64,000 nt of DNA from positions 36,547 to 100,546 of the forward strand of contig JAVXUO010001937.1 in assembly GCA_033065855.1 (NCBI GenBank), written 5' to 3'. Positions within the stretch are counted from its first letter, which is position 1, and each line of letters starts with the position of its first letter. The notes under the pieces are model-generated. The model saw nothing but the letters and a program-made list of their open reading frames with translations, was not told the origin of the DNA and ran no database searches. Both the position numbers and the translations under genes were made by a program. Source of the DNA: Escallonia rubra. Taxonomy: Eukaryota; Streptophyta; Magnoliopsida; Escalloniales; Escalloniaceae. This document shows positions 1 through 64,000 of this stretch, one piece after another.

Positions 1-166
1 CCCGAATAGAGAAGGGGAAAGGGAGAGGGAGATGAGGATGAGAGAGAAAAGAGAGAGAAAGGACAGATGAAGATTCAGAAAAAGTAAGAAATTGCCGACA
101 GAAGAGAGAGAAACAGTCATAATGATGGAAATGAGAGAGAGAGAGAGAGAAGTGCCGGCCTACTTG

Positions 167-350
167 TCCGCTACATTATGTAGCGGATAAAAGGGTATTT
201 TTGTCAAAAAATTGCCCGCTATATAATGTAGCGGACGGATTTTAAAAAAATCATAACAGTAGTGCCTCGATAATCCGCTACATTATGTAGCGGATGGGCA
301 CAAATGGTATTTTTGTCAAAAAATTGTTCGCTACATAATGTAGCGGACGG
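167..350. repeat. Two ~107-bp repeat units carrying 19-23 bp perfect or near-perfect palindromes
   Basis: The palindrome TCCGCTACATTATGTAGCGGA occurs at 167-187 (minus its last base it reads TCCGCTACATTATGTAGCGG) and again at 274-294. Variants lie at 216-234 and 329-345. A further variant is at 1630-1652. The first four form two direct repeat units about 107 bp apart. Each unit has a palindrome at both ends and a shared spacer containing GTATTTTTGTCAAAAAATTG. No coding potential is evident. They look like ends of a small non-autonomous element family. Confidence 0.8.
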
Positions 351-374
351 ACTTAAAAAAACGCAAAAAAAAAG

Positions 375-411
375 ATCTGGGCCGTCCATCTTTCGGGATG
401 GACGGCCAGAT
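375..411. repeat. Strong stem-loop: 15-16 bp arms, 6-base loop
   Basis: The arms at 375-390 and 397-411 (GCCGTCCATC / GATGGACGGC core) are reverse complements around the loop TTTCGG. The hairpin follows the palindromic repeats directly. A degenerate relative occurs at about 1680-1715 in the second copy of this repeat family, so it is probably part of the mobile unit and not a host regulatory element. Confidence 0.7.
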
Positions 412-459
412 CGCGTTTGCAACTTATCCTATTTTGCTAGCGCTCTCAACGGATCAGCT

Positions 460-461
<2 letters not shown>

Positions 462-495
<34 letters not shown>
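462..495. repeat. (AT)n microsatellite, ~34 bp
   Basis: Uninterrupted AT dinucleotide run. It directly follows a block containing GCTAGCGCTCTCAACGGATC, which resembles the sequence preceding the AT run at 1758. Confidence 0.95.
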
Positions 496-498
<3 letters not shown>

Positions 499-1266
499 CC
501 TTCATCCTGTTCATCGAGACTCTCTCTCTCTCACATACAGAATCTCTGCCCAATCGCCGGCCAACCTCCATCACTGGTGACCTCACAATCAACTGCCGCA
601 GACCACCAACCATCAGAAATCGTGGCCACCACACCGGAACCCACAACTGGCTGTGCTACATCATGAAATCGCTACGCGATTGAGCATCAAATAAAAAATT
701 TCCACCATTAAGCCGCTATAAAAAGTAAACATTAGATTCGTTCATCTTCAGCCACTGGTAACCGAGTTTCACTGAAAAAGGTCTGGTACAATCACCTCCA
801 TCTTCTACCAGTTCCATCGTCGGTGACACAACATCGCTATCGCAAATCACCAATTTGAGAAATTTAGTAATGACTAAAATCTAAATATTCTCAATCCAAC
901 AAATCCAATCAATATTAATGAATCCATTTTTAATTTTGAGATGTTGCGTAGATGGGGATGTTGCAGTAAAGGCGGTTGGAGCGGCAGGGTGATCAGTGCA
1001 GCAGCGTGGCAGGGGTGATCGGGGCGATGTGGTGGGTGATTGGTGTGGCGATGGTGCGGCGAAGAGATGAAAATCAGATTTGGGGCGACTGTGTTGTCTC
1101 TGGTGAAGAAGCACGGCCGACGAGGGAGGCAGGCGAGGGGGCGAGGCGGCAGTGGTTGATCTCGCGAGAGAATAGAGAGTTCGCAATGGTGGGTTACGAC
1201 GATGACAGAGAATCGGCCGGTGACGGAAGCTGGACACCGACAGTGGCCGTCGATGGGGGTTTCTGG

Positions 1267-1465
1267 TTTGGCCTATCTGCAGAGCCTGAGAGATAATGAC
1301 GGGGATAGAGAGGGTGACGGGGATGGAGGAAAAGACATAACATATAAGTTTTGACCAAAACGACGATTTGGCCTATCTGCAGAGCCTGAGAGATAATGAC
1401 GGGGAGAGAGAGGGTGACGGGGAGGGAGGAAAAGACATAACATATAAGTTTTGACCAAAACGACG
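1267..1465. repeat. Tandem duplication, period 100 bp, two copies
   Basis: The block beginning TTTGGCCTATCTGCAGAGCC recurs exactly 100 bases downstream (GCCTATCTGC at 1271 and 1371). Only a few substitutions separate the copies, for example GGGATAGAG versus GGGAGAGAG. Both copies end in TTTTGACCAAAACGACG. Near-identity implies a recent duplication. Confidence 0.9.
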
Positions 1466-1522
1466 TTGTTTTGGCCGCTAACCTTAGGCAACTTGCCTAA
1501 GGCTAGCATTATATTCGCTTTT

Positions 1523-1525
<3 letters not shown>

Positions 1526-1592
<67 letters not shown>

Positions 1593-1754
1593 GATGCTAG
1601 CGCTAGCAAGTTGCCAGCGTGATTTGACCGTCCACTACATTATGTAGCGGACGATTTTTCGTCGGCGAAAAAAATGGCCACCCAGACTCGCAATCTGGAC
1701 GGTCAGATCGCGCTATAAACTTGGGTTAAGTTGCCAGCGCTAGCAATGGATCAC

Positions 1755-1803
<49 letters not shown>
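1526..1803. mobile_element. Small MITE-like element (1591-1757) embedded in an (AT)n microsatellite
   Basis: AT runs occupy 1526-1590 and 1758-1803. The ~167-bp insert between them has imperfect inverted ends: GCTAGCGCTAGCAAGTT near 1596, and the reverse complement of AAGTTGCCAGCGCTAGC near 1729-1745. It also carries the conserved palindrome at 1630-1652. A MITE inserted in TA repeats is the pattern known for the rice Micron family. Membership of that family is inference; only the architecture is seen. Confidence 0.6.
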
Positions 1804-1805
<2 letters not shown>

Positions 1806-2138
1806 TAGTCCTTCTATTTGGTTCTTAGATTTCTAAAGTTTAATGCTCCGTCAAATTTAAGGGGACAAAATTGAAAGATGATGATTTGGTGGGCAAGATT
1901 GAATTTCTTAATCTTAATTTTGCGTCGGTGTATTCATGAAGGTGACAGTGGTGGGGGATGGACTGATGTAAGTGTTCATAGGAAAAAATAGTTAAAAAAT
2001 AGAAAGGAACAAACAAAAAAAGTTTTATGTGAAAGATCTGTCAATTTTGCCCCTTTAAAATTTAAGGCATCTAATAGTTTCAGAGCTCGAGACCAAATTA
2101 AAAACAAGAACATGTATGAAAAACCAAAATTAAGGATA

Positions 2139-3229
2139 TGTTTGAAACCGATTTCAGTTTTCTGTTTTTATTTTAAGAAAAATCAAAATCAAACCTCTTT
2201 GAGTTTTCTTTTTTTACAAAATTAATGAGTTGTTTGATAGTAGTTTTGCATAATTAGTTTTTACTTTTATATTATTTTTCTATTTTTTTTATCTCTATTC
2301 TCTTTTCTAGTTTTCCTCTCTTCTCTTTTCTTTCATTTTTCAATACTTTAGATTTTTTTTCTTTCTTCTGAACTCTTATATTTAACAACCAGATTCCTAG
2401 ATGACCGACCTATGCATCTCCACTGTCACCGTTCAACCATTGTTATGACAGTAACACACCAGCTTGCGATTAGGGATTTATTGGGTCTGATTGGGGTCTG
2501 ATTAGGTGAAAGGGTTTGAATGGCTTTGAATTTACCTGCGCAGGTCGAAGATGCTAGGGCTGAGCGATGGATGAAATCTTGTGGTTGTATTTTTTGCAGG
2601 GACAATGGTAGTTAGTATGATGGTTGATTTGGATTAGAGGACTGGTGGTGATCGATGTTGGATGGTTTAGTGTTCGACAATGTTGGTCGGTGGTGGTGGT
2701 GGTGGTGGTAGTTATCAGTGGCTATGGTAGTTGGTAATATTCGTGGGTGTTGGGCACTGATGGTGGTGGCGGTGGCAGTTAGTGGCTATGATAGTTAACA
2801 GTGTTGGCAATTTTGGTATTTGATTGTGTTGATCAGTGGTGGGGCAAATCAACAGTTATTGACTGTGGTCATTGGTAGTGTTTGTAGTTTGGTGTTCCGG
2901 GGTGTTGATCAGGGGTGATGGTGGTGGCAGCAATCCATGGGTATGGTGGTTTGGTGTTCTTCGGTGATAGGTGTTGGTGATGAAGATTGAAGGGAAAAAG
3001 AGACATAAAATACTTTTAACAAAAAGTTGATAAGTGGATCTTAAGGAAAAAACAAAGACTAAAAACTGAAAATTTCAAATTTTTTTTTTTAAAAACAGCC
3101 CCATTTAAAAATTTGGTTTATAAAATTGAAGAAAAAAAATAAAAAACCTAAAACTGTCTATCAAACACCGATATTTTTTCTAGTTTTCATAACTGAACAA
3201 AAAACTGAAAATAAAAACTGTTTCAAACA
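2139..3229. mobile_element. MULE-like non-autonomous element with long AT-rich inverted ends
   Basis: The left end (from about 2139, TGTTTGAAACCGATTTCAG) matches the reverse complement of the right end (to about 3229, GTGTTTGAAACAGTTTTTAT). Similarity continues inward for roughly 100 bp with gaps. The interior is rich in GGT/GGTGGT repeats (about 2690-2780). I found no target-site duplication and no coding sequence. Long terminal inverted repeats suggest a Mutator-like element, but exact borders are uncertain. Confidence 0.5.
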
Positions 3230-3360
3230 CCATCCAAACAAATCAAAACCTTTTGAAAATCAACATATACATAAGGGGATATGTTTGTAATACACCTAAG
3301 TTCCTAAACTGCAACCAGTTAAAAATGCTGAGACACCTCTGAAAGAGGCAATAAGTACGA

Positions 3361-4315
3361 TAACTAACCCATCTCTGAAAAACCCATGTTTCCCTCTTCT
3401 CCAACTCCTTCACCACTGCTGCTTTCCCCCACGGGTGGTGATGTGGTAGTTGATTTCTTTAGTTATAGTTTGAGTGGTAAGATCTGGTTAGATTTGAAGC
3501 GGGGGATGGCCGTCGTCATTTTTTGGCGGATTGCGTTCGGTCGGGTCATCCTTTTCGGCGCCGGTGAACGGTACGTGTTGATGAAGGGTTAAGCTGTCAC
3601 GATCCTTCAGGGTACTCTACGTGTGGTTTGTGGTGGCTCTCAGGTAGAGGTTAGTTTTCATCGTCGGCATTTGTCGCGCTGCCTCGAGTAGGAGATAGAT
3701 AGGTGAGTCTAGGGCTAGGTTTCTTCTAGGGTTAATTTCCCCCCTCCCTTTAATTGTTCCCCCTTCCCCTTGAAAGGTTTTGTTGGACGTGTTTTAGGTT
3801 GGAGTGGTAGCTGTTAGGTTTAATTTGCTTCGGTTTATGAGGGGTCGCAGTGGCCGAGAGTTATTTCCGATGCAGATGGTTCCTTCTCCGATTGTCGATG
3901 GTCGTGCTAGGCCATGGGTTGCTGTGGGCAGAGTTAGAGCTTCCGTTGATGGTTGGTCGGTGATGACTGTTAGTTTCTCGGTTGGTGGTTTGGAGCTTCT
4001 GATGTGGGTTGATTTGGGGTCCTTTGGGGATTGACAGCAGAATGTTGGCCAGAGGAAGTGTTTTTCGGTGTCGGAAGGAGGCACGTTGATCGAGGCAGGT
4101 TGCAGCGACGGGGCACGTGTCCCATGTCTGGGCTGGTGGCTGAGAGTTGGCTGTCGTCTTTTGATTGACTTGTTTAGTTAATAGCTATCTAGTTTTCTTA
4201 GTTAGTATTTATCTTGTTTTGGTTTGCTAGTTTGTTAGCAGTTATCTTGTTTTAATTATTTGTTTTCTATTGGTCAGTTGTTTTGCATATCCAAAAAAGA
4301 AAAGAAAAAAATACA
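3361..4315. other. Unassigned GT-rich sequence ending in an A-rich tract; possible 3' part of a LINE-like element
   Basis: From about 3386 the + strand has GT-rich sequence with short open frames (68 and 76 codons) that match no family I recognise. The block ends at about 4292-4315 in CCAAAAAAGAAAAGAAAAAA. That end resembles the tails of the two non-LTR-type elements elsewhere in the window, but I see no clear target-site duplication. It could equally be ordinary RUS1 upstream DNA. Confidence 0.3.
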
Positions 4316-4431
4316 CTATCGTTACTGTTATCTTTTTTTATTTATTACATTTTCTATCGGATGAGGTTATCATCCGTAAGCCATTTTACTTGCTTTATGA
4401 ACATGTTTCGTATCTTTTTCCGCTTTCTTGG

Positions 4432-4437
4432 TATATA
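4432..4437 (+). promoter_or_regulatory. Possible TATA box of the RUS1-like gene
   Basis: TATATA lies 91 bp upstream of the chosen ATG at 4523. A three-codon upstream ORF (ATG 4465, stop 4474-4476) lies between them and would be in the leader if transcription starts near 4460. The assignment rests on position and motif only. Confidence 0.35.
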
Positions 4438-4522
4438 TTCTACACTTCAATTAAAAAAAAAAAAATGCAGCCATAAGTTAAGGCGCGACGCCCGTCGTCG
4501 GTCAAAACAGAGTGCAAGAGAA

Positions 4523-7500
4523 ATGAGCTGCTCTTGCAAGCCCTTCTCGGCCGCGCGACTCTCTTCCGCCGCCACATCCGCCCCACGACCACCGGCCACT
4601 ACCTCGCTTTTCCTCTCATTCCACCCGAAGTCCTTTTTCTCCACCAGCACCACCAACTCCGCCATTTCCGCAACCCCCATACTCGGGAATTACAACCATC
4701 AACTGATCCCTAAAAACTTACATCCTTCACTACTCCTCAAAACCCTAACCTCTGCTGACTACGGTAGCAGGAATAACAACAACAATGGGAATGGCGGCCG
4801 CGGCGGTAGTGGCGGCGGCGGTGGTTGGAACGGAGATTTTAATTCCGATGACTGGTGGCGGCAGCGCGAGAGTAACGATTCTTTGTACAATCCATTCCTA
4901 TGCTTCATTTGCTCCCGTGTACTAAAAGATGGCAACGTAACAAGGAGCGCTTTGGACAAGCATATTGTCTTCTTCCTGTTATCCTCGTTGTGTTGCGTCA
5001 GTAATTTCCAGCTGGCATCACCCGCGCAAGCGCGAACGAATGATTCGAACGCCGAAAAGAGCGAGGGAAGTGTGTGGGAAGTGAGAGGGGGGAAGAGAAC
5101 TAAGCTTGTGCCTGATTTTGACAAGGATGCGTTTGTGGTTCCGGCTGTGACTTGGTGGCCGACGTCGTCGTCGCCAGGGTTTGAAAATGTGCTTCCCAAT
5201 TTGTGGACGCAATGCAGGGACCTCTTCATGCGCTTGATGCTGCCGCAAGGGTTTCCAGAGAGTGTGACTAGTGATTACTTAGAGTACTCGCTTTGGAGAG
5301 GCGTTCAGGGTGTTGCTGCACAAATTAGCAGCGTCCTTGCCACCCAAGTATGCACCTACTTTGTGTGTGTGTGCGTGTCTATATATATGCTGCCTAAAAT
5401 TTCTGGACGTAGTACTCTGTTGGTTATGCTATATAGATATATGTCGTAATGCCTACTTCATACTGTCTTAGATAGATCCCCTTATACGTGTACGCGTGTG
5501 ATGTATCGTGTTGCGTTTGCAATGTAGGACTTAGCAGTCCACTGGTTATGCTAGATAAATAGACAGTTATTGGTCGTGATGTCTAACTGAAATAGTCTAG
5601 TTATTTCCCTGATTTGTGTAATGGGTGTTTACGCATGCAATCATGTTGTTGGGACTTAGGAGTCTACTGTTTATGATAGGTGATAATTGATTCCCCCCCC
5701 CCCCCCCCAATATCAACCATTCAATGTTATCGTTGTTATGTTTTTCTTATATAGTCTTTGCTATATGCTGTTGGATTGGGAAAAGGGGCTATTCCGACGG
5801 CAGCTGCAGTGAACTGGGTATTAAAGGATGGACTTGGATATCTCAGCAAAATTCTTTTGTCCAAGTATGGACGACATTTTGATGTAAATCCGAAAGGGTG
5901 GAGGTTGTTTGCTGATCTTCTAGAAAATGGTGCCTACGGGTTGGAGATTCTAACTCCTGCATTTCCCCATCTCTTTGTTCCGATTGGTGCTGCTGCAGGA
6001 GCAGGACGATCCGCTGCTGCACTTATCCAGGTAACTGCAAATTTTAGGCTATATTGTAGGTGTACAGTAGTTGCATTTTATGTTGGTTGTCTTTATTGTT
6101 TAAAGCTTATTGTTGGTGTTTTTTGTAAGACTACTATGCAAAGTAGGCCTATATTGTTCCAACAAAACATTTGAATATTGGAGAGAGAGAGAGGGAGAGA
6201 GAGAGGGAGGGAGGGAGGGAGGGAGGGAGGAAGGCTGTGGAGTAAAAAGACGAGAAACAGAATGGAAGAGGGGCCTAGTTCCCCATATTTGAAGATAGCG
6301 CTTACAGATGTAATTAACCTAGTAGTATGAATTCTTGTAGAACTGTGTCACTGTTCGCCATATTTAGAGACAATATACAGATATATATCATCTAAGGGTA
6401 TAAACTCTTCACATTACAGGCTGCTACCAGGAGCTGTTTCTATGCTGGATTTGCTGCTCAGAGGAATTTCGCTGAGGTAATTTCTTCTTGGCTGCTTATG
6501 CTTTGAAGATATGAATTAAGGTTTTTCTTGCAGAAGCACAATAAATCCCCAATCTAGGCATTTTCCTTTTGGTTGATGTTAAAGTGGCATGTATTCGGTA
6601 TGCATTTCAAAGACAATCTTTATTCTCTAAAAAGTCATAATGGTAGGTAATTGCCAAGGGTGAAGCTCAGGGGATGGTGAGCAAATTCGCTGGAATCATG
6701 CTTGGCATAGCATTAGCTTACAGGATACAATCTTCTACACCTCTTGCTCTTGCTTCTTTTGGTGTGGTAACTTGGATCCACATGTTCTGCAATCTGAAGT
6801 CGTATCAGTCCATTCAACTAAGGACTTTGAATCCCTATCGTGCAAGTACTTCCTTTCTTCTTTTTTCTTGTTTGATAATTCAAAATTTTTTTCCGTGTTT
6901 TAACGTGCAATAGCCTGTTAAATTTGTCTTCTGGTCTGTCTCTTCTATGTGTGAAGCTTTTGTAATGGTAAGACATGGTAATACGTTTTAGTATTTAATC
7001 CTCTATTCTAGCAGCTTGAACGTCGCGACAGTGCTGCTTTCCTAGATGCTAACTCTTTTACAATGTTGATGATCAAGTTTGGTACTTACATGTATAGAAT
7101 TTCTGAAGACACTGTGCAAATTGAGGTGGACTTTTTTTCTAGTCTTGGAGAATGGAATCTTGAAAATACTACGCAAACATTGCTTAATTATATTGTAATT
7201 AAGGAGCGAGTGGGGATTCAACTTTTCATCCGGTAATTTATCGGTTTCATAAACTGAAAATTTGTGGATGCATTAACGGGCGTAGCCCTGATCAATTTGT
7301 GGAAGTAGAGGCTACAATCTAACAACTGTATATATCAAACAAAATTACACCTAAGCCAGAACTGTAGTACAATCTAACAGATGGTGCACTAGTTAAAGCT
7401 GATTTTCAAACCTGCACTAGGCATCCTTACTGAGCCATCAAAAAGGAGACGTTCTTAGCAATTTGTCGTACAATAAAGCTGAAATAGTGCAAAAGCCAAC

Positions 7501-9176
7501 GTTATGCTTTTAAGACTGTTTGCCTTGTGTTCTCGAAATATGGACTTACCTTTGAACCTCTTAGGCACATTTACATAGAAATAACTAATCACTTGTAGTA
7601 AAGGTGTATGCTTGATCACAATCCTTCCTAAAGGTGTAAAAAAGTAGACCTTAAAAAGAAGTCAAACAGCTTGGTTCGTACATTTGCATTTATGTGCGAC
7701 TCCAGTAAAAAGTGGACTATCTTAATTACGGTCCAAGTCTATAATTAAATGTCAGTAAGTTCTAGAATTTGTTAAATCCCAAAGGAATCTCGCCAGCAAT
7801 GAGCTAACTTATGTTAAAAACAGAGAAACTGGCACAAATTAACCCTTCATCTGCAGCTCGTCTTATATTTTGCTTCCTAGAGCATCTGTTACTAGGTGCG
7901 CTAAAATTATAACAAAGGTTTCACATAACAGACCCAGGGCAGATGATTCCCCAAGATTTTGTACTTACTTGTTTCGTGAAAATCACAGATCTGATAATGT
8001 CCTTATGTTTTTTCTTTCATAGGTCGCACAAATTTTGTTGTTTTTGTTGCAGAATGAAAACTTATGTTCTTTAATTCGCCATACAGGTTTGGTCTTTGGT
8101 GAATATCTGCTTAGTGGTCTAGTTCCTTCAGTTAAAGAAGTCAATGCCGAGGAGCCATTTTTTCCCGCTGTACCACTTCTTAATCTGAAGTCCAAATATA
8201 CAGTAAGCTGTTTTTGGTTTGTCAATTCCTTAACGTGATGCTTATACCTCATTTGCCCTATTTAGAATAGAATGTGGAATTCTTTCTGAATCTTACATGG
8301 AAAGCTAGTATGAAAGTTGTTGTTTACGTAACTTCGCTTATCGCCGAGCTGCAGGACACAGGTTGTATTCTACAGTTGCTATCAATAGTCTGATTGCTTT
8401 ATTGTGGTTTCAATATTTCAGGAACAACCAGCTGTACTGTCTTCGGAAGCCAAGGATGCAGCCACTAGCATTGACCGCCGGCTGCAGCTGGGATCGACGC
8501 TTTCTAGTGTTGTCAGAAACAAGGAGGATGCAATTGCACTAGTTGACTTGTACAAAAATGAAGGCTATATTCTAACTGAGCATGAAGGAAAATTTTGTGT
8601 AAGTAAACTACCACCTTCCCTCTTATTTTCCTTTTTTACATTCTATTTCTCGTTCCAGTTGGATTTCACAGGGGAAAGAGAGAAGAGAAGGGGGGTTCAA
8701 GGATCATATGTGCCTGTGGGGTTGAGATCTCTTTCTCTCTCTTGGATGGCTTTTATATAGTGGAATAAATATCTAACAGTACTTCTTCTTGCTTTGATTG
8801 TGCCACATCTTTTAAGAACGGCACAGTGCAGACATGCTGAGTTATAATGTCATCTTATTTTGTTTTCCTGCCCAAATTTGTCATGTATCAGGTGATACTG
8901 AAGGAGAGTTCCTTGCCTCAAGACATGCTGAAGTCATTGTTTCATGTCAGTTACCTTTACTGGTTGGAGAAAAATGTAGGAATCAAATCAATAAGGGCCA
9001 AGGAGGACTGTGGACCCGGGGGAGTATTGCAAATATCGCTGGAGTATGTGCGAAGGGAATTCAACCATGTCAAAAATGATGGGGAAGTAGCAGGTTGGGT
9101 GATGGAGGGTCTCATCGCGAGGCCATTACCTCATAGAATTCATCTAGGCAACTTATCGTCCGCTGCCAAAAGCTGA
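4523..9176 (+). CDS. RUS1: RUS1-like protein (root UVB sensitive 1), chloroplastic, DUF647/RUS domain
   Basis: Coding exons: 4523-5347, 5755-6030, 6420-6476, 6647-6845, 8087-8202, 8422-8598, 8892-9176. All have GT..AG borders and matching phases, giving 644 aa. The ATG at 4523 starts a Ser/Ala/Pro-rich transit-peptide-like N-terminus. A Gly/Asn-rich linker follows (about residues 78-100). Residues about 190-500 form the RUS domain; recognisable blocks are [36 protein letters not shown] and [19 protein letters not shown]. The last 150 residues form the family C-terminal region. In Arabidopsis, RUS1 acts with RUS2/WXR1 in early-seedling UV-B responses; its biochemical activity is unresolved. 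The closely spaced family members RUS2-RUS6 are less likely because of the transit peptide and Gly-rich linker. Intron 4 (1,241 bp) is the longest. No frameshift or stop is seen, so the gene appears intact. Confidence 0.93.
5693..5708 (+). repeat. Poly(C) run of 16 in RUS1 intron 1
   Basis: Sixteen consecutive C residues lie 46 bp upstream of the exon-2 acceptor at 5753-5754, in the region where a polypyrimidine tract would be expected. It is likely to be length-polymorphic. Confidence 0.9.
6181..6232 (+). repeat. GA/GGGA purine-rich microsatellite in RUS1 intron 2
   Basis: A (GA)n tract grades into (GGGA)n between exons 2 and 3 of the RUS1-like gene. It is simple sequence and no function can be inferred. 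Confidence 0.9.
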
Positions 9177-10172
9177 TATAAGTTCTAAGAGGTTTTGATC
9201 GCTTTTACATATATAGATATACATGAGCAACTAAATGGGTAAAAGGAAGTGCCTTCTGATCGGATGTCACCCATGTATTGTGCAACTACATGCAGGTTCA
9301 ACTGCAGATGAGTTTTATTTATCGGGCGAGTGAAATGGAGCATGATTCAGCCACCTTTATCGAGTGGTGTAATTGCATAGAGATGAATATACTATTAGAA
9401 GCTGCAGCTTGACCCATGAGTTAGATGTTCAAGGCGTTACTAACTGTTCGTTCTGTTCATTAGGTGAGGGATAGCATTCATTTAATGTACCGTGTAAAGT
9501 CCAAGCAAAATCCATCCTGTATGTTAAACAACTTCATCGATTTAGAAGCTGCCTGAGCGAGTTTTCTTTCATCTCGGTTCTGTTCTTCACTATTCAGTTT
9601 CTATCTTCCACCATGGATATCTGAATTTGTCACTACCAACTGGATATGGTATTCTGCTGTTTATGCTGCTTGAGTTTTAATCCCGTTAAAGGCCACTTTT
9701 TGCTCGGGAATCCATATGCTTGCAAAGTAAAAATGGCTTGAAGTTGTAATTTGAATTCTTACACTTTTCTGAACTCAAATGGCCTTTCGGAATGCTTTTT
9801 GTCCTATAGTCAAGACCAAATGGAGCTTCAGCAAGCGACGTTCCTTCTCGGCTACTGCTTGCCTCTAAATGTGTAGTCCTCCTCGTCTGCATGTTAAGAG
9901 TTATTGCTCGAGTTCACTCTGATACTAACTCATTATATTGGATCTTTCGAGGGTTCCCGTGCTCCTCCATACGATACGATTATTGGGTACTAATTATCTA
10001 TTATCAAGTACTCCATACAATTTATAAGTTACTAATAATTCGTCGTTGATGAATGTTGTCACGCATGATAGATAGCCATTGATTAAAAAATGAAAAAACA
10101 AATGTTTAATAGGAACATATATAGATAGCCTGAGCAACTCTACAGTAAATTTGGTTCGGTAGCAGTGCAGTC
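9177..10172. other. RUS1 3' flank and JMJ upstream region
   Basis: About 1 kb between the RUS1 stop and the JmjC start, both genes on the + strand. It must hold the RUS1 3' UTR and the JMJ promoter. No inverted repeat, transposon end or further ORF with family resemblance was seen. Confidence 0.6.
10118..10123 (+). promoter_or_regulatory. Possible TATA box of the JmjC gene
   Basis: TATATA lies 55 bp upstream of the ATG at 10173. The spacing fits a short leader. Motif and position only. Confidence 0.4.
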
Positions 10173-13100
10173 ATGGAACAAGACATCGAAAACCTGTGGC
10201 AAGAAGTCCGTGAACTAAGCCTGGGCACCACCGCCCAAATCGACCGCCTCCCCGCCCCACCCACCCCTCTACAGTTCCTCCGCGATTACGTCTCCCCAAA
10301 CAAGCCCTGCATCATCTCCGCCGCCACAAAACACTGGCCCGCCGCCGCCCTCTGGCCCTCCACTCCCCACCTCCTCCGCGCCCTCTCCTCCTCCCCACCG
10401 GTCTCCCTCCACCTCACCCCCACCGGCCTCGCCGACTCCCTAGCCCCCCACCCCTCCCTACCCTCCCCCTCCCTCTGCTTCGCCTCCGCCCACGTCGCGC
10501 CCATCCCCTTCCCACAAGCCCTAGCCGCCATCCAGAGCTCCGATCTACACGCCGGATTCGTCGCCTACGCGCAGCAGCAGAACGACTGCTTCCGGTCGGA
10601 GTATTCGGCCCTGGGTGATGATGTCGAGGCCCATGTTCCGTGGGCCTCGGAAGCCCTCGGATGTATGCCTGAAGCTGTTAACTTATGGATTGGTAACGGT
10701 TCGTCCGAGACTTCGTTTCACAAGGACCATTACGAGAATTTGTATGCTGTTGTCACCGGTGAGAAGCATTTTCTGCTGCTTCCGCCCACAGATGTTCACC
10801 GAATGTACGTTCGCGAGTACCCTGCAGCTCAGTACAAGTATTCACCGGTATGTTAGTATTACTGCTGCTCACGATACATGTCATACTCTCTTTGTTTCAA
10901 TTTGAGTCCTTTTAAGTTTTTAGCTGATTCCTAGTTAAAATACTGAATGCGGAGACGTTGACTTTGTTATTATATAACATGATCAATAGTCATTTTAATT
11001 GTGGGGTTTAGAGGTACATGTTGCGATGCCATTGTAGGGAATTTGTATGAAGTTAAATGGACACTCAAATTCAGGGACGGAGGTAGTATATGTTCCTGAG
11101 TTAATTTCTTGTGATGATATTTTTAGGATAAGGGGGAGTTTAAGTTGGAACTTGAGGATCCAACAAGATATGTGCCTTGGTGCAGTGTGAATCCTTACCC
11201 ATCACCGGAGACTAAAGAGCAAGAAATGGCCAAGTTTCCTTTGTATTTCGATGGACCGAAGCCGTTCGAGTGTACTGTTAAAGCAGGGGAGATTCTTTAC
11301 CTGTAAGTGTTTATTGTTGTTCACCTTTACGCCTATCTTTTGTTCCCTTCCATGAATAATCACACACGTATCTAAACTTAGCATCTTTGAGTAAATGTAT
11401 GAAGATTTTCAACAGATTCGCATTATTTTCAGCTTACAAGTTGCCTCTACGAGTGACCTAGAATTACTTTCCTTTTTTTCTTTTTTCCCTCGCGAATGCG
11501 TATCGTACAAGCTCCAAGCTTCAATCAAGTTGATGATAAAAACATTGCTTAATATGTGCATACAAAATGGGAGTTCATCACAACTTCCTATCTGATATGG
11601 CGCTTTCAAAGATCAGTTTTAAGTTTCTCTTCGTGACTAAATTGACATTTTAAGTGTCATTATTAATAGTTTGGTGAACTCCGATTGAATACCTGATTAA
11701 GCACCTGTGAGTTTGTTTGTATAAGACCCCCGGGGTGGGGGGGATTATTGAGTGTTTAAATCGCCGTATGGTTATGACTAGAGGATTAATGGTCTGAGGT
11801 CTGGGATAAAGAAACAATTGGATGGTTGAAATTGGTTGAGTTGGGTACATGTCTCTTAGTGATGCAACTAATACTGATCGACAACATACATGGACTTGAA
11901 TACGAGCTTCTGTCTCCAATTTCAGTGCCATGGGACATGACAACACGCAGCTTTGGATGCATTCTTGTTGCATATGGTGTTCAAAATGTCAATGAGTGCT
12001 AATTGTGCAGTCAAATTTAACTAGTACGTCTGATGCTTGCTGGTGGCATTCCCGAAGGACAGTGTTAGAGTCAGACACATCCCTTACACACAGATATGAC
12101 AAATGTACAACGGAGAGGTACTTGATCCATTTTGAAGAGTTGATGTGAAGTACGGGATCTCATGAGTGTCAAGAATCAAGATATTATAATTGAGGGAGCA
12201 TATCAATCTCGATATCCTTTACTCGTACGTTTTCTTTTCTTTGATTCACTATTCCACATGTACCTAGCTAAGTTGTACTTGCATGAATTGGGGGCTGGTG
12301 CGAGGTTCTGGGGTGAGAGGATCAAGAGGTCTGTGCAACTACGGAATCCGTGTGGATAGTGGGGCACTCCATCAATCCAAGTGATAAGTCGCGCACTCAG
12401 AGCGAAAACGCACCTTCCTTGAACTCGATTTTACAATCGTGAACTCAGATTTGAAAATGCGGATCAATCTTCTGCTAGGTTCGTCATCGTCAATGTCGGT
12501 ATTCTGAAAAACAAAAAAGCAGCTGCAACAATGGATCCATCACCACTGTCTGAGCCTCCAGAACCACTGTAACAAGAGGAAAGTTAGTATTCCATCCAAA
12601 TTCTGTCTTTACCCTCTGTTTATCTCACCATAGTTTGGTGACTTGGCTCGCCAAGGATTTTACGACTTGCGAGAAGTGGCAATGTGGACGGAAGTGGAAA
12701 GGAACTCGGTAACAATATTCTGTTTTTGCCCTTGGTTTGGGAGTATCTTTTCATTACGATTCTACTGTTGCGCACACAACAATTCGCATCTACATGCTTT
12801 TCCCCCCTTTATGGAGTATTAGCTTTGCTAAACTGGTTCCTGTTTATTTTCACTATAGTTCAACAATATATGCAGATACGTACTTTGTTTTTCTTACTAC
12901 ACCCTAGTACTAGTCTTGCTCCGAGCTCTCTCTAAGATTTTTAGCTTTAGTGATCTTGCTCCTCCTCTATGTGACTTAGGGAAGTTTCTATACATTTCGC
13001 TTGTTGCTTTCAAACGGTCAAATTTTGGAAAGGGTCCAAGTTTTCGTCACCATATGCCAGTGCATGGTTCCGGAGTAATGCAGTGCCTACAAAGAAGAAA

Positions 13101-16100
13101 ATTGTAAAGTGTGGGAAAAATTTGGATGTCATCTCACTCTGTGTCGCATTGGTTCAAGCCTTAGTTTTGTCTACTTTAGGTTAATTTGTTGTTTTCAAGG
13201 ATTTATATTGTATTGGCTCCATGATTACGGTAATACTCTGCATTTTGGGTTTCTTTGCTGTTCAAAGGTCATATTTAAGTCAATTTTGAGGTCTAGGTGG
13301 TCCAGAAACAGTCCAAGCCTTTGACTTGAACTTGGGCACACATCACAAGTTTATTAGGCATCCAAGCCATCACTTTTTCTACTGGTATGTTTGTGCGTGT
13401 ATAGTGAAGTAGGACGCTGCTATTTCCACACCGCTGCACCTTTTTTGGCTCTTTTTGCTCCCTTTGAAGAGTTTGTATCTGAAAGTTCCTACTTTGCCCC
13501 GCCTTTCCTTCCTACCCTTCCGAGGTTCCTTTTCCTTTCTCTGACTGCCAGAATACTATCCTTGATTTCTCATCCTGGTGCATGTTGCCTCACCCTTGAG
13601 CTCATGTAACTCTTCCATTTTTCCCCTTGATCTGGATCCTTTGTGAGCATTAGTATTGTTGGACACAATTTTGACTGCAATGTATAAAACCAGGAACTTT
13701 ACCCTAGACAAATTGGGAAGAGAGATAGATCCAAACCAAAGCATAAGCCCTCTTAGAGTTTAAGCTTCCTCACCATTCCAATTAGAATCCAAGCAAGCAG
13801 AGCCATCAAAAGCAAAGTTGGTGTATATTTTTACTTATTGATTATTTTCTGTTTGATCTCTAATACTCTAAATTTGCAATTCTGCTCCTTAATCGATCTA
13901 CGTTCTACAATGTTCTCATTCTTTCGATTCTTGCCGAAAACAAACCAATATTTTTTGTTTTGGGGGGGGGGGGGGGTGTGTGGACGAAAGAGGGAGGGAG
14001 GGAGGTTATCCTTATCTGTGGTTACTGATTTATGATTTACTATGAAGCACGGGTGCGGCACTTTGGGTGAAGCACCAGCACCTGGTGCTCCCATTAATGC
14101 CAAAACGTCGTTGTACCCCTTTTTCCTCAGGGAATGAGGTTATCCTTATCTGTGGTTACTGATTTATGATTTACTATGAAGCACGGGTGCGGCACTTTGG
14201 GTGAAGCACCAGCACGGGGTATGGTGCGGGTGCGTGTCCGGTTTTTCTGATTTATTTTCTTAATGTCTTAAATCCCGGTGCGACTCGGGTGCGTAGCTGA
14301 TCTGTGAAAGCACAAGTTTTGGGCAGATCTATGACCACCGGCAAGGGATTTGAGAGGAGAGAGGAGACCGGAGAGAAGAAGAAGAAGCAGCAGGAGAAGG
14401 AGAAGGAGAAGGAAGAAGTACTCACCGGCAGGCGGCGACCCAAGGTTGCCTGCAGTGTTGTTCCAGAGAAGAAGAAGAACAGTCCCGATGAATAGCCGAT
14501 GTGGCTGATCAGATATTTAATTGTTTGACTTTTTGACAGTTTATACCCAAAACTTTGGTATTTTATTTAAGTACCCACTCCACCACAACTTTGGTATTTT
14601 ATCAAAGTACCCACTCATTAACTTATTACTTAAACCAGCCCCAATACTTCAAAGAAATAAAAGTAATACCACATACAAACTTTATATTGTTCAACCATAC
14701 AATTTTAATATTTACAAAACAACCCATTAAACTTTACAAACTCTCACTAATTTGGTTAAAAATTTCAAAATTGACCAAGCAACCCATTAAATTTAAAGCC
14801 CATTACTTTGGTTGTCCTATTAATATTTTTTTTTACATATATCTGATACGTATTAGGATTCAAATTGTTTAAAAATTTAATACTAAGTGTACATAGTTAA
14901 AAATGTATTTACAAAATTTGCCGTATCCGCCGCACCCGTATCCTAAAATTTTAAAAAATATCGCACCCGCACCCGGGTCGCATCTGCACCCGCACCCGCA
15001 CCGTGTCCGTGCTTCATAGATGATTTATCTTCTTTGGGCCTTGTGGTTATTCCAAGAATGCTAGGTGGATTTCATAGAATCTTCTTTTCCATTTTCCTTT
15101 ACTTGCTCTCCTCCTTTTGTGTTACTATGCGGTGACTGCTTAAAGGCCCAGAACAGACAATTATAGTCTTAAGACCGAGTCTGTTGAAGGCCTATGTTAC
15201 TCTAACTTTTACCCTTGTAAACTTGTGTGTACCTGACGTCTGGGATACCAAGGGAAAATATTCAAGTTTCTGCATATTGGCAAATGTCGTGTATCTTTGG
15301 TCTCTCATTCTCCATGTCAGTTACTTGGATCTGTTGTTTATTGGGCAGGAAACACTTCAGTACCTTCCTGCACTTTCCGTCCAAATTATTGACGAAAATG
15401 CTTCATTGACTATCTTACCCTCATCAGTTAAAAGTTCTATATAAACTTTTCTCTTCTCTGATATCTGTGTCCTTGTTCTTCTTCAGCCCTCCACCTCATG
15501 ACCTCGATTGCCACCTCCAAAGCACCTCCATTAACCACCCAACCCCAACTATACACAACCATCAAACACTTCAATTGAGTCAACCCCCACACCCTAACTC
15601 GTGCACCCTAGAACTTCACCCCACCCTCCCTTCTTCCAAACTGTAATGACAGTATCAGACCACCATCACCACCAAAAATGAAAACCCAACCATCTTAGTA
15701 AATACAATCACATGAATCAGCATGGCTGCCATCCACCAGCCACCACCTGTCCACCCACCACCTTCACTGAACCACCGCCACCATGTCGTTCGCCTCCCAG
15801 GTAGTTGATCTGAAATCAGAACCCTATCTTCTAGTACAAACTACTGCTATGGTATCCATAATCTACGACACAAATCATTAATTTGTCACTGGCAGAGCAG
15901 ATTAACCGCAGAGTGGGTCGATTATCCCTGTTGTGGCATGGAGATGAGGAGGATGAATCTAGTCAGGAATTTTTATTGCTATTTGAAATCCGACGCCCTC
16001 TTTCTCTCTTCAAATACCAAAAGCTTGTCGCATGAAGGTAATTATCAAAATTATGGGGGTTTTAGTCCTATATTTATCAATGGGAAGGTAAAACCCATTT

Positions 16101-17050
16101 TCTATTTCTTTCGACTCAAATGTGCTGCCCCTCTCATCAGTTTTTTCGATTATTGGTACTGCAAAGTATTTTGGTGGGTAAGGGTGCTTAGTTAATGGCG
16201 GTAGTGGATGGAGTTATTGCAGTTGCAGTGGTCTCTCCAAGGTGCTCACTGCCTGGGAGTTTGGTGATGATGGGGGTTAGGTGTTGGTAGTGGTGGTGCC
16301 ACTCAGTAGCGTTATGAAGGGGAGGTGGTGGTCTGTCTTGAAAATGAAGAAGAATGTAGAAAAGAATTGTTAGAAATGTATGCCCTTTAATGGGTCCCAT
16401 ATCACTGAATTTCGTGACAATTTGGATGGGAAGTGCGGGAGCGGTAGTGTCAACCAAATAAAATCGTAGAGCTTTATGGACTTTTGAGGTACTGAAGTGT
16501 ATTTAACCTTGAAAGAGAGACTAGGAACTATTCAGAAGGAAATTAATGTGCACTTTGGACGTCCAATTCAGAAGGAAATTAATATGCACTTTGGATTCCA
16601 ATTGTTGAGTGGGTTTTGTTTATGTATGATGCTGTAGATACTACTTCTTTTGTTTCTTCTGAACGAAAGCTTAATCAATCATGATAGTGTCCTGGATTTA
16701 ATGCAGGCCAAGTATGTGGTTTCATCATGTTAGACAGAGTCCAGACAGTCGAGGACTCACTATTGCAGTTAATTATTGTAATAACAATTCCAAACTGTTC
16801 TCTATTATCTCCTTCTTAACTTCGTAGGATTATGCTTAACTATGATTTCATATCTGCAGGGTATGATATGCGGTTTGATATCAAGTATGCTTACTTCAAC
16901 TTCCTGCAATGCATTCATCTTCCAATTCAAAAAGGTTTGAAATCACCTCCTTGTGCCTCAGAGCGCTGCTTGAAAAATAAGAAGGGGATAATTGCATCTG
17001 CCGCAAATGGGAATGCAACAGGTTGTTGTGACAACTGTGAAGAGGAATGA
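10173..17050 (+). CDS. JMJ32: JmjC-domain 2-oxoglutarate/Fe(II) oxygenase, JMJD7/JMJ32-like
   Basis: Coding exons: 10173-10847, 11127-11302, 16707-16777, 16860-17050. Phases match at every junction and give 370 aa. The N-terminus has the family pattern of a helix followed by FLRDYVSPNKPCIISAATKH. The cupin core carries the metal HxD motif in SFHKDHYENLYAVVTGEKHF (H183, D185). K198 is the likely 2-oxoglutarate-binding residue. The third metal ligand lies in PSMWFHHVRQS (H290 or H291, exon 3). Exon 4 gives the typical YDMRFDIKYAYFNFLQ end, then a Lys/Cys-rich tail of about 45 residues. Human JMJD7 hydroxylates lysine in DRG GTPases, and Arabidopsis JMJ32 is reported to act on H3K27 methylation at FLC; which applies here is unknown. 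Exon 1 is very C-rich. Introns 1 and 3 contain transposons. Confidence 0.92.
10886..11086. mobile_element. Stowaway-like MITE in JMJ intron 1
   Basis: A 201-bp element flanked by TA on both sides (10884-10885 and 11087-11088). The left end CTCTCTTTGTTTCAATTTGA pairs with the right end, whose reverse complement starts CTACCTCCGTCCCTGAATTT. TA duplication and CTCCCTCCGT-type ends are characteristic of plant Stowaway (Tc1/mariner) MITEs. It fills most of the 279-bp intron. Confidence 0.85.
13962..13976 (+). repeat. Poly(G) run of 15 in JMJ intron 3
   Basis: Fifteen consecutive G residues, preceded by a T-rich stretch. Simple sequence with G-quadruplex potential. Confidence 0.9.
14002..14215. 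repeat. 80-bp direct repeat, offset 134 bp, containing the left end and TSD of a hAT-like element
   Basis: Positions 14002-14081 and 14136-14215 match almost perfectly. Each copy contains flanking DNA, the 8-bp ATGATTTA and the transposon start CTATGAAGCACGGGTGCGGC. Because host flank is included, a local duplication after insertion is the simplest explanation. Confidence 0.9.
14040..15019. mobile_element. Non-autonomous hAT-type element in JMJ intron 3, 8-bp TSD
   Basis: The left end CTATGAAGCACGGGTGCGG occurs at 14040 and again at 14174 in the duplicated block. The right end at 15019 has the reverse complement CTATGAAGCACGGACACGG. The left side is preceded by ATGATTTA (14032-14039 and 14166-14173). 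The right side is followed by the same ATGATTTA (15020-15027). An 8-bp duplication plus short inverted ends is diagnostic of the hAT superfamily. Subterminal G/C-rich repeats (CGCACCCGCACCC) are present. No transposase frame is visible. Confidence 0.88.
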
Positions 17051-19982
17051 GCAGCATGTTAGCTGGCTGAAATTTTGCGAGGGAAGAAAGAAAATTTCCT
17101 GAGGGAATGAATTTTTTTGGTTCATTGATGTCACGGTGGATATAGTCATTCCACTAGGCCCTCTCCGTGCTTGCACTGCCCCATGACATCATGTCGTTAC
17201 AACTATATGAAATGGGGAAAGGGAGGATGAAGGTATGCATTGCAAATGCATAAGGTTTGGACTTATGGTCTGTATACTGGCCCATATCTTCGTCTTGGAA
17301 GAACAGGTATGCGACAATCTTGTGGCCCAAGTGTTGCATAGCATCCCCTTGTGATACCTTATCAGCGGGGAGCCTACATTACGGAGCAGTAGCAGACCAT
17401 AATGGAAGTGATAACCATGGTTCCTCTGTTGAGGTCCATCTCGTGTTCTGTATGTCAACTGGCCATCTCTTGTGTGAGTAACAAATATTAAGTTCCTACA
17501 ATTGTTGGGCTAATATTTTCCTGATTATGATTGGAGAGGTCCGCCCTAGACTATTGTTGGGCTGAGGAAGGCCTAAGCCCAAGCTCATTCACCTCTGAAA
17601 TATTCCCATAAAGCTCATTTGCAAGCCCGGGCCGTTTCTATATCAAAATGGGTGAAGCGAATTGTGAAGAAAATTTACTGAGAATACTAAAGATATATTG
17701 GTGAATAACTATTTTGAAAAAGCTGAAAATTTGAGTGTCAGTAATGTAAGTAATGTGGAAAATGAAAACGGTAAAAATGTAATGTACATAGGCTCATTTT
17801 ATCCGACAAGGTTTTGATCAAGGACAGGCAAATATAGTTTTGCATGAAGAAAGTCTTGCTAAATTTGTGTTTGCTGCATGAAGAAACAGTTTTGCTATGA
17901 GGTGATTTAGATCACATGTTTTTCTTGTTTTACACACATTTCTTGTGGAGTAGATGAATAAATCTGCAAATCATGGTGATGAATGTTTATGGAAACAATT
18001 CAGGTACAGCAGTGAGCTATTGGAGAAAACTAAGGCTCCGATTGAGTCGTGTGATGCATTTTCCAGAAAGCATTTTCAGCAATTTAGATTGTTAAGTGCA
18101 CCGAGAAAAATAGTCCAAGGAAAATGATTTGCAGTCATATGAAAACGAGGAGCAAAATCCCGGAAAATCACTAACTATTTGGGAATCGGCTAGCTAGTTT
18201 TCAGTACCATGAACTAACACAGGCTTTAGCTCACTCTCGCATATGTTGTTTCGCTACTTAGTCCACCATCTCTTGCAAAATGCCCTCGCAATCCCGAAAT
18301 TCATCATAGCTTTACTTCCATATATCTTTATACCTCTACATTTCTCTCGCCTTGTCACCGGTTTTGAGTTCTCTTTTTTAATCTCTAAGTTATGTTTAAG
18401 AAGCATCATGATGAAGAAAATGAATCCTAGGCATCGCTCTTGGGTAATTCACTAGTTTGTGGATATGGGGGTTGCGGGTTGTTTCTTTGTTTCTTGAATT
18501 AAATCTACTTCTCTATCTTTGCATACATGGAGGCACCTTTGTCCATCCCCAAGGAAGGTAGTTGATAGAAAATCAACCCTTCACCACCTCTCCTCCCCTG
18601 CGGCATAAAAACCTTTGTTCATTTGTTTTGATTTGAATCAGTACCACAGGTTAGCGAAAAGTTTATGTGATTTGTGTTTAGCTTATGTTAAGATATTGTT
18701 TCTTTATGTACCAATAAACCATGGAAAATTCATAGAAAATTCATATGTAAGTTTTTTTCTCCGTGAAACAAAACGAAACTTCAGACTCTAAAACTAATTT
18801 AGCTGCTTTTAGAATTTGAAACCCCTATTGTTGCCAAGCAAATTGTAGTCTTTAAATTTTGATGAACAAAGCGCCTACATATGTTTTCTCGATCCATTTG
18901 GTCACTTTTGAGTCTGGATGCCACCATGGAAGAATAAGCCAGATCAACCATAGCCAACGTCACCACGCATTTCGTTTAGACCATCACAACCTCCGACCCT
19001 AATCCACGAAACCCAAATTGACATCAAACCTCCCTTCCTTGTAATGATCATACTCAAAGTTGGTTGAATACTGAATCTAGATATTTGATATTTTTTCTCT
19101 TTTCACGAATAACAGTTAGATTAGCCAATACCACCTAACCTCACCACAAAGAACTACAACCATCACGGGCTTCTTCCACAACCACTAACATATTGGCCAA
19201 CGAATTTGTCTACAAAAACTGTTCAAATGATGGGTTCTCACATGATACATACAAGGGTATGCAAACGATGAGAACCAGAAACATTTCAAGCCTTATTACA
19301 TAGCAATGTTGTCTGAGAAACGGGAACCAAGTAACTTGGATTTTAAATTGATTCATACGGTGGGGAAGCAGGAAAGGGGCAGTGGTGAATGGTGACGGTA
19401 GAGGCGGATTTGGTCGCTAAATGTCCTTATCTGTCAATGAAAAAACTAATATGGTAAAAGACCCGACCAACACAACTTTCTTGCTACAAAAAGAAAATTT
19501 TAGTGGACCTACTCGTATTTGCATATCCAATTTCCTCAATGTGGCACATTTAAAACTTTCAAGTAAATATGTGATGCCATGATAGAGTTGTCTCCTAGGT
19601 GAGTTTGTTAAGCAGGACAAGATTGTTGGATTCATTTTTCAACTGTTAAAATTTTTAGGATAACTGATAACTTAACATGGTAGCTCTGATTTGACAGGTC
19701 TTGGACTCTATTCTTTCCGCTTATATCTCCAGTCCCTTTGTGCAATTTGCACTAAGTTTATTTTTGCATTTGATGGTATTGCACCTTGATTCGTCTCTCT
19801 ATTATCATTTGAGCATTTGAAGGCTTGCACGCGAGGGTGATGAGTACTAAGTTTATTTGCACATTTGGTGTTGGTGCATCCACATTTGTATTTTCACATG
19901 CTTTTGAAGGCTTGCACGTGAGAGGCATAAATTATGATAACATTGTTTGCTCCATTCTCCAATTTAACTTTTTAGAGCAATT
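17051..19982. other. JMJ 3' flank and intergenic DNA, no supported gene
   Basis: About 2.9 kb after the JMJ stop. The first few hundred bases are probably 3' UTR. Short frames on both strands at 17150-17480 overlap each other and have no family resemblance. A repeated motif (GAAGGCTTGCACG) appears near 19820 and 19907. I see no complete transposon or RNA gene. Confidence 0.6.
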
Positions 19983-21312
19983 GAAGAGGGTAGGTAATTA
20001 AACTCTCTGCCTTCTCTCTAAGACCCACCTCCACAGAAATTCACCATGGCCGCCCCACCGTGCTTCCGTGCGTGTGGGGCGGCAGCCACGCCGTCAACTA
20101 GTCTGTAGGTTCCATTTCCCGTCCTGTGTGGTGGTATACTTTACGGCATACTCTGTTGGTGGCCGGCAGCACAAGTGGCGAAAGGACGATTGCAAGGCGT
20201 GTCTTGCCAGATTTGTTGGAGACGACGATGTTAAGGTAAGTCTCCGATCTTGGATGATCGTGGTAGATCTGAATAGATCTACTCGATCCTCTGATTTTCC
20301 ACCGTTCGCTGGACGCGACCGGAATCTTGCCGGTGGCAACCGAATTTTCTCCAGAGTTTTTATTTGTCTTTTCTTCATATTCCTACAACTGTTTAAATTC
20401 CTTCCTTATTGTTTCCAAATTTCAGTGGCGGAGATATGTGTTAGTGGGTGGTTGTATTTTCAGTAGTAGTAACATGAGAGCTTGGGGTCTTGTTTGGGTT
20501 GTTCTTGGGACTCCGTGGGGGTCTTGGGAGGGGGAGGGGGGGTGGGGGGTTGGGGTGTGGTGCGTTTCTGTTGGGAAGAAGTGCGGGGGATTCGGGACCC
20601 GGGGAGGGGGGAAGAGATCTGTCCCGTGGGGTTTTTTGGGCATTCCGTTCGCGGGGGGTAGGGGGTTGGGGTGTGGTGCGTTTCTGTTGGGAAGAAGTGC
20701 GGGGGATTCGGGACCCGGGGAGGGGGGGGAAGAGATCTGTCCCGTGGGGTTTTTTGGGCATTCTGTTCGGGGGGGGGGGGGGAAGGTTAGGGTTGGTTCT
20801 GGTTTTGAGCATCCTGTGGGTCTATTATGGTTTGTTGTGGTGTGGGTGAGGGAGTCTGCCAAATTGATTTGGATTTGACAAGTGTTAGTTGTAGGACGAA
20901 CTTTGCGATGTTGAAAATCCAGGATATGTGATGCGCCTTCTCAATCGGCTTGCTTGCCTTTGAGCTGGTTGGTTCCCGATTGTCTGCCCTTTTGTTACCA
21001 CCTTGTGTTTTATAGTTAGTTAGTATTTTGTTTCGATTCTTTAGGATTCTTTAACCTGTAAACTTTGCATGTTACTTTAAGTTAAGTTAAATTGTATGAT
21101 ATGTTCTGTTCTAATTCAATTGTAATTTGTATTAGTTTATTAGGTTTTTGTTACTGTCGACCTTTGTGGTCATGTATACCGAATCACGAGAATGTCGTGA
21201 CCTATTATAATTTGTAAGCTCTACAATAGAGTGACTGTGTAACCCTTTAATATTATCAATGCAATTCTCTTATTCTATCAAAAAAAAAAAAAAGAAGAAG
21301 AGGGTAGGTAAT
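19983..21312 (+). mobile_element. Non-LTR-type retroelement (copy 1) with 16-bp TSD and A-rich tail
   Basis: GAAGAGGGTAGGTAAT occurs at 19983-19998 and again at 21297-21312, immediately after an A-rich tail (21280-21296). The 1.3-kb body is T/G-rich and has no reverse transcriptase frame. A GC-rich stem-loop lies near its 5' end (20049-20083), and a conserved stem-loop TCACGAGAATGTCGTGA near its 3' end (21184-21200). A long duplication with a poly(A) tail indicates LINE-machinery insertion. A related copy lies at about 60840-62010. It is best read as a non-autonomous or internally deleted LINE. Confidence 0.8.
20551..20775. repeat. Internal tandem duplication, period 116 bp, inside retroelement copy 1
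   Basis: The block starting TGGGGTGTGGTGCGTTTCTG at 20551 recurs at 20667 with near identity, including GGGACCCGGGGAGGGGGG and GTTTTTTGGGCATTC. G-rich sequence keeps long frames open on both strands here, and they are not treated as genes. Confidence 0.9.
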
Positions 21313-21464
21313 AGGTACTAAATTTGGTCATAAAACTATCGGCACACAAATGTAGCAATTGGAAATGGATTCTTTGGTGTTGTAACCGCGTAGTACCGCG
21401 TAGGAACACTATGCGGTTACAACTTGAACGACCATTAGTTTTCATCGCTGTCACTTATATTGAT

Positions 21465-21563
21465 AACACTTTTTTGTTGCAAAAAATATTTCAAAGGCAG
21501 TTTATCGACACAGGCTGTGTCGATCAACCGCCTTTGAAATATTTTTAGCGACAAAAAAGTGTT
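21465..21563. repeat. Near-perfect ~49-bp-arm inverted repeat (hairpin) 100 bp upstream of the PPR start
   Basis: The left arm runs AACACTTTTTTGTTGC ... TCGACACAG and the right arm is its reverse complement, ending GACAAAAAAGTGTT. The centre is near 21514, almost without a loop. A few mismatches occur, for example CAGTTTATCGACACAG against the GCTGTGTCGATCAACCG side. A shorter inverted repeat GTTGTAACCGC / GCGGTTACAAC lies at about 21378-21422. The unit looks like a foldback MITE. Confidence 0.85.
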
Positions 21564-21665
21564 CACACAGCCCATACAGCAGGGGATCGGATATGTTGCT
21601 ACTGTTAAGAAATTTACGACATTTTGCGAGTAGACGATGATGTACATGGACAAAGTGCTAAGCTC

Positions 21666-22985
21666 ATGGAGTTTGAATCAAAGCTGAGCTTCATGGAGAT
21701 CACCTCACCGTGCCCAAAATCTGCCGTTCATCCAATCAACTATCCCTTTAACAGCCGCAACATCAGCAACACCATTGCTACCTCAAAGAAACCTGCTTTC
21801 AGAATCCATCTTTCATCACAAAAACCCAATCGCAAAACCCTGCAATTAACCAGACCACTCGAGAAGAAGAACAAAACAACAACACCCACCTGCACAAGCT
21901 CCGATATCTTGCGCTTAATAGACGCCCTCGGGTTTCCTGTGCCGATGGACGTTTACGCTTCTCTCGTCAAAGAATGCACTGTTTCTCGTGACCCGGATCT
22001 AGCCATTGAGTTGCATACGCATATTGAGCGTAGCGGAATTCGGCCTCGCTTGTCATTGCTTAACAGGATCTTGTTGATGTACGTTTCATGCGGGTGCATG
22101 GAGCATGCCCGCCAGGTGTTTGATGAAATGTCTATCAAGGATTTGCACTCGTGGGCGGCTATGATTGCTGGATATGCTCACAATAGTGGCTACGAAGAAG
22201 CTGTTGAATTGTTTGTAGAAATGCAATACCACTATTATCATGATATTGACGACATGCTTAAGTTCCCCATGTCTTGGATTTTGGTGTGTATTCTTCAAGC
22301 CTGTGTTCATACGGAGAATATTGCGCTTGGGAGTCAAATACATGGTTGGTTAATTAAGGCGGGTTCATCTAGGGATGTGTTTTTAAGTAGCTCATTGATC
22401 AACTTTTATGGGAAAAATGGATGTTTGGAAGGAGCTGATTTTGTTTTTAATCAAGTATCTCGTCGTAATACTGTAATTTGGACGGCTAGAATTGTGAATA
22501 ACTGTAGGGAAGAGCGTTTTGGCGATGTTATTGATATATACAAGGAGATGGGAAGGGAAGGAGCAAGGAAAAATAGTTTTACGGTTTCTAGTGTTTTAAA
22601 GGCATGTAGGAAGATCGAGGATGGTGGACATTGTGGACGACAGGTTCATGCGGATGCGATAAAATTAGGACTTGTATCCAAAAACTATGTGCAAAGCGTG
22701 TTGGTTGGTATGTATGGGAGATTTGGGTTGGTAACAGATGCGAGGAGGATGTTTGAGATAAATGCTGATGGGAGAAATGCAGCGTGTTGGAGCTCGATGC
22801 TCGCTGGTTATATACGAAATGGGTTCTCTATCGAGGCTATCAAGATTCTGTATGAGATGAATGTGGCTGGCTTGAAACCCCAGGAATCATTGCTCAACGA
22901 AGTTATGTCTGCTTGCGGGAGTAAAAGTATCGAGAACATTAATGGTGGATATGTACATAGAATGAGTATAGCCTCTGGGATTTGA
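21666..22985 (+). CDS. Pentatricopeptide repeat (PPR) protein, single exon, At1g31790-like
   Basis: The intact frame from the first in-frame ATG at 21666 encodes 439 aa; a second Met at 21693 would give 430 aa. The Ser/Lys/Thr-rich N-terminus (about 80 residues) fits an organelle transit peptide. PPR units then repeat to the end. Typical segments are LLNRILLMYVSCGCMEHARQ, VFDEMSIKDLHSWAAMIAGY, SSSLINFYGKNGCLEGADFV and CWSSMLAGYIRNGFSIEAIK. This is the PLS-type pattern, and no E or DYW editing domain follows. PPR proteins bind specific organelle RNAs; the target here is unknown. An upstream ORF (ATG 21637, stop 21685-21687) overlaps the first ATG and could favour the second. The hairpin at 21465-21563 and the retroelement ending at 21312 are close upstream. 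Confidence 0.88.
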   Translation: MEFESKLSFMEITSPCPKSAVHPINYPFNSRNISNTIATSKKPAFRIHLSSQKPNRKTLQLTRPLEKKNKTTTPTCTSSDILRLIDALGFPVPMDVYASLVKECTVSRDPDLAIELHTHIERSGIRPRLSLLNRILLMYVSCGCMEHARQVFDEMSIKDLHSWAAMIAGYAHNSGYEEAVELFVEMQYHYYHDIDDMLKFPMSWILVCILQACVHTENIALGSQIHGWLIKAGSSRDVFLSSSLINFYGKNGCLEGADFVFNQVSRRNTVIWTARIVNNCREERFGDVIDIYKEMGREGARKNSFTVSSVLKACRKIEDGGHCGRQVHADAIKLGLVSKNYVQSVLVGMYGRFGLVTDARRMFEINADGRNAACWSSMLAGYIRNGFSIEAIKILYEMNVAGLKPQESLLNEVMSACGSKSIENINGGYVHRMSIASGI

Positions 22986-23756
22986 AAACAGATGACATTC
23001 TTGTGCTTAGTTTCAGGACTCTTTACAACTAGTCAGGCTCCAACCGTGGAACCTTGCTCCTGAATCTCGCATCTGGCTCCCGTTTCCACCCTAAAACCCA
23101 CCATAGTAGTGATGCTCCCGCTCTGAAACCTCGCACCCGCTTCCACCCACCTTAGTGCAGCTAAGTTCGTAGAATCTCTGGATGTTTTTCTGAACCTTGA
23201 TACTTAAAATTGGCGAAAACAGATCTAAGGAAATGAGAGTACAGAGGGGAGGTCAGAATAAGAAAGCACCCTGTTGCTAGGTGGTCAAAAGTCAGTAAGG
23301 TTCTAGACAGCTTTTGGCTCATGCATTTTTTGCCAAACCCCTTTGAGGGGTAGAAGAGAGTGTGTAAAATCATGTACACAAGTTATAAGATCATCTGTAA
23401 TCTCAGGATACCTTAACCAAGATTGTAAATTACACAAAATCTAGTGAAAAACCTTGTGTTTCTTCAGTTTCTGATGATTTTAAGTCGACATTTACGCCTT
23501 CGTGTAAACCATGTACAGACCATGTTCTAGGTTTTAACTAGAACATGCTTTTCTGGACTAGATTGCTGAGGAGTTGCGATGCCTGAGCGAGCCAACAGCT
23601 GTTAGAAATAGCGTTTCCTGGGCAACAAAGGTTTGATTTATATGTTGGTCGCTTTTCTTCATGTCTAGAGAAATGACATTTCCCAAATTGGCCAAATTCA
23701 GGACCGGACAAGTCTTTTACTACACTTGCTATCATAAAGCTGGTTTATTGCAACGT
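22986..23756. other. PPR 3' flank, no supported gene
   Basis: The sequence includes a C-rich segment (about 23035-23155) with repeated CTCGCA(C/T)C motifs. Two minus-strand frames of 65-72 codons have no recognisable similarity. Nothing else was identified. Confidence 0.6.
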
Positions 23757-25160
23757 CAATATGTTGGATTGTACGGTGTTCATAACACGTAGCGGAAGGC
23801 TTAAAAGCAATCCACCTTCAATTTAGAATACCTGAAAGCAAGTTCTTGATGTAGAAAAATTTCTTCAAATATACGAAGATTCTATGTGTATTCAAATCGA
23901 GTCCAATCCTTACTATCAATCCCTTGAAAAATAGAACATTCAGAGAACTTGAAGAAATTTTCCTCTTATTTCTCTTTAGATATTGACAACATATCTTGTC
24001 AATATATTTATTTCCTATTCTAAATAGGAAATCCTCAAATTGTCTCCGACGTTTATTATATTCTTGGTACTAGCTAAGAATATAATAATATTTCATTTGA
24101 ATCAATAATATACTTATTTTGATAAAATTAAATTCACCAATTTAATCATCAAATAATAAATTAAATGATCGATTAGCCAAAAAATGAACACTCGTTAGTG
24201 TACGACCCCATAAGTTCAGTACTAAGCCAGTAGTAGATTAGTCGAACTAATTTACCAATCAAGATTAGCGTCTAGCAACACTCCTTAACGACCGGATACT
24301 ATGAAGTAATATCTTTCACTCTTAAGAATAATAATATATTATTTCCTTCCATGTTTACAGCTCAAGGTTAACCCTAAGATATGATTTAACAGTCAAACCC
24401 CCATAAGTCATCGACTATATTTCAAGTCAATTATAATCGACTAGTGAATGACTTAAGAAACCCATCTTCTTCATTCATTTGTTTGCCTTGGTTAATGTCT
24501 TAATTTAGTCAGTATGATTAATGTGATCATAGAGCTCAAACTCATTACCAATAGTTGATGGATTCCATATCATTAATTCTACAAGTGTTTAGTTATACCC
24601 AACACCCATTCAACTAGCACCCTTGGGCATTAGGTGTTTGAAATCAGAGTACGACAAACAATTTGGTAATTACTATGATGATCTCAGGTCAAAGAGAACT
24701 CTTACACCATGTTCCTCATGAGAATATCCTATTGACAGTTTAATGGTAATATTAACCATTAGGAATTCTCAATTGAGTCGTTTCGATGATCATGTCTACA
24801 TATGCATCATTTATATATGTAATTTAGTATATGAGATCAACTAATCTCCATCCTACAGAGACCATCATATATATTGATCTATTCGGATCATCAAGGTCCC
24901 ATTCTTAATGAGCTTATGATCAAGAATAATTTAGTAAATGAGATCAACTAATCTCCATCCTATAGAGACCATCATATATTTTGATCTATTCGGATCATCA
25001 AGGTCCTATTCTTAATGAGCTTATGATAAAAAATAATTTAGTTTAAATAGTAAAAGACTTGACTCTTATTATCATGATCTTTATCATGATGACAAGTTTC
25101 TAAATTAATCAAGGACCTTATCATGTTAATCAAATTGTCAAACAATAAATATGATAAAGA
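23757..25160. repeat. Probable solo LTR or LTR fragment (Copia-like), AT-rich, orientation uncertain
   Basis: The block begins TGTTGGATTGTACGGTGTTC with an ACACGTAGCGGAAG motif shortly after. It has the AT-rich, gene-free character of long plant Copia LTRs and contains the 107-bp tandem duplication at 24821-25034. I could not find a partner LTR, primer-binding site or target duplication, so the borders and class are inferred from general appearance. Confidence 0.4.
24821..25034. repeat. Tandem duplication, period 107 bp, two copies
   Basis: AATTTAGTATATGAGATCAA at 24821 recurs as AATTTAGTAAATGAGATCAA at 24928. The following 90 bases are nearly identical and include CTATTCGGATCATCAAGGTC. It lies inside the LTR-like block. 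Confidence 0.92.
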
Positions 25161-25199
25161 AATAATGAATGCTTTTAGTAATCAAAACATATTAACTAC

Positions 25200-25648
25200 T
25201 AATATGGCTAAATATGCCCACCCTACCAGATGATGACACGTGGCGAGATTGACTTATAGTTAACAGTGGGCCCCGTATCTGAGAGGAACTCTACTAAAGA
25301 AGTCAAAGTCCTAAAAGAACACTGATGCTATCAAGAAGAGTGGGTGACGTGATCCATAAGGATCCTAGCATGATCTTAGTTGATCTCTAGACCTATCTGG
25401 TAGGAGTTGCAAGGCAATTGGGACTCTGGAAGCTAAGTATATATCAAGGGGATTGCCCCAGGTACGCGGACAAGTACACACACACACACGCACGCACACC
25501 TTGTGCATTTCTGCCATTCAGAGTTCTACCCCTGTAGCAGTGTTCAGATTTTAGCATCGGAGCTTCCTCCGCTGAAACATCCTTTGTGTTCTATTTTGCA
25601 TGTCCATTCCCGGTCGTGATTCCCAATCAAGATTCTAGTAGCAACATT
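25200..25648 (+). repeat. Probable 5' LTR of a Ty3/gypsy-like element
   Basis: The sequence from about 25231 (TGATGACACGTGGCGAG) to 25648 precedes TTTTGGCGCCATTCGTGGGA. That resembles the tRNA primer-binding region (TGGCGCC...) placed directly after many plant 5' LTRs. TATATA lies at about 25439. An (AC)n run is at 25478-25498. The exact start and the 3' partner LTR were not found. Confidence 0.55.
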
Positions 25649-25926
25649 TTGGCGCCATTCGTGGGACTGATAGGGAACACGGCCATAGAATCGTCTTCCA
25701 ACATATCTCCAGTCAGTCGCTCGATTCGTAATCGACGAGCGCGATCTAGCGGCTCTCGCCGAGAGAACCAGCGTTCGACACCATCTGATTGGTATGCCGA
25801 CGGCGACCATGTCAATGTAACCTCTATTACACCGCAGACAAGTGACGATTCTAAGGGAAGTCGTTCCCAACCCCTACACTAAAAAGGGGAGACCTTCGTC
25901 ACCACCTCAGCCGAAAACTTTTCAAA

Positions 25927-27018
25927 ATGTCGAACGCGAATCTGACGAAAGAGATTCATGAGCTTAAAGATGTGGTTAACACTTTACAAAGGACACTTGA
26001 AGTCGTGGCTCCTATGGATTCTACCAACCAGACTCATTTAGATACGAGCGACCTCCGTCTCAGACTGACCTCAAGGTCGAGTTATGACCGGAAGTACAGA
26101 TCAGAGGCTGATCCCAGCTATCGGCCAAAAAAGGAGATCGAGGAGCATGTTACGAGAAACGGTTCATGTTTTCGGCGGGAGGCATCAATGGGGGACAACA
26201 CATATTCGTCCCCCATTCCAGGCAGCGAATCTCGTGGTTGACACCATGCAGGAAGGGACGACGTCCCCAAGGACGGACTCATCACGAGACACGGGAAGTA
26301 CGCCCCCAAGGACGAACTTTTCGTAAAACCATCTCCGAACCCCGCCCAACGGGATTTCTCCCCCAAGGGGGGATTCTGGATACCCCTTATTCGAGGCAAT
26401 TGAGAAGGCGAAGCTACCTCCCAATTTCTGGATGCCGTAGTGTGACTTGTATGATGGAAGTGGCGACCCCGGAGAACACGTTTACCAGTTCCAGATGAAC
26501 ATGCTGCTCCTCCAAGTTTCTGACGCTGTCATGTGCCGCGCCTTTCCGACCACCTTGAGAAAGGCTGCGCATGCGTGGTTCAAATCCCTGCGGTTCAGGT
26601 CTATTCACTCCTTTGCTAAACTTTCTAATATGTTTCAGAAGCACTTTGTGAGCAGCCGCAACAGAAGAAAGAACTCTGCAAGCCTTCTCAACATGGTGCA
26701 TGAGAGGAATGAGTCTTTGTCACATTATTTGGACGGTTCAACGCAGCGACGTTAGAGATTGACAATCTGGATGAGTCAGTGAAATACACCACTTTTCTAC
26801 GCGGTCTTCGACCCACTTCCAAATTTGCGTTTGCGGTTAACAAAAGTCCCTATGGGAACATAAGTGCACTGTTGGATAAAGCCAACAAATACAAACATCG
26901 AAATGATAACGGGCAAGAACATCGAGAAATTCTAAGCGTTCGAGGCGAGACGAACGACGCCCCAGAAAGGAAGTTCAAAAAAGATGGTGTCAAGGCTTGC
27001 AAAACAAAATGGATTTAA
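25927..27018 (+). pseudogene. Decayed gag of a Ty3/gypsy-like retrotransposon
   Basis: Frame 25927-26241 encodes an N-terminal gag-like region with a short helical start. Frame 26447-26755 encodes the core, with YDGSGDPGEHVYQFQMNMLL, AFPTTLRKAAHAWFKSL and FQKHFVSSRN; this is the plant retrotransposon gag family. Frame 26779-27018 continues it (YTTFLRGLRPTSKFAFAV). These pieces lie in different frames and stops interrupt them, so the gene is broken. No protease, reverse transcriptase or integrase follows, and the element ends or is truncated near 27020. It lies downstream of the LTR-like block at 25200-25648. Confidence 0.8.
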
Positions 27019-29260
27019 TTGCATGATCATAGCTTTTCCTTACACGACTTTGAGGAATCAAGATGTTGGGCATATCAAGTGTCACCCGATTTAGTTCCTT
27101 TTGCAGCATTATTTATTTTCTTGAGAGGACAATCTATCTGGCATTGGTTGCATTGTAAGATACAAAGAAGTTCGTTCAATGATTCTTGTATATTTTCGTT
27201 GGTTCCGCGTACCGGTAATTAATTGTGTAACTCAGGAGTTAGCGAGATTTGCACGAAACGTAATAAAGTTTGAACGAAAGATATGCCATAAAATATTATG
27301 CCTGTCATCCAGAAAAGATTTGTAACCCTCGACATTCTAATAAAAAAAAAAAACCGTCTCTCTTTGGTTAAAAGAAAAAAAGCACATTATCTATCAGCTA
27401 TTTTTTGCTATCCATATGCTATTGACGACATATTATCCACTTGTTGCTTCCTGATATCTGCATTATTTATGGTCTCATTCACCATGGAATGAAATCTAAT
27501 GAAGTGATGCCGACCAGAAATCTATAATCCAAATAAAAAATAGTAAGAAGAAAACTATATATATGGATGCAAAAATGGTTCAATGCCAGTCTCTTTCCGG
27601 TCATTGTTTTGACCTTGTCCTGTGCATGGAGATACAATTACACATGGCGTCAGTACGTGGTATCACCTCTCAATTTGGAGAGGACATAGTTGTGGACAAT
27701 ATCATGATCAATTCATTTTTATTTCAAATGTGATTTGAAAATACGTTTCGTTCAAATACGTGATTCAAAATAACATTTTTACAGTTTGAAATTATGATTT
27801 TAAAACTATGTTTTTCAAAACTATCATACACCAATAAATGGGGTTTCAAAATACAACATGTGAATAAATAAGTTATAAAATGATAGTATTACTGGCAAAA
27901 CTTCCGTACATTCTTGATCGAGCAAGGTACATTCTCCGCAACTTATAAATTTCATCTATCGGCATATTTCTTACAAGAATGTCGTAAAGGGGGCAAAAAT
28001 TTGACACCAAAGTGAATAGCATGGCAAGACAAATTTTGCTTATTCAAATAGTGATATTTTTGCAGACACCTTAAGCGGTGCCAAACCTACCTAGACGGTT
28101 TGCAGAAAACACATTTGTATTAAATGGATTACGGAATCAGAATTTTGTTCAGTGAAATTCAAGACAACTTTGTAGGGGGCCATGATGTAAACTTGAAGAT
28201 AGAATAATGAGGTTCATCAATGGGGTGGTCCCAAAACTCAATTATGAATTGAAAATTATCACGAATGTATGGACCTAAGAGATGTTCCTCCTACCTCACA
28301 TTTTGCCAAAAGATCTACAGGAGTGGGTAGCATATACATGTGTCAATCCAGTCTCCTTTGTACGGTTTCCAGTGAGGAGTGCAAGTCATACTCATAGCAA
28401 GGTCGAGTCCTTATCCATCTCCAAACTTTTTAGAGGCTAAAGATGTTGCTTGCCCGACAATCTTGAGAGTAACGGTGATAGATACGACGCGTATCGAACA
28501 AGCGAGATTTAATGAAACATAATTTTTTTCAGATAATCTGTAATTAAAGTTTTATCCGTTAGTTATGCCACGACATATTTATGGCCCGTTCATTCAAACA
28601 TTCGTTGCTTACACGATAATATTTGAAAAATTATAGCTACAAGCGGCAAATAACAATTCACTCTTGAATTTAGTAATTCACCCCATCATTTCTTACATGA
28701 ACAGTGAGATCGAAATGGACTAGGTTTATTTTGGATGTGGGTCTGCTTAATTAACATGAAAGGAACGGAATAATTAGCGACGCATCCACATTATTATAGT
28801 GATAATGATATCTCTGGCACCTCTTTGGAACTTCAGGGGAACTTTATCCACTCGATGGACCACCATAACGCGGAGGTGCACTGGCTGAAAAGGTAATATC
28901 TAGCTTTACGCAAGCATATGCTTGTTCAAGCTTATTCTGTTGAGCAACATTTTAGCAAGTGAAATAGCAAAATATGTTGCAAAAAACAGGCTTTATCGAC
29001 TAATATATTTCTCGCTTTGAACAAAATTGTCATTGGGTCTTGAAGGGAAAAAAATGGAAGTTATGCATTCTTATCTACAATTAACAATATATGTTGCAGA
29101 ATGTATGGCAATTATTACCTTATCGTCAGAACTTTTCCTTTCAAGAGAAAATATCACATATATAAATGTCGGAGGAGCATCATTCTGCAACAAATATGGC
29201 TCTCAAAAAAAGAAAAAAAAGAAAAAGGAATAACAATAATAAAAAAAGGTCAGGGAATCA
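27019..29260. other. Intergenic DNA, no supported gene
   Basis: AT-rich sequence with short frames of 64-68 codons only. Segments such as 28300-28440 are less AT-rich but matched nothing I recognise. No inverted repeat with a target duplication was found. Confidence 0.6.
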
Positions 29261-29268
29261 TAGTTAGT

Positions 29269-29765
29269 AAAGGCGCGTCTAAGCACAAGGTACTGCCAGG
29301 TGCATGGTTAGTGCCTCGCCTAGCCATAGGACAGAACCATCGAAAACATCCTTGTCTTGTGCACTTAGGCACTACGACTGCTCTAGGTGCGCTTTATCTT
29401 TTCATTTGGACCACATGGTTTTAATGAGTTTTTCAAGGTGGACTACAAAGAAGAGTTAAGTGCGTCAACTCACTTTTAATATATCCGACTTCTGAAATTC
29501 GAGAGACATGTAAAAGAATTGATATTACATCTTGGACAAGTGAATTATTGAATTACTGAATCTTGATAGGAAGTTGCTACACTATGAGATGCCATAATTT
29601 ATGACTTTGATGCATTACATTGTTGGATTTGATGCTATAGGAATTAGTTTGTATATTTTGTACTAAGAGCCTTGCTTCAATTAGGTGCGCTCCTACGCCT
29701 TACGCCTTACGCCTTACGCCTCGTGCTTAGGCTCCAGAATTCACCTTATGTGCCTGTAGGCCTTT
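29269..29765. mobile_element. hAT-like non-autonomous remnant with GGCGC/GCGCC subterminal repeats
   Basis: The left end AAAGGCGCGTCTAAGCAC and the right end (GTGCCTGTAGGCCTTT) are inverted relatives. TACGCCT repeats (29693-29720) lie near the right end. This resembles plant hAT elements whose ends are built of AGGCGC motifs. No clean 8-bp duplication was seen. A relative lies at 36941-37620. Confidence 0.45.
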
Positions 29766-29891
29766 AATAATAATGCAGCGGACCCTTTTCATCATCATAC
29801 ACGATTACAGTGGTTCAAGTTTTTTCTCTTTTACTAATTGAAACTACACGCCAGTTTTTCTTAGAAAATTATTTCCATTTCCCCGCCAATG

Positions 29892-30411
29892 TAGGGGAAA
29901 TGGCAAATGAACCCCCTCATGTATTTCGGGTTTGTGGGTTGACCCCCTCAGATATTAATCTTGACAACTGACCACTCTCGTCTATTGATAATTGTAACCC
30001 TAATAAATGTGAACATATAATTCCAAAAATACCCTTAACTTTCACTAAAATGCCAAGTTTTCTATATAAAAAAAAACAACAACTAAGAACCAACACTCCC
30101 TTCCAACCACCCTGTCGCTGCCAATGGAAACACTACCTCCTTCCCTTCCTCCACCTCCATTGTTGCCAATCGAACCACTACCCCTTCCCACTGCCCTCCT
30201 TGTTGCCGACGTCATTGAGGAAGAAAAAGACAAATAATGAGAGATAGGAGGGACAATTGTGTCTTTTTACAGGCCAACTTTGACCAAAACTTGTCAGTTG
30301 TCCTCAATTACACTAAATTGATAAATACGCGGGTCAATTGTTAAAATTAATACCCGATGAAGTCGACTCGCAAACAAAAAATACATGAGGGTGGCCATTT
30401 GTCATTTTCCC
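29892..30411. mobile_element. MULE-like element with ~120-bp terminal inverted repeats
   Basis: The left end GGGGAAATGGCAAATGAACC matches the reverse complement of the right end, which starts GGGAAAATGACAAATGGCCA. Both then share CCCTCATGTATTT and, further in, AACTGACCACTC-like sequence. The flanks GCCAATGTA and GCCACATAC are only a partial 9-bp duplication. The interior has short frames without family resemblance. Confidence 0.65.
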
Positions 30412-31440
30412 GCCACATACTTGAACTGCACGTAAATGACATAAATGTTTCAGGGATGTAAATTAGCATAACAAGTTGTAAGCATGAAGATCGCAGAGGA
30501 TAATTAGGCATAACAATTAAATCAGGAAAGGAAAAAAACTAATTTGATATTTCCTATTATACAATACGAGAGAGACATTCTCATAAGATGAGTAAAAGTT
30601 TGGTCGTACAATTAAGAAAAATTAAGCGAAATAATAGGTGTTGGCATTAAATTTATGGTGCACATCGAACATCGTCTTGGATTGAACCATCTTAAGTGAT
30701 ATACTGAAGTTTGAACACATATTATAACAATTAATTCATTAGCCTCTAGTATCTTTTTAGGAAGATATAAATCCATTTTGAGATAAATGTCTATACAGTC
30801 CCTAGACTATAGCCGTTTCACTACTTTAGTTCCTCAATTATTATTTTAGCCGCTATGTTTTTTTTTAGCTTCAAACCATTTGCCATACAAGTCTTCTTTC
30901 ACCGTTTTTTTTCCTTCAAATTTCCTTTTTTGTGGTCCCCATAGTAGGGGCACAAAATCTTTCCTAGCCCGTATGTTTCCCTAGATTTCAGAAGATCTAT
31001 GAAAAATATTTTTGCATTTATTTGTAAGAGAGAGAAAGTATAGGAATATGAGTAAATAGAGATTAGGGTCCCAAATTTTGTTGGTGAGATTCGGGCTTGA
31101 AGTGGGACTGGAATCAATGCCAGACTTTAGATTATCGTAGCTTAATTGCATTAGAACCTTAATTTTTATTAGGGTTTCAATTAGTACCAAATCGAAATAA
31201 GGGTTAAAATTGAGAACAATGAGTTAAAAGGTGAGGCCAAGGGGGCAAAGATGGACAACTCAAAGTTTTGTGGTAAGTCTCCTTACTTTATCTGACCTTT
31301 TCCCTAAACAATTTGACCAATTGTATTCCACATATGACATAATATAGTGGTTCCCTTTTTGTCTGATTGTTTTTCTATATTTTATAGTTAGCTTGATTCA
31401 ATATGGTTGGCGCTTGATTTATGTCCTTCGTTGGGTGGCT
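30412..31440. other. AT-rich intergenic DNA, no supported gene
   Basis: Two overlapping minus-strand frames (72 and 69 codons) show no similarity that I recognise. The segment leads into the decayed MULE transposase that becomes recognisable from about 31476. Confidence 0.55.
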
Positions 31441-32473
31441 GATCACTATGACATTTTTATACTGGTTACTTTTCTATGTGTGAGGTAGTTTCAATAGTAG
31501 CGGAAGGGTATAAGTGGAGATGCTTATTTTATCGTAGAGTTCCTGTGATGGATCTAGACGAGGGTTTGAGATGTTTGAGAAATGATTCAGATTTTATGAA
31601 TTTATTGTCTTTAGTTGGTTTCAATACCATAATAGAGGTTTACGCGAATTTTGAGCATACAACAGTGGGTGACAATGGTACATGGTTCATACTAGGTGGT
31701 GGTGAAAAAGTTGGTCTTCCATTTGTGTTATCTCAGGATGTATTACAGTCAGATTGAGGGAATGATAGTTGATGCCAAGAAAATGGGTTCGTACCTACGT
31801 GGAGGTGCCATAAAGGATGCAGTCCGAGTCAGCTGCCAGATGTACAAAGTGAGGGACAATTAGGGTGGAGTAAGGGCAGAGAGCAAAGCTTCTCAGATAG
31901 GTCGTGAAGAGTGACAGTGTCATGGAGACAAGGTTGAGATGAACAGGGCCGACAATTGACAGTCCAGGCTAAGGTTCGTATCGGGGTCCAATGTCATGGT
32001 CGATGTTATGTCCAATGTCACAGTCCATTTGTGTTTCTCTCTCTAGAATTCAAGAGCTCTGGATTCTAGAGTGAGAAAATGCTCTATGTCAAATGAGAGA
32101 AATTCTATCCAACATGAATTCCAAAGTTCACTATTTATAGGCAAAAGTATGCCTGTGTCATCCATTGACACATGTCATCCCCTGGGAGTGACGCGTCACC
32201 AGGGGGTCAAAAAAAAAATAGGTGCCCCGTTGGACTGTCGGTTCCCATATTTGCCCTGCCTGCCTCACGCAGCATCGACATGATCAGAATAAGCCCTTGT
32301 CCTAGCCACCGTTCCAAGCCCTTACTGAATCCCATAGGGGTACGTCAAGGGATGTGGAGAGAACCTGACAGCGGTGAGGGAGCCCTGTGCCAAACTGCCA
32401 GGCGAACTAGGTGCGATTCCCTCCAAAGACTTACTCCCGTCTCGGAGTGACTCGGAGGTCATCGTCCTGGGGG

Positions 32474-32947
32474 CGTTGACAATCATCGGTAACGTGAGTG
32501 GACGTGTTCGCAGCTCTGACATGCCTAGTGTCATGCAAGCCGCCCCAGGCGGAGATAACTTATGTGGTGGTGATCCTATCCCGCTGTGAAGGGTCCTCAT
32601 GCTGGAGCACTACGAGCGGAGCCCCTCGAAATGCTGCACACTCCGGAGAGTGGGTCAAAGCATGTTCTAAGTCCACGGCTGTGGTGCATGGTGTGATGAA
32701 CAAGTGTGGGTGTCGATGATCACCGGTAACATGAGTACGACGTGGTCACAGCTCATGCGTGCTTACATCATGCGAGCCATCCCAGGCAAAGATAACTTCT
32801 GTGGTAGTGAGCATATCCCGCTATGAAGGGTCCTCATGCTAGAGCACTGCGAGCGGAGCCCTTCGGAATGCTGCACACTCCGAAGAGTGGGTCGAAGCAT
32901 GTTCCACATCCACGGCAGGGGCGCATGGTGCAGTGAAGGAGTGTGGT
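32474..32947. repeat. Tandem duplication, period ~237 bp, two diverged copies
   Basis: CATCGGTAACGTGAG near 32484 matches CACCGGTAACATGAG near 32721. The copies continue to correspond through ATCCCGCTGTGAAGGGTCCT, AATGCTGCACACTCCG and GTCCACGGC, with scattered substitutions, many of them C/T or G/A. Confidence 0.85.
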
Positions 32948-32966
32948 GCCTGGGGGAATGTAACTT

Positions 32967-33068
32967 GATTGTGGTGCACGGGCGCGGTTCCAACGACATG
33001 AGACATGATTGTGGCGCACGGGCGCGGTTCCAACAACACGAGACATGATTGTGGTGCATGGGTGCAAG
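32967..33068. repeat. 40-bp tandem repeat, 2.5 copies
   Basis: Units start at GATTGTGGTGCACGGGCGC (32967), GATTGTGGCGCACGGGCGC (33007) and GATTGTGGTGCATGGGTGC (33047, partial). Confidence 0.9.
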
Positions 33069-33480
33069 CGACGGCTATTGCGGAGGTGGGTGTCATGCCG
33101 GAGGCATGTGACGTATGAGTGGCGCATGGGCGGGAGTGACTTCCATCATGGAGATGGCATATGGGTGCACGTCGAGTGTCCCAGAGACAGCGGGCGTTGA
33201 GTGTCCCAGAGACGGCGCACGAGCCGAGTGTTAATGTTGCACAAAAATGGTGAATGCAATCTCTGGTAATGAAGGAAGTTAGAAATGAGAGTACACGGCC
33301 GCCAAAGAAAGACCTTTTGGAGATGGCGTGCGAGCACGGGGGACGGGTGTCGCGAAGACGGCGCGCGTGCGATGATGGGCGATGCGGTGTTTGGCTGAGT
33401 GTAAAAGGGGGTGTGCACTAATGGGTGAGTGAGAAGGCTAGGGAAAGGGAATACGTTGACCACTAATGAGGAAAGGAGGT

Positions 33481-33705
33481 CGACCCTCAGAGAGGGAATG
33501 CGGCCAACCCCCCAAGGGGAAAAACAGCCGATCCTCTTTAAGGGAAGGCAGCCGACCCCCAAGGGGGAAGGCGACCAATCCTCTTTGAGGGAAGGCAGCT
33601 GACCCTCCTTGAGGGAAGGTGGCTGACCCCCAAGGGGAAAAGCCCCTCCAATCCTCTTTGAGGGAAGGTGGCCGACCCCCCCAAAGGGGGGAGGCATGCC
33701 AACGA
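33481..33705. repeat. ~24-bp minisatellite of small hairpin units
   Basis: About nine units alternate between forms of CCTCTTTGAGGGAAGG and CCCCCAAGGGG. Each unit is self-complementary (CCTC..GAGG or CCCCC..GGGGG). The multiple-of-three period keeps frames open on both strands; the minus-strand frame repeats a PPSLKED-like motif and is treated as a repeat artefact. Confidence 0.85.
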
Positions 33706-35879
33706 CCGATGTTTACGTTCACCTTAAGTTGGGCGAGCCGAGATCGTTACGCTAGCGACCCTAGGTCGCACGAAAAAATGATTTATGTTGTAAATTTTAG
33801 TATAAAAGTGATGAAATATGCACGTGACTTAAGTGTGTGTATTTTGACTGGTTGGAAGTGTTGAAAAATTGACCATTGACGATGGTGATGAGTCGTGCAA
33901 AACGGGACCCTTGGTAGGCCCTTGGGTGCGACCAAAGTAGGTTGAAAATAATAGTTGACAGTAAAAATAAAACAATGGCTAATATCCAGATAAACCGGAA
34001 TGACAATGAAATGCAGATAGTTAAAACTAGAAATGAGATTGAGGAGCATAGATATGCAAATGGAAGTGAATATGGTAGTGATAGTGACTCAGAAGTAAGA
34101 TATGCAAGATTTATATATAGCTCGTTTGTGAGTTTTTTTTAGGAGAGAAAAGAAAGGAAAGTGGTTCCTTTATTTCCTTTTCTTTAGTTTGTGAGTTTTT
34201 GTTGAAGAGAAAAAAAGAGAAAATAGAGGAAAATTTGAGCCTCTTTTGTCCTTAAATCTTTCCTCTCAAATTTGGGAAGAAACGGAGATAAAGGAAGCTT
34301 TTGTAGGTAATATTTAAAAAAAGTCAATATTACCCTTAAAATCATGAAAGCTAAAATTTTAAGGACTTTTAGATTATACGGTTTCTTTCAAGAACTTCCC
34401 ATTTTATTTACAAACAATTGATTGTTTTAGATGTTAGAGTTGACTCATGACTGATTGTTTTGCTTTTGGTATAACATTAATCTGATTTGGATGTTGGGAT
34501 GCTTGTGGTTAACTCATGACTAATTCTTGACATTGACCAATGATGTAATGCTTGTTACATTAGTATGGTATGAACCTTGTATGATGTCATTGATGACTAA
34601 TTTATTTTCCTGTTAAAATCATGTTCTTTTTTCAGGATCATACACCATGGTCTTATTTTGAATTATCACAATATATTATAAGGGTACATACGTAATCGGG
34701 TGTGTTTTTTTCTTTTCTACTGAACTCACAAACAAGAGAAAGCAGTGATATTTTCTTTTCTCTCAAAAAACAAGTAAAAAGAAAATTGTCTTCTCTTCTC
34801 TTCTTTTCCTCTCTTTTCTTTCATCTCAAAACTCACAAACATGCTATTAAGGATAGGGACTATGACTTTGGTGAGGATGATACAGTTTGATCAAAATGCA
34901 GATTTCGATGTTGAGTTCAGGGAAGATGACAATATTTATGATCTAGGGGCCAATGAGGTTGTCTAGAAGGAAAGGCAAGAAACATATGAATTATTATATG
35001 AATTACGGAATTTACCTCTGACTCAGATGAATAAGGTAGCAACACGAGTTATTCACAGTTTAAACATGAGAAGGACATAAAATATCTTGAATTTGTGGGC
35101 ATAACATTTGCTACTCGATAAGTAGTAATGTAAGGCAAGTTTCAAGCATTGTAGGCAATTTATAGGATTAGATAATGTCATTCCTTGCTTAATTGTTGGC
35201 TGCTAATGGGATAGATACATGCATGTGTTCGAGTTACTTATGTTATGGTGGAAGCCGAAAACAAAAGTTCATGCACATGTTTTATCAAACTGCTTGGAAG
35301 AGATCTTGGGATCGATAATAACAATAAACTTTTCACGGACCTTCATCACATATCAACAGAAGGTAACCAAATAATCAATCATCAGAATTATTAACTAATA
35401 GTTAATTATTGCAAACTTGTGTTTTAATAATGTGCAATAACTTGTATTTTATGATTTGGTTCCAGCATAGCCTATTTTGTTGCCAGATTGAGAGCAAAAA
35501 TTATACAACCTACACATTTATAAGAACCTTAACAAACTCTTGGACGATCAGAAGATGAAAGACTTTATGCACAATGCAAGCAAAGTATCATGTGTGAAGT
35601 ATTTTGCTAGAATTATGGTGCAACTAAAAGAGGCAGATCCCAAGGTATTTGAGTGGTTGATGAAGGTAAGTCCTAGACATTGCAGTAGGTCTTGCTTCTC
35701 CACTATACTCAAATGTGATAAGTTATTGAACAACTACTTTGATCAATTCAATAGCTTTTATAAAAACAAGGGATAAGCCAATTATAACCATGTTTGAGGA
35801 GATTAGTTGTACAATTATCGAAGATAATATATAAAGAGCGAAATGAGATGAAGAAACAAGATGGTAAGTGAAATTAGTA

Positions 35880-36940
35880 AAACAACTTGAGGGGCGGGGG
35901 GGATAAGATTTTCAAAAATCAATCCAAGATTTAGGATAAACACAAGTATATATCGTAGTCAAACAAATGGACAGTCTCAACAATGTCTTAACTATACAAT
36001 TTTAAACAATTACAGAGAAGTAATTGAAGAGATTGAGTTAGGATACTTGACAAGGAGACTTAAATGAGTTGGCTTGAAATACATCCACCTCTTCAAGAAA
36101 GTCTCACTCAAGAGCAATAGATCCACTAGCAACAATCTTCTTTTGAGGAAGATCAAAACCCTTACACTTCGTGATATCCTCATACTAAGCACAAGCCTTG
36201 GATTAACATACCCAACCCTTGATCATAATCATTTTATAAAGATTAATTGTGTGCAAAGAAACGCTCTTGAAGGAAATGATCACAAATTAAGCTCTAGTAT
36301 AATAGAGTGATGAGAGAATTGATGACATGAATATGCTCAATCTCAATCATAGAATTACTCACAAAGATGCTTTATTTGATGATGTAACATAAAAATAAAA
36401 AAAAATGAAGAGAGCAAGGTTACATTCTTTAGCCTTGGATTTTCTCTAATTAATGGAAGACTAAAATGTGGTTTCCATGGTGTATGATGAAACCCCAAAT
36501 CATTTTTAGGGTGGATATGAAATATAATTGTTATAGAAAGATTTAGCATGCATTTCAGCAGAACTAGCAATTGTTTTTTTATAAATTTTGGAGCTTACAG
36601 TCGACTGTAATACCATACAACTGGCTAGAATCCACTTGGGAGGCTCATTGCCTCAATAGTGTAATCTGTATTGCCAATAAAGTCAACTGCATTAGTTTTG
36701 TCAAGAAAAATGTATCTTGTATTTTGGGCATAACTTTCTTTAAGAAAAATTAGATTGAGGCTCCGTTTTTTTATCCGAAAGCTAATAAAAAAAATTATCA
36801 AAATATGAAAAATATTAGTTCTACATTTCGTTTGAAAAAAAATCTAAATTAGCTTCAAAGTTAACTAATTTCCAGGAATTCTACGGTTTTGAACTATAAT
36901 TGTCACTACTATTTTTCACAAAAATAGTAGTTGAGAGCAT
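35880..36940. other. AT-rich intergenic DNA, no supported gene
   Basis: Short frames only (60-78 codons on both strands), with no recognisable product. No transposon ends could be defined. Confidence 0.55.
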
Positions 36941-37620
36941 AAAAGGCACAGCCGCATCTAAGGCCTAAAGGATCCCTGGAGTTTAGGCGCAAGGCGCGCG
37001 TTTTTTCGAAGTAAGACGCAAAATAAAAATAAATAGATATTAGCGCATTAAACCAATTAAATACGTAAAAACATTTCAGAACTTGGGAATTTAACAAATT
37101 TTCAACACTAGAAGAAGTTCCAAATCCAATGGAAGTAGTTAATCCTAAGTGAATATGATAACATCATCCTCATCATTATTGGGAGCTAAGGCAACAATGT
37201 TTTTCTAGAAAGGGAATCATAGGCTCTAAGTTTGATAAATATTCTTCCTCAATTTCATCTTCTTTGTCTACAAGATGAAGTAAATGAGTAGATTTACTTA
37301 AAAAATAGTAACAATTGGGGACGAGACGCTAGCACAATGAACAAAAGAGAACTGATTGATTAGGGATTAGGGATTAGGGATTAGGGATTTTAGTTTTTTT
37401 TTTTGTAGTTTAGATATTGATTTATTATGTTATGAAACTAAAAATAAAAAACAATGAACAATTGAGATTATGTTGTGATGTGAAAATCAAATATTAGGAT
37501 TTTTGGGTTTTTTTTTGCTCTTCCACCACCGCCTTGCGCCTAGGCACGCAAGGCGAGCGCCTTTTCGAAGGGGTTGCGCCTAGCCCTAGGTAATGCGTAA
37601 TGAGTGCACCTTCTGCCTTT
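36941..37620. mobile_element. hAT-like non-autonomous remnant with GGCGCAAGGCGC motifs
   Basis: The left side AAAAGGCACAGCCGCATCTA contrasts with right-side sequence ending GTGCACCTTCTGCCTTT. Inverted subterminal motifs GGCGCAAGGCGCGCG (about 36986) and CCTTGCGCCTAGG (about 37532) resemble those of the element at 29269-29765. The internal region is AT-rich with a GGGATTA repeat. The borders are approximate and no 8-bp duplication was confirmed. Confidence 0.45.
37358..37393 (+). repeat. Telomere-like GATTAGG repeat, about five units
   Basis: A 7-bp unit (GATTAGG) repeats in tandem. It differs by one base from the usual plant telomere unit TTTAGGG. It lies inside a transposon-like remnant, so a chance microsatellite is likely. 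Confidence 0.8.
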
Positions 37621-37727
37621 GATAACACTTCAAAGACTAAACTAGCGAAACAATTATAGTTCAAGAATTGTACGTACGGTTCTTGAACTATAGCCATGCC
37701 GCGCTATTGTTTTTCACACCAAATTGT

Positions 37728-37749
37728 GGGGGGGGGGGGGGGGGGGGGG
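37728..37749 (+). repeat. Poly(G) run of ~22
   Basis: Uninterrupted G homopolymer just outside the hAT-like remnant. Its length is likely to be unreliable in assembly and polymorphic. Confidence 0.9.
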
Positions 37750-38034
37750 TGTTTGCATGAGCCTTGCCTAAAAAAGAAGAGTGCAACAATAATACCACTT
37801 GGTTTAATTGATGTCCAAAGTTCGATACCACTCTTCCTTTTTGTTGTTAAGAAGATTTAGTTGATTTTGGTTAATACAGCTTACAATTGTTGCGGTTTTA
37901 AAGCTAAATACATAAGTTTTTTGGGTTTCTTCTTCAATGTTTGTGGGTAAAAGTTAGAAAATGGTTGGGAACTTGAATTCCACGTAAAAGAGAAAGGGAA
38001 AGAAAAATGGACTTACAAGTGGGCCTTTCAATTA

Positions 38035-38335
38035 CTCCCTTTACCTTTAATTAATTGATTTGAGTTGTCCCAAAAAAATTGATTACTTTTCAAATTAAAA
38101 TACATTTCATAAGTATTTTTCCATGTTTACTCGTTTATAAATTTTTTTATTCTATTTCTCTTTCCACATTTAATCCTCCACCAGCCCATTTTTTTCTCTC
38201 TTGACCCAGTTTCTTCCCTCGCTTGCGTGCTCTCTCTCTTTCTTTTGGGGTATAATGAAAAACTCATAAAATATGACATATATCCTGAATAAGCGTGCAA
38301 GTCAATTGCGATCAATTAATTAGTGATGGAGGGAT
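38035..38335. mobile_element. Stowaway-like MITE, ~300 bp
   Basis: The left end CTCCCTTTACCTTTAATTAA after TA and the right end GTGATGGAGGGAT before TA are inverted. Internal sequence (TTCATAAGTATTTTT, AATAAGCGTGCAAGTC) is shared with the element at 54779-55081, which shows a family. The right border is uncertain by 1-2 bases. Confidence 0.8.
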
Positions 38336-39109
38336 TATTAGTTTATTTTGTGTGATATGCAATGGTGTGGGTATATGCATTGAGTATTACGTGTGGATAC
38401 CTGAACATGACAGTGGGCTATGAGACGCTTTGATGTATCATCACTAGACATGACTAATTTTTCCCAATTCAATCTGGTATTTTGCAACGTTCTTTTGAGA
38501 TATCCATTTCAACGATAGCAGATTTCACCACCAAGAACAAGAATGCAAAACAATGAGAACTTCCGTTGAGCAAAATGTTCAAAGGGTACACCTACCAAAT
38601 ATAAGAAACTCACCTAATTTCGACGTATAAAATCTATGTGAAACTTTAACATCTGCTCTCACAATTAGCGTGGAACTTCAAGTAATGGCAAATCCGGCCC
38701 AACGGAGGCGAACCACAATCATGCTCTGATTACATGATTATACGTAGTGGCCAACGAGACCAAGATAAACCCACAAAATCTCATTATATATGTGAAAGTC
38801 GAAACTGGGAGAAAGTGATCACCTTATCGCCTACGTGGACACTCTCTTAACCCGCCATGTGGACTTTCCTATTTTGACGTTTTTAAAGTATTTTTAATTT
38901 ATTTACCTTTATAATAATGATTTGGATTCCTTTCCTCTCTCTCTCCTCCTCTCTTATTGAATTTGATTTGAATTCCTTTTGGCCATTTAAAATTTAACCA
39001 ATTAAATAGATTATATATTTCTCTTTCTCCCATGTCAACATGTCCTATTTAAAGATTTTATTTATATTTTTGCAGTTTTATTAATTCTTAAAATTTTGCC
39101 AAAACAATT
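38336..39109. other. AT-rich intergenic DNA, no supported gene
   Basis: No gene or complete element seen. It holds general upstream sequence of the CCD4a gene. Confidence 0.5.
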
Positions 39110-39506
39110 CTCTAAGTATTCCATTTAATCTTAATCTTTTCTATTATTTAGAGAAGCTCAATACTCTTTATCAAGTTTTCTCTCTAACTAAGATAATCTC
39201 CCTCCTTTTATTTCATTACAACTTTATATACATAGTTTACTTTTCATTTTCAATCATTTGTTGCGTATCTTTACTGTCTTCTTGGTGGTTTGAGTAATAC
39301 AAACCTCAACATAAATGGTAGAAAAGCTCAATATTCTCTAAGTATTTCCTTTAATCTTAATATTTTCTATTATTTAGAGAAATTCAATATTCTCTATCAA
39401 ATTTTCTCTCTAACTAAGATAATCTCCTTCCTTTTATTTCATTACAACTTTATATACATAGTTTACTTTTCATTTTCAATCATTTGTTTCGTATCTTTAC
39501 TCTTTT
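39110..39506. repeat. ~170-bp direct repeat, offset 226 bp
   Basis: CTCTAAGTATT plus TTTAATCTTAATCTTTTC at 39110 recurs at 39336. The shared sequence includes TTTATATACATAGTTTAC and CATTTTCAATCATTTGTT. It lies about 1 kb upstream of CCD4a. Confidence 0.88.
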
Positions 39507-39833
39507 CTATTATTATAGTTAGAATTGTCACTATTATTGCTATTAGTTTGGACAGACTATTTCTATCATTTCATCTACTGTTTTTCATCTTCATTTGTTG
39601 CTAAAAGCTAGTAATTATTACTCAAATTCATTTTTAACGACAAAAAATGGTAGAAAAATTAATAAAAAAGGTGAAAATAAATTTTTAATTTTTTTTTCTT
39701 CCAATTTTGTTATTGTTATTAAGCATACAAGTATGAGATCTTTCTACCAATACTTTGACAGTTATTACTTCCGTGTAGAATCCAAACTATTGTAGAATCC
39801 AAACTATTGTGAATATATTGCTAAACGAAAAAA

Positions 39834-40061
39834 TTTGACTGCTACTCCTGTTGGAGGAATCTTCCTTCTTCCCCCTATATAGCGACAATCAATCGTCTCT
39901 AAATATTTTTAGTGACTTTTATTTAGTAACGCTAAAAAAGTGCTGCTAATAATTATCAATAAAAGTGTTAGAAGAAAAACCACTAAAAATATTTAGCGAC
40001 CGTTAATTGTTACTTTACACGGAGTTGGGAGAAGATTCTTATAACCCGGGTAAGAGCCAAA
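39834..40061. mobile_element. Foldback MITE copy A, ~228 bp, upstream of CCD4a
   Basis: The left end TTTGACTGCTACTCCTGTTG is the imperfect inverse of the right end (AACCCGGGTAAGAGCCAAA). The interior is a long inverted repeat carrying AATCGTCTCTAAATATTTTT and TAAAAATATTTAGCGACCG. The second copy is at 53523-53749. No clear target duplication was found. It ends 408 bp before the CCD4a start. Confidence 0.82.
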
Positions 40062-40365
40062 GTTCATTCATTGCTAAATTCTTGTGTGCCCGTTATGGAA
40101 GATTTTAGCACAAACTACTGCGGGACTGTCGGAGCAAAGAATTTTCTTCAACATTTTTACCTTAGCTGCTTGACATAGATTTCTGGGTTTCATTCCATGG
40201 ATTAACAATGATTACGGGGCTTGATTTCAAAAATTAACAAGAACTGCTGGGTTGTCATTTCAAAAAACAAGAATCTTTCATGTGTGAACCACTTGTCATG
40301 AAAACTGTGTCAATATCTGGTGCTGTTGCTCCTTTTGGATGTATCGTCACTTTCCTCTCTTGGCT

Positions 40366-40372
40366 TATAAAT
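40366..40372 (+). promoter_or_regulatory. Possible TATA box of CCD4a
   Basis: TTATAAAT-type sequence 98 bp upstream of the CCD4a ATG. Motif and distance support the call; nothing else does. Confidence 0.5.
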
Positions 40373-40469
40373 GCCAGGTTAACCCTCAACGGGGTCCTCA
40401 CTCATTCATTTCTCCTTTCTTCCTTTTCCCTGCAAACAAGGCAGTGGGCTGCCTTTTGCAGGCCAGAAA

Positions 40470-43400
40470 ATGGATTCCCTTTCATCATCTTTCCTTTCCC
40501 CATTAACCCACCCCAAGCCCCTCCTCTCCCCTGTCCCCGCCATAACCAAGCAACCAGACTTCAACTTCAACTTCAACATATCCTCCGTTAGAACCGAAGA
40601 AAAACCCCAAACAGTCACAAGAAAAAACCCACCTCCTCAACCGTTGAAGAAGCAAGAAAACTCCCAAAATGACCCACCAAGGAGATCAGCGGCGCCGGCG
40701 AGAGGAGCAGACCTGTCCTTGCCAGCGACGATATTCAACGCGCTCGACGGCATTATAAACAACTTCATAGACCCTCCTCTCCGGCTCTCCGTAGACCCCA
40801 GGCATGTCCTCTCCGACAACTTTGCCCCCGTCGGCGAGCTTCCGCCCACGGAGTGCGCCGTCGAGCACGGATCACTCCCGCCGTGCCTCGACGGCGCGTA
40901 CATCCGCAACGGCCCCAACCCGCAGTACCTCCCCCGCGGGCCCTACCACCTCTTCGACGGCGACGGCATGCTCCACTCCATCAGGATATCCGGCGGCCGC
41001 GCCACCCTCTGCAGCCGCTACGTCAAGACCTACAAGTACACCATCGAGAAGGACGCGGGTTTCCCGGTGATCCCCAACGTGTTTTCCGGGTTCAACGGGC
41101 TGAGCGCGTCGGCGGCTCGTGGGGCGGTGACGGCGGCGCGGGTGCTTGCGGGACAGTTCAATCCGGTGAACGGCATTGGGCTGGCGAACACTAGCTTGGC
41201 CCTGTTTGGGGGGAATTTGTATGCCTTGGGGGAGTCTGACCTGCCTTATACGCTGAAGGTGGCGCCGGACGGTGATGTGGTGACTTTAGGAAGGCATGAC
41301 TTTGACGGCAAGCTTGCCATGAGCATGACGGCACATCCCAAGATCGATCCCGATACAGGTTAGCCACCGGAAGTGATCATAAATCGTCACTAAAAAAAAG
41401 TAGCGACATTTTTGAAACATCTTTAGCGACAAATTGTTAGCTTCACTTTTTTTTATTAATTAAAAGTTACTAAGAATACATAACAACCATCACTTGCCAG
41501 CCACCGTACAAGAAGTTACGAGCTATTCCGGCCAAAGCTTTTCCTATTTGAAATAGACCCTTTTAAGATCGCGGTGCATATACATATACTAATTCCCATC
41601 AGTTTTTCAGTTTTAGTAACACACAAGCTATAACAATTTAACCTCACGGGGTGGGCGAAATGACAAAAGTCTTGAGTAATAATCTCGAGGTATCGAGTTC
41701 GAAATCCCGTACCAACGGAGCGGATCAAATATAAATTGCAGATTTATCAAATCCCAAAAAACAAAAAAAGAAAGCGGTACCAATTTGGTAATTGCTTTAT
41801 GCTGTTGCAAAAGTTACCCATATGATTGTACCAAACTAAAGTTTACACGTGAGTATTGTTAGTTGGGTAAACTTTTGTAGCCTAGGGGATTTAGTGACCA
41901 TCTTTATTACATCCATCTGAATTGAATATTAGACGCTGAAAGTTGAATCTCGCACTTGTTAAAAGTTGAATTTCTTCTACTTATTGAGACGTGATGAGAC
42001 ATGGTGCTTTCCGTCTCGTTAAATTTCATACGTCCGTTAATTATACCATGTCATAATGACGAGATATATATGCTATCATGGGGAGAGAGACTATGCGGTA
42101 ACAACATAGAACTCATCTCATACACTTTTAGTGGTTTTTAAATGTTACTATATATTGTTTCATCACCGGCGCTACCATTTTCAAGGACAATATTGAAATT
42201 TTGTGTCGCTGGTCCGGGATCTGGATCCGGCATCACACATGGATTTTATCTTTTGTCACAAATTAGGTGTCTTGGTCATTCACACCGTTTGCAAAAAATG
42301 ACGAGCTCCTAGGATAATTTTGAAAGCTGAACTTTTGGGTGTCAAAAACATAATTTTGAAGTTGTGGGGTGAACACATAAATTAATGAAAGTAAGGGATT
42401 TGAAATTTGCATTCTAGTTTTTTCACTTGCACCGTACTTTTACCGACAAAGTAACCGTCACTAAAGGTTATGTAAAGATTTTACTAGGATCTATCTATCT
42501 ATATAACAAAAGTGGAGCTCAATTAATTAAAAAAACAGAGGGTGCTGTCATTTTCTTTTACAGAGTATTTTCCTAGTCACAACAATGGATATCCCCATAA
42601 GACCCAACCAAGCCTATGACTGAGCAAGCATTAAGAGGCTTCTAGGCAACCAAACAATCCCCCTATAGCTTTCATCCTCATTTTTTGATCAAGTTTCAAT
42701 TTATTTAGTTTTGACAAACTTTGACTGTTACTTTAATTCGGCGATAGGTAAATAATTACAACCCCTCGTATAATAACAATCAATTATCGTTAAATATTTT
42801 TAATAAATTTTATTTAATTAAAAAAAAACTGCAATTAAAAGTTATCTGTTAGCGCAAAACATTTAGCAGCGAAATATTTTACTTACTTTTTATCTCTGCA
42901 GGTGAAGCTTTTGCCTTCCGCTACGGCCCAGTGCCTCCATTCCTCACCTTCTTCCACTTCGACGCCGACGGCAACAAGCAACCAGACGTCCCAATCTTCA
43001 CCATGACACGCCCCTCCTTCCTCCACGACTTCGCCATCACCAAGAAGCACGCAATCTTCGGCGACATCCAAATAGGCATGAACCCGCTGGACATGCTCGT
43101 CGGCAGCGGCTCTCCGGTGGGCACGGACCCGGCAAAAGTGCCCAGGATCGGCGTGATCCCGCGCTACGCGAGGGACGAGTCCGACATGCGGTGGTTCGAC
43201 GTGCCGGGGTTCAACGCTGTGCACGCCATCAACGCGTGGGACGAAGAGGATGCTGTCGTTATGGTGGCGCCTAATATCTTGTCGGTAGAGCACACGCTGG
43301 AGCGCATGGATCTGGTTCACGCGTCCGTGGAGAAGGTGAGGATTGATCTGAAGACGGGGATGGTGTCGAGGCATCCGGTTTCGACGAGGAATCTGGATTT

Positions 43401-44196
43401 TGCGGTGATCAATCCGGCTTACATGGGGAAGAAGAACAAGTAAGTTGTTAAAAACCACAAACTCTTATGGTTTGTCACCTAAAAGTGCAATAGTCATGAA
43501 TACTAATCTTTTAGCGACAAGATGATCGAAGAATTCTTGCACGATAATGATAAAGAGATTCCAACCTTCCCTGTTTACTGGCAAGCGAAACCATCCCTAT
43601 CTACTATTATTAAGCGAAACCAGCGAAACCACAACTGAGCGAACGTGCTTGGCAGAATCAACTGAGGAAGAAGATCCTGTTGAGCTTAACTCTAGTAATT
43701 GAGTAGTTTTTTAATTAAACAATTACTATTTTTTTTTTCTATTGATCAAATAACCAATAGGTTGTGCAATAATTAATTTATTATTGTAGGACGTGCAGTG
43801 ATTTTGGGATTTTGACTTTTAATGTTATGATGTAGGTACGTGTATGCAGCAATAGGGGATCCAATGCCGAAGGTGACGGGCGTAGTGAAGCTAGATGTGT
43901 CGGTGTCAGAAGGAGACCGACGTGATTGCATAGTGGCTAGCAGGATGTATGGACCGGGTTGCTATGGAGGCGAGCCCTTCTTTGTGGCGAGAGAGCCTAA
44001 CAACCTCGAGGCAGACGAAGATGACGGGTACGTGGTGTCTTACGTCCATGACGAGAACAGCGGAGTGTCGAGGTTCTTGGTCATGGATGCCAAGTCCCCG
44101 AATCTAGATATTGTGGCCGCGGTGAAGCTGCCTCGGCGGGTGCCTTACGGCTTCCACGGGCTTTTCGTGAGGGAAAGTGACCTCAACAGGCTATAG
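40470..44196 (+). CDS. CCD4: Carotenoid cleavage dioxygenase 4, copy a (chloroplast)
   Basis: Coding exons: 40470-41358, 42902-43439, 43836-44196; phases 1 and 2 match. The product is 595 aa, the usual CCD4 length. A Ser/Pro-rich plastid transit peptide covers about residues 1-80. The RPE65/CCD beta-propeller follows, with family blocks YIRNGPNPQYLPRGPYHLFD, DGDGMLHSI and LDFAVINPAYMGKK. The four Fe(II)-binding histidines are H289 (TAHPKID), H338 (FLHDFAIT), H404 (VHAINAW) and H583 (YGFHGLF). CCD4 enzymes cleave beta-carotene and related carotenoids in plastids, commonly at 9,10/9',10' or 7,8 bonds, giving beta-ionone-type apocarotenoids. The cleavage site here cannot be inferred. Exon 1 is strongly GC-rich compared with the neighbouring copy. 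No lesions are seen. Confidence 0.95.
41359..42901 (+). other. CCD4a intron 1, 1.5 kb
   Basis: GT..AG intron in phase 1. It contains AGCGAC motifs near 41366-41440. A segment at about 42760-42870 resembles the foldback MITE family (CAATTATCGTTAAATATTTT, then TTTAGCAGCG). No complete element with a target duplication could be defined. Confidence 0.6.
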
Positions 44197-45434
44197 AAGC
44201 TGCCTAAAGCTTGAACATTTGCAGCCACACATATGCAAGAAAATGGACAGTTCCATAGTTGTCAGAGACTGTTGATTCACCTTTGTGAATATGATTGCAC
44301 ATTTCAAGAAGGGCGGCCTGCATGCTACATCTTGGGCACTTTTATTTAGTTTCGGAACAAAGCATTGATGTATATAGTTGCAGCTAGTACGAGCAGCAGA
44401 TACGCATTGATCCGTCACTAAATAATGTTGCGCTAGCATCATTGTTATCCCTCAAGAAAAGTATTACATGATAAAAATCAATGTATATGTTCATATACAT
44501 TAATATACTAAATCGTAGTATATATTGTACATTTGGCACCAAATTTCTAATGTTCTTTACGTTCAATTGGTCGGTTGTTTCAAGGGAAATGCACAATCTC
44601 TAGCTAGAAAAACAAAGTAAATGGCCAATTCTGTCCATCACGGCGGTAAATTTTAACATATGTTCTCAAAGGCTGACATCTTTATTTTAAAAGTGTTTTT
44701 GCATTCTTTCACTGTGTATAACTAAGAGATATCTAGACTCTAGTACAATGAAAAATTAAACACAATTAAAAGTTAGACATAAGTGAGAAAAATAAGAGAG
44801 ACCTTCCGGAGTTAAGAGGAGATTCTATCATATCTCTCTCCTTCTCTCCCCCAAAAACATAAACAGAAGATTGGAGCTTTTCCTCTACTGCATCTAAAAA
44901 ATCGAATGCCGTTTCAAAGATAGTATAAGTGAATGAACAGATGCTAGTTAGAATCTTTGTTAACAAACATATTGCCATGATTCAAATTAACCACAAAAGG
45001 ATGAGCTTAAGTTTGGTCACCATATGAACTTTTAATCAATGTTAACGACCTTGTTGAAAGAATCTTACTGCATGGGCATCGATTCTTTCATGTGAATTTA
45101 GTAGAACTGGGCAAAGATTCAACCCCCACCACCTTAAACTCAATATTAAACTCTACCGAGGAATCCAACTGGTCGTACTCCCTTGGACCCCCCAGCAAGT
45201 AAACTTCTAGCACAAAAACTAGGTGATCAAAGTTGGCAAGATTTGTTTGTAGGAAAGCCATTTTAAAGGTTTTAACTAACACCTGTTTCCTTCAGATACA
45301 TGTCATGTCAAACTACTGTTGCTTTGAGGGACCTTGCAAGTGCTGTCACACCCTCTCTCAGAGAAGATTATAAGTAGTAGAGACCAGTAGAATCCATTTC
45401 CTGAGGAATCCATTTCCTTCCAACAATCCAAGCG
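44197..45434. other. CCD4a 3' flank and CCD4b promoter
   Basis: The 1.24-kb spacer between the tandem genes. It must supply the 3' end of copy a and the promoter of copy b. No transposon ends were found and no upstream sequence shared with copy a was evident, so the two promoters look different. Confidence 0.6.
45369..45374 (+). promoter_or_regulatory. Possible TATA box of CCD4b
   Basis: TATAAG-type sequence 60-66 bp upstream of the CCD4b ATG at 45435. Motif and position only. Confidence 0.4.
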
Positions 45435-48400
45435 ATGGATTCCTTTTCCTCCTCTTTCCTTTCCTCATTTTCCCAACCAAATCGCATTCCATGTCCTACC
45501 ACCTCTCTAACACCGTTTACACATTTTCGTTTTGTTAGTACTTCCTCCCTTAAAATTGAAAACAAATCAAAATTTACGAGTGCTAATAAGAAAATGTCAC
45601 CAGAACTGTTAAAAAAGAGAAATCCACCATCATTGCTAGTGAGTTTATTGAACGCTGTCGATGAACATATAAACACGTTCATCGATCCTCCTCTCCGACC
45701 CTCCGTGGATCCTAGGCACGTCCTAGCAGACAACTTCGCGCCCGTGGACGAGCTCCCTCCAACGGATTGCGAGGTGATACACGGCTCCCTCCCGCAGTGT
45801 CTAAACGGCGTTTACATCCGCAACGGCCCGAATCCCCAGTTTTTTCCCCGCGGGCCTCACCACCTCTTCGATGGTGATGGCATGCTTCACGCCATCAGAA
45901 TCTCCAATGGGCGAGCCACCCTCTGCAGCCGCTACGTAAAGACGTACAAGTACGCGACAGAGCGCGACGTGGGCTATGCCGTCTTTCCTAAAGTTTTCTC
46001 CGGCTTCAACAGCCTCATTGCTGCGGCTGCGCGTGGCATGGTCACGGCAGCTAGGATTTTGGCTGGACAATTTAATACAAGCAATGGCAGTGGCCTGGCT
46101 AACATCAGCTTGGGTTTCTTTGGGGGAAGCCTTTACGCTCTCTGTGAGTCGGATCTTCCCTACAGATTAACGCTGGCATCAGACGGCGATGTAGTGACTG
46201 TAGGTCGCCATGATTTTGATGGTAAGCTCATCAGGAACATGACGGCACATCCCAAGGTGGATCCCGACACAGGTGAGATATATCTAGGTTGTAGCTGCAA
46301 TCCATCCCATCGTATAGCGATAAAATATGGTCATTAAATTCAAGTCACCGACGTTTCTAATACTTCCAATGATAATTTTTAACATGCGTCAATAAAGACA
46401 TTTGACAATTACTGATTGTTGCAACACGAAGGATTATAACTAGAGTTAATTACGCCATTGATCATTGAATTTATAGGGAAATTTCATTTTAACCACTGGA
46501 CATCAAATTGTGTCAAAATGACCACTGATCTTTTAATTTTGTCCAAATAAGGTTATTCTGTTGAATTGAGCCTACCGGCGTCCCGTTAATTCCCTTTAGT
46601 GAGGAGTAAACACGTCAATTTGCCTTGACATCAATTTACTTCTTTTTTTCTATTCTTCTTTTTCTTCTCCAATTTTTCTTCCTCCATTGCTCACTAATTA
46701 CCCACCACCACGTTCTTCCTCCATTGCTCACTTACGCCATTGACCAGTGATCCCCCTTTCCAAGTGTGAAATCTCGCTTGCAAAGAGGGGTGAGAGAGAT
46801 GTCGTCGGAGATCGAAAGGTTGAGCAGATCGATGGAGATTCCTCCTTCGCCGCGACGGCGCCTGGCAAAGAGGTGGCGGAAGCGGTGGTTGGCGAGAGCT
46901 TGAAGAACGACGTGAGAGCTTACCAGGTGGCGGGCTATACACAGGAACAGGCGACGATGAAGGAGGCGCTATGTACGGATCAAGCCGATCTATTAAACCT
47001 CCGGTATACTCTGTAACGCCGGCCTCCAGGACCTTTGATGTGCCTCGTACCCATCACCAGCGCTCATCAGTGCAATAGCAAATGATTCAAAGGCTCTCCA
47101 TGGTTTGTAAAATTAGAATGGCCTCTTCCCCTGTTCAAGGAACATTGTGAACATCATCGCTTTCCCTTTGATGTTTTGCATTTATTAGGCTGCTTAAATA
47201 CACAAGCTCCGTAGTTTTGAACATCGTTCTCCTGATAATCTGCATTCTTTCAAACAAGCCCATCTAGCAGTATCAAGGTGAAAAGGGAAATGTAGTAACG
47301 TACCTGAAAAAGAGGGCGACAAGGGGACCGACGTCGATGGATCGGTGACTGGGGTGGGTAGTAGTCCGTCGATGGTGGATGGATTAGGCGATTGGTGAGG
47401 GTACGTAGTAGTCAGTCACCGGTGGATGGACCGGCGTTCGTGGAGGATCGCTGGAATTCAGGATCCCTTTTCAGGAGTTCATGCTTGTCTTCATACAGGG
47501 AAATTGTACTTGGGTCGCCGGGAAAGCATGTCTCCAAGGTAAAGGTAGGAGAGTATTTCCGAGACCATTGGAATTTGCACAGAGAGAGAGAGAGATTTAT
47601 TGAGGGACGGATTTGCCCATAAATTAAACGACTTAACGGATTTAGATTTGACGGAATCTAACAGAGTGACTTAATTGAGCGCAATTGAAGAGTTCAGTGG
47701 TCACTTTGACACAAATTGATGTCCAGTGGTCAAAATAAAATTTGCCTAATAGTTCAATGGTGTAATTAATTCTTATAACTATTGTTTCCTACAACCTAGA
47801 TAGCGCCAAATTTTTTTTTTTCCGAAACGAATACCGAAAACTTTTGAATGCAATCCTGTTATAGCAAAATCCTATAACCTTCTATAGAGCGACGATTAGA
47901 TATTGCCGAAATTTGTCCAAAAATATAGGATTAGTTACACTTTAATGTTAGGCACGCAAGCCTTTAATTTTGTCACTAGAAGTTATGTTGCCGCCAAAAA
48001 TACACGACAAATTGTCCCCAAGGAACATTTAGGCATCACTCTCCATATCCTTGCAAAACTTACCGGCCAATTAATGCATGGCTCTTGCTAGTTTACACTA
48101 CAAGAAAAGAAGGATTTAACGACGGACTTTTAGCGACGGAATAAATTCTGTCTCTAAAAGTCATTTCAGCGACAGAATAAATTCTATCTCTAAAAGTCAT
48201 TTCAGCGACGGAATAAACCGTCGATGCAAAATCCGTCGGTAAAAATATTTAACGACGGAACACTCCGTCGCTAATGTTAAAAAAAGAAATTAAATTAAAA
48301 TACTTAAAATATAATTAGAGACGGATATTCCGTCGCTAATTAATAAATAAATTCGTCGCAAAAACTTAAATATTAACGACGGATTTGAAAATTCCGTCAC

Positions 48401-50024
48401 CAAACTATTAGTAACGGGCTTTTATACGAAGGACTTAGCGACGGAAAATCCGTCGCTAAATGTTTTAGCGACGGATTTTAGGCTTTTAGCTACGGATTTC
48501 CCGTTGCTAAAAGCCTTTTTCCTTGTAGTGTTAATACTAGTGTTATGTGCATACATGAATGCTTTGATGCTTGTATATTTCCACAAGCCTAATATCTGGA
48601 TTTGTCACTACAGGTGAGGTATTTGCTTTCAGATACGGCCCAATACGTCCATTTCTGACCTTCTTCCGCTTCGACGATAGTGGAAATAAGCAACAAGACG
48701 TGCCTATCTTCTCCATGGCATGCCCATCATTCGTGCACGACTTTGCCATCACCGAAAAGCACGCTATATTCCCAGATAACCAAATAGGGATAAACCCTAT
48801 GGACATGATCCTCGGCAAGGGGTCAGCGGTCGGTGCAAACCTAGCAAAAGTGCCGAGACTAGGTGTTATCCCTCGGTATGCAAAGGATGAGTCGGAGATG
48901 AGGTGGTTCAACGTTCCGGGGTACAATGTGTTGCATGTTGTTAATGCATGGGACGACGGGGACAGCGTGGTCATGGTGGCGCCAAATATTTTGTCGATAG
49001 AACATACATTTGAGCGCATGAATTTGATCCACTTATCGATGGAGAAGGTGATAATAAACCTCAAGACCGGAGTCGTGTGGAGACATCCGGTCTCGACAAG
49101 GAGTCTGGACTTTGGAGTGATCAATCCGGCTTATGTTGGGAAGAAGAACAAGTATGTATGTAACAAATTTGGTACACAAAAATATGCAAATAAACTAAAG
49201 TGACCTAGAAATAATAAAAAATTAAAGATGAAGTTAAAGGTAATTGAGAAATGGGAAGGAGCAATTCCTAGAATTGTAGCTAAAGATCCATAATCGTTAC
49301 AAAAGGGGGTTAACATGCTTGAAGAAAACATTAAGGAGGGAAAGAGATTGTCCATTCTTGGTATGATCAAGCCTATTATTATAGATAGATTACAATGTGT
49401 AGGTTTCGTAAAAGTTTAACAAGCAAAACGAACCGATATTTTGGCTTAAGAGGAGAAAAGTACTAGATTTACCATTCTTCAGCCAAATTTAAAAAAAAAA
49501 AAAAGCCATATGAGGAATTAATGCTATCGATTATCAAGCATGCCCTTTACACCAACTTGATTTTTGACTATTATTTGCATATGCAATAACTTTAATGACT
49601 ATATTCCTAATAAAGCTTCCGCTAAGAAATTTTGTTATATTGTAGATATGTGTATGCAGCGGTAGGGACTCCAATGCCAAAGGTATCGGGGGTGGTGAAG
49701 CTAGACTTATCGGTGTCAGAAGAGGACCGATGCGAGTGTATAGTGGCTAGTCGGATGTATGGACCTCGGTGCTATGGAGGTGAACCATTTTTCGTGGCAA
49801 CAGAACCGGATGACCCTGAGGCGGACGAGGATGATGGGTATTTGGTGTCTCACGTGCATGATGAGAGCACTCGAGAGTCGAAATTCTTGGTCATGGATGC
49901 TAAGTCGTCAACTCTCAATATTGTGGCTGCCTTGAAGCTACCCGGTCGGGTGCCTTACGGCTTCCACGGAATCTTCGTGAGGGCAAGTGAGCTAAGTAAA
50001 GCTCCGGAAACTGCCCAAGCATGA
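45435..50024 (+). CDS. CCD4: Carotenoid cleavage dioxygenase 4, copy b (chloroplast)
   Basis: Coding exons: 45435-46272, 48614-49151, 49646-50024. Phases are identical to copy a and the product is 584 aa. The transit peptide is shorter and diverged; similarity to copy a becomes strong from SVDPRHVLADNFAPV onward. All four iron ligands are kept: H272 (TAHPKVD), H321 (FVHDFAIT), H387 (LHVVNAW) and H566 (YGFHGIF). Changes near the active core relative to copy a include HVVNAWDDGD for HAINAWDEED and MACPSF for MTRPSF. The C-terminus is extended (SKAPETAQA). The coding sequence has no stops or frameshifts. It is less GC-rich than copy a. Intron 1 is 2.34 kb and about three quarters transposon; its retention would cause an early stop at 46335-46337. 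A distinct carotenoid specificity is possible but not shown. Confidence 0.94.
46443..47772. mobile_element. Non-autonomous MULE, 1.33 kb, 9-bp TSD, in CCD4b intron 1
   Basis: The 9-bp TTATAACTA lies at 46434-46442 and again at 47773-47781. The left end GAGTTAATTACGCCATTG matches the reverse complement of the right end, GAATTAATTACACCATTG. The inverted repeats extend about 150 bp (CCACTGGACATCAA, GTGTCAAA). The GC-rich interior (46740-47620) has a gene-fragment look but no intact frame. Long TIRs and a 9-bp duplication define the Mutator superfamily. Confidence 0.92.
46795..47110. other. Possible captured host-gene fragment inside the MULE (Pack-MULE-like)
   Basis: The 46795-47015 region is GC-rich, with a Met-initiated frame (ATG 46800, MSSEIERLSRSM-like) and overlapping frames, unlike the AT-rich TIRs. 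The frames break after 30-90 codons. I do not recognise the parent gene. Pack-MULE status is a hypothesis. Confidence 0.3.
48096..48530. mobile_element. Non-autonomous CACTA element, 435 bp, 3-bp TSD, in CCD4b intron 1
   Basis: It starts CACTACAAGAAAAGAAGG and ends CCTTTTTCCTTGTAGTG, so both ends read CACTACAAG inward. TTA flanks both sides (48093-48095 and 48531-48533). The interior consists of repeated AGCGACGGA / TCCGTCGCTA motifs in both orientations. CACTA ends plus a 3-bp duplication are diagnostic of the En/Spm superfamily. It ends 83 bp before exon 2. Confidence 0.93.
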
Positions 50025-51220
50025 ACCAGAATGTGGAAAGATTTTTAACCATGTGTAAATATGATGGCATGGTGCAAGAAAATGAGTCACATTCTATTGC
50101 ATCATGAATCGCCGATATATACAAGCTTACATCTCTTTTTTTGCTTTTTCGTATTTGGCTTCATTTATCTCAAATTATAAATCAATTTAAAGTAACTTTG
50201 AAGTGACATAGGCCATAGTGATCACATGATGTTGGGAAAACAATTCATATAAGTAAGGTTGAGAAGCCTATTGCTAGTTGCCAATAAAAGGTAAGTATAG
50301 GAGTAAATCCAGTCTCTAATTACTTTTAAGCCACTACCAAAAGTGAAAATTTGCCACTTTAGCTGGTGAGAACTTTTTGAAACATTGGCCCCCGAAAAAA
50401 TTCCAACAACAAGGGTGCAATTGTTACCGTATATGGACTTCTGTGCATCAAGAAAAAAAGAATATATCTATAGTATAAGGAAGTCATTTCTTTGTATATG
50501 TTTGACTTTTGTAATTTTAAGAGTACTCTTAAGAATCAGTAACGTAATCTAAAAATAATTTTAGGAGTAATTCGTGCTTGTACTCCTCATCACAGAGTAA
50601 CACGGAGTACTAGTTATCAATAGTTGCCCCCCATGTGTTGTACGAATGCATCATTTTTAGTATCTACTTTCCCTTCTCATTTCAAAGCCAGCACTGTAAC
50701 AATTTATCTTACCCTTTTCAAAATTTGGTCACAATGACTTTTTTTGAAAAAAATTATCGTGTAAGAATTGGAGCACGTGAAATGGACATTTGATATCAGT
50801 TAATTATCACCTTAATGCTTTTATTTCACTTTCCAAATACTAATATTTACTTAAATTATTATATATTTCTATTCAAAAGGCTAAGGGGACTTGAATTTTA
50901 AAATGGAGGAAGATTTCTTCTACTCTCTGCTTTAATATAATAGCAAGAAGTGAAGCAAAGTGAAAAGAATATTCGCCCCCAGCAAAATGTTCTTGGCCTA
51001 GCTCCCTGAAGGAACATGAATTTGTTGGAAAAATCCAGAAAAGTACTGCAAGTTTTAAAAAAAATACTTAACAACCTGTACTTGCCCCCACAATCTTCTT
51101 TATGATTTTTCATGAACACGACAATATGTAAAACAAGACTGAAAAAAAACCTAATTGTTTGGCTAATTTAGCCGGACATTTAAAACCGTGTACGAGACTT
51201 TCATCTTCCGCTTCTCCTAA
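50025..51220. other. CCD4b 3' flank, no supported gene
   Basis: Probable 3' UTR near the start; AATAAA lies at 50283-50288. The remaining short frames show no resemblance. No defined transposon. Confidence 0.55.
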
Positions 51221-51770
51221 AATGTATTGAAAATGGTATTCAATTACTATAGGGGCATTTCATGTAATGTACTAAGTGTAGTATGATTTGATGCCATCTT
51301 TACAATGTTCGTACTCCTTTGTTGAAAAATGCCTTATCTCGTGTTTTGTACTTTTTTTTTTCTAATAATAAGCTATTCCGCCATTCTACGATTTAGCACA
51401 ACACCCTCATAGTACTCTAATTTTGCATCATGTGCCTCTTTTATATTAGCTAAATTGACATAATTTGATCTTTTACTTGCTGGAAAACTTACTTCATGTT
51501 TGTTTACCATTTTTGAGTTTTATTTTCTTCAAAGTCTATTGTGTTTAATTAGTTCTCAGTTTGTTATTACGTTTTAAAAAATACCAGATTCAGACAGTAG
51601 TCGTTATCTCCTTGCAAATCAATGATATTATTAGAGTTCAATCATTCCACTTATTTTGACGTAAAAATGTACTGAAAATGGTATTCAATCATTATACGAA
51701 CATTTCATGTAATATGCTAAATGAATATAACTTAATGTGATGCCATCTTTTCAAATACTCTTTTTCTTTT
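51221..51770. repeat. ~100-bp direct repeat, offset 445 bp
   Basis: AATGTATTGAAAATGGTATT at 51221 recurs as AATGTACTGAAAATGGTATT at 51666. Both continue with CATTTCATGTAAT and TGATGCCATCTTT. Confidence 0.85.
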
Positions 51771-53522
51771 TATGGAAAAAGCCGTTTGTCATGTTGTCTA
51801 GAACATGAAAAATAAAAACAAGAAAATAGTGACCAAATGAGCGGTATAGTTTGATCTCACGCAAAAACCTTGTTCTACCTTTTAATTTTTTTGCCCAATA
51901 TATGATGGTCGGTGGTCCAAAGAGTAAAAAACATACAAAATGAAATTCTAATTAATTAATGTTACAATACAGTGACATTTTCGTAATTATTTAAATATGT
52001 TTATCTATTATCTAAAAATTTTTAAAAAAAGTTTCGACAAAAGTTGGTGGGTGACGTGCCCCCACCAGTCATGTGGGTGGTCCGCCCCTCACTTATAGTT
52101 TTTAAACACATATATGTAATTCATATACGAATTTGAGTAAGTGTTATATGACTGAAAGAGTTGCGGGAATTAAAAAAAAAGGGATAGTATATCTGTAATG
52201 AATTGAAAAGGTGTCTTAGAATTTAAGATACTGAAATTTATTTCGTACTAAGAAAAAGAGGTTTTTCTTAGCAAATTAAATGAGCACGCAAGTAAGATAA
52301 GGCGATAATATAAGTTACTATAGCACATAAATTAGAAAAGTGTCTTGGAATATAATTAAGATACTAAAATTTATTTCGTACTAAGAAAAGAGTTTTTCTT
52401 AACAAATGAACACGCAAGATAAGGTGATAATATGCGTTACAAGCACGACATGATTGCCAGTAAGTAATAACAAAAATCGAATACAACAATGAGTTAAATA
52501 ATTTTATTAAAAATGGACATCGGATAAAAGGCTAAATCAATATGCATTTTACTGGAAATGTCCTTGAAGATTGATGAGATAATTTCACACTAGAGTTTGA
52601 ACTAGCCGACTACATCTTGTCAAGCCACACTTTACACTCAAAACATGGATTACAACGACAAAAAACAAATAAAAATGGGACAAGAAGAACCTTTGATAAT
52701 GATCATAGCACTCTGAACATCTTGCAATACTTGCCTTGAACAAAATTACTTTAATTTTGTTTCTTTATAAATAATGCGACCTAGAATTGTGAGTAAATAT
52801 AGAAATTTCAACAAAGATGCATTTAACCTTATTTTGAACATGATCTTGATTTTAAAAAGCAGGTCATATAACGTTCGGGATATTTCTATTTACCAAATTT
52901 AGCGAGAACAAAGTCGATGAGCTAAAATTCTCTTGTAACATGATAAACAATTGTATACATTTTACTTTCTTACATTTAGACAGTTCATATACTTCTTTCC
53001 ACATAAAATGAGTATTTTGAGGCGAGAAGGTTTTCATGTTTCTTGAAAAAAGGTTGTGTTATGTACAAAACATTTTTCAAAATTTTAAACAACATCAAGG
53101 AATTTAAAATTTTCGTATCGGCAAGCAAACCCAGGCCAATATCTAATTTAGGTATTCATGACATTGGAAAAATGGATTATAAGTTGAAATTATGTTTAAA
53201 AGCCCAAACTTTTTTGAGAATGCAACACAATGCCTTCACTATAAGAATCCTTGTTCTTCTTGTCGCCGAATACACATTGAGAGATGCTTTGATAGAACTA
53301 TTTACGCACTATTGAAAGTTATCTTAACCTATAGCTCAAATTTATTGTAGTATATATAAAAATTATTGTCATAGGAAAAATGTGTGTTAATATAAATTCA
53401 TTTTTTTTCTTCTTCATGTTTGTTGAGTAAGCTTGAAATAATTGGGTACAGATTGTCACTCCGGTTATTGTGAGGGGATTAAGCCCTACTATACATATGA
53501 GAATTCATGTAAAGGAAAAAAA
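51771..53522. other. AT-rich intergenic DNA with a 130-bp-offset duplication
   Basis: No supported gene. The 90-codon frame at 53043-53315 has no recognisable similarity. It is AT-rich and probably fortuitous. The duplication at 52200-52440 is described separately. Confidence 0.55.
52200..52440. repeat. Tandem duplication, offset ~130 bp, two copies
   Basis: GAAAAGGTGTCTTAGAAT near 52205 matches GAAAAGTGTCTTGGAAT near 52335. Both continue with AAATTTATTTCGTACTAAGA, TTTTTCTTA and ACACGCAAG. Confidence 0.88.
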
Positions 53523-53749
53523 ATGGCTGCTACCCCGGTTGAAGGAATCTTTCTCCTACTCCTTATATAGCAACAATCAATCGTCTCTAGATGTTTCTAG
53601 TGATTTTTATTTAGTGACGCTAAAAAAATATTGGTAATAATTGTCACTGAAAGTGTTAGAAGAAAAGTCACTAGAAACATTTAGCGACTATTAATTGTCA
53701 CTATACACGGAATTTGGGGAAGATTCCTACAATCCGGGTAGGAGCCAAA
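53523..53749. mobile_element. Foldback MITE copy B, ~227 bp, downstream of CCD4b
   Basis: Same family as 39834-40061, in the same orientation. The left end is ATGGCTGCTACCCCGGTTG, and the right end has GGGTAGGAGCCAAA. Shared interior: CAACAATCAATCGTCTCTAG, then GTCACTAGAAACATTTAGCG. Nearly equal length and good identity suggest related insertions. Confidence 0.85.
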
Positions 53750-53789
53750 GTTTGTTCTCGTGTAAATACCCTTGAGGGAGAATGGAACA

Positions 53790-53960
53790 TATACTTCATG
53801 GAAATGTCCTTGAAGATTAATGGAATATAGAGTTTAGGTAAATGCCTTGGGAAGTTAATGGAATTTAGAGTTCATGTAAGCGCTCTTGGAGATAAATCCG
53901 TTGCGCCTTTTGGAAGTTAATGGAATATAGAGTTCATATGAATACTCTTAAAGATAACTC
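53790..53960. repeat. Short degenerate tandem repeat (GAAGTTAATGGAATATAGAG units)
   Basis: Three to four degenerate copies of GAAG(A/T)TAATGGAAT(A/T)TAGAGTT(C/T)A follow the MITE directly, with spacers containing CTTG/CTCTT. Confidence 0.75.
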
Positions 53961-54237
53961 CGTCAACGTCACTGCCGATAAAGCATCACGCCACCACAAC
54001 GTTTTAGGACCATCGTTGCAAAATAACTGCCCAACAAGTCTTTGCAATTTGATAGCAATTGGTTCTTCGGATCCTTGATTACGCGATGCAAGATGATTGT
54101 AGCATCTACTTCTGACCTGATGCGTGCCTTACTAGCTAGCTAATACTAGTAGGTAAACTTGGCATGCATATGCAAATTAAGGGCCAACACACCTATCAAT
54201 GTGACGCCTAACGCCCAGAACAATTAGGATCCTTCCG

Positions 54238-54312
54238 ATGTTTGGCCAATGACAGCAACACATTCATTTTATTTGAAAGCAGTTCTTGATGTTTGGCCAA
54301 TGACAGCAACAT
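54238..54312. repeat. 24-25 bp direct repeat
   Basis: GATGTTTGGCCAATGACAGC followed by AACA occurs at about 54238 and again at about 54289. Confidence 0.85.
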
Positions 54313-54778
54313 TAATTTCCAGCCTGATTGAGTCTTACTCAAAGCATAGTCTCGGGAGAGTACAAAACTTTGTTGTTCAATGCCTGAACAATATTTGGAA
54401 AAGAACAAAGTCATGACTTCTACTCTGTCCTAAGTCCTAACTTTGATTGCCCACTCAATCCTACCTTGGTCACCATAATAAGTGTCACTAAAAGCTTTAA
54501 CTTAGGTACCTGAAAAATTAAGCTCTTTAAATTTTCCGTTGAGCCCTACTTTTCTAGACTAATGTATTATTGTGATGTCTACCAAATCGGATATATAAGT
54601 ATAAGTTGACTGCTTTATAGTTTTTCCAGTTGTATAAATTTTTATTATTATGACCAAAAAAGTACCCGAAAATATTAAGAGGTGCTCCAATTCAGAGCAA
54701 CTACACATATTTGTAGTCCCGGATGCAGAATTTGACATGAGATGAGACAAAATTTCGATGTTCTCCACTTGCTTGTTA

Positions 54779-55081
54779 CTCCCTCAGTCTTTAATTAATT
54801 GATCCTATTTCTTTTTTGAGCAGTTCCAAAAAAATTGATCACTTCCCAAATTAAAAAAGATTTCATAAGTATTTTTACATGTTTACCCTTCTTATATATA
54901 TTTTTTATTTTACTTTCCACATTTTATTTTCTATCAACTCATTTTTCTCTCTCTTTGCCCACTTTCTTCTCTCCATCTCTCTCTTGGTATAAAATGAAAA
55001 ACTCATATAATATAGATAACTCATATCATAAATAAGCGTGCAAGTCTGTTAACACGATCAACCAATTAGAGACGGAGGGAG
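54779..55081. mobile_element. Stowaway-like MITE, 303 bp
   Basis: The left end CTCCCTCAGTCTTTAATTAA and the right end (AATTAGAGACGGAGGGAG) are inverted, with TA on both sides (54777-54778 and 55082-55083). Same family as 38035-38335. CTCCCTCCGTYTC-type ends are typical of Stowaway. Confidence 0.9.
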
Positions 55082-55192
55082 TACTATACAACCACTTTAA
55101 AACATATACTATAAGTAGTTAAGGGATGCAGTTAGATGATTAAGTTTTTCTAACTATGGAATTAAAGTTAAAAATTTCAAAGCAAAACTATC

Positions 55193-58190
55193 TGAAGAGG
55201 TGTCAAAGGGCCTGGTCCAAGTCAAATCCCTTGGCCCAAAATTTAGGGCCGGGCTTGTGCTAAACCCGGGCCTAAATAAAAAAATAATTGTTTTTAAATT
55301 TCTTTTTATTCATTTTTTTACGGTAAACTTAAATTTAAGATAAATGTGTTCATAAGCCCTCCTCTTTTTATCCGGATTCGGGACCAGTTGCTTGTAAACA
55401 AGTAGGCAAAATTACCTATTTCTTTTATATATGTATAAAGGATTAATTTTTTAAAAAAGGTGAGAAAAAGTATCTATTTTGCTTGTACATAGCCACATTC
55501 TCATGTGCATTATTTACTTTGAATATATATAATTTGTTTGAAAATAATCTACGGCAAAAATGTAATCTATATTTTAGGAAATAATTTATTCAAAAAACTT
55601 GAAAAAAGGAAAATTTCTAATCATCTGGAAGATCTTCAAAGCTCGAATGGTTGCTCTTCCTATCATCAACTGGTTTATCTTGTCCCAGTATTTTGGATTA
55701 GGATAATCCTTCTGACATATACATAAATCGAGTGACTAGGGATTAAATTGACTCTTCATGTCATCCAACATCCTCACGCTCGCTGAAAATGCCGACTTCG
55801 AAGCAACCGTGGAGGCTTGCATTGGTTATACATCCCGGGCAATTTGGGATAAAGTTTTATAAATTTTTGCATTTTTTGTTTCCAAAAAGTTAAGGAATCA
55901 AAATTAATCTGCTCATCCATTGGTAATGAAGAATAATGATCAGTATTTGCATATAAACCAATTTCATTAAAAAAGAAAAAGGAAGACAAACCTGTAAAAC
56001 TATAAGTACTCCGCTGTCAGCAGAAATTTTGATATAAATTACAAAGATCTTCAAATGACTTACTCACTTTCTTTATAAGATTGGTTGTGTCAGCTGCCAT
56101 GTAGCACATTTTTTTAGATATTTTTACTATTGAGATATCCGCGCCATGCAACTTTAACCTAGGATCCAAACAAGTGGTGATAACAAAAACAAGAAGCAAT
56201 TCCGCCCAATATTTTTTAAACTTAATGTCCATTTGTTCGACTATACCCCGAAAGGATCTTATATCTCTCCATTTCGCTAAAATGCTAGCAATTTTTAGAA
56301 TTTTTATCATAGCGATAAGGGACGTGGGATAGTATGCCAGACAATAGAATGGTAGACGTGTAAAATACCTCCAAAAATTCAACTAGCTATGCAGTAATCT
56401 ACCAATCATCTTGACCTGACAAGCTTTGTGGAAACATAATTACTATGTAGTGAACATACACTTCTTTTTATACCATAACATGTAAAAGTATTTGATATGT
56501 GGAGTTCCACATATGCACGACATTTGTAAATGGTCTCCTACGAGACAAACTATATTGAACACACGAAACTTTAAATTGCTGTATTTTCGGACCCAAACAA
56601 TTACGTCGCCATATCCCTTATTTTGTGAAGAATATCTCCAGCAGCAGCTAAATCATCTTGAACAATTAAATTAATTATATGGCAAATATATTGAACATGA
56701 AATAATTTGCTTCACGTTTAGGTCTAAGGTTCGCCTTTAAGACTTCAAGAGCAACTAAATTGTTAGAAGCATTATCAGAACTGATACTCATAATATTATC
56801 CTTTATTTTAAAGGTGTTGCATACTCAGACTATAATATTAGCAACGTTAATTGTATCGTGCAGATAAGGAAAGAGTTCTAAACCAATGATTCTCTTGTTC
56901 ATAAGCCAATCAGAATCAATCTAGTGGGCCGCCCCACACAAGCATAATTAACTAGAGAAAAAAAATAGATTTTAAACATCAGAAGTAAGACTAACTTTAC
57001 CATCAAATTTATCAAAATAATAAATCAAGCGTCTTTTAGCAACATTAAACTGTCTAAGTGCATCAAATTTAGACGTGTCATCAAATTTAGACGTGTTTCT
57101 ATGAACTTTTTTATACAAAGGTTGCACGTAAGTTTTCATATATCTAGAATACTTATCATTATCAGTTAAATAAGAAGCTTGTTCACCTTGAACAATAAAT
57201 TCAGCAAGATCGTCGTCTCTCTAATTATTAATTGATAACTTACCCTCAAAAGATAACTGTATTTGGGTAGAATCGACATGGCCTTAATTAGCTACAATTG
57301 TCAGGAAATGCGCATTCAGATGTCCATTACCACTACCATACGAATGTCATCAACTGTAATATCGTCAAAATGATTTTAACATTGAGCGTTCTTTCTTTCT
57401 TCCCACCCCGTTTGGACATAATTGCTCGGTCCTTCATCATGATGACCACTCATCGGGATAAAATTTTATCCTGGAATAGTGGTGTCGCAAATCGAGCTGC
57501 GTCCTTAACTAAAATGATGGGTATCTTGTAAAGTTGTATATTCAAAATCTGGAATATTTTCATTAATCTGAATAAATTTTTGGGTATCTATACCTATTAG
57601 TGATGGATCTTGAAATTCTGGTGCTTGTGATATTGAACATTTTTGCCTATATGATCTAAATAATCTTGACATATTTGACGTTAAAATTGTTTGACTAATG
57701 AAAAATAAAACTGGTAAGAGTAATTAAATAAAAAAGAATAAAAGTACTAAATAATACTTGTAATTGAAAATTGGAGAGGGTTAATACTTAGTAACAAATA
57801 AGAATGGTAGGAAAGCTTGTAGAATTTAGATGAGAGAGAGTGAGAAGATTGGTGTAAAAATGTGAAGAGAGGAGGTGAGTTTATAAAAATTTTAAAGTTC
57901 ACAAAAGACCAATTTACCCCACTTCCCTCCACATTTCATCAAGTGGTCGTGCTACTTTTGTGCTGCTTACTGAACAAACAATTGGATTTCTTATCCCCCT
58001 ATAAACTAGCCGTGTATAGTTGTTGGGGAGGGTAAAAGTACATAAAAGAGTTGTTGGAATCTTGTTGGACGAAAATACCCCCAAACTAGCCGTTATATAG
58101 TTGTTGGGAGGGTAAAAGTGAAATTTTTAGAATTATAGCCATTTGAGGGAATATGGTTGTTTTTTAAATTTTCGGGCCGGGTCAAATCCG
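55193..58190 (-). mobile_element. hAT transposon with decayed transposase, right end damaged
   Basis: The left end has AGGTGTCAAAGGGCC and GGGCCGGGCTTG. The right side at about 58172-58188 has GGGCCGGGTCAAATCCGAG, inverted relative to the left subterminal region. GTGTCAAA/GGGCCGGG ends are common in plant hAT elements. The coding remnants at 55770-57540 lie on the minus strand. An LTR retrotransposon begins directly after the right side, at 58196, and may have removed the true terminus. Confidence 0.65.
56017..56950 (-). pseudogene. Decayed hAT transposase (RICESLEEPER-like)
   Basis: Minus-strand frame 56017-56382 carries EQMDIKFKKYWAELLLVFV followed by TCLDPRLKLHG, the hAT region just before the dimerisation domain. 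Upstream on the same strand, 56480-56940 encodes fragments such as LMNKRIIGLELFPYLHDT and ISSDNASNNLVALEVLK, matching the RNase H-like core. Several stops and frameshifts break it. A BED zinc finger could not be confirmed. Confidence 0.75.
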
Positions 58191-58195
58191 AGCTT

Positions 58196-58692
58196 TGTTC
58201 CTATTATTTAGGGATAAGCGTAGTCATTTATTTTTTAAAGTATAGTTACGATAGGAGAAGTTATCTTCCATGAGAAGTTATTGGGTAGTTATATTCTATA
58301 CTTTATTGTACAATAATTACTTGTCGCGTGACTTAAATTGAAGTCTTTTTCTTCTAATTTATTCTATACAAGAAGAACACAACTCAACATCCCAAATAAA
58401 TCATGGCTTAAATTTAAGTCTTTTTCTTCTAATGTATTAATTTTGCTATCAATTGGTTGCAATTGCAAATTCTTAGATTGAGACCTTGTATTGTGTAAAC
58501 ACTAACTCGTTATTAATCAAATCAAGACTCTTTGTCATTATGGGGGCATTTACTTTTTTCTTTCTTCAGCTTAAGTCATAAGATTTAGTTTCCATTTCTA
58601 AAGAAGTTACCTGAGAGTGGCAAAAAAGAATCCAAGCATCGAATCAATTGTAGCATTTTTCCTGCAAATAGAGTTTGTTTTGAGCACAAACA
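58196..58692 (+). repeat. 5' LTR (497 bp)
   Basis: It starts TGTTCCTATTATTTAGGGAT and ends GAGCACAAACA. Shared blocks with the 3' LTR include TAAGCGTAGT/TAAGTGTAGT, AAATTTAAGTC.TTTTCTTC and TCAAATCAAGACTCTTTGTC. Confidence 0.82.
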
Positions 58693-59546
58693 TTGGCACG
58701 CTCGGTGGGATCATTTTAATCTGAAAGTAAAAATGCCAAGTACTAGAATTCCGGGTGTTTGAAAATATATTTTCAAGTAATTCTTTAAAACTTAGGCCCG
58801 ATTTAATGAAGTAAGGGATAATCTATTGGTTAATTTAGGAAGAGGTCATACCTCTGCGTCTTTGGCCCCTACAAATGACATACAAAGAGTTTGTACTTCC
58901 ATCTTACATGGATGTGACACTTACTGGTTAGGATTTTTTGGATGATCTCATGACTTGCATGAATGCAAATCATGACCAACTTATTCTATCAATTATTTTT
59001 ATAGCAACTTCTAATGAACAACAAAAGTTTCAAGATGAAATCAAGAGTTTCCATCAACTCTATGTAGAAATACTTCAAATTACCAATAATGGCTTAACCT
59101 TTTGATTGTGCGCACTCGTCATGTTTAGATAACCCTAAGTTCATGAACTTGAGTTTGTCAAAGAACATGTTTTTCTTTCATCTTTGGTGGGAAATTCTGA
59201 AAATGAAATTAGTGGACATCTCATTTCATCAATGAATTTGGTTCAGAAAGCTGATGAAAGGCGTGACATAATCAGAAACTGTGATATCTGTTAAACCATA
59301 TGACTTGTTACTAGATATAATTGATAGATTTGAAGTTAACATTAGTTTGTATGCTGAAAAACATGAACTCGTGCCAAAAATGATTAAAGAAATTGAATAA
59401 CCATGTATGTTCTATAATTGATACGGCTGCGGACAAGTTTGCAAGCCTGTTATGGTTGAAAGCGTAAAAATTCCCTAGTGTTAGTGAATTTGAAGCTTTT
59501 GACACCATGAATTTTGTCGGAAAACATGCATTTTGGGATCTAGTTG

Positions 59547-60118
59547 TAGGGGTGAGCATTTAAACCGTTGAAACTGATCCAATCGTGAAAACCGAACCAA
59601 CCAATCTGTCTATTTCCAAACCGATCTAAAAATCAATCGGTTTGGTTTATTTTTTTCCAAACCGTACATTCGGTTCGGTTCGAATTTTTTTGAAACTGCA
59701 TAAACCGAACCAACCGTATATAATATAACATATATATATTTTTAATCTAATCCTTGTTATTTTTTACTAACCCTAGTGATCTAAGCACTCATATAAAATG
59801 GGATAAACCCCTAAATCCCTTAATGTAACACGCATTTTTCACTTACCGCCTACATCTCACTAAGTGTTATTAATTATGATAAAAGAATTCAGTTTTTTTG
59901 GAGCTTATTAGTATGTATAAGTTATTAATTTTTGGACCTAAACTTGCCTAAAATTGAGTTTGGCCCAAACCGATTAAACCGTCCAAACCGAACCGTTCAA
60001 TCCGTTCAACCCGCAGAAACCGAACCGTTCAAGTATGATTTGGTTTTTTTTCTTCCAAACCGAGGTTGGTCGGTTCGGTTTGGCACTCAGCCTCCAAACC
60101 GAACCATGCTCACTCCTA
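59547..60118. mobile_element. Non-autonomous hAT element, 572 bp, perfect 8-bp TSD
   Basis: TCTAGTTG lies at 59539-59546 and again at 60119-60126. The left end is TAGGGGTGAGCAT and the right end ATGCTCACTCCTA. The interior holds many CGGTTCGGTT/AACCGAACC motifs in both orientations. This is a classical hAT structure. Confidence 0.93.
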
Positions 60119-60154
60119 TCTAGTTGGTGTTATATATTATGGAGAAAGAAAGTT

Positions 60155-60468
60155 GGCCCCGTACGCTTACCATATTCGTTTTCTGTTTTTAGAAATGATG
60201 ACGAAAAAGATTCCTTTTTTGCGTACTTTTACCATTTTCTGTTTTCGTTTTGGATAAAATTACTCAAATAGTAACAAAAAACTGAAAACACCTAAAGTGT
60301 TTTCAGCTTTTTTCACTCAAACTTAACCCAATATAAGAAAAAATAGCTAATTTTTTTTTTGTAAAAATGATAAAAGTACAGGAACGGATTTTTAAACTGA
60401 ATATGAAAATCATGAAAATGAAAATAAAAAATGAAAACAGAAAACAAATATGGTAAGCGTACGGGGCC
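60155..60468. mobile_element. Inverted-repeat MITE, 314 bp
   Basis: The left end GGCCCCGTACGCTTACCATA is a perfect inverse of the right end (TATGGTAAGCGTACGGGGCC). The inverted repeat continues in AT-rich form (TTTTCTGTTTT). The target duplication is not clear, so the superfamily is unassigned. Confidence 0.88.
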
Positions 60469-60839
60469 TAAATTTTTGTGTTTTCTAGCTTTTTCTCTTG
60501 GCTATGCATGTTGGAATAAGAGAATGTTCAATGGATTCGTATATTAGTAGGTAATATTGTTCTATGACTTGTTTAGTAATTTGGCCAACCATGGCCCGTT
60601 GACTTATGGGGTTGCATTGTCAACTCAAGAGAGTAAAACTTCTGACATCAATAAGACAACAAATTTGCTGAATGCTAGAGCTTAGCATTTTCTTAGAGCA
60701 TACATATTGGTATACACCTAGTTGCAGGTTATTGGCCCACTGAATAAAAGTTTTGGTGGCTGTTGGTTAAATTCCCTTAGGTATGACAAACCTCGAGGAA
60801 AAAGCTATTTGAATGGTTGGATTGATGAGTTAGCCTAAT

Positions 60840-62010
60840 AAAAAACTTTCTCTCTAAAAATATCTCTCTCACTTCTCTCTAAACAAACCTTCCATAGAAA
60901 GCCACCGCGGCCCCCCACCGTGCGATGGCGCGCGTGGGGCGACGTCCGGAATCCGGTCTAGGACTATGTATTCAATATGTGTGTGTGCACACACGAGCTT
61001 TGAGGACAGGCATCATTCGAGGCCGACGGTAGATCGCGGATGGACGAAGGTGGCCGACGACGGTGCGGTGGCTGGCGCCATCTTCCCCAGCAACGATCAG
61101 GGACGACAATGCCTGTACATGCGCCGATTTGCCAGATGTCTTCAGATTTATGAAGATCTTAGGTATTTTCTTCATCTTTTAGATCTGAGAGGTCTAAATC
61201 AAAGTGATGGTCATGTGTCGACGACGGCCGTAATTTTTGCCGGTAGTAATTAGAGCTCAAGAGTTGGCTGTGGGGTGTCTGTTGTGGTTATTGGGCACTG
61301 TGTCTAGGGTTTTGGTGTGTTACGCAGTGATGTCCTTGGGGTGGGGGGATGGGGGGATAGGGCCTCGGGGGATCTTGGGGGTTTTAGGCGTGTGTTGTGC
61401 GTTGGGTGGGGGTGGAGAAGGAAGGGTTGGGGCCCTAGGGAGGGGTTTTCAGGGTAATCTGCTCTAGGGGTTTTGTGTGTGGGGATTCTCTTGGAGGGGG
61501 GGGGAATTGAATACAGTCTAGCTTAGCCCTGGTTTATGATTGTTGGTTTGCTACCCGGCTTTATGGTGGTCGTGTTTTGGAGTGGAGATGCCGGTAAAAT
61601 ATTGTGAACCATGCAAGGTTTATTGCCTTTTGTATTTGCATTGTGATTCCTTTGATTGTCGAGTACATCTTCGATTTCCGTCCGGTTCCCGTGGACTTTC
61701 TCATTGTAATTTCTATGTATTTTAGATTTACAGTGTTTTGTCTGTAGCTTATTAGGTGTTTTATATAATATTTAGGCCTCCGCTTGTTATATAAAGTTAA
61801 TCTAAAGTGTATGATATGCTCTACTTTAGTTTAATTGTAATTTGTATCGGGTCTATTGGTTCGTTATTAGTTTCTGACCTTTATGGTCTTGTATACACAG
61901 AGTCACGAAAATGTCGTGACCTTTACTCGCCGTTGGACAACTTTGTAATCTGTTTAATTATCAATGCTAATATCTTATTTACCCAAAAACACAAAAAAAG
62001 ACCGGATTGC
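60840..62010 (+). mobile_element. Non-LTR-type retroelement, copy 2
   Basis: Related to the element at 19999-21296. Shared features are the CTCTCTAA(A/G) start, the GC hairpin CCCCACCGTGC...GCGTGGGG (about 60910-60942) and the 3' segment with TTTAATTGTAATTTGTAT and GACCTTTATGGTCTTGTATA. It also has the stem-loop GTCACGAAAATGTCGTGAC (61902-61920) and the end TTATCAATGC followed by an A-rich tail. No open reverse transcriptase frame. The target duplication is not clear. Confidence 0.72.
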
Positions 62011-62833
62011 ATTAATCTCTAAATGAAATTTAAACCGCAATAACTGGTGGGTTTTGTGACAAGTACGCATCATATGGCGCCTTTCATTCATTGGTCAAGT
62101 GTGCAGCAGTAAGCAAACTGCTCCGGCTGCAAGTTAATGTTCTCTTGATTGTGGAACTTTTATTGCACTTATACTACGAAGGAAAGCCAGAAGAAAAGTT
62201 CAACAGCAACTTACTGGGCAAAAAGCTCCACCATCATGGTGCCACAAGAAAATAAAATGCAAAGTGCATGATGCACGATTGCATTCTCCAAGTTGTTTGC
62301 AACTTGATGGTACCTAGGGCAATTCTGATCAAGGCATATATTGTCTGGTGCGGTGTACCATGCTGTGCTTGAACTTCTCCTATTGATGTGGTCGGAAAAG
62401 AGAATGGCTCATGGCTTGGAAGTTGGTCAATCGATTGAAAATGAACTTAGCCATCAACTGCTGCCGTGTTCCACCTATATATGTTTGCAGTGGTGGTATA
62501 TGGCTTTCTGAATGTTAACAAGAAGACCTTATGAGCACGGACCGAGATTGCTTCTTTAGAAACAGCCAATTCAAATATTTTGGGTTTTGGAGTGCTCTTT
62601 CAGAATGCTGATGGCTTTTCATTTGCTTGAACCCGGGTGGCAATGTTGAGACCAGAAAATTATACACTGCCAATAGCCACTTTAAGTTAATGACTTTTCT
62701 TGTTTTTAACTAAATGCCACTAAATGTCATTCTGTCTCTTGTTATTATTTGCCCAAAAGAAAAAAGAGGATATAATGACGATACAAGTTTGGAAGTTTTT
62801 CTCTCACTTGAAAAAAGTAGTTTATGTAAAAAG
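62011..62833. other. Internal region of the LTR element, no supported gene
   Basis: The sequence between the nested non-LTR element and the 3' LTR is less AT-rich but has no frame that I can match to integrase or RNase H. Confidence 0.5.
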
Positions 62834-63270
62834 TGTTCTTATTATTTACGGATAAGTGTAGTTCATTAATTTTTAGAGAGTAGTTATTTCGAAAAAAATT
62901 GTTTTCTGTGAGAAGTTGATTGGTAGTTATTTTCTATATTAGTTCAACTCAACACCCCAAACAAAATGTGACTTAAATTTAAGTCCTTTTCTTCTAATGT
63001 ATTGACTTTGATGTCAATTAATTGCAATTGTAAATTCAGGTTTTAGTTCGACGACTTGTACTTTATAAATACTCACGATCATCACCATCATCAAATCAAG
63101 ACTCTTTGTCTTTATGGGTGCATTCAAATTCTTTCTGTTTAAATCATAATTAAAGTTTAGCTTCCTTCCTCGGAAAAGTTCTCAGAAAGAGGTAAAAAAG
63201 AATCCACACATTAAATCAGTTGTAACATTTTACTTACAAATTAGTTGAGAGTTTGCTTTCAAGCACAAAT
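62834..63270 (+). repeat. 3' LTR (~437 bp)
   Basis: It starts TGTTCTTATTATTTACGGAT and ends near AAGCACAAA. It is shorter than the 5' LTR because of an internal deletion of about 60 bp (the 5' LTR's TGGCTTAAATTTAAG region appears only once here). The divergence suggests an old insertion. Confidence 0.8.
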
Positions 63271-64000
63271 GTGAGGGCTATGGCTTAGACACTTAGACAT
63301 CCTATTCATGAACAAGCCACAACCTTGCACAATCATAGTTTATGCATGCCAATAAGGCCTTTCACAATCCACAGCTTCATGACACGAAGAACCACCTATA
63401 TCGATCGTTGTCCAATACCTAGCTACATTTAGATTGTTGCTGGCATGTTAATGTTGCAAAGGACCACAAATCCTTTGCTGACCAAACAACATTTTTCGTC
63501 CACATACAAACTACAGCATTTGTGACATTTATTCAGCTGTAGTCCCATCATAGAATGTGATTTCACTACTGTGGTGAGGGAACCTTATCTCATACACCGT
63601 TAGGTACCATTTCTCTTTCTGGTTCCAAGTGTCAACTCTAAAACACTGACACACTTATCGATAGCAATGTTTTGGCTGTCTCGATCTGTCATCGCGACCA
63701 TACGATCGATTAGCCCGCAAAAGCTAAGGGTCTCTTTAACATGGTATATATTATCGTTGGAACGATGTGACTCTAATCAAATAATTTCACTGCACGTTAA
63801 TCTTCTCAGCGGTTACAAGTACTTACTACTCCTCACTTTTTCCCTCGGACGAGGAAACAAGAAGAGAGAAAGCATTAGACAGTTCTACAATCATATCTCA
63901 GAGTTTTTCATCAAGAGTTTGTCTATATATTCCTCTAGGAAAGTATGGTTCCTTCAAGGGGAACTTGTGATCTCCGAGTCTGAAAATTTTGCTCAACTTC
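63271..64000. other. Terminal intergenic segment, no supported gene
   Basis: No frame above 60 codons with recognisable similarity was seen, and no repeat ends. Any gene starting here would continue beyond the window. Confidence 0.5.

Follow-up and report, generated by a model that had tools for sequence, protein, structure and literature searches.

Two CCD4 genes in tandem

The stretch of DNA analysed here (64,000 nucleotides, C2516:36547-100546; hereafter the window) contains two complete CCD4-type genes, CCD4-A and CCD4-B, which lie head to tail on the plus strand with 1238 bp between the stop of the first (44196) and the start codon of the second (45435).

40470-44196, plus strand: CCD4-A, whole gene, 595 aa
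40470..41358, plus strand: CCD4-A exon 1, start codon at 40470
41359..42901, plus strand: CCD4-A intron 1, phase 1, 1543 bp
42902..43439, plus strand: CCD4-A exon 2; the stretch 42886-43449 recurs, whole or shortened, in hAT-type elements elsewhere
43440..43835, plus strand: CCD4-A intron 2, phase 2, 396 bp
43836..44196, plus strand: CCD4-A exon 3, including the stop codon
45435-50024, plus strand: CCD4-B, whole gene, 584 aa
45435..46272, plus strand: CCD4-B exon 1, start codon at 45435
46273..48613, plus strand: CCD4-B intron 1, phase 1, 2341 bp
48614..49151, plus strand: CCD4-B exon 2, 538 bp
49152..49645, plus strand: CCD4-B intron 2, phase 2, 494 bp
49646..50024, plus strand: CCD4-B exon 3, including the stop codon

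Each gene consists of three exons separated by GT-AG introns at matching places in the protein, the first in phase 1 and the second in phase 2, and exon 2 measures 538 bp in both. The two frames are free of stops and frameshifts and all splice sites are canonical. An earlier sequence-only reading had described two complete tandem CCD4 genes with the same intron positions and phases and without lesions; the gene models confirmed this description, coordinates included. A chance origin of the pair is ruled out by the full-length domain matches and the common introns. The copies differ in third-position GC (0.735 in CCD4-A, 0.544 in CCD4-B). When the window was searched with tblastn, the only credible CCD4-like stretches were the six exons of these two genes and no third CCD4 was found, nor did any part of the window match an Rfam family at gathering scores. 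Neighbouring gene pieces in the window belong to a UVB_sens_prot gene (PF04884, 4256-6174), a Cupin_8 gene (PF13621, 10149-10856) and a PPR gene (21609-22985).

Domains, ligands and termini

Both proteins match the PF03055 profile over positions 2-468 of 469 (CCD4-A, E 1.9e-117, 393.6 bits; CCD4-B, E 1.1e-118, 397.8 bits). Among solved structures, the best relatives in a search with CCD4-B were VP14 (3npe), which we take to be the maize protein, and a carotenoid 9,10-dioxygenase (9luz). All four iron histidines are in place, at H289, H338, H404 and H583 in CCD4-A and at H272, H321, H387 and H566 in CCD4-B, the latter aligned to VP14. The positions that we presume to hold the second-shell glutamates of VP14 align with E255, D462 and E522 in CCD4-A and with E238, D445 and E505 in CCD4-B; the middle place is Asp in both proteins and in 9luz, and Glu in VP14. 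With the full domain, four histidines and three acidic residues, CCD4-A and CCD4-B have the predicted make-up of PF03055 carotenoid cleavage oxygenases.

The two proteins part company at three places named in the sequence-only reading, and at each the difference is real. Beside the third ligand, CCD4-A has HAINAWDEED and CCD4-B has HVVNAWDDGD, exactly as stated; the C-terminal end is RL in CCD4-A and KAPETAQA in CCD4-B; and the N-terminal part, a putative transit peptide, is only 41% identical. Within the first 70 residues, Ser and Thr number 14 in CCD4-A and 22 in CCD4-B, and acidic residues 6 and 3, respectively.

Divergence between the copies

Overall, CCD4-A and CCD4-B are identical at 70.7% of 577 aligned residues, a figure that rises to 75.2% of 501 residues in the core and falls to 40.8% of 76 aligned pairs in the N-terminal part. 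The description of the genes as intact and clearly diverged is borne out by the uninterrupted models and this 75% core identity. In the core, dN was 0.14 and dS 1.40 by NG86, and 0.136 and 2.37 by YN00, giving a dN/dS of ~0.1; this calculation, proposed in the earlier reading, points to purifying selection on average. Constraint is much weaker over the 76 N-terminal pairs (dN 0.42, dS 1.12 by NG86). The two genes have diverged under purifying selection as an average over both branches, a pairwise ratio that cannot show constraint on each copy singly.

Fourfold-degenerate sites differ at 103 of 190 positions, a single 16-base match, in opposite orientation, is all that the introns of the two genes have in common, and the compared upstream stretches share just two short weak matches. 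Since silent sites are near saturation and neither introns nor upstream stretches retain meaningful similarity, the duplication is old; the same near-saturation is why no date is given. These features also rule out a recent duplication or an assembly duplicate.

Age of the duplication and the changed copy

As a reference we used a provisional Arabidopsis CCD4 sequence of 595 residues, not a database entry, so that all comparisons with it are leads only. Over 494 sites, CCD4-A is 75.7% and CCD4-B 68.8% identical to this sequence, and CCD4-A is equally near to it and to CCD4-B (75.4% of 496). With this provisional sequence as outgroup, 60 changes are found in B only and 26 in A only. Three NCED outgroups from the same genome put the two copies about level, with 20, 21 and 16 changes in A only against 17, 17 and 15 in B only; the pair is 38-41% identical to these NCED-like proteins, as against 69-76% to the provisional Arabidopsis CCD4.

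A phylogeny had been suggested as a way to date the duplication. With the provisional sequence, it excluded the grouping of CCD4-B with Arabidopsis CCD4 (AU p 0.004) and left the other two topologies tied, A with B at 0.515 and A with Arabidopsis at 0.502. The near-equal likelihood of these two, together with the equal distance of CCD4-A from Arabidopsis CCD4 and from CCD4-B, would fit a duplication that predates the divergence of the Arabidopsis lineage, in which case the orthologue of Arabidopsis CCD4 is A rather than B and the lineage of B was lost there. We hold this reading tentatively, at somewhat under even odds: a faster-evolving CCD4-B would look alike, the AU values tie and the Arabidopsis sequence is provisional.

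Published tandem CCD4 genes

The pair belongs to a kind already published, with tandem CCD4 copies in tomato, Citrus, Gardenia and Nyctanthes. Two papers (PMC3808326, PMC5133782) describe CCD4 genes as commonly duplicated in tandem, which makes the arrangement less remarkable by itself. According to the sections of the review PMC5133782 that we consulted, CCD4 copies are frequently in tandem, tomato CCD4a and CCD4b being an example (Solyc08g075480 and Solyc08g075490 in PMC7302004), and two introns, as in these tomato genes and in Osmanthus CCD4, are exceptional. The tomato pair resembles CCD4-A and CCD4-B in being tandem with two introns per gene. For multigene CCD4 families, whose members are often in tandem, the review gives 85-98% as the usual identity, compared with 71% overall here.

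The most similar published pair that we found is NatCCD4.1 and NatCCD4.2 of Nyctanthes arbor-tristis, described in excerpts of PMC12575119 as having the same orientation, lying <2600 bp apart and being 68.62% identical; CCD4-A and CCD4-B likewise share their orientation, at 1238 bp and 70.7%. Nyctanthes is credited with eight CCD4 genes, whereas two were found in the present genome. NatCCD4.1 makes crocetin dialdehyde, while NatCCD4.2, with intact ligands, is reported in these excerpts to give no product on three carotenoids in E. coli and to be absent from the flower transcriptome.

Other systems are more distant. Gardenia jasminoides CCD4a-d form a tandem array with divergent function, but comprise four genes that, in the text seen of PMC7302004, were duplicated after the Coffea split, whereas silent sites in our pair are near saturation. 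The Citrus copies CCD4b1/CCD4b2 and CCD4c/CCD4d lie on one chromosome and are attributed to tandem duplication, but are 45 kb and 20 kb apart and intronless except for CCD4d; CCD4b2 and CCD4d are shorter in orange (parts of PMC3808326). In Osmanthus, according to part of PMC8087690, CCD4b and CCD4c are numbered consecutively on a single chromosome and are abnormal in structure. Across the portions of this literature at hand, some tandem pairs include a copy whose activity has changed or was not detected.

Insertions in intron 1 of CCD4-B

Intron 1 is longer in CCD4-B (2341 bp) than in CCD4-A (1543 bp), and the CCD4-B intron is made up mostly of two insertions.

46443..47772, no strand assigned: MULE-like non-autonomous element in CCD4-B intron 1, 1330 bp
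48096..48530, no strand assigned: CACTA-like short element in CCD4-B intron 1, 435 bp

The first has terminal inverted repeats of ~100 bp (81%) and a 9-bp target duplication, TTATAACTA, at 46434-46442 and 47773-47781. The second has the ends CACTACAAG and a 3-bp target duplication, TTA. Both superfamily names are based on the end and duplication features typical of MULE and CACTA elements. Within the MULE-like element, the minus strand is open for 119 codons (46694-47053), a frame that could be captured coding DNA. Elsewhere in the window, a short inverted-repeat element occurs in two copies (84%) at 39822-40064 and 53510-53752, one of them ~400 bp upstream of the CCD4-A start codon, and a remnant with a hAT-like RNase-H domain (PF14372) lies at 56017-56382 on the minus strand.

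Two transposon insertions in one intron could be taken to mean that CCD4-B looks intact but is barely expressed or inactive, a paralogue on its way out while CCD4-A does the work. NatCCD4.2, for which the consulted text of PMC12575119 gives neither a flower transcript nor a product, provides a precedent and makes an intact frame weak evidence of activity. We nevertheless consider such a fate unlikely for CCD4-B, whose frame is uninterrupted by stops or frameshifts and which keeps canonical splice sites and every ligand; the core dN/dS of ~0.1 for the pair also speaks against it, though with silent sites near saturation.

CCD4 relatives across the genome

The whole assembly (566 Mb, 3222 contigs) was searched with the PF03055 profile and with the CCD4-A protein. 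The profile gave 84 matches, and those beginning at the profile start were three NCED-like frames, the first exons of CCD4-A and CCD4-B, and one gene on contig C1716 whose first piece is 27% identical to CCD4-A. The protein gave 39 matches, with all 66 of 66 candidates scored. Identity above 60% was confined to the three exons of CCD4-A, the three of CCD4-B, six long exon-2 pieces and a piece of 27 codons on contig C349. The long pieces on C2189 and C79 each gave a single match, and those on C1281, C2003, C3142 and C3144 each gave a second for the end in another frame. The three NCED-like frames were 38-40% identical, and the remaining matches were short (29-58%). Neither search found a CCD4 gene besides CCD4-A and CCD4-B in this genome. 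Beyond it, eight stretches of viral contigs fit one of six peptide patterns and none encodes a relative; among bacterial and archaeal genomes, one of 56 pattern matches is a relative (33%).

Copies of CCD4-A exon 2 in hAT-type elements

All six long exon-2 copies sit inside elements of ~950-1070 bp.

L011 (contig C2189), 3970-5040: hAT-type exon-2 element, keeps the exon end and donor site
L013 (contig C3142), 3538-4518: hAT-type exon-2 element, acceptor AG lost
L014 (contig C79), L015 (contig C3144), L016 (contig C1281) and L017 (contig C2003): further hAT-type elements with most of CCD4-A exon 2
L046 (contig C349), 1828-1902: remnant, final 75 bases of the captured stretch (94.7% identity)

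The captured stretch, 42886-43449, comprises CCD4-A exon 2 with 16 bp of the end of intron 1 and 10 bp of the start of intron 2. The six loci carry this stretch or its first 470 bases, L015 without the first 10, and by blastn they are 94-96% identical to CCD4-A and 73-75% to CCD4-B. The elements start with CAGTGTTATTAAA and finish with its inverted form; a pattern search located both ends in five of six, the right end being altered in L015. Four of these five have an exact 8-bp target duplication, and L011 has none (4 of 8 bases). We take such a duplication and such terminal ends to be hAT features, on which the label hAT-type is based.

Several features of the copies bear on their history. 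First, the exon end with its donor site is lost in five of six and kept in L011, and the acceptor AG is kept in five of six and absent in L013. Second, one base change at window position 43167, common to all six, makes a stop codon in the exon and argues for a single capture followed by copying. Third, each of the six has one or two further copies of the exon-start string GTGAAGCTT upstream of the exon, and the 300 bases before exon 2 in CCD4-A itself have none; the repetition might be a trace of template switching. Lastly, a base table comparing the elements, L046 left out, with CCD4-A and CCD4-B listed 29 differences, 13 of which (43356-43371) were dropped as misalignment where the five short copies lost the exon end. 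In the other 16, the elements have the base of B and A changed in four, A has the base of B and the elements changed in eight, and four fit neither.

A genome search with one exon-2 element returned the six loci, CCD4-A itself and at least 20 further places (40 of 1656 candidates scored). These further places match the right third of the query and include L046, whose part of the captured stretch the query lacks. At the other loci examined from this search, blastn found no exon piece. Six relatives without the long exon piece (L052-L057) have 8-bp duplications, five exact and one with 7 of 8 bases, and the middle consisted of other DNA in all three element relatives compared. In L052, a stretch that looks coding closes with KLCDELRVK and a stop, and may be a further captured piece of a gene.

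In its ends, its duplications and its host coding DNA, the family fits a non-autonomous hAT-type transposon of the Pack-hAT kind that captured CCD4-A exon 2. Pack-TYPE transposons of the hAT superfamily are described in the available text of PMC8903248 as non-autonomous and carrying host coding DNA, as the exon-2 elements do; the annotation there covers rice and maize, and CCD4 capture is not among the cases that this text describes. In the literature collection searched we found no paper joining 'Pack-TYPE' and 'carotenoid', and we make no wider claim of priority. The transposon copies are the less expected part of our results, although their kind is known from other plants.

If the exon-2 copies were transcribed as antisense or hairpin RNA, small RNAs might silence CCD4-A and, because CCD4-B differs at about a quarter of its bases in exon 2, spare CCD4-B, so that a transposon would set the balance between the paralogues; we regard this as very improbable. 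The copies preserve a trace of the earlier sequence of CCD4-A, and they set a practical trap, as seven other places may attract reads from its exon 2.

Proposed roles of the pair

In the reading that we favour, with a rough probability of 0.8, an old unequal duplication left two intact, carotenoid-cleaving CCD4 genes in tandem, CCD4-A being nearer to the standard CCD4 and CCD4-B most likely differing in expression. Both would encode plastid non-haem iron dioxygenases. CCD4-A most likely cleaves at the 9,10 / 9',10' positions, like the Arabidopsis and potato enzymes, whose 9,10 activity is given in part of PMC12825410. CCD4-B, altered beside the third ligand and in its N-terminus, may also differ in substrate or cleavage site. 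Judged from sequence, different cleavage or expression of the two genes is plausible; that both are active and each specialised is a reasonable suggestion reaching beyond the sequence.

A more specific alternative, in our view improbable, is that CCD4-B cleaves at the 7,8 / 7',8' positions and makes crocetin dialdehyde or beta-citraurin. Such CCD4 enzymes arose in the Gardenia tandem array (PMC7302004) and are described in Citrus (PMC12825410) and in Buddleja, Verbascum and Nyctanthes (PMC12575119), and the two-intron CCD4 genes reported for Osmanthus and tomato (PMC5133782) lend it some further support, as far as the excerpts of these papers go. However, the cleavage site cannot be read from residue changes beside a ligand alone.

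The wider interest of the pair is that carotenoid content, colour and scent are under the control of CCD4 genes in many plants. With no further CCD4 gene found, the genome offers a clean two-gene system for separating the roles of an old tandem pair.
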